Virus record (IMG/VR): IMGVR_UViG_3300020176_000099 | Location: 1-23,690 of that record | Strand: one strand, 5' to 3' | From: a virus | Length of the DNA stretch: 23,690 bases | In this document: positions 1 to 23,690 of the stretch, in pieces | Layout of the letters: every line of letters starts with the position of its first letter | How positions within the stretch are numbered: position 1 is the stretch's first letter | Position numbers and translations under genes: made by a program | The notes under the pieces: generated by a model | The model's database searches: none | What the model was told of the DNA's origin: nothing | Seen by the model: only the letters and a program-made list of their open reading frames with translations

Positions 1-440
1 GGGAAGAGCGAGCTTATGGTCCTTACGCCCTCCTTGCCGAGCAGGTCGGTGTCGATCATCAGGCACAGGATCTTCCTGTCCTCCTCGCCGTCGTAGGACA
101 CGATGCTGCCGCTGGAGTCCTTCGCTAGCCCCTTCTTTGCGAAGCATATGAACGAGCACTCCATGCTCTCGCCAGTGGGTAGGTGCCTTATGTGGTAGAT
201 GTCGTTCACGGCAATGTCGACCACCTCCTCCTTCACGAATACACGGGTCCACCGGTAAACTCTTTGTTTCTCGACTATTCTCTGCCTCGGTTTGAAGTCT
301 GAGTTCTCAAAGTCGACTTTTTCTATGTCTATCGACTTTACCTGATCCACGACTGCATCCAGGTATGACGGCGACTGCTGGCTTCTCTTGCGCGAGTCCA
401 AAATATCCTTCCTGCTTGGGAAATCCATGTCCATACCCAT
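1..440 (-). CDS. Unknown protein, 3' part outside the window
   Basis: An open frame runs from an ATG at 440 leftwards off the window edge, giving about 146 residues with no stop. The N-terminus is charged, followed by a central segment with VYRWTRVF and IYHIRHLPTGESMEC; I recognise no family. Its ATG overlaps the TAA stop of the upstream gene by one base (TAATG at 438-442), so the two are probably translationally coupled and co-transcribed. In-frame ATGs at 434 and 428 are alternative starts. The reading frame keeps the GC-rich codon usage of its neighbours, which supports it being a real gene. No signal peptide or membrane segment is visible in the part present. Function unknown. Confidence 0.75.
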   Translation of the reverse strand, partial: MGMDMDFPSRKDILDSRKRSQQSPSYLDAVVDQVKSIDIEKVDFENSDFKPRQRIVEKQRVYRWTRVFVKEEVVDIAVNDIYHIRHLPTGESMECSFICFAKKGLAKDSSGSIVSYDGEEDRKILCLMIDTDLLGKEGVRTISSLF

Positions 441-2467
441 TATAATGGGCCGTACCAGGATAGTTGGCTTTCGTGCAGGACCTCCTTGATGAACAGGTCC
501 ATGCACTTGCCCATCTCCCTGCCGACCTTGGCGTACAGCGCGGTCATGACCTTCACCACTATCACCTTGGCCTTTGCCCGCTGCTCACCCCAGACCTCAG
601 TCATGTGGTTGTGGTCCGCGGCCAGCCTCGGGTCCTTCACGCAGTCGACTATGGCCTCCACGGCGTCTACCTCCGTCTTGGGGCTTCCCACCACGGATAA
701 GAGCTTCTCCTCAGGGGTGCCGCCCGCCACTGCACCCGACCATAAGCCGCGGCCCATCAGTCCGATCCTTATGTTCCACCCGAAGTTGGTGCTGGCGATA
801 ACCGCCTCAACGTCCTCGCAGCCGAAGTTCTTCGACCACTCCTCGACCAGGCCGTCGAACCCACCGTACTTGTCTGCGGTGGTGTTCCTTGCCTTGTAGT
901 CTCTGTCCGAGTTCATCATTTGTGCGTGCGCCTCGTTGATTTCCAGGATTTTCTGTTCCTTCAGACCCTCCGGTGCGTCTAGCTTCATGACCAGGTCCCT
1001 CAGTTGGCTTGCAATCACTCCACTGTATGTAGACTCGATGTGGTTCTGCTTGGGCACCGGCACAGACTCGCCTACCGTCTTCATGCCGAACAGCCTGGCG
1101 TCTAGCTCTGTTACGAATTCGTATTGGTACTTCTGGCCGTAAATCTGCTTTGCTCTCGCCATTCCCAGCACGTTCAGGCGTGACACCATAACGCACAAAG
1201 ACATGTTGTAGTAGTCGCCATTGAACTCCGTGAGCACCTTGTCCCTCATCTCCTCTGAGTACATCTTGCCGGTGGCCTGGTCCTCGAAGTACGGGTGGTC
1301 TGAGTTCTCAATCGGGTAGTAGTCCGTGCTATCGTCCTCGTCCGTTATCACCTCCTGGGCGTTCTCCGCGTCGATGTATCCATCCAGGACCCCGCTCCAG
1401 ACGGCGTCGTCCTCCGGTATGTTGTCCCCGGTCGCGGCGTCGGTCACTGACCGGTCCGCGTGCAGCCACGATTCCCTCGAGCTTGACCACACCGCGTGCC
1501 TGCGGGACAGCTCCTGGTCGTGGTAATCCGACCACACCGTGTCCATCTTCTCGTATCCGCCCTCCGTGTCGTGCAGGAGGTACAGGTTTTCCGGGGCGTC
1601 GTCCTTCACGTAGTTGAGCAGCGTGGCGCCCACCTCCTGTTCCGGATCCCCGTCCCTGAGGTAGTAGCAGAAGCTGTCCATGTACGGGAACTGCCCGTAC
1701 ATTTTGTGCGGCTTGATGCGCACGTGCAGCCTCTCGCCCCCGATGGTGTTGTACTTCATCAGGCCGTCCACCTTCATCTCCGCCCACAGCTCCAGAGTCT
1801 TCTCCACGTCCGGCTTGAGGGAGTACACCCGGTCCAGGTATGGCCCCTTGTCGGTCTGCCACAGCAGGGCCCTGGCCTCTAGCCTGCCCTCGTCGTTCAC
1901 CTTGATGACCATAGACACTATGTCCGGGTTGAGGGTGTAGATGTCGAAGAACTCCTGGCAGTCATCGTGTCGCATGCAGGACTTGTTGAGGGTGCCGTCC
2001 CTGCCCTCCCTGCCCGCGTAGTTCTTCTCGTGGTACCACTTTTTTATTTGGTCGCCGGTCACGATGGTTATCGACTCGGTGTTGGACAGCAGGCTGGCGT
2101 AAGACCTGAACAGGTTGCCGAATCGCTCGAGCTCATCGTCGGTCACGGGTATCTTGTTGGAGTTGAAGATGGACTTCACCAGCCTGCCTATGGTCGTCGG
2201 GTTGCTGGCGGCCGCGAACAACTCGGCATCGCTGGTGCCGGCCGCGAGCCTCCTCGTCGCCTGGCTGTCCGGCACGAAGTTGAGCTTGGCGGGGTCGTCG
2301 GCTATCTTTATGAAGTTGTAGTTTGTCTTCACGTCCTGGCCGAGAAGCTCGGCGAGCTTGCTGGCGACCGAGCTCTCGCCCTTGATGATGTCCACTATCT
2401 TCAGGAACTCCTTCGACGCCCTTATCATTGATTCCAGGATGAAGTCCTCGTACCGGCTGATTACCAT
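440..2467 (-). CDS. Large phage accessory protein, paralogue of the 4449-5897 product
   Basis: 675 residues from the ATG at 2467. The frame stays open up to 2521, but those codons cross the divergent promoter box, so the inner Met is preferred. The N-terminus MVISRYEDFILES resembles the capsid-targeting leader of T4 internal proteins (aromatic-x-x-F-[IL]-x-E). Residues about 141-270 hold a core, WYHEK, SCM (163-165), FFDIY, RALLW (199-203), LDRVY (211-215) and PYMDS, that is shared in the same order with the protein encoded at 4449-5897. Both also carry VKTNY near the N-terminus. Residues about 309-371 contain four degenerate 15-16-residue units built on AVWS and W/Y-[LI]-x-x-[DE]. The C-terminal half has no motif I recognise. 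It is transcribed divergently from the nucleotidyltransferase gene, and its stop overlaps the next start. Biochemical function is unknown; packaging into the capsid is an inference from the leader only. Confidence 0.85.
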   Translation of the reverse strand: MVISRYEDFILESMIRASKEFLKIVDIIKGESSVASKLAELLGQDVKTNYNFIKIADDPAKLNFVPDSQATRRLAAGTSDAELFAAASNPTTIGRLVKSIFNSNKIPVTDDELERFGNLFRSYASLLSNTESITIVTGDQIKKWYHEKNYAGREGRDGTLNKSCMRHDDCQEFFDIYTLNPDIVSMVIKVNDEGRLEARALLWQTDKGPYLDRVYSLKPDVEKTLELWAEMKVDGLMKYNTIGGERLHVRIKPHKMYGQFPYMDSFCYYLRDGDPEQEVGATLLNYVKDDAPENLYLLHDTEGGYEKMDTVWSDYHDQELSRRHAVWSSSRESWLHADRSVTDAATGDNIPEDDAVWSGVLDGYIDAENAQEVITDEDDSTDYYPIENSDHPYFEDQATGKMYSEEMRDKVLTEFNGDYYNMSLCVMVSRLNVLGMARAKQIYGQKYQYEFVTELDARLFGMKTVGESVPVPKQNHIESTYSGVIASQLRDLVMKLDAPEGLKEQKILEINEAHAQMMNSDRDYKARNTTADKYGGFDGLVEEWSKNFGCEDVEAVIASTNFGWNIRIGLMGRGLWSGAVAGGTPEEKLLSVVGSPKTEVDAVEAIVDCVKDPRLAADHNHMTEVWGEQRAKAKVIVVKVMTALYAKVGREMGKCMDLFIKEVLHESQLSWYGPL

Positions 2468-2486
2468 AAAAGATGTTTGCGTTTGG

Positions 2487-2497
2487 AATATATATAA
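2487..2497. promoter_or_regulatory. Divergent AT-rich promoter box
   Basis: AATATATATAA sits in the 48-base gap between the divergent starts at 2467 (minus) and 2516 (plus), about 20 bases from each ATG. It matches the box seen before other genes here and, being nearly symmetric, could serve both directions. Promoter role is inferred from recurrence and position. Confidence 0.55.
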
Positions 2498-2515
2498 CCA
2501 AACACAAAGCTCGAA

Positions 2516-3265
2516 ATGCACAGATACATAAGGGAGTTCAGCCAGGCGCAGCCGGAGGAGTTCAGGCCGATAAAGTCTTTCTACCTACAGGAGGAGCTGA
2601 ACGGGAAGGTGTGGGACGGCGAGAGGATCGACGACGGCATCAGGTCGGACCTGCTGTCGATTGCGGAGGACTACGTCGACTACCTGGAGGTTGACGTGGA
2701 GGTGGAGGACATCATACTCATGGGCAGCCTGGCGAACTACAACTGGAGCAGCTACTCGGACTTCGACGTGCACATCGTTTTCGACTTCGCGGAGATAAAC
2801 GACGACAGGGAGTTCGTGGCAAAGTACCTCGACGCCAAGGAGAAGATCTGGAAGTTCAGGCACGAGATCATGGTCGCGGGGTTCGAGGTGGAGCTGTACG
2901 CCCAGGACGTCGACGACAAGGGGGTCTCGAGCGGCCAGTTCTCGCTCCTGCACAACAAGTGGCTCAGGAAGCCGAGCATGGAGGACTTCGAGCCCGACGA
3001 GGCCCTGATCAAGCGCAAGTCGAGGGTTATCATGGACCAGATCGACGAGGTGGAGCACGACTTCGAGAAGAATTATTCCTACCAGGAGCTCGCGGAGAAG
3101 GCCAACCGGATCATGAAGAAGCTCAAGGACAACAGGCAGAAGGGACTGGACAAGGAAGGGGAGTTCTCGATCGAGAACCTGGTGTTCAAGCTGCTGCGCA
3201 GGAACGGGTACATCGGCAGGCTGCTGGAGCTCAAGAGCAAGATATACGACAAACAATTCAAGTGA
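2516..3265 (+). CDS. Nucleotidyltransferase-fold protein (MNT/pol beta superfamily)
   Basis: 249 residues. The nucleotidyltransferase signature is clear: MGS at residues 69-71, then SDFDVHIVFDF with metal-binding Asp82 and Asp84, and a likely third acid in FEVELY (Glu124/Glu126). Members of this superfamily move a nucleotide to a small molecule, protein or RNA end; the substrate here cannot be read from sequence. Related proteins with an SDxDLH-type motif are common in large phages and mostly uncharacterised. The C-terminal third is Lys/Glu-rich and probably helical. It begins the plus-strand unit 2516-5897, with the next ATG only 3 bases after its TGA. No Shine-Dalgarno sequence is evident. 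The start is supported by its 19-base distance from the promoter core. Confidence 0.85.
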   Translation: MHRYIREFSQAQPEEFRPIKSFYLQEELNGKVWDGERIDDGIRSDLLSIAEDYVDYLEVDVEVEDIILMGSLANYNWSSYSDFDVHIVFDFAEINDDREFVAKYLDAKEKIWKFRHEIMVAGFEVELYAQDVDDKGVSSGQFSLLHNKWLRKPSMEDFEPDEALIKRKSRVIMDQIDEVEHDFEKNYSYQELAEKANRIMKKLKDNRQKGLDKEGEFSIENLVFKLLRRNGYIGRLLELKSKIYDKQFK

Positions 3266-3268
3266 CTT

Positions 3269-3961
3269 ATGGCGAAAGTAAGGATAGAGGACGTGGAGTC
3301 CACGATAAGGGACCTGTTCGAGGAGGAGGGGGGCAAGGTTGCCTCCGTCGACACCGTCTACGAGAAGATAGAGGGCGAGGACGCCTACAAGCTGGTCATA
3401 TCGATGCACCACGTCTCTATGGCAGACACTGTGGTTATACACACCAAGTTCATATTCCGGACGGATGGTAAAAAGAGGCGGCTGACCCAGGAGTCCTTCA
3501 TCTACCTGTACGACATAAACTGCGTGTACCACAAGATAGACTTCGAGAACACCCTGGACCTCAAGGTTAAGATAAAGGACATCATAGAGTCCAACGACTT
3601 CGGGAAGGACCTGCAGATCCTCAGCGACTTTATTGAGGCCCCGGGCATGTTCCTCAACTACTACATGAAGAAGAACGACATCACCGAGTACTCCATATTC
3701 GACGTCACCTACAACCCGAAGTTCAAGACAATATCGTGCGACAGGATGACCTTCGACTTCGACATCAACGTCAACAACAACTACACGATATCCATGTCCA
3801 TAAAGAAGCTGGACCGCGAGCGCGACGAGGACTTCGACCGTTACCGGTTCCACTTCTCCCTGCTCGACACCAACCGGACGGTCGAGTCGGACACGCTCAA
3901 GAACATCCACTTCACCATCGGGTCCGAGATCGCAGCGATGCTCGACGAGAAACTGAAGTGA
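3269..3961 (+). CDS. Unknown protein following the nucleotidyltransferase
   Basis: 230 residues, starting 3 bases after the nucleotidyltransferase stop, so very probably co-translated with it. The sequence alternates hydrophobic and charged stretches (for example VVIHTKFIFRT and YTISMSIKKLDR), suggesting a mixed, beta-rich soluble fold. There is no signal peptide, membrane segment, zinc motif or known catalytic signature. Codon use matches the neighbours. Its tight coupling suggests it acts with the nucleotidyltransferase, possibly as a partner or target, but that is inference from gene order only. Confidence 0.8.
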   Translation: MAKVRIEDVESTIRDLFEEEGGKVASVDTVYEKIEGEDAYKLVISMHHVSMADTVVIHTKFIFRTDGKKRRLTQESFIYLYDINCVYHKIDFENTLDLKVKIKDIIESNDFGKDLQILSDFIEAPGMFLNYYMKKNDITEYSIFDVTYNPKFKTISCDRMTFDFDINVNNNYTISMSIKKLDRERDEDFDRYRFHFSLLDTNRTVESDTLKNIHFTIGSEIAAMLDEKLK

Positions 3962-3967
3962 CGCGCT

Positions 3968-3976
3968 AATATATAC
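3968..3976 (+). promoter_or_regulatory. AATATATAC promoter box
   Basis: An exact AATATATAC lies between the stop at 3961 and the ATG at 3997, leaving a 20-base A-rich leader without Shine-Dalgarno. It is one of at least nine copies of this box or close variants in the window. Confidence 0.6.
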
Positions 3977-3996
3977 ACAAAACTAAATCACCACTC

Positions 3997-4440
3997 ATGC
4001 CATACAACCACAACGACCAGAACTACCTGACCGGGGCATCCCGGATAACAAGCTTCGCGGATTTCTCCCGGCACGAGCGCGACGAGAAGGAGGAGCTGGC
4101 CAAGATGCGCAGGAACTTCCGCAAGAGGGGCGAGACCCACGACGCGCCAGGCGAGCGCAAGCACAAGTGGAACAGGGCAACCCTCAAGACAGATGACCTT
4201 TCTGCGGCCGAGGTCGCCGACCGGGAGCTGGCCCTCGAGGAGGGACACGCCCACGCGACACAGAACTACATGTTCTTCGCGAACGTCAAGAACATCTGCA
4301 GGATGGCCAGGGAGATCATGGCAATGGACCCGCAGGAGGTCGACCGGATGCTGGCGGACCACGGCTGGGCCACCGACCACATCGCGACCTCCAAGGACGA
4401 CGTAGAGGAGGTCTACAACTGGCTGATTTCCAAAAGATAG
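3997..4440 (+). CDS. Unknown small charged protein
   Basis: 147 residues, rich in Arg, Glu and Asp, with a likely helical N-terminal half (RHERDEKEELAKMRRNFRKR) and a second helical part ending DVEEVYNWLISKR. No family is recognised, and there is no signal peptide, membrane segment or metal motif. It has its own upstream AATATATAC box and is followed after 8 bases by the large protein at 4449, so it can head a two-gene transcript with that paralogue. The leader before the ATG lacks a Shine-Dalgarno sequence. Confidence 0.75.
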   Translation: MPYNHNDQNYLTGASRITSFADFSRHERDEKEELAKMRRNFRKRGETHDAPGERKHKWNRATLKTDDLSAAEVADRELALEEGHAHATQNYMFFANVKNICRMAREIMAMDPQEVDRMLADHGWATDHIATSKDDVEEVYNWLISKR

Positions 4441-4448
4441 GCCGACGT

Positions 4449-5897
4449 ATGATAACCGGTTACCTTGAATTCCTTCTCGAGAGAAGGATAATGTCGATGA
4501 ACGAGGCCGTCGTGAGGTTCTCCGACAGGTTCTCCGACCTTCTGCGCATGGTAGACTCCCCAATATCGGCGGCTCTGCTGTCCAAGAGGGACGAGGACCA
4601 ACCGGTCAAGACCAACTACTTCGACCTATCCAAAGACGGGGACCACCTAAGCTTCCTGACGGACGCGAAGGCCAGGCAGATGTCGGAGAGGACCAGGAAG
4701 GTAGTCGTGACGAACGCCGCACCGGTGGTCAGCTACAACTACTCCGACCTGTTCAAGCACATGGGCCTCGAGAGAGCCGACCTGCGGATCCCCGAGGATA
4801 ATGATGTCGGCGTAGTGGTGGGCGAGGCCACCTGGAGGGGCAGGGACTACCTTAGGCTTGCCCTAGACCCAGACCGGGCGCCCGAAGGCCCAGGGTGCAT
4901 CATCCTGAAGTCGTTCACGGCCCCGTCCGAGGACGACCTGTGGACCAAGGGCAGGCAGGACATCAGGGTCGGCAGGGGCGTGAGGGCCCTTGCCGCGTCC
5001 CTTGGACTGGAGTTCACGGACGCCCAGCTGGAGGACTTCGTGAACAAGTTCAAGGCGAACTACGAGAGGGCGAACGACGCGTTCAGGAACTTCGAGGTGA
5101 TCAAGGGACCGGAGATAGGCCGGATGTACCACGAGAAAATGTACCAGGACCCAGAGAGGGGCGACCTGGGGACCTCCTGCATGAAGGCCAAGCCGGAGTG
5201 GTTCTTCGACATATACTCCAAGAACCCGGGGGTCTGCAAGATGGTGGTTCTCAGGAGTTCCTCGGACCCGAATAAGATCGTGGGCAGGGCCCTGCTTTGG
5301 AGGCTGAAGACCCCCGACATATCTTTCATGGACCGGATATACGCCAACACACCTACCCAGATGCAGCTCTTCCGTGAGTACGCCAAGGCCAATGGGATCT
5401 GGCACAAGGCCGCCAACAACAACTCGACCTCCGGGTATATCGTGGACCCCTCGGGTAGGGAGATGAGGGTGGACAAACTCGTGGTCGAGATCGACAACCT
5501 GAACTACAAGGCATACCCTTATATGGACACCCTCAGATACCTTGCAGACGGGCACGGTAAGGCAACCCTGTCCAACGAGGAGAGTGACGGATGCCGAGGA
5601 CTGGACGACACCATGGGAAGATGGTCCACGGATGATGGATGTGACACCTGTGGCGGTTCCGGTAGGGAGGGTTGCGAAGACTGCATGGGCACCGGAACTA
5701 TGGATTGCTGGCAGTGCGGTGGCGACGGCAAGACGCTCTGCGGCAACTGCGACGGGGATGGTGTTACCGACAACGGTAGGTGCGTGTCATGTGGCGGTTC
5801 CGGTGAAACGGAGTGCGAGGAGTGCGACGGCACCGGCAGGAACGAGTGTCCGCGTTGCGATGGCGACGGATGGCTTGATTGTGCCGACTGCGGATAA
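4449..5897 (+). CDS. Paralogue of the 440-2467 product with C-terminal DnaJ-like cysteine array
   Basis: 482 residues. The N-terminus MITGYLEFLLER parallels MVISRYEDFILES of the other copy and fits a T4-type capsid-targeting leader; this resemblance also supports the start at 4449 rather than the Met at 4491. VKTNY (53-57), MYHEK, SCM (243-245), FFDIY, GRALLW (279-284), MDRIY (294-298) and PYMDT follow in the same order as in the paralogue. Residues about 398-481 add eight CxxC pairs, most followed by GxG (CGGSG, CMGTG, CDGDG types), the pattern of the DnaJ central zinc-binding region, but with twice the usual four. DnaJ-type arrays bind zinc and often contact unfolded protein. There is no J domain. 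It ends one base from the convergent gene at 5899. Function is unknown; zinc binding is well supported by the motif. Confidence 0.88.
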   Translation: MITGYLEFLLERRIMSMNEAVVRFSDRFSDLLRMVDSPISAALLSKRDEDQPVKTNYFDLSKDGDHLSFLTDAKARQMSERTRKVVVTNAAPVVSYNYSDLFKHMGLERADLRIPEDNDVGVVVGEATWRGRDYLRLALDPDRAPEGPGCIILKSFTAPSEDDLWTKGRQDIRVGRGVRALAASLGLEFTDAQLEDFVNKFKANYERANDAFRNFEVIKGPEIGRMYHEKMYQDPERGDLGTSCMKAKPEWFFDIYSKNPGVCKMVVLRSSSDPNKIVGRALLWRLKTPDISFMDRIYANTPTQMQLFREYAKANGIWHKAANNNSTSGYIVDPSGREMRVDKLVVEIDNLNYKAYPYMDTLRYLADGHGKATLSNEESDGCRGLDDTMGRWSTDDGCDTCGGSGREGCEDCMGTGTMDCWQCGGDGKTLCGNCDGDGVTDNGRCVSCGGSGETECEECDGTGRNECPRCDGDGWLDCADCG

Positions 5898-5898
5898 A

Positions 5899-7011
5899 CT
5901 ACTCGTAGTTCTCGCCATAGATTCTGACTATCTCGTTATATTCTGACAACATCCCCGATTTGACCTTCTCGTCGTACGAAAGGGATAAAATGTGTTCCCT
6001 TATGTAGTCCTTGAATTCGAGTTGCAACTGCGGCAGCCTTGTTGGGTCCGGCGCAATCTCTTCTGCCTCTGCCTTGCCGGGATCCACGCCCGCCGATTCC
6101 GACAGGTCGTCTATATACGATATGCTGGCGAACTGTCCCCTCTCTAGTGCCATTTCCAACTTGCGCCTCAACTTGCGGTTACCCACCAACAACTTATTGG
6201 ATACCGAGAGGTCTATGTAGTTGAAGAAGTTCAGCCCGTCCAACAGGTCCATGTCCGCCTCGGTCAACACTGACACTCTTTCAAACTTGGGGGATACGTT
6301 ATTTGCGAAGAACTCCTCCTCTCCTGTCTCCACATCTAACGCTAGTATACCTTTCTGGTCACCGTAATCGCTTCGGTCCATCTGGAAGATGTTCCCTATG
6401 AACTTGAAGTTTTTGTGGGTGTCTCGGATATGTATGTGTCCAGAATAAACCCTGGCGAAGTGCCTGAACTCCTCCACGTCTATCTTGTCCGGGTTCTTGT
6501 GTGCGACGCTCGTCAGGTGCATCCTTGCGCCTGACAGGTCGGAGTGACAAAACAGGTAGTCCGCGCCCTTTACGCCGGCGATCTCAGTGATCTGCTCGGC
6601 CCTCCTTTCCACGTACGGCATCATGACCAACTTCTTACCAGCGAACTCGACCACTCCCGTGGTCTCATGTATGGTGACATTCGGGATCCACCGGAACGGC
6701 CTGATGGTGTTGATCTCGCTCGAGCTCTTGTGCCAGCAGTCGTGGTTGCCGAGTATAATATGCAATGGCGCTATGCCGGCCATCTCCTCCACCACTAGCA
6801 TCCCGAAGTTGAGCAGGTTTATGGGAATAATGTTGCGGTTGTCGAACAGGTCCCCGAGGTGGATTATGATGTCCCCCTCCTCCACCTCCCTCCTCAGGAG
6901 GGGCAGCAGAAAGTCCCTGAAGTACTGATCGTGGACCCGGTGCCACTTGTCGACGCTGTTGGGGTATCCGAGGGCTATATGGGTGTCTCCTATAAGGAAT
7001 GCTCTGGGCAT
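5899..7011 (-). CDS. gp47/SbcD-like metallophosphoesterase, recombination nuclease subunit
   Basis: 370 residues. All calcineurin-type phosphoesterase motifs are present: GDTH (Asp9, His11), GDLFDNR (Asp54), GNHD (Asn89-Asp91), a His at 156 and GHIH (His192, His194). Order, spacing and length fit the SbcD/Mre11/T4 gp47 family, whose product pairs with an SbcC/gp46 ATPase to process DNA ends during replication and recombination. The part after about residue 245 is an extension like the capping and partner-binding region of that family, but it is not recognisable by motif. No gp46 gene lies in this window; I would expect it nearby on the phage genome. It follows the gene at 7039-8247 on the same strand after 27 bases, with an A-rich leader and no Shine-Dalgarno sequence. 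Confidence 0.9.
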   Translation of the reverse strand: MPRAFLIGDTHIALGYPNSVDKWHRVHDQYFRDFLLPLLRREVEEGDIIIHLGDLFDNRNIIPINLLNFGMLVVEEMAGIAPLHIILGNHDCWHKSSSEINTIRPFRWIPNVTIHETTGVVEFAGKKLVMMPYVERRAEQITEIAGVKGADYLFCHSDLSGARMHLTSVAHKNPDKIDVEEFRHFARVYSGHIHIRDTHKNFKFIGNIFQMDRSDYGDQKGILALDVETGEEEFFANNVSPKFERVSVLTEADMDLLDGLNFFNYIDLSVSNKLLVGNRKLRRKLEMALERGQFASISYIDDLSESAGVDPGKAEAEEIAPDPTRLPQLQLEFKDYIREHILSLSYDEKVKSGMLSEYNEIVRIYGENYE

Positions 7012-7038
7012 GTGATGTTGGTTTTGTTGTTGAGTCGG

Positions 7039-8247
7039 TCAGGCGTCGAAGAAGAACATGTGCCACAGCCTGCCGTCCTGCATGTCTTGTCCGAAGTACT
7101 CGGACGCGGAGTGTATGCAGGACCCGTCGAATATGACGAGCCTGTTGAACACGTTGCCGGCCACGTCGACCGGCTCGAAGGGAGTGCGGTCGAGGTGGTT
7201 GCCGTTCACCCATGCCTCGTCCCACCCCGGGTCGTCGAATGTCCTGGCCCTGTTGCGCCTGTTCGCATACATGGTGGTGCCGGTCTGGAAGGGCGCGCCG
7301 GGCGTCAGGAACAGCATGCCCGCGAACCTCTGCGAGTCGCAGTGGTATACCAGGGGCTCACCCGCCCAGGCGACCTGGAACCGGCCGTTCATCCCATGGC
7401 TCTCCCACCCGGTGATCGGCATGCCGATGATCTGCTCGAACCTCTCCTTGAGTCCCGGGAAAAGGAACCTGCCCGAGGTCCTGCGTCCGATGTAGCCCCT
7501 GCCTATGCCACCCTCGTCGAAGGGTTGACGGAGTGCGAACTCCCTCACCGCCATAGGGTCCTGGTAGAAGTTGTCAACTATCCAAAGTCTCGGCTTGGTA
7601 GATGGGTTTATTGCGAAACTATTTGGAGATCCCTTTCGGAACACCGCACACCCACCGACCCTCGAGTGCAGGTAGAACCCCAGGCCACAAAGCAAGGGTT
7701 CCGCTTTTTTGGTCTCATCGGACCACTCGATGTCGTTGACCATAAAGTATCCGCCCTCCACGACCGCAGGAGCCCACCGGGCGACGTCCCTGGAAACCTG
7801 GTCGGTGTGTTGTCCGTCCAGGTGAACCACGCACAGGTCTCCCAGGTGGGGCGCATTATCGCTGGTGGTCTTCATCAGGCACGTGTAGTCTTCGGCACCA
7901 AGCAGGCCGATGCCGTCAACGCATATTTCGTGCATCAAGTCCATATCCACGGCACCCCAGAAGTCCCGGTGCTCGCCCTCATAGCCAGCGGTGGCCTCCC
8001 TGTTGTCCCACGGATCGATGCCGTAGACCATGCCTCGGCCGATCGACTTCAGGGCAAGGGCGAAGGGGTAAAGGCTCTTGCCGCCGTAGACTCCGATCTC
8101 GGCGCATATCGGGTTCTCCCTTGGGGAGCAAACCTCCCTCACCAGGTTCATTATGACGCGGGCCTTGTCTGCGGTGCACCAACCCCAGTTGGTGCCGTGT
8201 ATGGCGTCGAGCTCGGCCCACACCCTGGATATTTCCTGATCAAGCAT
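7039..8247 (-). CDS. Fusion: class I methyltransferase (Methyltransf_24-like) plus 2OG-Fe(II) oxygenase-like domain (DUF6445-like)
   Basis: 402 residues with two apparent domains. Residues about 25-205 look like a SAM-dependent methyltransferase: AEIGVYGGKS (motif I, 49-58), VYGIDPW at about 74-80 and a later VVHLDGQHT/GGYFMVNDIEW segment, as in the Methyltransf_24 group often linked to sugar or surface-polymer modification. Residues about 220-402 resemble iron/2-oxoglutarate oxygenases of the DUF6445 type: HCD (His302, Asp304) and HSA (His379) supply a plausible 2-His-1-carboxylate metal site, with GTTMYANR between them. Substrate unknown. The fusion would couple methylation and hydroxylation; a role in modifying glycans, proteins or DNA bases cannot be separated from sequence alone. 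It starts at 8247, divergent from the gene at 8350. Confidence 0.82.
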   Translation of the reverse strand: MLDQEISRVWAELDAIHGTNWGWCTADKARVIMNLVREVCSPRENPICAEIGVYGGKSLYPFALALKSIGRGMVYGIDPWDNREATAGYEGEHRDFWGAVDMDLMHEICVDGIGLLGAEDYTCLMKTTSDNAPHLGDLCVVHLDGQHTDQVSRDVARWAPAVVEGGYFMVNDIEWSDETKKAEPLLCGLGFYLHSRVGGCAVFRKGSPNSFAINPSTKPRLWIVDNFYQDPMAVREFALRQPFDEGGIGRGYIGRRTSGRFLFPGLKERFEQIIGMPITGWESHGMNGRFQVAWAGEPLVYHCDSQRFAGMLFLTPGAPFQTGTTMYANRRNRARTFDDPGWDEAWVNGNHLDRTPFEPVDVAGNVFNRLVIFDGSCIHSASEYFGQDMQDGRLWHMFFFDA

Positions 8248-8336
8248 GGTAGTTATATTGGACCCGCGGTGGGTGGTTTAGACGGGCAAGATCACCTTGA
8301 TCCTTACCACCCGGAAAAAATCGGTATTCGGGACCA

Positions 8337-8345
8337 AATATATAC
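8337..8345 (+). promoter_or_regulatory. AATATATAC box immediately before an ATG
   Basis: AATATATAC ends 4 bases before the ATG at 8350. With normal spacing from a -10-like element, transcription would begin at or next to the start codon, predicting a leaderless mRNA. Confidence 0.6.
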
Positions 8346-8349
8346 TGGC

Positions 8350-9399
8350 ATGAGACACATAATGTTATTCGAGGCGCAGTCCATGTCGGACGGAAGGGTG
8401 CCACCAAGTCCGTACGCCCCGGCTTCCAAGGAGCCCAACCCCGGCGATGTGGCCCAGTGGAACAACACCGAAGAAAATATCCTGGACAAGCTTGATTACT
8501 GGCTGAGGGATGAACTCGACAGCTTTAACCAGATGCTGTTCAGAAACTCGGACCAGCCTGGCGTGCGTATGGAATGGGATGGTGACGGTATATCATCGGT
8601 CATATACCCCGAGACTGTATACACCGACCAGGGTAAGCGCCTCATCGGGGTCAGGTGCGTGAGGCTGGTTGGCAACAGGTGGCACCTGTCGTTTGGATCC
8701 GTCTTGGCGGAAGAGGACGAAAATGGTTATCTTGAGCCCGTCAGGGAGCATTACGAAAACTGGGTGTATATGTCACGCGTCGGTTTTATCTGTCACGGAT
8801 TCAAGGGCCTGACAACAGCTTTATCCAGGGAACTGAAAAAGCACAGGTACAAAATACCAGACCACCCCCACGGCGACAGGTCCCGTATCACCGATAGCAG
8901 GCAACTTCAGAGTCAGATAAGCCCGGAGTACCTGCGGCTGAGCGCGTCGGACCCCTCCGGGCTTTACCGATCCGTAGACACCCCCCAAGTTATCAGGAAG
9001 GTAGAGGACATAAACCCGCGTGAGACAAAAAAGATTGTCGACTACCTCAAAGGCCTGGGCCTCGAGCTGAGGCAGAAGCCGGGAATGTCTCCCGCCATGT
9101 TCGACTCCCACCGACTCATCTCCCACCACGGCGAGAAGTCAAAGGTATTCACGAAGGAACTCGCGACCGGGGACAGGATCGTGGTCTTGGTCTGCAAGGA
9201 CGATGACGACAACTGGTATGTGAACTTCCGGGCGGTGCCGCCTCGTCAGAGCTTCGGGCCAGTCGAGCAGTGCGGATACAAGTGTGACGAAATGGTCGGC
9301 CTGTTCAGGGTATTTTCAGGCCCGATGAGGGAGTTCGTGGGTATCTGCATAGAGAAGTCGAACCAGATAGCCCAGGCGAGGAAAAAGCCTGGTCGGTGA
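8350..9399 (+). CDS. Unknown protein with LFE|A-type N-terminus
   Basis: 349 residues from the ATG at 8350; the frame is open much further upstream, but that part is antisense to the methyltransferase fusion and upstream of the promoter box. A Met at 8362 is an alternative start. The N-terminus MRHIMLFEAQS contains LFE followed by Ala, which fits the T4 prohead-protease cleavage rule ([LI]-x-E, then a small residue). Two segments, about 75-140 and 280-335, may be diverged copies of one unit: each has a strand-rich core (RWHLSFGSV and NWYVNFRAV) followed by a Gly/Phe-rich part. No enzyme motif, membrane segment or signal peptide is visible. It converges with the HNH gene, with 2 bases between stops. 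Function unknown. Confidence 0.8.
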   Translation: MRHIMLFEAQSMSDGRVPPSPYAPASKEPNPGDVAQWNNTEENILDKLDYWLRDELDSFNQMLFRNSDQPGVRMEWDGDGISSVIYPETVYTDQGKRLIGVRCVRLVGNRWHLSFGSVLAEEDENGYLEPVREHYENWVYMSRVGFICHGFKGLTTALSRELKKHRYKIPDHPHGDRSRITDSRQLQSQISPEYLRLSASDPSGLYRSVDTPQVIRKVEDINPRETKKIVDYLKGLGLELRQKPGMSPAMFDSHRLISHHGEKSKVFTKELATGDRIVVLVCKDDDDNWYVNFRAVPPRQSFGPVEQCGYKCDEMVGLFRVFSGPMREFVGICIEKSNQIAQARKKPGR

Positions 9400-9401
9400 C
9401 T

Positions 9402-10421
9402 TCAGACAGGCATACTGTCCGACTTGGCGATGTTTTCCGCGCCCCACAGCGGCTGCAGGTTCGAGTAGTGGTTGAGAGACAGAACCTCGGCCTCGGTCCG
9501 ACCGCTAGACAGGGGAACCTTATGATCCACGTGCCACTCTCCCCGGTTGTGCCACCCCATCCCCTCCTTGAACATCGACTCCATGTGCGCCTTGAAGTCA
9601 GAGTAGCTGCACCCCAGGATCTCCTCCGTCCTGGACCCCTTGGTGTATCCCATCTTGGTTATGGCCTTCCTCACGACGTCCCTGGCGATCACCTTGGCCC
9701 TGTAGACCTCGTCCGTAACCAGGCGCGCCTTGTGGTACGCCTTGCCGTACTCGTTTATCCTTTCGCGGTTGTCCTTTCGGTACTTCTGATTTATTGGTTT
9801 TCTGTACGAGACAGTGCATTCCCTACAAAGGTTCCTAACACCATCCTTAGAGTCCTTCCTATCCGGGAAATCAGACAATGGCTTTCTGTCGGCACAATTC
9901 GTGCAGGTCTTCTCCGTTATTATTGTCCTCTTGCTTACGCAATCCATGCAATGCTTGAACCTAGGCCCGTAACTTGTGAGGGGTAGGTCCCGGTTACAGG
10001 TACGACAGACCTTGGACTTGGGTTTCCTTTGGATATCTATTCCGCACTGCGGGCACCCATGGCCGTACTCATGCTGGTGGATGCTCTGAACAAAATCACC
10101 ATGTTTGCGACAGGTTATTTTGATCTTCCCGTCAGTAACGGTGAGGTCGTTGTAATCATACTTATCCGAATGCACCTCTTTCAGGATAGCGAGTCTGCTG
10201 TCGTCGATCTTAGTCAACTTGTGTTTCTCGCGTGCACACATAACACACCCCTGTCCCCTAAGGTGGTTATCCGGGAATATTTCGAAATCCCCGTGTGACC
10301 TGCAAGTGATGATTATCTTGGTTCTGTAGTTGACGTACCTTGTCTTGGTATAGTCGAACAGGTCGCCGTGCTTTTCTATGACCTTGTGCATGAACTGACT
10401 GTGGTCTATCTTCTTTGGCAT
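9402..10421 (-). CDS. HNH endonuclease with N-terminal zinc-ribbon repeats, likely free-standing homing enzyme
   Basis: 339 residues. The C-terminal HNH motif is clear: EWHVDHKVPLSSG, then NHYSNLQPLW and a final Asn (about residues 290-330). The N-terminal half contains repeated cysteine motifs of the CxxHGxF...GCxxC kind (two copies) followed by further CxxC pairs, which should bind zinc and help DNA recognition. HNH enzymes of this build in large phages are mobile endonucleases that nick or cut DNA at related loci. It sits alone between a convergent gene and the divergent tail tube gene. The leader before the ATG is A-rich (TAAAAAATAAAAAAG-like) with no Shine-Dalgarno sequence. Confidence 0.88.
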   Translation of the reverse strand: MPKKIDHSQFMHKVIEKHGDLFDYTKTRYVNYRTKIIITCRSHGDFEIFPDNHLRGQGCVMCAREKHKLTKIDDSRLAILKEVHSDKYDYNDLTVTDGKIKITCRKHGDFVQSIHQHEYGHGCPQCGIDIQRKPKSKVCRTCNRDLPLTSYGPRFKHCMDCVSKRTIITEKTCTNCADRKPLSDFPDRKDSKDGVRNLCRECTVSYRKPINQKYRKDNRERINEYGKAYHKARLVTDEVYRAKVIARDVVRKAITKMGYTKGSRTEEILGCSYSDFKAHMESMFKEGMGWHNRGEWHVDHKVPLSSGRTEAEVLSLNHYSNLQPLWGAENIAKSDSMPV

Positions 10422-10513
10422 AGTCTTTTTTATTTTTTATATGCCGTTACCACATTTGTTTAGACCCGTTATGAAGATTTGTCTAAAATGGGAAAAAGTC
10501 ATGTTTGAGGACA

Positions 10514-10522
10514 AATATATAC
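10514..10522 (+). promoter_or_regulatory. AATATATAC promoter box, distal to the tail tube gene
   Basis: Exact box in the 162-base gap 10422-10583. Together with the second box at 10550 it would give the tail tube gene two promoters, fitting its need for high expression. Confidence 0.6.
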
Positions 10523-10549
10523 TTACGAACTAGAGACCTAAAAGTTTCA

Positions 10550-10558
10550 AATATATAA
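10550..10558 (+). promoter_or_regulatory. AATATATAA promoter box, proximal to the tail tube gene
   Basis: One-base variant of the recurrent box, 25 bases before the ATG at 10584. The leader after it is almost pure A/T/C (ACAAAAAAATAATAAAATAC-like), with no Shine-Dalgarno sequence, as often seen in Bacteroidota-type translation starts. Confidence 0.6.
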
Positions 10559-10583
10559 CACAACAAAAAAATAATAAAATACT

Positions 10584-11204
10584 ATGCCGTTGCCCCACTT
10601 TACAAGGTTACTTATGACAGGTAGTCCAGGTGGCCCAGGAACTCAGCCGCACGAACCGGTCTACAAGAACCTGTTCGAGATCACCTTTATCCTGCCTACC
10701 ATCCTGCAGGCACAGGGAAGGGATCCAATAATGTTGCTCCAGCAGGCCACCTCGGTAAACCTTGACTTGACCCCGGACATCCCTACGGCGGAGCAGAGGT
10801 TCAAGTACTCTAGCCGCGCATTCGTGGGTACGCCCGATTCTACGTTGCTCAAGTTGGACATCAAGTTCAACGTGAACGTGAACAAGTCCGGCCAGATGGA
10901 AGTGTGGAACACCCTGAAGGCATGGTACGACCTGTGCTGGAACTCCCAGAACGGCGCCCTGCACTACAAGGCGGACATCATCGGTACACTGGTGGTAAAC
11001 CAGCACGACAGGAAGGGCCTTGTGATCCGCAGGGTCACATGCCAGAACGCGCAGCTTCACGGGATCAGCTCTATCTCCGACCTGCAGTGGGGCGGCGGCG
11101 CCGACATCGCCGACGCGTCCGCGAAGTTCATCTGCGACTACTGGATCGATGAGTACATCGACGGAAACTTCACCATCCAGCCGCCACTCGTTGCCGGCTA
11201 CTAA
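10584..11204 (+). CDS. Tail tube protein, T4 gp19-like
   Basis: 206 residues. The length, the N-terminal strand segment YKNLFEITFILP, the central DIKFNVNVN strand, and the C-terminal part with HDRKGLVIRRVTCQNAQLHG and ISSISDLQW match the gp19 tail-tube family of contractile-tailed phages, which stacks as hexameric rings inside the sheath. No sheath gene (gp18) is seen beside it in this window. The gene has two promoter boxes upstream and a strong terminator 17 bases downstream, so it is a single-gene transcript, consistent with a major structural protein made in many copies. Codon use matches the other late-type genes. Confidence 0.85.
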   Translation: MPLPHFTRLLMTGSPGGPGTQPHEPVYKNLFEITFILPTILQAQGRDPIMLLQQATSVNLDLTPDIPTAEQRFKYSSRAFVGTPDSTLLKLDIKFNVNVNKSGQMEVWNTLKAWYDLCWNSQNGALHYKADIIGTLVVNQHDRKGLVIRRVTCQNAQLHGISSISDLQWGGGADIADASAKFICDYWIDEYIDGNFTIQPPLVAGY

Positions 11205-11221
11205 TGGCGATCATAAGAATG

Positions 11222-11249
11222 CGAAAGTCGGGACTTATCCCGGCTTTCG
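11222..11249. terminator. Strong intrinsic terminator between convergent genes
   Basis: An 11-bp stem (CGAAAGTCGGG with CCCGGCTTTCG, one T-G wobble) around a 6-base loop ACTTAT, followed by TTATTT. It lies between the tail tube stop (11204) and the stop of the minus-strand gene (11250), so it can end transcription from both sides. Confidence 0.88.
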
Positions 11250-11558
11250 TTATTTAATCATGTCTATCTTCATCTGCCTGATGATCGACTTGAGAACCCC
11301 CTCGTGTGCGGTTTCGTTGAAATCCCCCACTTTTCTGGTTCCGTTCGCCACCATATTGATGAAATTGAAGACGTCGTGGTGAAAGTACAGCATGGTCCCG
11401 TCGGGGGCTATCGGGCACGCGGATCCCCGGATCCACCTCTCGAACTCCGAGAAATCAAACCCGATCGACCGCAGCATCCCGAAGACCTCGCCCTCTGTGA
11501 AACCCATGGCATGAGTCGACCGTGACTTGATGAAATCCTGTGACTCCCTCATGTTCAT
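11250..11558 (-). CDS. Unknown small protein
   Basis: 102 residues. Its ATG overlaps the stop of the upstream gene as ATGA (11555-11558), a clear translational coupling. The sequence has an amphipathic central part (EVFGMLRSIGFDFSEFERW) and a basic C-terminus; no family, signal or membrane segment is recognised. Its TAA directly abuts the terminator hairpin at 11222-11249, so it is the last gene of the minus-strand unit that includes the tRNAs. Confidence 0.75.
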   Translation of the reverse strand: MNMRESQDFIKSRSTHAMGFTEGEVFGMLRSIGFDFSEFERWIRGSACPIAPDGTMLYFHHDVFNFINMVANGTRKVGDFNETAHEGVLKSIIRQMKIDMIK

Positions 11559-12121
11559 GATCCTCCCTCCTTGTTCTTTGACGCGAACTTACTCTTTGAC
11601 ATCAAGTCCTCCCAGTCCTTGTATCCCTGTGATACAGCGTACTCGTCGTTCTTCTTGGCCCTGTATGCCTTGACCTTATCTGGGTCGTCCATCTCCTCTA
11701 CGGACCCGAACCCGAGGTCCAGGGCGCACTCCCTCTTGCAGTCCTCGAAGGAACCTATACCTATCTCTATGGGTAGGTCCGTCTGGAGGGACTCGATGAA
11801 GTCCTCGAACTGGCTTGCTGCCACGTGGGGCATGCAGTATGAACCCTCGCTGGAGGCATACCCGCTATCATCCTCGCGGTCAAATATTTCTACCCTACCC
11901 ATCCGGTACCTCTCGCCCATCAGGGAGAAAACACCGTACCCCACGGTGTGGTAGCTGAACCTGCCGGGGTGGCTGACGCCCCTGACGTCCACGCAACCGG
12001 GGTTCACCTCCATATAGTTGGTCAACTCATCGACTAGCTCGTCGTCAGTCAGCTCCCTGCCCTCGGCCTTGCGCCTGATGTTTTTGAGGAACCACCCCAT
12101 TTGTTGCCTGTCCACTTTCAT
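11555..12121 (-). CDS. Unknown protein downstream of the tRNA array
   Basis: 188 residues from the ATG at 12121. The open frame extends to 12211, but that part overlaps the tRNA-Cys gene (12145-12217), so the inner ATG is the likely start. The protein is acidic, with a central segment containing GVSHPGRFSYHTVGYGVFSL and a Lys-rich tail (MSKSKFASKNKEGG). No family recognised. It overlaps the following gene by 4 bases. Lying 24 bases after tRNA-Cys with no promoter box between, it is probably expressed from the same transcript as the tRNAs, after tRNA processing. Confidence 0.78.
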   Translation of the reverse strand: MKVDRQQMGWFLKNIRRKAEGRELTDDELVDELTNYMEVNPGCVDVRGVSHPGRFSYHTVGYGVFSLMGERYRMGRVEIFDREDDSGYASSEGSYCMPHVAASQFEDFIESLQTDLPIEIGIGSFEDCKRECALDLGFGSVEEMDDPDKVKAYRAKKNDEYAVSQGYKDWEDLMSKSKFASKNKEGGS

Positions 12122-12144
12122 AGATGCGAAGATAAGTTTTTTTT

Positions 12145-12217
12145 GAGGGCGGCGCGGATTCGAACCGCAGAGTCGTGGGATTTGCAGTCCCACTGGTCGC
12201 CATGACCTCACCGCCCT
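12145..12217 (-). tRNA. tRNA-Cys (GCA)
   Basis: Cloverleaf of 73 nt: acceptor AGGGCGG with CCGCCCT, anticodon stem TGGGA/TCCCA around CTGCAAA (anticodon GCA), T arm TGCGG-TTCGAAT-CCGCG. No CCA is encoded. By this folding position 73 is C rather than the usual U of bacterial tRNA-Cys, so either the end is one base off or the discriminator is unusual. Confidence 0.9.
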
Positions 12218-12224
12218 TGTCTTG

Positions 12225-12294
12225 ATGCCTCACCTGGATTCGAACCAGGGCCGATTCAGCAAAACGAATCGTGCTGCCGCTACACCATGAGGCA
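12225..12294 (-). tRNA. tRNA-Gln-like (TTG) with irregular anticodon loop
   Basis: Acceptor TGCCTCA/TGAGGCA, with U1-A72 as typical of Gln; D arm GTGT-AGCGGCA-GCAC; T arm CCTGG-TTCGAAT-CCAGG. The anticodon arm GATTC...GAATC closes an 8-nt loop (GTTTTGCT); the other register, ATTCG/TGAAT, gives a 6-nt loop. Neither gives a normal 7-nt loop. TTG (Gln) is the best reading; TTT (Lys) is possible in the 8-nt register. CCA not encoded; 70 nt. Confidence 0.72.
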
Positions 12295-12302
12295 TTATTC
12301 AG

Positions 12303-12376
12303 TGTGAACACCGGGATTCGAACCCGGACCTCGGCCGTCACAAGGCCGCACGCTTAACCAGTTGCGCTATGCTCAC
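12303..12376 (-). tRNA. tRNA-His (GTG)
   Basis: Acceptor GTGAGCA/TGTTCAC (one G-T), anticodon stem CGGCC/GGCCG with loop TTGTGAC, T arm CCGGG-TTCGAAT-CCCGG type. A G precedes position 1, available as the His G(-1); position 73 reads A. No CCA encoded. Confidence 0.92.
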
Positions 12377-12385
12377 CATATTCAG

Positions 12386-12457
12386 TGGACCCTCCCGGAT
12401 TCGAACCGGGACTCCTCGGGTAAGAACCGAGTTGACTAGCCGTTATCATAAGAGTCC
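12386..12457 (-). tRNA. tRNA-Lys (CTT)
   Basis: Acceptor GGACTCT/AGGGTCC, D loop AACGGCT, anticodon stem CTCGG/CCGAG with loop TTCTTAC (CTT), T arm CCCGG-TTCGAAT-CCGGG, A73. It reads AAG, the Lys codon strongly preferred by the phage genes here. Confidence 0.93.
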
Positions 12458-12462
12458 TGTCG

Positions 12463-12534
12463 CACGGGTAAGAGAGTACGATTCCCTGCTTCCGATTTTG
12501 GAGATCGACGTGCTACCAGTTACACCATACCCGT
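12463..12534 (-). tRNA. tRNA-Trp (CCA anticodon), aberrant T loop
   Basis: Acceptor ACGGGTA/TACCCGT, anticodon loop CTCCAAA (anticodon CCA), G73 as expected for Trp. The T arm is AGGGA-ATCGTAC-TCTCT: positions 54 and 58 are A and U, the reverse of the near-universal U54/A58. 72 nt, no encoded 3' CCA. Confidence 0.85.
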
Positions 12535-12541
12535 GTGTCTG

Positions 12542-12613
12542 CTCTCCGGGGGAGTTACGATATCCCGACCCTGCGCTTAACAAGCGCGCGCTCTGCCACT
12601 GAGCTACCGGAGA
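12542..12613 (-). tRNA. tRNA-Asn (GTT), aberrant T loop
   Basis: Acceptor TCTCCGG/CCGGAGA, D arm GCTC-AGTGGCA-GAGC, anticodon loop TTGTTAA, G73. The T arm is GGGAT-ATCGTAA-CTCCC, with A54/U58 reversed as in the neighbouring Trp gene and a T-C mismatch at 53-61. Confidence 0.85.
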
Positions 12614-12616
12614 GTT

Positions 12617-12690
12617 TGGCGGTCGATACGAGAATCGAACTCGTGCTACCGGCGTGACAAGCCGGCGTCCTACCATTAAACCAATCGACC
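12617..12690 (-). tRNA. tRNA-Asp (GTC), 3' CCA encoded
   Basis: Acceptor GGTCGAT/ATCGACC, anticodon stem CCGGC/GCCGG with loop TTGTCAC, T arm ACGAG-TTCGATT-CTCGT, G73 followed by genomic CCA (12617-12619). It is the only tRNA in the cluster where CCA is clearly encoded. Confidence 0.93.
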
Positions 12691-12700
12691 GTTTGTGTTG

Positions 12701-13591
12701 TTAGTGATTTTGATAATACTTTACCCATTTCCTTATGGTATTATCACTAACACCATATTTTCTCCCTGTTTTAGCAAAACCAAAATCTCCTATATCTTTC
12801 ATCAATGTTTCATAATCAGGTCTTAATACTTTTCTAGCTTTTATGTCCCTGCCTATTTCCCTTTCTGTTTGTTTTCCATTTATTCTTCTTTTTTGATATC
12901 CGCCGTTTTTCTTAAAGATACCAAAAGAGAATTTTTCCGATCTATGGGCGTCATGAAGAATGTTTTTAAGTTCTGACATGAACTGATTGATATTTTTTTT
13001 TATTTCGTTCTCAGTTACTCTCACAACTGTCCATTCGTTTTCTATTAGGAGTAGATCTTTTTTTTCATCTTTTTCTTTTCTGTCTTCATTCAAGTGTTGT
13101 GATCCATCTATCTCCACCGCCACCTTCTCATTCAAAAAAGCAAAATCAATGTAATACGGGTATACACTATGTTCTCTTTCTATAGCATATTCTTGGTCCC
13201 ATTTTAATTCTAGTAACTTGTTGAAAAATAATTTTTCGGGGTACGAAAAGTTAGATTTTCTCCATGCTGTTTTATCTGGGTTCTCCGACATATACTTCAG
13301 TCTGGCATCTCTCATTTTGACTTTGGTTTTTTCTGTGTGCCTAAATGGATACCTAATCTTTGCTAGTTTAGCCGAGTCTGATTGGCTTCTAGTCATCCCA
13401 TCTAATATCTTAACAATTTTATTTTTAGAATAGTTATATTTTTTCATTAAGTCCCTAATCGAACACATATCCTCAACATATGACTTTATGATACTGTCTT
13501 TTTCTATTGGATCAAATCCACATTTTTTTCTATGCATTGATAATCCACATTTCTTTAAGAAGGACTGACCACATATTTCACATTTAATCAT
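12701..13591 (-). CDS. Homing endonuclease of the Vsr-like/DUF559 (EDxHD) type, inserted in the tRNA array
   Basis: 296 residues. The N-terminus has a zinc-finger-like CxxC...HxxxC set (CEIC...MHRKKC). A nuclease core follows at about 115-205: SYPEKLFFNKLLE, YIDFAFLNEKVAVEIDGSQH and the later WTVVRVTENEI, the layout of Vsr/DUF559-type PD-(D/E)XK enzymes and phage EDxHD homing endonucleases. The C-terminus ends with a helix-turn-helix-like segment (KYGVSDNTIRKWVKYY). The gene is markedly AT-rich compared with every neighbour and uses AAA/AAT/ATT codons, showing recent acquisition. It lies 10 bases from tRNA-Asp, with its own TATATATAG box 3 bases before the ATG. It would cut a cognate site in phages lacking the insertion and so spread with the tRNA region. 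Confidence 0.87.
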   Translation of the reverse strand: MIKCEICGQSFLKKCGLSMHRKKCGFDPIEKDSIIKSYVEDMCSIRDLMKKYNYSKNKIVKILDGMTRSQSDSAKLAKIRYPFRHTEKTKVKMRDARLKYMSENPDKTAWRKSNFSYPEKLFFNKLLELKWDQEYAIEREHSVYPYYIDFAFLNEKVAVEIDGSQHLNEDRKEKDEKKDLLLIENEWTVVRVTENEIKKNINQFMSELKNILHDAHRSEKFSFGIFKKNGGYQKRRINGKQTEREIGRDIKARKVLRPDYETLMKDIGDFGFAKTGRKYGVSDNTIRKWVKYYQNH

Positions 13592-13594
13592 GTC

Positions 13595-13603
13595 CTATAT
13601 ATA
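13595..13603 (-). promoter_or_regulatory. TATATATAG box before the homing endonuclease
   Basis: On the minus strand TATATATAG ends 3 bases before the ATG at 13591, the same tight spacing as other boxes here. With no visible terminator before 11249, it could also drive the seven downstream tRNAs and two small genes. Confidence 0.5.
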
Positions 13604-13648
13604 AAAACTCGAACCCCATTTAAGTTACGTGTCTTTACCTTTATAGTG

Positions 13649-13731
13649 TGGTGTAGGTAGGACTCGAACCTACACGCTCCGAAGAGACCGCTTTTACAGA
13701 ACGGCGAGCCAACCGATTACTCAACTACACC
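13649..13731 (-). tRNA. tRNA-Tyr (GTA)
   Basis: 83 nt with a long variable arm, as expected for bacterial Tyr. Acceptor GGTGTAG/CTACACC, anticodon stem CCGTT/AGCGG with loop CTGTAAA, T arm GTAGG-TTCGAGT-CCTAC, A73. Confidence 0.93.
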
Positions 13732-13735
13732 ATAG

Positions 13736-13809
13736 TGGTACCCACAGGAATCGAACCTGCGCTGTCCCGCCTCTTCAGGGCGGCGCTCTACCAGCTGAGC
13801 TAGGGCACC
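13736..13809 (-). tRNA. tRNA-Phe (GAA)
   Basis: Acceptor GGTGCCC/GGGTACC, D arm GCTC/GAGC, anticodon stem CCGCC/GGCGG with loop CTGAAGA, T arm GCAGG-TTCGATT-CCTGT, A73. Four bases separate it from tRNA-Tyr. Confidence 0.94.
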
Positions 13810-13815
13810 TTATAG

Positions 13816-13892
13816 TTGGCGGTGCCGGATTCGAACCGGCATTCTCAACCGTTACCTTGCTCCAACGTATCAGGTTGGGTGGTTAACCGCCA
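13816..13892 (-). tRNA. tRNA-Ile-like (GAT) lacking a recognisable D arm
   Basis: 77 nt. The acceptor TGGCGGT/ACCGCCA is perfect, the T arm GCCGG-TTCGAAT-CCGGC is perfect with A73, and a canonical anticodon arm CCAAC-CTGATAC-GTTGG carries GAT. But only 7 nt separate acceptor and anticodon stem, too few for a D arm, while 21 nt lie between anticodon stem and T stem. A competing pairing CAACC/GGTTG exists inside the same region. It could be a rearranged, degenerate or specialised tRNA-like RNA. Confidence 0.6.
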
Positions 13893-13905
13893 GGGTAAAA
13901 CAAAA

Positions 13906-13932
13906 AAACCTCGAGATAGAATCTCGAGGTTT
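13906..13932 (-). terminator. 12-bp stem intrinsic terminator ahead of the tRNA array
   Basis: A perfect 12-bp inverted repeat (AAACCTCGAGAT with its complement) around a 3-base loop. Read on the minus strand it ends in a run of U from the A tract at 13902-13908. It lies between the promoter box at 14051 and the first tRNA-like gene, with no further box between. Confidence 0.85.
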
Positions 13933-13956
13933 GTTATGAAGCTACGCAGTTCAGGG

Positions 13957-14046
13957 TCAACTGCGAGGCACGAACCTCGAGCACATGGCAATATCATACC
14001 AAAACTGGCATGCTTGATTGTTTTTATGTTCGAAGTTGCGTTTCAT
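13957..14046 (-). CDS. Possible 29-residue small protein in the leader
   Basis: ATG at 14046, TGA at 13957, with the AATATATAC box ending 4 bases before the ATG, exactly the spacing seen at 8350. The peptide begins MKRNFEHKNN and includes CQFWYDIAMC, with two Cys eight residues apart on either side of an aromatic stretch. No homology can be judged. Its stop lies inside the second hairpin, so translation could influence folding of the terminator. Confidence 0.4.
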   Translation of the reverse strand: MKRNFEHKNNQACQFWYDIAMCSRFVPRS

Positions 14047-14050
14047 AAAA

Positions 14051-14059
14051 GTATATATT
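14051..14059 (-). promoter_or_regulatory. AATATATAC promoter box (minus strand)
   Basis: Exact box on the minus strand. The 83 bases between it and the gene stop at 14143 hold a weak hairpin (14113-14132) and no gene. Confidence 0.6.
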
Positions 14060-14142
14060 GAGATTGTTATCGCTTGTTGTGACTTTTTTTGTCTTTTGTT
14101 GCACAAAGTTACGGCGGGTATAGTTGCCCACCAAATATTTTT

Positions 14143-14856
14143 CTATTCGCCCAGCCTGAACCCGTCCCTGTACTTGGCGTCCAGCATGTAGTGCGTGTAG
14201 TCGTTTTGGTGCCTGGCGTAGCATATTTCCTTTCCTTCAGAACGCATGTATGCGCCGAGGAGGTACTGCGGCGTGGTCTTCACGGTCAGCCTCCTCCGAG
14301 TCCTGTCGTCGGCGTCGGCGAGGCCGTTGTCCTTTATCCAATCCCTGAGCACTCCGAACCACTTGAGGTAACCGTCCCTGACCTTGTCGCAGGAGAATCG
14401 GAGCACCCCGATGTTGGGCACCGCTGTGAGTCCGGCCCTGTAAAATGGTATACGGTCCGTTATGCCCATCCGGGTCATCAGGTTCAGCGTCTCGATGCAT
14501 GGGAGTGACCTCTCCGTCGGCACCCCCAGGTCGCAGACGGCGTCGCAGTCCGGTCGGATCGAGAGGGGGGACCTGAGGTACACGTCCCCGTCCACAAGGA
14601 CCTCGTTGGTGCCGATAAGGGGCAGGGCCGCGAGCTTCATGTCGTCCAACATGAAGAACCCGTCCGTGGGGATCACCCTGACGTCCTCATATGCGTCGCC
14701 GAGCAACGGCAGGGATTCATGGTCCGTGTACAGCGCGACCTTGTGGAACCTCCTCGCGGAGGATGCGCAGCCACGGTACACAGAGACGGCCTTCGCGATG
14801 TTCTCCGGCCTCCCCAGCTTGACGGTGAATGTGTGTACTATGGTGTCTACGGTCAT
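14143..14856 (-). CDS. Glycosyltransferase-like protein (GT-A type, DGD motif)
   Basis: 237 residues from the ATG at 14856, which overlaps the DHFR stop as ATGA; the frame extends upstream, but that part is inside DHFR. The N-terminal strand DTIVHTFTV, a KVALYTD segment, and KLAALPLIGTNEVLVDGDVYL with a DGD sugar-nucleotide/metal motif (about residues 99-101) suggest a GT-A-fold transferase, comparable to GT8-like or DUF6734-like proteins. Donor and acceptor are unknown. It is the last gene of the minus-strand operon that starts at 17652 and the second glycosyltransferase-type gene in the window. Phage transferases commonly modify DNA bases or host surface glycans; neither is shown here. Confidence 0.65.
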   Translation of the reverse strand: MTVDTIVHTFTVKLGRPENIAKAVSVYRGCASSARRFHKVALYTDHESLPLLGDAYEDVRVIPTDGFFMLDDMKLAALPLIGTNEVLVDGDVYLRSPLSIRPDCDAVCDLGVPTERSLPCIETLNLMTRMGITDRIPFYRAGLTAVPNIGVLRFSCDKVRDGYLKWFGVLRDWIKDNGLADADDRTRRRLTVKTTPQYLLGAYMRSEGKEICYARHQNDYTHYMLDAKYRDGFRLGE

Positions 14857-15320
14857 GGCGACACGGTCCTCGATAACCTGACGAAGTGATAGTCGAACCC
14901 CGGGGCCGAGTGCGTTTCCCGAGACGCCTCCGCCCACTCTGGCCCGATCTCCGGGAACATGGAGTCGCCGGCGTAGTCCCGGTCAATGAGAGTCATCTCA
15001 ATGGCGTCCGCAATCTGCAGCGCTTGCCGGTAAACCTCGGAGCCGCCTATAACCATCGCGTCGGGGTAGTCCCGGACCGCGTCCATTATAGACCCCCTGA
15101 CCTCGATCCCGTCGCCGGTCCAGTGGCCCCTCGTCAACACCACGTTGGTCCTGCCGGGTAGGGGCTTTCCTATCGACTCGAAGGTCTTCCTGCCCATAAT
15201 CACTGGACGACCCATGGTTATGGCCTTGAACCTCCTGAGGTCCTCGGGAAGGTGCCAGGGCAGCCTGTTTTCGATGCCGATAACGCGGTTGGCGGCCATC
15301 GCCACGACTATGGTCACCAC
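14853..15320 (-). CDS. folA: Dihydrofolate reductase
   Basis: 155 residues. It reduces dihydrofolate to tetrahydrofolate with NADPH, sustaining thymidylate synthesis during phage replication. The family motifs are all present: AANRVIGIENRLPWHLPEDL with catalytic Asp27, MGRKTFESIG, LPGRTNVVLTR and the NADPH-binding VIGGSEVY. The start codon is GTG at 15320; an in-frame GTG follows directly, and the first ATG (15299) would cut off the first beta strand. It overlaps the preceding gene by 7 bases and the following one by 4. No thymidylate synthase gene is present in the window. Confidence 0.95.
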   Translation of the reverse strand: MVTIVVAMAANRVIGIENRLPWHLPEDLRRFKAITMGRPVIMGRKTFESIGKPLPGRTNVVLTRGHWTGDGIEVRGSIMDAVRDYPDAMVIGGSEVYRQALQIADAIEMTLIDRDYAGDSMFPEIGPEWAEASRETHSAPGFDYHFVRLSRTVSP

Positions 15321-15760
15321 GACCGGTCCCTCCTCAGGGTGGCGGATATCCCGACGGTCACGTACGCAGTGCCCCCGTGCAGGGCGGCGTTCAGGTATAC
15401 CATGTCCCTCTTCATCCTCTTGGCGAACAGCATGCCGAACAGCGGCGCGGAGTAGTTCATCGAGGGGTAGTCGCTGCTGCGAAAGTGCATGCCGTAGCCT
15501 GCGTAGGGGGACACCCAGGAGTCCTTGCCCCTGGTGGTCCAGCCCACGGACGCGTGGAACAGGGTGCCGTGGGTGATGTAGTGCGTGAGGTGGCTGGTGT
15601 ATCCGGCCTGGACCAGCACCCGGCCCTGCCTGTGCCTCGCCCCCAGGTCCAGGAGCGGGGTGTTGTCGGTCGACGCGCCCCCGCCCATGTGGAGGGAGGT
15701 TTGCCCGGCGGCCGAGAGGCCGGTTATTGCCATCGTCAGTATTATCAGGAGCCTGGTCAT
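15314..15760 (-). CDS. Exported protein, small outer-membrane-barrel-like
   Basis: 148 residues from the ATG at 15760. A Sec signal peptide is clear: MTRLLIILTMAITGLSAAGQ, with likely cleavage after AAG or AGQ. The mature part alternates polar and hydrophobic residues in strand-length runs (RVLVQAGYTSHL, LFHASVGWTTRG, WVSPYAGYGMHF, AYVTVGISATL), typical of small outer-membrane beta-barrels, and ends in Trp near a final strand. About 128 mature residues would allow roughly eight strands. Position is unusual: between an unknown gene (2-base gap) and DHFR (7-base overlap). A surface role such as blocking superinfection or changing the envelope at infection is plausible but inferred. The upstream open frame beyond 15760 is antisense noise within the neighbouring gene. 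Confidence 0.72.
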   Translation of the reverse strand: MTRLLIILTMAITGLSAAGQTSLHMGGGASTDNTPLLDLGARHRQGRVLVQAGYTSHLTHYITHGTLFHASVGWTTRGKDSWVSPYAGYGMHFRSSDYPSMNYSAPLFGMLFAKRMKRDMVYLNAALHGGTAYVTVGISATLRRDRSW

Positions 15761-15762
15761 GG

Positions 15763-16278
15763 TCACATTTCGTTTATCTCTATCTCTATGTCGTGCGGGG
15801 CCGGGTTGTTGCCGCCGAAGAACGGCCTGAGCAGGTAGGAGACCGCGGAGGCAGGGACCGGGGCGTGCGCGATGCCGATCACCGAGGTCCCTTCCGTGAC
15901 GGTCAGTGTGTGGTGCTTGTCCTTCCTCGTGAGGTGGACTCCGACTTCCTGCCCGATCCCAACCCTGCATATCTCCTTGTACTTCCTCTCCTTGCTTGCG
16001 TACCAGTAGGCCCACAAAGACACCGTGTCGGTCGGGGGGTCGTAGTGCCACCCGAACCTCACGCTGTTGCAGTGGTGGAACGGCACCGGCTTTAGTCCCT
16101 TGAGGGGTATGGAGTTCACGTACCCGACCCCAATGAGCTTGTTTATGTCCGCCTGGTCTTCGGAAGGCAAGGTGTACCTGCAGCTTTCCTTGAACTTGAC
16201 CCTGTAGTGCAGCTCCTGGCTACCCAACATGACCGAGGGCATCCTGAATGGGGCGTGCGTGCCCTTCTTTATTACCAT
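15763..16278 (-). CDS. Unknown beta-rich protein
   Basis: 171 residues from the ATG at 16278. The ATG overlaps the TATATA core itself (16276-16284), so if that box is a promoter the true start may be the Met at 16242, giving 159 residues. The sequence is rich in aromatic and strand-like segments (SVRFGWHYD, VSLWAYWYASKERKYKEIC, VGVHLTRKDKHHTLTV), suggesting a soluble beta-sandwich, perhaps carbohydrate- or surface-binding. No signal peptide or catalytic signature. It lies between the lipoprotein and the exported barrel-like protein in one operon. Family not recognised. Confidence 0.75.
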   Translation of the reverse strand: MVIKKGTHAPFRMPSVMLGSQELHYRVKFKESCRYTLPSEDQADINKLIGVGYVNSIPLKGLKPVPFHHCNSVRFGWHYDPPTDTVSLWAYWYASKERKYKEICRVGIGQEVGVHLTRKDKHHTLTVTEGTSVIGIAHAPVPASAVSYLLRPFFGGNNPAPHDIEIEINEM

Positions 16279-16284
16279 ATATAG
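16276..16284 (-). promoter_or_regulatory. Possible TATATA box overlapping a start codon
   Basis: The minus strand reads CTATATATG, where the last three bases are the first ATG of the 15763-16278 frame. It resembles the recurrent box but lacks the usual gap, so it may be fortuitous or may show that the gene starts downstream. Confidence 0.3.
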
Positions 16285-16288
16285 TGGT

Positions 16289-16837
16289 TTACTTTTTGTA
16301 GCAGCCGTAGGGGCCGTCGACTATCCGGCAGTTCGCCTCCAGGCTGTCCCATATCGGCCTTGTGGATCCCGACTCAGTTATTGCCTTTTCGTAGGTCTGC
16401 TTGGGCACCCATTTGTCGTTGTTCCACCTGACCCCAACCGGGTTGCCAAGGAAGAAGTATGCGGAGAACGCCAGCGCCACGAACTTCAGGAGGTTGGCGA
16501 TGTAGTTGTTTGCGAGGAACGCGGGAGTGTAGCTGGTGGTGGGGTCGAGTATCTTCGCGAAGAAGGCGAACAGGAAGACAATCAGACACGCCACCGATAG
16601 CACCAGGTGAAGGGTCCGGTCGTCCCTCTTTGAGGCGTAGTAGAAGGACTGCTCGAGGGTGGGTGAGATCATGTATAAGGTCTCCTCCTTTTGAACCGGC
16701 TTTCCGACCGCACTGTCGTAGACCCAGTCGGTCTTCTCGGTCTGTGTGCCCTGGATGCGGTCGTCTGTCTTGAAGTCGGGGCCACCGCAGGATGACAGCA
16801 GTACACCGGCGATGATAGAGATTATAATGTTTCTCAT
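16289..16837 (-). CDS. Lipoprotein with two membrane segments, next to the lysozyme
   Basis: 182 residues from the ATG at 16837. A lipoprotein signal is present: MRNIIISIIAGVLLSSCGG with lipobox LSSC and Cys17. Two further hydrophobic segments, about 77-96 (LHLVLSVACLIVFLFAFF) and 111-131 (IANLLKFVALAFSAYFFL), could span the inner membrane. The C-terminal 50 residues are polar, with two Cys near the end. It directly follows the lysozyme gene after 41 bases, the usual place for a holin, antiholin or spanin, but a lipidated N-terminus plus two helices is not a standard layout of any of them. The open frame upstream of 16837 is out of register with the lysozyme and is not coding. Confidence 0.78.
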   Translation of the reverse strand: MRNIIISIIAGVLLSSCGGPDFKTDDRIQGTQTEKTDWVYDSAVGKPVQKEETLYMISPTLEQSFYYASKRDDRTLHLVLSVACLIVFLFAFFAKILDPTTSYTPAFLANNYIANLLKFVALAFSAYFFLGNPVGVRWNNDKWVPKQTYEKAITESGSTRPIWDSLEANCRIVDGPYGCYKK

Positions 16838-16878
16838 GGCTTTTCCTTTTTGTATAGAAAACCTGCCGGCGTGTTGGG

Positions 16879-17652
16879 TCAGAGGCCCGAAAGGAACATC
16901 TCGCTCTCCGTCTTCCTGCGTCCGACTATCCCGCCGAACTTTCTGACGAACTTCCTGTTGTACTCTTTCTCTATGCCCTTGCCCGCCGCGACGTAGTCTC
17001 CCTTCTTCAGGTGCCTCATGAACTTGCACGAGAACAGGCCCCTCGCGCCCTTGTTGAACGCGACCGACACGAGTGCGTCGTACATCTCCTGGGTGAGGGG
17101 TATGTCGTGCCCCGCACTCTTCCACTTGCCGAACCTCCTCTTGATGTCTGCCTGCACGGACTCCAGGTCCTGATCTAGTAGGCGGTCCGCCTCCCGCCTT
17201 GTTATCTGCTGCCCCAACTTGTACTTGGACCTGCCCTTGGGCTCGGCGTGGCCCCACCCGATGGTTATCTTGCCGTCCCGGATGTCGTACCCGCGCAGCC
17301 TCAGGCTCTCGTGGGACTTTATCAGGTCGATGCCGGCCTGGGATATCTCTAGCTCCTCCACGTCCCTGTACCTTTCGTCGGACTTGGATGCCTTCCTGCC
17401 CGTCCACGCCCTGACAAGGTCGCTGTCGGCTATCGCAGTTATGGCGCTCTCCAGCCTGTCCGCCTCCGTGTACGCGAGCGCCGACGCGATTACCCCGGCC
17501 AGTATCTTCGTCCTGGCGGCCATCGGCAGCGCCTTGACCCTCTTGGCCGCGGCGGACAGCATGCCGAGCAGTCCCCCGCCCGACTCCGACACTGCAAGTG
17601 CCATGCAATCCATAAGTGCCGAGTGTTCCTCGTGTGTGTAAAGTCTCTCCAT
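16879..17652 (-). CDS. Endolysin-type lysozyme (GH24) with N-terminal extension
   Basis: 257 residues. The GH24 domain fills about residues 100-257: catalytic Glu115 in IKSHE, Thr130 in KITIGWGH, then an ALVSVAFNKG helix and the closing GIVGRRKTESEMFL. These hydrolyse peptidoglycan glycan strands. In T4-type enzymes the catalytic Asp lies 9 residues after the Glu; here that position is Ile124, with Asp at 123 and 126, so the active site is slightly shifted. The first 95 residues are Ala/Leu-rich with a hydrophobic stretch (ILAGVIASALAY) but no clear signal peptide; they may be a membrane-anchoring or virion-attachment part. The start at 17652 follows an AATATATAC box by 3 bases. It heads the six-gene operon down to 14143. 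Confidence 0.87.
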   Translation of the reverse strand: MERLYTHEEHSALMDCMALAVSESGGGLLGMLSAAAKRVKALPMAARTKILAGVIASALAYTEADRLESAITAIADSDLVRAWTGRKASKSDERYRDVEELEISQAGIDLIKSHESLRLRGYDIRDGKITIGWGHAEPKGRSKYKLGQQITRREADRLLDQDLESVQADIKRRFGKWKSAGHDIPLTQEMYDALVSVAFNKGARGLFSCKFMRHLKKGDYVAAGKGIEKEYNRKFVRKFGGIVGRRKTESEMFLSGL

Positions 17653-17655
17653 GTT

Positions 17656-17664
17656 GTATATATT
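17656..17664 (-). promoter_or_regulatory. AATATATAC promoter box before the lysozyme
   Basis: On the minus strand AATATATAC is followed by AAC and then ATG, predicting a leaderless lysozyme mRNA. The TATATA core is symmetric and might also serve the plus-strand gene starting at 17705. Confidence 0.62.
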
Positions 17665-17704
17665 AGGATGCGCGGCTGAAACAACCGGCCGGCATGCGGA
17701 TAGA

Positions 17705-19516
17705 ATGCACATGATATTGAACATTCTCACGAGGTGCACCAGGCCGGGCAACATGCCGAAGATTATAGAGTCCGTCGCCAAGGCGGGCGAGGGTATCGAA
17801 GTCAGGTGGCTGGTCGTGTTCGACACCTCGAGGCTCAAGGACATAGACGCAGACATACTCTCCGCCCTGCACTCCGCCGGCGCGAGGATGCGGTTCTCGG
17901 CGGGCCGCGACGGTGACTTCGGGCACGGGCTCCTGAACGAGGCGCTGGACTCTATATCCGAGGGTTGGGTCTACATACTGGACGACGACAACATCATCCA
18001 CGATCGGTTCTGGGGCAGGGCGGCGCTGGCTGTCCGGGAGGCCGAGGGCACCGGCGGCCGCAGGGCCGTGGTGTTCAACCAGAGGATAGACGGCAAGGAC
18101 TTCACCGGGCAGGAGATCAGGTACGCCGCGCCGGAGAACATGCGGGTGGGTGGCGTGGACTCTGCCCAGCTCCTGATCAGGAGGGACCTTGTGGGAGACC
18201 GCAGGCTGAGGGAGATGACCTACGTCGCCGACTCGGTCTTCGCGGAGGAGCTCCACAGGGACCACCCCTCAGAGTTTCTGTTCCTGGACGAGGAGCTGTG
18301 CTACTACAACTACTTCCACAAGCCGTCCAAGGCGAGGCTGCCCAAGATAATGCTTAGGTCAGACGACCCAATCGAGCTTAGGTCGGAGAAGAGGCAGTGG
18401 TACGAGTCAGACGAGCTCGACGTCTCGCACGTCACCGAGTTCTCGGACAGGCAGGTCGCCCTGGTGGACCCCGACCTTATCCTGGACGTGGGCGGCGGCC
18501 TGTCCGCCCCCGGGCACCTTGCGACCAGGTCGGTTACGGTGGGCAGGACCTTCGACCGGATAGGCGACATGGCCTACAACGCCGCCATGATAAGCATGCT
18601 CGGCGGGGACCACCACGGGAAGGTGTCGTTCTTCACCCCCATGTACAACACAGGCGACAGGCTCCACAGGCTTTACGAGTCCTTCAGGGCGCAGACTCAC
18701 CAAAACTGGGAGTGGGTTCTGGTGAACGACTCCACGGACGGCGGCAAGACGCTTAAGATGGCGGAGGCGCTGGCGGCGGACGACTCCAGGATATCGCTAT
18801 ACGACTTCAGGCAGAAGAGCAGGGGGGTTATAGGCGAGTCCAAGTACAGGGCGGCCATGCTCGCCAAGGGCGAGGTGCTGGCCGAGATAGACCACGACGA
18901 CTTTATCCTGCCAGACAGCGCGCAGTTGCTGCTGAGGGCGTTCGAGAAGCACCCCGACGCGGGCTTCGCTTACACCGACTGCGTCGAGATTCTCGAGGAC
19001 TGGAGGACAACGCTCATGTACCCCGAGGGCTTCTGTTTCGGGTACGGTAAGTACAGGACGGAAAACTGCATGGGCGTCGACATGAACGTGAACGAGTCCC
19101 CTAACATCAACCCCAAGACCATAAGGCACATAGTCGGTGTGCCCAACCACATCCGCGCATGGCGCAGGGACACCTACCTGGCGCTCGGCGGCCACAACCG
19201 CAGGCTCTCGATCGCGGACGACTACGAGCTGGTGGTCAGGACCTTCCTGAACACGAGGTTCGTCAGGATAAGGAAGAACTGCTACCTGCAGTTCATATAC
19301 AAGACGCCGGGATCGACCAACACCCACGAGCTCGCGCGCGCGGACATCCAGCGCAGGGTCAGGACCATAAGCGACTACTACAACGTGGCGATATCCAGGC
19401 GTTTCGCCGAGCTGGGTGTCGAGGACTGGGCCTACATGCACAACCAGTCTAATCCCCTGACCGCCCCTAGCAGGTACGGCGACGAGGAGGGTGCGGTAAA
19501 CTACGACCTCGATTGA
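17705..19516 (+). CDS. Two-domain glycosyltransferase (tandem GT-A/GT2)
   Basis: 603 residues from the ATG at 17705; a Met at 17711 is equally possible. The frame is open from 17651, but that stretch crosses the promoter box. The first GT-A domain opens with MILNILTRCTRP and carries YILDDDNII at about 90-98, a DxD-type metal site. The second, from about residue 307, is a typical GT2 domain: VSFFTPMYNTGDRL, QNWEWVLVNDSTDGG, EIDHDDFILPD (about 394-404), and a late RLSIADDYELVVR, the usual acidic catalytic-base region. Two active sites suggest assembly of an alternating or two-step glycan. Target may be host surface, virion protein or modified DNA; not determinable. It converges with the gene at 19521 after 4 bases. 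Confidence 0.88.
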   Translation: MHMILNILTRCTRPGNMPKIIESVAKAGEGIEVRWLVVFDTSRLKDIDADILSALHSAGARMRFSAGRDGDFGHGLLNEALDSISEGWVYILDDDNIIHDRFWGRAALAVREAEGTGGRRAVVFNQRIDGKDFTGQEIRYAAPENMRVGGVDSAQLLIRRDLVGDRRLREMTYVADSVFAEELHRDHPSEFLFLDEELCYYNYFHKPSKARLPKIMLRSDDPIELRSEKRQWYESDELDVSHVTEFSDRQVALVDPDLILDVGGGLSAPGHLATRSVTVGRTFDRIGDMAYNAAMISMLGGDHHGKVSFFTPMYNTGDRLHRLYESFRAQTHQNWEWVLVNDSTDGGKTLKMAEALAADDSRISLYDFRQKSRGVIGESKYRAAMLAKGEVLAEIDHDDFILPDSAQLLLRAFEKHPDAGFAYTDCVEILEDWRTTLMYPEGFCFGYGKYRTENCMGVDMNVNESPNINPKTIRHIVGVPNHIRAWRRDTYLALGGHNRRLSIADDYELVVRTFLNTRFVRIRKNCYLQFIYKTPGSTNTHELARADIQRRVRTISDYYNVAISRRFAELGVEDWAYMHNQSNPLTAPSRYGDEEGAVNYDLD

Positions 19517-19520
19517 ACGG

Positions 19521-19859
19521 TCACTCTTCAGGTTCGGCCTCTAGGTCCGACTCCTCCGCCTTCTCATCATCGGAAACGAGCCAACGGTTGAAGTCAACGT
19601 CGTCTATCCTGCCGAATATCTGTCCGTAGGGCACGACCTTGGACCTGACCGACGCGACCATAAAGTCCATGGTCGGCCTCTCGGACTCACTATTGGAAAT
19701 CGCGGCATCGAGGTCGTCGCTCAGGGTGAGCACGTCCCCATCATCCTTGTAGAAGTAGGTCGCCTCGTAGTACTCCGAGTCGTATACAGCGGACAAAAGC
19801 ACCAAGACACCGTCGCCTATCTTGCCCAGGTACTCGAGAACCGAGAACTCCGGGGTCAT
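19521..19859 (-). CDS. Unknown small acidic protein
   Basis: 112 residues, strongly acidic at the C-terminus (DDEKAEESDLEAEPEE). The N-terminal half has strand-like pieces (VLVLLSAVYDSEYYEATYFY). The ATG overlaps the upstream stop as ATGA at 19856-19859, so it is translationally coupled to the 86-residue gene. No family recognised; no signal or membrane segment. Confidence 0.75.
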   Translation of the reverse strand: MTPEFSVLEYLGKIGDGVLVLLSAVYDSEYYEATYFYKDDGDVLTLSDDLDAAISNSESERPTMDFMVASVRSKVVPYGQIFGRIDDVDFNRWLVSDDEKAEESDLEAEPEE

Positions 19860-20116
19860 ATCCTGAAGTCGATCTTTTTTATCTTGTCGTCGGTGTCGGT
19901 GAACACCACGCTGATCTTGTCGACGAGCTTGACCTCCCTAGTGATGCCCGTCAGCTCGGCCACCATGACGTCCTTCCTGTACCCGACGTCCACGGACGGG
20001 ACCTCGCCCAGGAACCTCTGCATATCCTGCGCCATTGTGTGTATGCTCCAGTCTTCGCCCTTGAAGTTTATTCCGGATACGTACTTCCTGATCAGGTCCG
20101 CCTTCATTGAGTTCAT
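19856..20116 (-). CDS. Unknown small protein coupled to the 19521-19859 gene
   Basis: 86 residues from the ATG at 20116, with another in-frame ATG at 20107. Charged, with alternating strand-like segments (KDVMVAELTG, KLVDKISVVFTDTDD). Overlaps the following gene by 4 bases and lies 19 bases after the GIY-YIG-like gene. No family recognised. Confidence 0.75.
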   Translation of the reverse strand: MNSMKADLIRKYVSGINFKGEDWSIHTMAQDMQRFLGEVPSVDVGYRKDVMVAELTGITREVKLVDKISVVFTDTDDKIKKIDFRI

Positions 20117-20135
20117 TTCGAGTCGTTGTTTTTTT

Positions 20136-20477
20136 TTACATGCTGCGGACGCCGCCCCTCTCCCTCACGTAGTCGTTGTACATCTCAACAGTCTCCAGCC
20201 CGTCGTGGGTTATCTGGCATATCCTGAGGAAGTCGGCGATGTTCGCGCGCTCGAGGGAGAACCACTCGCCGGACACCCGGTGTGCCCTGAAATGTCGGTG
20301 AAGGGCTCTCTCGATCTTCACCGCCCACTTGGAGACGAAGAATGACTCGACGACCATCTCGTTGGAGTTACCGGTGCTGAACTCCCTTATCCTGTCGTGC
20401 ACCTCCCTCTTGGTGTGCCCTATCTTGTAGACCCTCTCGCCATCCCTGACGGACGATATCAGATACACCTTCAGCAT
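20136..20477 (-). CDS. GIY-YIG superfamily protein, T5orf172/MUG113-like
   Basis: 113 residues. The N-terminus VYLISSVRDGERVYKIGHTK gives the two short strands of a GIY-YIG-type fold (YLI...YKIG), followed by a conserved Arg (DRIREFSTGN), an IERALHRHF helix with the likely catalytic Glu, and GEWFSL. This layout matches the T5orf172/MUG113 branch, small stand-alone nucleases or nuclease-like DNA-binding proteins in phages. Substrate unknown. A TATATAG box ends 3 bases before the ATG. First gene of a three-gene minus-strand unit. Confidence 0.8.
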   Translation of the reverse strand: MLKVYLISSVRDGERVYKIGHTKREVHDRIREFSTGNSNEMVVESFFVSKWAVKIERALHRHFRAHRVSGEWFSLERANIADFLRICQITHDGLETVEMYNDYVRERGGVRSM

Positions 20478-20480
20478 TCG

Positions 20481-20488
20481 CTATATAT
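20481..20488 (-). promoter_or_regulatory. ATATATAG box before the GIY-YIG-like gene
   Basis: The minus strand reads GGATATATAG, then CGA, then ATG (20477). The core-to-ATG distance of 4 bases equals that at 13591 and 17652. Confidence 0.52.
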
Positions 20489-20536
20489 CCGCCCGGCCCT
20501 ATTCCCCAATAAGTGGTTTTGGGATAAGGGATCCTG

Positions 20537-20545
20537 AATATATAC
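20537..20545 (+). promoter_or_regulatory. AATATATAC promoter box before the tail fibre
   Basis: Exact box, 24 bases before the fibre ATG at 20570. The leader (ending TTTAACACCCAAT) has no Shine-Dalgarno sequence. Confidence 0.62.
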
Positions 20546-20569
20546 CTGACAAGACGTTTAACACCCAAT

Positions 20570-23500
20570 ATGTCAGGACCAAAGCTTATTATCAATTTCC
20601 CCCCGCTCACCTCGGTGCCCCCAAGCACCTGGCTACTCGCGGTGGGCGACCCATCCACCGGCGTCCTCTACAAGGCGCCCATAAGCCTACTGACAACCGG
20701 CCCCCAGGGATGGCAGGGATATGGTGGCCTCCAGGGTAGGCAAGGTCCGCAGGGACTCGTTGGCCGCCAGGGGTTCCAGGGATGGCAGGGTGAGAAGGGT
20801 GACTTCGGGGGCGCGCAGGGCAACCAAGGATGGCAGGGCGCGACAGGTCCCGCCGGCGACCCGGGCGGCCCACAGGGCCTCCAGGGACTCCAGGGCCTAA
20901 CCGGGAGTGTCGGACCCCAAGGGTCCCAGGGCAACCAGGGTTTCCAGGGATGGCAGGGCAACCAGGGGTTCCAGGGATGGCAGGGCAACCAGGGGTTCCA
21001 GGGATGGCAGGGCAACCAAGGGTTCCAAGGATGGCAGGGCAACCAGGGGTTCCAGGGATGGCGGGGCAACCAGGGGTTCCAGGGATGGCAGGGCAACCAA
21101 GGGTTCCAGGGATGGCAGGGTTCGCAGGGTCCAACGGGTATCGGCAGGCAGGGCAGGCAGGGACCTCAGGGTCCCCAGGGGTGGCAGGGCCTGCAAGGTC
21201 CTCAGGGTGAGACGGGACTGACAGGACCCCAGGGTTTCCAGGGAGAGACCGGCCCCACGGGCATCGGCGTACAGGGTTGGCAGGGCGTCACCGGTCCCGC
21301 AGGCGATCCGGGCGGGCCACAGGGCCTCCAGGGTCTGCAGGGATGGCAGGGCGTAACCGGCGTGCAGGGTTTCCAGGGTTGGCAGGGCGCCAAGGGGGAC
21401 TTCGGAGGCGCACAGGGAAGACAGGGACCACAGGGCGTACCGGGCATCCAGGGACGCCAGGGCGTGGCAGGGGAAGCGGCGAACGCGGCCAACTGGCGGT
21501 TGTACAAATACATGGGATCGGTCACCTCGCCGACCCCGGGAAACGGGGTTGCGGACGACGGCACCTTCAAGATATGGGACGGAAGGCCCCTCGACACCGT
21601 TGTCGAGATAGACGCATCTGTCCAATTCAAGAACATCGTAGAGATAAACATCGCAGAGGTGGACTACGACTCGATCAACAGGGAACCGTACTTCGAGTAC
21701 CTTAGCGTGGGTTCAGTCATCAGCTTCTACCGACCAGAGGACAAGGACAGGAAGTGGTGGTTCAAGATAACGTCCAAGTCCGCCAACGGTACCTGGTACA
21801 CTTTGGGGGTCACGGGACTTGGTGGCGGCGCAGTCAACAACAATTTCGACTACATACAGGAGTACACCGAGTACGAGGTGGCGTTCGATATAGTCGGCGC
21901 CATGGGTTTGCAGGGATGGCAAGGATGGCAGGGTGAGAAGGGAGACTTCGGTGGGCCCCAGGGCTGGCAGGGCTGGCAGGGCATCACGGGTCCCGCCGGG
22001 GACCCGGGCGGTCCACAGGGGTTGCAAGGTTTCACCGGACCAACGGGATTCGGCCTGCAGGGCCTGCAGGGTGTCACGGGTCCGACCGGGGTTCAGGGAT
22101 TGCAAGGCCCCCAGGGCATCCAGGGTTGGCAAGGCGTCACGGGTCCGACCGGGTTCGGATTCCAGGGATTCCAAGGGGTCACCGGCCCGACCGGCATCCA
22201 GGGTTGGCAAGGCATCACGGGTCCAACCGGGTTCGGGTTCCAGGGACTCCAGGGGGTTACCGGACCGACCGGCATCCAGGGTTGGCAAGGCATCACAGGT
22301 CCGACCGGGTTCGGGTTCCAGGGTCAACAAGGGGAGACCGGACCCACAGGCATCCAGGGTTGGCAGGGTATAACCGGCCCGACCGGGTTCGGGTTTCAGG
22401 GTGTCCAGGGTTGGCAGGGTCTCCAGGGTCTCCAGGGATGGCAGGGAATAACCGGACCGACCGGTATCGGTCTGCAGGGCTTCCAGGGCTTCCAGGGATA
22501 TCAGGGATTCCAGGGTTGGCAGGGGATAACCGGCCCGACCGGGTTCGGGTTCCAGGGACAACAGGGTGAGACCGGCCCGACCGGCATCCAGGGTTGGCAG
22601 GGCATAACCGGCCCGACCGGGTTCGGTCTTCAGGGTTTCCAAGGGTTCCAAGGTCTCCAGGGTTTCCAGGGTTGGCAGGGCATAACCGGTCCAACCGGGT
22701 TCGGTCTTCAGGGGTTCCAGGGATATCAGGGATTCCAGGGACTCCAGGGTTGGCAGGGTATAACCGGTCCGACCGGATTTGGCTTCCAGGGCTTCCAGGG
22801 TTTCCAAGGGTTCCAGGGTTGGCAGGGTATCACAGGTCCTACCGGACTTGGTGGCCAGGGACAACAGGGATATCAAGGATTTCAAGGGTTCCAGGGACTG
22901 CAGGGTCTGCAAGGCATTACTGGTCCGACTGGACTTGGTGGCCAGGGACAACAGGGATGGCAGGGATTCCAGGGATTCCAAGGCGTCCAAGGGTTTCAGG
23001 GAGTGCAGGGATTCCAAGGCGTCCAAGGGTTTCAGGGATTCCAAGGCGTCCAAGGGTTTCAGGGATTCCAAGGCGTCCAAGGGTTCCAGGGAGTGCAGGG
23101 ACAACAGGGTTTCCAAGGGTTCCAGGGAGTACAAGGTTTCCAAGGCTTCCAGGGATTGCAAGGACGACAGGGATTGCAGGGATTCCAAGGTTTCCAGGGA
23201 TTGCAGGGCTTCCAGGGATTGCAGGGATTCCAAGGTCTGCAGGGATTGCAGGGATTCCAAGGTCTGCAGGGATTGCAGGGATTCCAGGGCCGGCAGGGAT
23301 TGCAGGGATTCCAGGGTCTGCAGGGATTCCAAGGCCTGCAGGGATTGCAGGGATTCCAGGGTCTGCAGGGATTCCAGGGTCTGCAGGGCCTACAGGGCAT
23401 CACTGGACCGACAGGTCCCGGGTTCCAGAGCATCTACAACCCGATGACATACCGGGTACTTACCGCAACAGGATCTTCAACCAACATAGCGTATGCCAGC

Positions 23501-23690
23501 AGACACTTCACCATGAACGACGCCGCTATACCTATTGCGAGGATAGAGGGTCACCTGCTTGTGGGGACATTCTCTACCGAACCCACTGCGGTGCCGGGCA
23601 AGATTAACGCGGCGAACGACGTGGTTGCATACAGCACATCCGACGAGAGGCTCAAGCACCGGATAGAACCCCTGGAGAACCCACTAGCTG
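20570..23690 (+). CDS. Giant collagen-like tail fibre with S74-type chaperone domain, 3' end outside the window
   Basis: At least 1040 residues from the ATG at 20570; the frame is open to the window edge. Residues 1-43 form a short head ([17 protein letters not shown]), probably for attachment. Residues about 44-300 are Gly-x-y triplets. About 301-445 form a non-repetitive globular insert ([30 protein letters not shown]). About 446-952 are again Gly-x-y triplets, then a linker and, at the end, [19 protein letters not shown], the start of a peptidase S74/endosialidase-type intramolecular chaperone that trimerises and then releases itself. Triplets are dominated by GFQ, GLQ and GWQ, with GPTG only at intervals. 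It would form a trimeric rod for host binding. The promoter box stands 24 bases upstream. Confidence 0.9.
20927..21115 (+). repeat. Seven tandem 27-bp units in the fibre gene
   Basis: Seven consecutive 27-bp copies (nine codons, GNQGFQGWQ) that differ from one another by only a few bases, starting CAGGGCAACCAGGG. The near identity points to recent expansion by slippage or unequal recombination. Confidence 0.9.
22972..23088 (+). repeat. Four 27-bp units in the second collagen-like region
   Basis: The unit begins GGGATTCCAAGGCGTCCAAG and encodes GFQGVQGFQ. Copies at 22972-22998, 23008-23034, 23035-23061 and 23062-23088; the last differs by one base and a 9-base spacer follows the first. Three- and nine-codon variants continue to about 23400. 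Confidence 0.88.

What the first reader, a model, noticed from the sequence alone, without database searches (positions are those of the whole stretch)
440..5897. Paralogous pair sharing an unnamed SCM...RALLW...DR(I/V)Y core
The proteins at 440-2467 and 4449-5897 share, in the same order, VKTNY, (W/M)YHEK, SCM, FFDIY, NP, RALLW, DR(I/V)Y and PYMD. I know no named family with this set. The invariant Cys and the spaced polar motifs suggest a folded, perhaps enzymatic, domain. The two copies flank a nucleotidyltransferase and carry different C-terminal modules, as expected for effectors with a common core and variable targeting parts.
Basis: partly seen in the sequence, partly recalled or inferred. 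Interest (0 to 1): 0.75.

Follow-up and report, generated by a model that had tools for sequence, protein, structure and literature searches.

The report
Giant-phage cargo proteins with head-packaging tags
Two genes in this phage fragment belong to an unnamed protein family that the largest known phages carry in up to 18 copies, and many members begin with the short tag that phage T4 uses to pack proteins into its head for injection, so they are probably part of an injected takeover or anti-defence kit.

Summary
In detail: A (443-2467, minus strand) and B (4449-5897, plus) are homologous (BLASTP E=4e-20). They are ancient paralogs, not a recent pair; the block A/nucleotidyltransferase/two genes/B recurs in three other phage contigs. 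The family has no Pfam, PHROGs, NCBIfam or PADLOC name; I collected about 130 members. The four largest complete phages (634-735 kb) carry 8-18 matches each. Y227, C244, R280, Y298, P357 and D360 (B numbering) are invariant. AlphaFold gives A and B the same core (B: pLDDT 90.7); the nearest solved folds are GNAT acyltransferases, weakly (best E=0.003), without the CoA loop. New point: both proteins, and 59 of 138 members, start with the T4 capsid-targeting pattern (T4 MKTYQEFIAE; A YEDFILE; B YLEFLLE), conserved at the four positions that matter in T4. Ten giant relatives carry a T4-type Gp23 capsid gene; the two records without it have untagged members. Other tagged proteins in one megaphage are enzymes (RNA ligase 1, Acb1-like phosphoesterase, PPK2). 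Best reading: T4-style packaged and injected effectors with a common core and variable C-terminal binding modules. Packaging and catalysis remain inferred.

The parts
443..2467 (-). Protein A, 675 aa (stop at 440-442), SCM-family member
   Evidence: ortholog group with L073/L074/L083 A genes, support 100/91
2432..2467 (-). Capsid-targeting-like N-terminus of A: MVISRYEDFILE
   Evidence: matches T4 ipII/ipIII MKTYQEFIAE at the four critical positions
1550..2233 (-). Conserved core of A (about residues 79-306), with C164, R199, D212, R213, Y215, P261, D264
   Evidence: profile hit E=3.5e-65; invariant columns
1253..1555 (-). Beta-hairpin repeats of A (about residues 305-405, W/Y-S-x-x pattern)
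   Evidence: model with repeated strand-strand units; repeats shared with orthologs
443..1252 (-). Helical C-terminal region of A, low-confidence model
4449..5897 (+). Protein B, 482 aa, SCM-family member
   Evidence: closest full-length relative among phage records in a 634-kb phage, 35% over 100%
4449..4481 (+). Capsid-targeting-like N-terminus of B: MITGYLEFLLE
4923..5627 (+). Conserved core of B (about residues 159-393): Y227, C244, R280, W284, D295, R296, Y298, P357, D360
   Evidence: searches (53 sequences; 73 sequences), model
5640..5891 (+). Cys-rich tail of B: seven CxxCxGxG units plus a final CxxC (residues 398-481), DnaJ-like zinc repeats
   Evidence: weak match to DnaJ Cys-rich domain 1exk, E=0.039
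2516..3265 (+). Nucleotidyltransferase-like protein (GSxxNYNWSxYSDxDxH), part of the conserved block
   Evidence: PF01909 E=8e-4 (just below cut-off), phrog_36119 E=2e-39; same position in L073, L074, L083
3269..3961 (+). Unnamed conserved block gene (230 aa)
   Evidence: E about 1e-97 to L073, L074, L083
3997..4440 (+). Unnamed conserved block gene (147 aa, YMFFxN...W..DHI)
   Evidence: E about 1e-36 to L073, L074, L083

Best explanation
A and B are members of a large unnamed phage protein family ('SCM family'). Each is a modular protein: (1) an N-terminal T4-type capsid-targeting sequence, by which it is built into the prohead core, trimmed by the gp21-like protease after the Glu, and ejected with the DNA; (2) a common core with a GNAT-like fold and an invariant Tyr/Cys/Arg/Asp-Arg-x-Tyr/Pro-x-x-Asp set, probably a transferase active site without the usual CoA pyrophosphate loop; (3) a variable C-terminal binding module (zinc repeats in B, beta-hairpin repeats in A) that chooses the partner. 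They act early, as a takeover or counter-defence kit, together with a nucleotidyltransferase. Shown here: homology, family size, same core in A and B, N-terminal motif, T4-type head genes in the relatives, conserved block. Inferred: packaging, cleavage, injection, catalysis, targets.
For: N-termini: A MVISRYEDFILE, B MITGYLEFLLE; T4 ipII/ipIII MKTYQEFIAE read from NC_000866. In T4, residues 4 and 7 govern targeting and 8 and 10 processing (PMC9026906); these are the positions kept here. After an N-terminal [YF]xx[FY], family members have [ILVM] in 86% (19% at internal sites) and Glu at +3 in 69% (12% internal). Strict motif: 41/84 and 18/54 members against 23/701 and 22/365 neighbouring ORFs; internal Met of the family 1/997. 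T4-type Gp23 over cut-off in all 10 giant relatives tested, none in Calle_1 and TSP4, whose members lack the tag; weak gp21-type protease hits in 9 of those 10, a few kb from Gp23. Tagged non-family proteins in the 642-kb phage: T4-type RNA ligase 1, Acb1-like 2H phosphoesterase, PPK2, methyltransferase. Up to 18 matches per genome. The tag survives although the window is 57% GC and close relatives 27-31%. Both models' top PDB hits are almost all GNAT superfamily.
Against: No proteomics: packaging and cleavage are not shown for any member. Head genes of the window's own phage are not on the fragment. About half of the members fail the strict motif (several are one-residue variants), and the 636-kb phage's 15 matches mostly lack it. 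The gp21-type protease hits are below Pfam's cut-off. Foldseek E-values to GNAT are only 0.003-0.2 with low TM-scores, and the R/QxxGxG/A CoA loop is absent. One tagged protein is an endolysin-like GH108, and RNA ligase 1 also assists tail-fibre attachment, so tagged need not mean injected effector.
Confidence: 0.55

Rival explanations
1. Packaged head-core proteins with an assembly or DNA-condensing role (like T4 IPIII or gp22/67/68), not enzymes that act in the host.
For: In T4 the same tag is carried by IPIII, which has a role in head morphogenesis (PMC9026906). Four copies in the 735-kb phage lie about 8 kb from its head genes.
Against: 8-18 divergent paralogs with strictly conserved polar residues and different C-terminal modules; other tagged proteins are enzymes; untagged members exist in Cellulophaga and Thermus phages without Gp23.
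Confidence: 0.17
2. The N-terminal motif is a different sorting signal of this phage lineage (for example to a replication compartment), and the SCM proteins act in the infected cell after expression, not by injection.
For: About 3% of all ORFs of the 642-kb phage carry the motif, and in another phage an endolysin-like protein carries it.
Against: Identity with the four functional positions of the T4 tag, the following small residue (A/S is commonest), and co-occurrence with T4-type Gp23.
Confidence: 0.13
3. Non-enzymatic binding proteins (a degenerate GNAT-like scaffold that binds RNA or host proteins), with zinc or hairpin repeats as further binding sites.
For: No CoA loop; Foldseek similarity is weak; C-terminal modules look like binding repeats.
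Against: Cys, Arg, Tyr and Asp residues are invariant over 53-73 divergent sequences, more like an active site.
Confidence: 0.15

Closest known systems
T4 internal head proteins IPI/IPII/IPIII and Alt (capsid-targeted, ejected)
   Same: N-terminal Y-x-x-F-I-x-E tag as in IPII/IPIII; T4-type Gp23 and a gp21-like protease in the giant relatives
   Different: Core unrelated by any profile hit; many paralogs per genome; Alt's own N-terminus (MELITELFDE) is not of this pattern
GNAT superfamily (GCN5, Eis2, FemX, N-myristoyltransferase, ATE1)
   Same: Element order beta-beta-beta-alpha-beta in the core; nearly all top PDB fold hits for both models
   Different: No sequence match; no R/QxxGxG/A loop; invariant SCM Cys; long extra N-terminal region
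PcfJ-like proteins (PF14284), e.g. Enterococcus phage EFDG1
   Same: Short conserved Cys motif (HCV against SCM) after G-x-x-L; local fold match, 66 columns, rmsd 2.0
   Different: Profile-profile comparison gives probability 0.4%; no PF14284 hit in the giant phages
DnaJ cysteine-rich domain
   Same: CxxCxGxG repeats in B's tail
   Different: Seven units plus a CxxC rather than DnaJ's four; no J-domain hit

Membership tests
T4-type capsid-targeted internal head proteins | N-terminal 10-20 residue tag with the T4 pattern (Y4, F7, I8, E10) | tested here: met
   A and B both; family-wide statistics
T4-type capsid-targeted internal head proteins | T4-type head: Gp23 major capsid protein in the same phage | tested here: met
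   10 of 10 giant relatives over cut-off; not testable for the window itself, which is a 23.7-kb fragment
T4-type capsid-targeted internal head proteins | gp21-type prohead protease | tested here: inconclusive
   9 of 10 giant relatives, E 1e-4 to 4e-6, all below the Pfam cut-off
T4-type capsid-targeted internal head proteins | Found cleaved inside virions and ejected | not testable with these tools
   no proteomic data at hand
GNAT superfamily | GNAT fold | tested here: inconclusive
   Foldseek best E 0.003 (B) and 0.013 (A), hits nearly all GNAT
GNAT superfamily | R/QxxGxG/A pyrophosphate loop between beta4 and alpha3 | tested here: not met
   B YANTPTQMQLF, A YSLKPDVEKTL at that place
GNAT superfamily | Profile match to a GNAT family | tested here: not met
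   no GNAT family among the listed Pfam matches of 73 members at E<=1
PcfJ (PF14284) | Profile match | tested here: not met
DnaJ | J domain | tested here: not met
   no Pfam hit in B
T4 Alt ADP-ribosyltransferase | ADP-ribosyltransferase domain | tested here: not met
   no Pfam or PHROGs hit

The most novel reading that the evidence does not exclude
The largest known phages carry a tag-marked injected proteome, readable from sequence by the T4-type N-terminal tag, in which the most amplified part is a new family of GNAT-fold transferases with an invariant Cys and swappable C-terminal binding modules, delivered together with known anti-defence enzymes.
Probability: 0.35. Interest if true: 0.85.

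Novelty: new variant of a known kind. Interest (0 to 1): 0.7.

Why it matters
Giant phages spend a large part of their genomes on proteins of unknown function. If this reading is right, one unnamed family accounts for 8-18 genes in each of the four largest complete phage genomes, and the N-terminal tag gives a simple way to list which proteins any T4-like giant phage injects. That would make the long-standing question of what giant phages deliver at the moment of infection directly testable, and would point to new anti-defence enzymes.

Tried and rejected
Chance resemblance between A and B: rejected (E=4e-20; same secondary-structure order). Recent duplication in the window: rejected (tree). 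Known family: no convincing hit in four libraries or in PDB sequences; five members hit phrog_23053, itself unnamed. PcfJ membership: suggested by the HCV/SCM motif and a local fold match, rejected at sequence level (hhalign probability 0.4%). Bacterial origin: one scan of 84,980 genomes with the B-type profile found no relative, though that search is pattern-based and of limited reach. A first hhalign run used a wrong ORF and was redone (then 79). Literature: no paper in the library was found that describes this family or the tag in the megaphages; one proteomics paper on Cellulophaga phage phi38:1 was checked and does not name the family member there.

Full report
Observation. The two genes are real and homologous. 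A lies on the minus strand at 443-2467 (675 aa), B on the plus strand at 4449-5897 (482 aa). All eight motifs are present in order. BLASTP gives E=4e-20, 28% identity over 255 aa. The window is a 23.7-kb IMG/VR virus record with no further contig.

Surroundings. Between A and B lie a nucleotidyltransferase-like gene (PF01909 E=8e-4, just under the cut-off; phrog_36119 E=2e-39) and two unnamed genes. The same five-gene order and orientation, A(-), NT(+), two genes(+), B(+), occurs in three other phage contigs, L073, L074 and L083; L073 and L074 are close to each other. The NT also sits beside a family member in L061/L105 (the same sequence in two records) and is fused to a tagged N-terminus in the 735-kb phage, L043. 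In L073 and L083 the NT begins with FNEYFVQ or FNEYLVQ, the same pattern with Gln in place of the Glu.

Family. tblastn finds relatives in the four largest complete phage genomes, in Cellulophaga phages phi38:1, phi40:1 and Calle, and in Thermus phage TSP4. Profile matches: 18 in the 735-kb record, 8 in the 634-kb, 9 in the 642-kb and 15 in the 636-kb, a few of them partial pieces. Those sizes are the four largest complete genomes of Al-Shayeb et al. 2020, Mahaphage clade, predicted Bacteroidetes hosts (PMC7162821). A scan of IMG/VR gave 60 loci and 84 distinct members; copy number in 27 of those contigs is 1-8, many being fragments. One scan of 84,980 bacterial and archaeal genomes found none. 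A tree of 127 cores puts A with the A genes of L073, L074 and L083 (100/91), and separates them from B and the B genes, so the split is older than these phages. The A branch is long (1.06).

Core. Over 53 aligned members Y227, C244, R280, Y298, P357 and D360 (B numbering) are invariant; S243, W284 and R296 are at 98%; D295, G220 and Y256 at 96%. Over 73 rows Y227, S243, C244, R280, D295, Y298, P357 and D360 are invariant. AlphaFold gives B residues 1-395 a mean pLDDT of 90.7 and A's first 300 residues high confidence with the same order of elements. No PDB fold hit reaches E 0.001; for B the best is GCN5 (E 0.003, probability 0.95), and the top 50 of both models are almost all GNAT-superfamily proteins. 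The CoA loop motif is absent. In the viral library the significant hits are unnamed phage proteins (one labelled putative hydrolase). A GNAT-like transferase is therefore the leading but unproven reading. From general knowledge, the catalytic Glu of GCN5 lies on strand beta4, where D295 lies here; I could not measure this.

C-terminal modules. B ends in seven CxxCxGxG units and a CxxC. A continues with beta-hairpin repeats (residues 305-405) also found in several other members, then a helical region modelled with low confidence. Other members have long different tails or none.

N-terminal tag. A begins MVISRYEDFILE, B MITGYLEFLLE. T4 ipII and ipIII begin MKTYQEFIAE. In T4 the first ten residues suffice for packaging; positions 4 and 7 matter for targeting, 8 and 10 for processing (PMC9026906). 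The strict pattern [YF]xx[FY][ILVM]xE just after a Met occurs in 41/84 IMG/VR members against 23/701 other ORFs (Fisher p=1e-28) and 18/54 against 22/365 in the megaphage and window set (p=9e-8); members are related, so these p-values are rough. After internal Met of family members it occurs 1 time in 997. An anchor test that fixes only the two aromatic residues finds [ILVM] next in 86% (internal 19%) and Glu at +3 in 69% (internal 12%). In the 642-kb phage, 23 of 759 ORFs carry the pattern (a few are probably not real starts), against 10 of 2,276 internal Met and 3 ORFs with the reversed pattern.

Head type. All 10 giant relatives tested carry a T4-type Gp23 capsid protein over the cut-off; Calle_1 and TSP4 do not, and their members lack the tag. 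Weak gp21-type protease hits lie a few kb from Gp23 in nine of those ten, as expected for a T4-like head cluster. In the 735-kb phage a run of four members at 61.9-66.2 kb lies about 8 kb from its protease-capsid cluster.

Other tagged proteins. In the 642-kb phage these include a T4-type RNA ligase 1 (PF09511 E=2e-20), an Acb1-like 2H phosphoesterase (PF13563 E=2e-11, PF23474 E=2e-6), PPK2 (E=6e-77), a methyltransferase, an HNH protein and a DHH protein (the last below the Pfam cut-off). RNA ligase 1 repair of cut tRNA and Acb1 cleavage of CBASS signals are known counter-defence functions (general knowledge). A GH108 endolysin-like protein in another phage is also tagged, so the tag alone does not prove an effector.

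Selection. The window is 56.6% GC, its closest relatives 27-31%, yet block order, core residues and tag are kept.

Verdict. The finding is confirmed and larger than described. Best explanation: T4-style capsid-targeted, injected modular proteins with a new GNAT-like core. Shown: homology, family, same core in both, tag pattern, head type of relatives, conserved block. Inferred: packaging, cleavage, injection, catalysis and targets. Confidence 0.55 in the whole statement; about 0.7 in the packaging part taken alone.

Noticed in passing
window 12145-13809, minus strand: Cluster of nine tRNA genes (Cys, an undetermined one with a four-base anticodon, His, Lys, Trp, Asn, Asp, Tyr, Phe).
   Followed up: partly
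window 20600-23600: Long stretch with collagen-like G-x-P repeats and overlapping open frames on both strands, probably a tail-fibre gene.
   Followed up: no
window 5899-7011 minus; 10584-11204 plus: SbcD-like (T4 gp47-type) nuclease subunit and a tail-tube protein (phrog_45), consistent with a T4-like myovirus.
   Followed up: partly
window 7039-8247, minus strand: Methyltransferase domain (PF13578) joined to DUF6445 (PF20043) in one protein.
   Followed up: no
L170:4190-5458 (642-kb phage LR756502): T4-type RNA ligase 1 with an N-terminal capsid-targeting-like tag (MKKLHRYNSFIKES); the related L051 protein aligns to the PHROG profile only from residue 23.
   Followed up: partly
L169:5776-6312 (642-kb phage LR756502): Acb1-like 2H phosphoesterase (anti-CBASS type) with a capsid-targeting-like N-terminus (MIKKYLEFMKES).
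   Followed up: partly
L041:5881-10167 (735-kb phage LR756501) and L095, L096, L099, L100, L103, L106: A tandem run of three or four SCM-family genes is conserved in order across several phages; the tree separates the positions into ortholog groups.
   Followed up: partly
L086:9974-11122 and L152:4179-5342: PPK2 polyphosphate kinase with a capsid-targeting-like N-terminus in giant phages.
   Followed up: no

Follow-up and report, generated by a model that had tools for sequence, protein, structure and literature searches.

The leader locus and its tRNA array

The window, by which we mean the whole stretch analysed (23,690 nucleotides of IMG/VR record IMGVR_UViG_3300020176_000099), is a phage contig of 23.7 kb. 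Its genes include one for a T4-type tail tube and SbcD-like, DHFR, endolysin and collagen-like ones, the last represented at 20600-23607 by one or more long Gly-X-X repeat genes typical of phage fibres. The features considered here lie on its minus strand and are listed in the order of transcription.

14051-14059, minus strand: promoter-like box AATATATAC, the late-type motif of the lineage, recurring before ORFs in the window and its relatives
13957-14046, minus strand: putative leader peptide ORF, 29 codons, ATG start, MKRNFEHKNNQACQFWYDIAMCSRFVPRS; control codons 4-18 match the amino acids of the downstream tRNAs
14030-14037, minus strand: region 1, AACTTCGA (protector), partner of region 2 when the ribosome is absent (MFE fold)
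13973-13981, minus strand: region 2, CTCGAGGTT, antiterminator arm, exact complement of the terminator 5' arm (duplex z -5.2)
13944-13965, minus strand: hairpin CGCAGTTGACCCTGAACTGCG between regions 2 and 3, holding the stop codon (fold)
13923-13931, minus strand: region 3, AACCTCGAG, core of the terminator 5' arm (13921-13932; fold)
13906-13932, minus strand: intrinsic terminator AAACCTCGAGATTCTATCTCGAGGTTT followed by a T run (terminator scan; z -5.9)
13917-13906, minus strand: region 4, the terminator 3' arm
13816-13892, minus strand: tRNA-like element of uncertain identity, its loop reading GAT (Ile) in the Rfam alignment (Rfam tRNA, 33.5 bits)
13735-13809, minus strand: tRNA-Phe(GAA) (ARAGORN)
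13648-13731, minus strand: tRNA-Tyr(GTA) (ARAGORN)
13596-13603, minus strand: TATATATA box of the HNH-type gene, a few nt before its ATG
12701-13591, minus strand: HNH-type endonuclease-like gene within the array (PHROGs 559/9529)
12617-12690, minus strand: tRNA-Asp(GTC) (ARAGORN)
12541-12613, minus strand: tRNA-Asn(GTT) (ARAGORN)
12462-12534, minus strand: tRNA-Trp(CCA) (ARAGORN)
12385-12457, minus strand: tRNA-Lys(CTT) (ARAGORN)
12302-12376, minus strand: tRNA-His(GTG) (ARAGORN)
12224-12294, minus strand: Gln-like tRNA with an enlarged anticodon loop (TTTG) (ARAGORN; fold)
12145-12217, minus strand: tRNA-Cys(GCA) (ARAGORN)

The box, ORF, hairpins and terminator of the original prediction were all found where it had placed them, on the minus strand. 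As it had claimed, CTCGAGGTT (13981-13973) exactly complements AACCTCGAG (13931-13923) in the terminator 5' arm, and the ORF ends inside the second hairpin, at a TGA codon that lies 24 nt ahead of the terminator stem. Its statement that the tRNAs show no other promoter is valid as far as the first tRNAs go; for the second half of the array, the TATATATA box (13603-13596) ahead of the HNH gene could serve. Through that box, the distal tRNAs could be transcribed past the attenuator proposed below.

The tRNA-like element at 13816-13892, which drew no ARAGORN call, has an intact T arm and acceptor, lacks the D arm and carries an 18-nt insertion ahead of the T arm. The enlarged loop of the Gln-like tRNA could confer resistance to anticodon nucleases or allow four-base decoding. 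Similar tRNAs, reported as '???' (gtag, ttac), occur in arrays of LR745206 and LR756501.

A box of the form AATATATA[C/T] is found repeatedly ahead of long ORFs, both in the window and in its relatives, with either 12-14 nt or about 28-33 nt between it and the ATG. To illustrate, AATATATAC/T boxes at these distances from an ATG occur at 2487, 3968, 8337, 10514 and 20537 (plus strand) and 17664 (minus strand) of the window, and also in contigs G001-G004. The 20-mer AATATATACTTTTATGAAAC of the window recurs without change in the 642-kb phage LR756502, where blastn located it at the beginning of an ORF of 134 codons. From its distribution, the box appears to serve as a promoter motif throughout the lineage, and one class of the genes behind it looks leaderless. 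The working distance of the T4 late promoter to its start site is the basis for this last suggestion: if the box acts at that distance, the 12-14 nt spacing would place the start codon at the transcription start, giving a leaderless mRNA. The ATG of the leader ORF sits at the box spacing of such genes. A truncated protein gene, considered on account of a similarity to contig G004, was rejected, the similarity being mainly one of shared promoter and ATG context. Generic promoter and terminator counts, among them four terminator-like sites where 5.3 would be expected, are no higher than in shuffled sequence and cannot carry the case; at the leader site, the generic scan returned no sigma-70 match.

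The decisive point, absent from the original prediction, is a correspondence between codons and tRNAs. The peptide MKRNFEHKNNQACQFWYDIAMCSRFVPRS holds all eight amino acids named by ARAGORN in the array (Phe, Tyr, Asp, Asn, Trp, Lys, His and Cys), as well as Gln, for the Gln-like tRNA. All eight fall within the 15 codons from 4 to 18, for which the chance is 1.8e-4 with random residues at the composition of the phage. These control codons read N F E H K N N Q A C Q F W Y D. Two of the residues, E and A, have no matching tRNA seen downstream, and the Lys codon of the leader is AAA, with an array tRNA-Lys of anticodon CTT.

Folding of the leader RNA

Folding of the 144-nt RNA, taken from the expected start as far as the T run, gave -55.1 kcal/mol (z -7.75); with the terminator left out, z is still -4.76. 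In the ribosome-free fold, region 1, AACTTCGA (nt 10-17), pairs with region 2 along TCGAGGTT (nt 67-74), and the terminator hairpin 3:4 forms. This protector pairing, as a route to termination without translation, refers to the window leader only.

Stalled ribosomes were simulated by removing the covered nucleotides, with an assumed footprint of 11 nt past the A-site codon and a transcript ending before region 4. With the A site at codon 4, 7, 11, 14, 16 or 18, nine base pairs form between regions 2 and 3, whereas from codon 20 onward this antiterminator pairing is gone. The control block, N4-D18, thus ends where the geometry requires. Of the two competing structures, the terminator is thermodynamically the more stable one as soon as region 4 completes the hairpin. 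The switch must accordingly be kinetic, as is likewise the choice in classical attenuators.

Matching leaders across a lineage of huge phages

No close homologue of the window leader was found by exact searches with a terminator 25-mer and a hairpin 21-mer in viral contigs or by blastn in phages, where the leader region returned the promoter 20-mer and chance matches only. A covariance model of the window RNA gave no credible relative. The base pairs are consequently without covariation support, the case resting on analogy of layout, and conservation was sought in the layout instead of the sequence. The glycosyltransferase and DHFR genes, used as queries, yielded no close relative; the tail tube gene did yield relatives, namely contigs at up to 73% identity, then LR756502, LR745206, LR756504, LR756501 and LR756500 at 67 to 28%, followed by Bacteroidota phages including Lak.

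The leader layout occurs at most tRNA arrays of these homologous phages, which comprise huge phages of 462-735 kb, Prevotella phage Lak and several IMG/VR contigs. A huge-phage survey has reported up to 67 tRNAs per genome (PMC7162821). The shared layout consists of the box, an ORF of 16-42 codons whose stop lies 19-48 nt ahead of a strong terminator, and then the tRNAs; in the fetched regions of five huge phages, 170 of the 216 tRNAs lie downstream of such a leader. The peptide differs from array to array, and its residues match the tRNAs that follow, as in these examples.

MTTSFQQQQQQQINRTD: ahead of four Gln tRNAs
MKTKKQQYKQYQPQYKTVMGVYSLFGT: ahead of Tyr, Gln and Lys tRNAs
MKTINNTSKSSSRSSSMSEIRLYS: ahead of Arg and Ser tRNAs
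MKAMILSLCLSLSLSLQKLGVVGVCKVIS: ahead of Leu, Ser and Cys tRNAs
MLFNSNISVKFTPAPAVAFRRGTGTGTGTCVPAGCGFEGMNG: ahead of Arg, Thr, Val, Ala, Gly and Pro tRNAs

Leaders of Lak-A1 and the IMG/VR contig G007 likewise have residues that match their arrays, and LR756502 has a polyGln leader.

The match was measured over 30 distinct leaders from the window, LR756502, LR745206, LR756504, LR756501, LR756500, Lak-A1 and G007 (a first set numbered 27, two of them counted twice). Residues belonging to array amino acids make up 45% of the leaders, as against 20% with permuted arrays (z 12.2, 0 of 20,000 permutations), and 99% of array amino acids are present in their own leader, as against 61% (z 7.6, 0 of 20,000); the arrays of related phages are partly orthologous, and to that extent the leaders behind these values are not fully independent. 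The signal resides in frame 0 only (z 12.4), the +1 and +2 frames giving 0.2 and -2.2. Under simple wobble rules, 335 of the 388 residues of the matching set have codons that the array can read. Between codon 4 and the antiterminator, 61% of the residues match, and beyond this block 24% do (p 7e-23); with few exceptions, the antiterminator segment of a leader starts only once the control block has ended. Its complementarity to the terminator 5' arm exceeds that in dinucleotide shuffles (Stouffer z -12.9, Fisher p 2.5e-15; 25 leaders). Of the 30 leaders, 24 have a box no more than 48 nt from their ATG, where shuffles give 9.8; the other six have no recognisable box at that distance.

The unchanged pipeline was also run on 18 held-out leaders from contigs found later. 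The two match scores were z 7.15 and 4.97 (0 of 20,000 each), with one leader (L297, 2669) kept in the test that the longest-ORF rule had probably picked wrongly, and the antiterminator gave a Fisher p of 1.7e-10. As controls, seven tRNA-rich phages reached through their DHFR genes (G010, G012-G015, G017 and G019) yielded three ORF/terminator pairs and no enrichment; a tail-tube homologue is absent from six of the seven, six having been checked.

Two further loci resemble these leaders. At 4071-4181 of L151 (LR745206), a box, a short ORF (MRALHTYKITIDLG) and a terminator have no tRNA detected behind them, a short basic protein coming next; this is possibly the attenuator of another gene, or a tRNA may lie undetected behind it. 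In the unrelated tRNA-rich phage G010, at about 14000 of L197 on the minus strand, a Gln-rich ORF (MYMQQQQQREYG...) and a terminator precede Gln, Pro, Leu, Ser and His tRNAs, which may be chance or an independent case.

Probable attenuation of phage tRNA genes

Taken together, the codon match and the modelled folds indicate that the window leader is very probably a ribosome-mediated transcription attenuator of the trp/his type, controlling the phage tRNA array and sensing a shortage of the very tRNAs it controls. Judging by the box spacing, transcription would begin right after the box, at or beside the leader ATG, and a ribosome would translate the leader close behind the polymerase, a step with which the frame-specific signal agrees. 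With tRNAs plentiful, the ribosome would reach the stop codon and cover region 2, so that the 3:4 terminator could form and an RNA of about 140 nt would be released as the expected 'off' product. Without a ribosome, the 1:2 pairing predicted by folding would likewise leave the terminator to form. Should any control codon become slow for want of charged tRNA, the ribosome would stall over region 1, leaving region 2 free to pair with region 3; this pairing, seen in the folding, would block the terminator, and the polymerase would presumably read into the tRNA genes. The leader would thus be an OR gate with about ten amino acids as inputs, and its opening would replenish precisely the corresponding tRNAs. 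A separate leader, with matching codons of its own, would serve each array throughout the lineage.

The original prediction had left a choice between a translation-controlled attenuator and an independent small RNA. The attenuator gains strong support from codons that match the tRNAs, from an antiterminator placed right after the matching codons and from the recurrence of the layout in related huge phages; given this support, the small RNA is not needed. An independent RNA, structured and some 140 nt long, made from a promoter and ended by a terminator of its own, with an accidental ORF and no relation to the tRNAs, would account for the strong fold (z -7.75), for a 5' end that pairs with sequence ahead of the terminator and for the clean promoter and terminator. 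It is nevertheless very unlikely, as the codon-tRNA match is frame-specific in 30 leaders and appears again in the 18 held-out ones, while the ORF is open in every case and the leaders are not conserved as RNA although the layout is. An open ORF might instead encode a functional micro-protein from a leaderless mRNA, the terminator merely ending the transcript and the tRNAs being made from elsewhere; the ATG does stand at box + 13, the spacing of the leaderless-type genes of the lineage, and a gene start of contig G004 is similar over the first codons. Past the start, however, the peptides share no sequence and vary with the array (polyGln, polySer/Arg or Leu/Ser), and the last part of the ORF also supplies the antiterminator, which renders a micro-protein even less probable than the small RNA.

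Still more improbable is a T-box-like or other direct tRNA-binding switch, in which uncharged tRNA would bind the leader itself. T-box riboswitches share with the phage leader the sensing of tRNA charging, the choice at the end between terminator and antiterminator, and the control of translation-related genes, but they have no ORF and use no ribosome, the specifier codon binding the tRNA directly. The present signal needs an open reading frame and spans many consecutive codons, not one specifier triplet. No T-box match reached the Rfam gathering score in the window, nor E<=10 in 13800-14150, and among Rfam small RNA families only tRNA reached its gathering cut-off. Finally, terminators ahead of tRNA arrays could serve to insulate them from upstream transcription, with the codon match a coincidence or a product of shared low-complexity bias. 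Such an explanation has next to no probability, given that none of 20,000 permutations reached the observed match in the discovery set or in the held-out set, that the other frames give no signal and that a box stands before most leaders.

The attenuator reading agrees in most respects with the trp and his attenuators of enterobacteria. These share the promoter, the short leader ORF with regulatory codons, the competition between protector, antiterminator and terminator, and a stop codon whose position lets a ribosome that completes the leader cover the antiterminator. As far as sequence can tell, the phage leaders are rich in codons of the regulated amino acids (z 12.2, held-out 7.15, frame 0). 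In the window, an intrinsic terminator (13932-13906) lies between the leader ORF and the first regulated gene, the antiterminator is exposed in folding only by a stall at control codons 4-18, and the protector pairing 1:2 is present in the MFE fold. Unlike the trp and his leaders, with which it has no sequence homology, the phage leader would control tRNA genes rather than amino-acid biosynthesis and would sense several to ten amino acids at once; it is set in a phage and begins at or near the presumed start site. The Rfam His_leader model (RF00514) scored 25.7 bits (E 0.03), below its gathering cut-off of 49; this and the other sub-threshold Rfam matches (asX2 and others) were taken as chance by sequence. 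The His_leader match nonetheless turned out to have pointed at what we regard as the right mechanism.

No report of leader-peptide attenuation of tRNA genes, phage ones included, was found in the literature covered (papers free of subscription and a minority of preprints); the word attenuation is absent from PMC10264068, and neither 'attenuat' nor 'leader' occurs in PMC7162821. In principle the system follows the trp and his attenuators; to our knowledge, the tRNA-gene target, the phage setting and the many-codon input are new.

Candidate physiological triggers are the phage's codon demand, starvation for amino acids and cleavage of tRNAs by the defences of the host. Host tRNAs that infection depletes are supplemented or replaced by tRNAs of the phage, and phage tRNAs have been reported to counter tRNA-targeting host defences (PMC10264068, PMC11555353). 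Cleavage is for this last reason an attractive candidate; these works treat tRNA sequence and supply. We tentatively raise the possibility, to which we give rather less than even chances, that the leaders sound an alarm when anticodon nucleases or other defences of the host destroy tRNAs, the stalled ribosome turning on an array of exact replacement tRNAs.

The layout provides a simple genomic signature for finding similar systems elsewhere, and the leader a natural multi-input tRNA sensor usable as a reporter. The purpose of phage tRNAs has been debated for decades, and the control of their expression is hardly known. The match between leaders and their own tRNAs suggests phages that track tRNA supply at the level of single codons and produce tRNAs when they are needed. 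The debate between codon compensation and counter-defence becomes a direct experiment, namely which conditions open which attenuator. If the alarm reading is true, the arrays would be an inducible counter-defence and not constitutive aids to codon usage.
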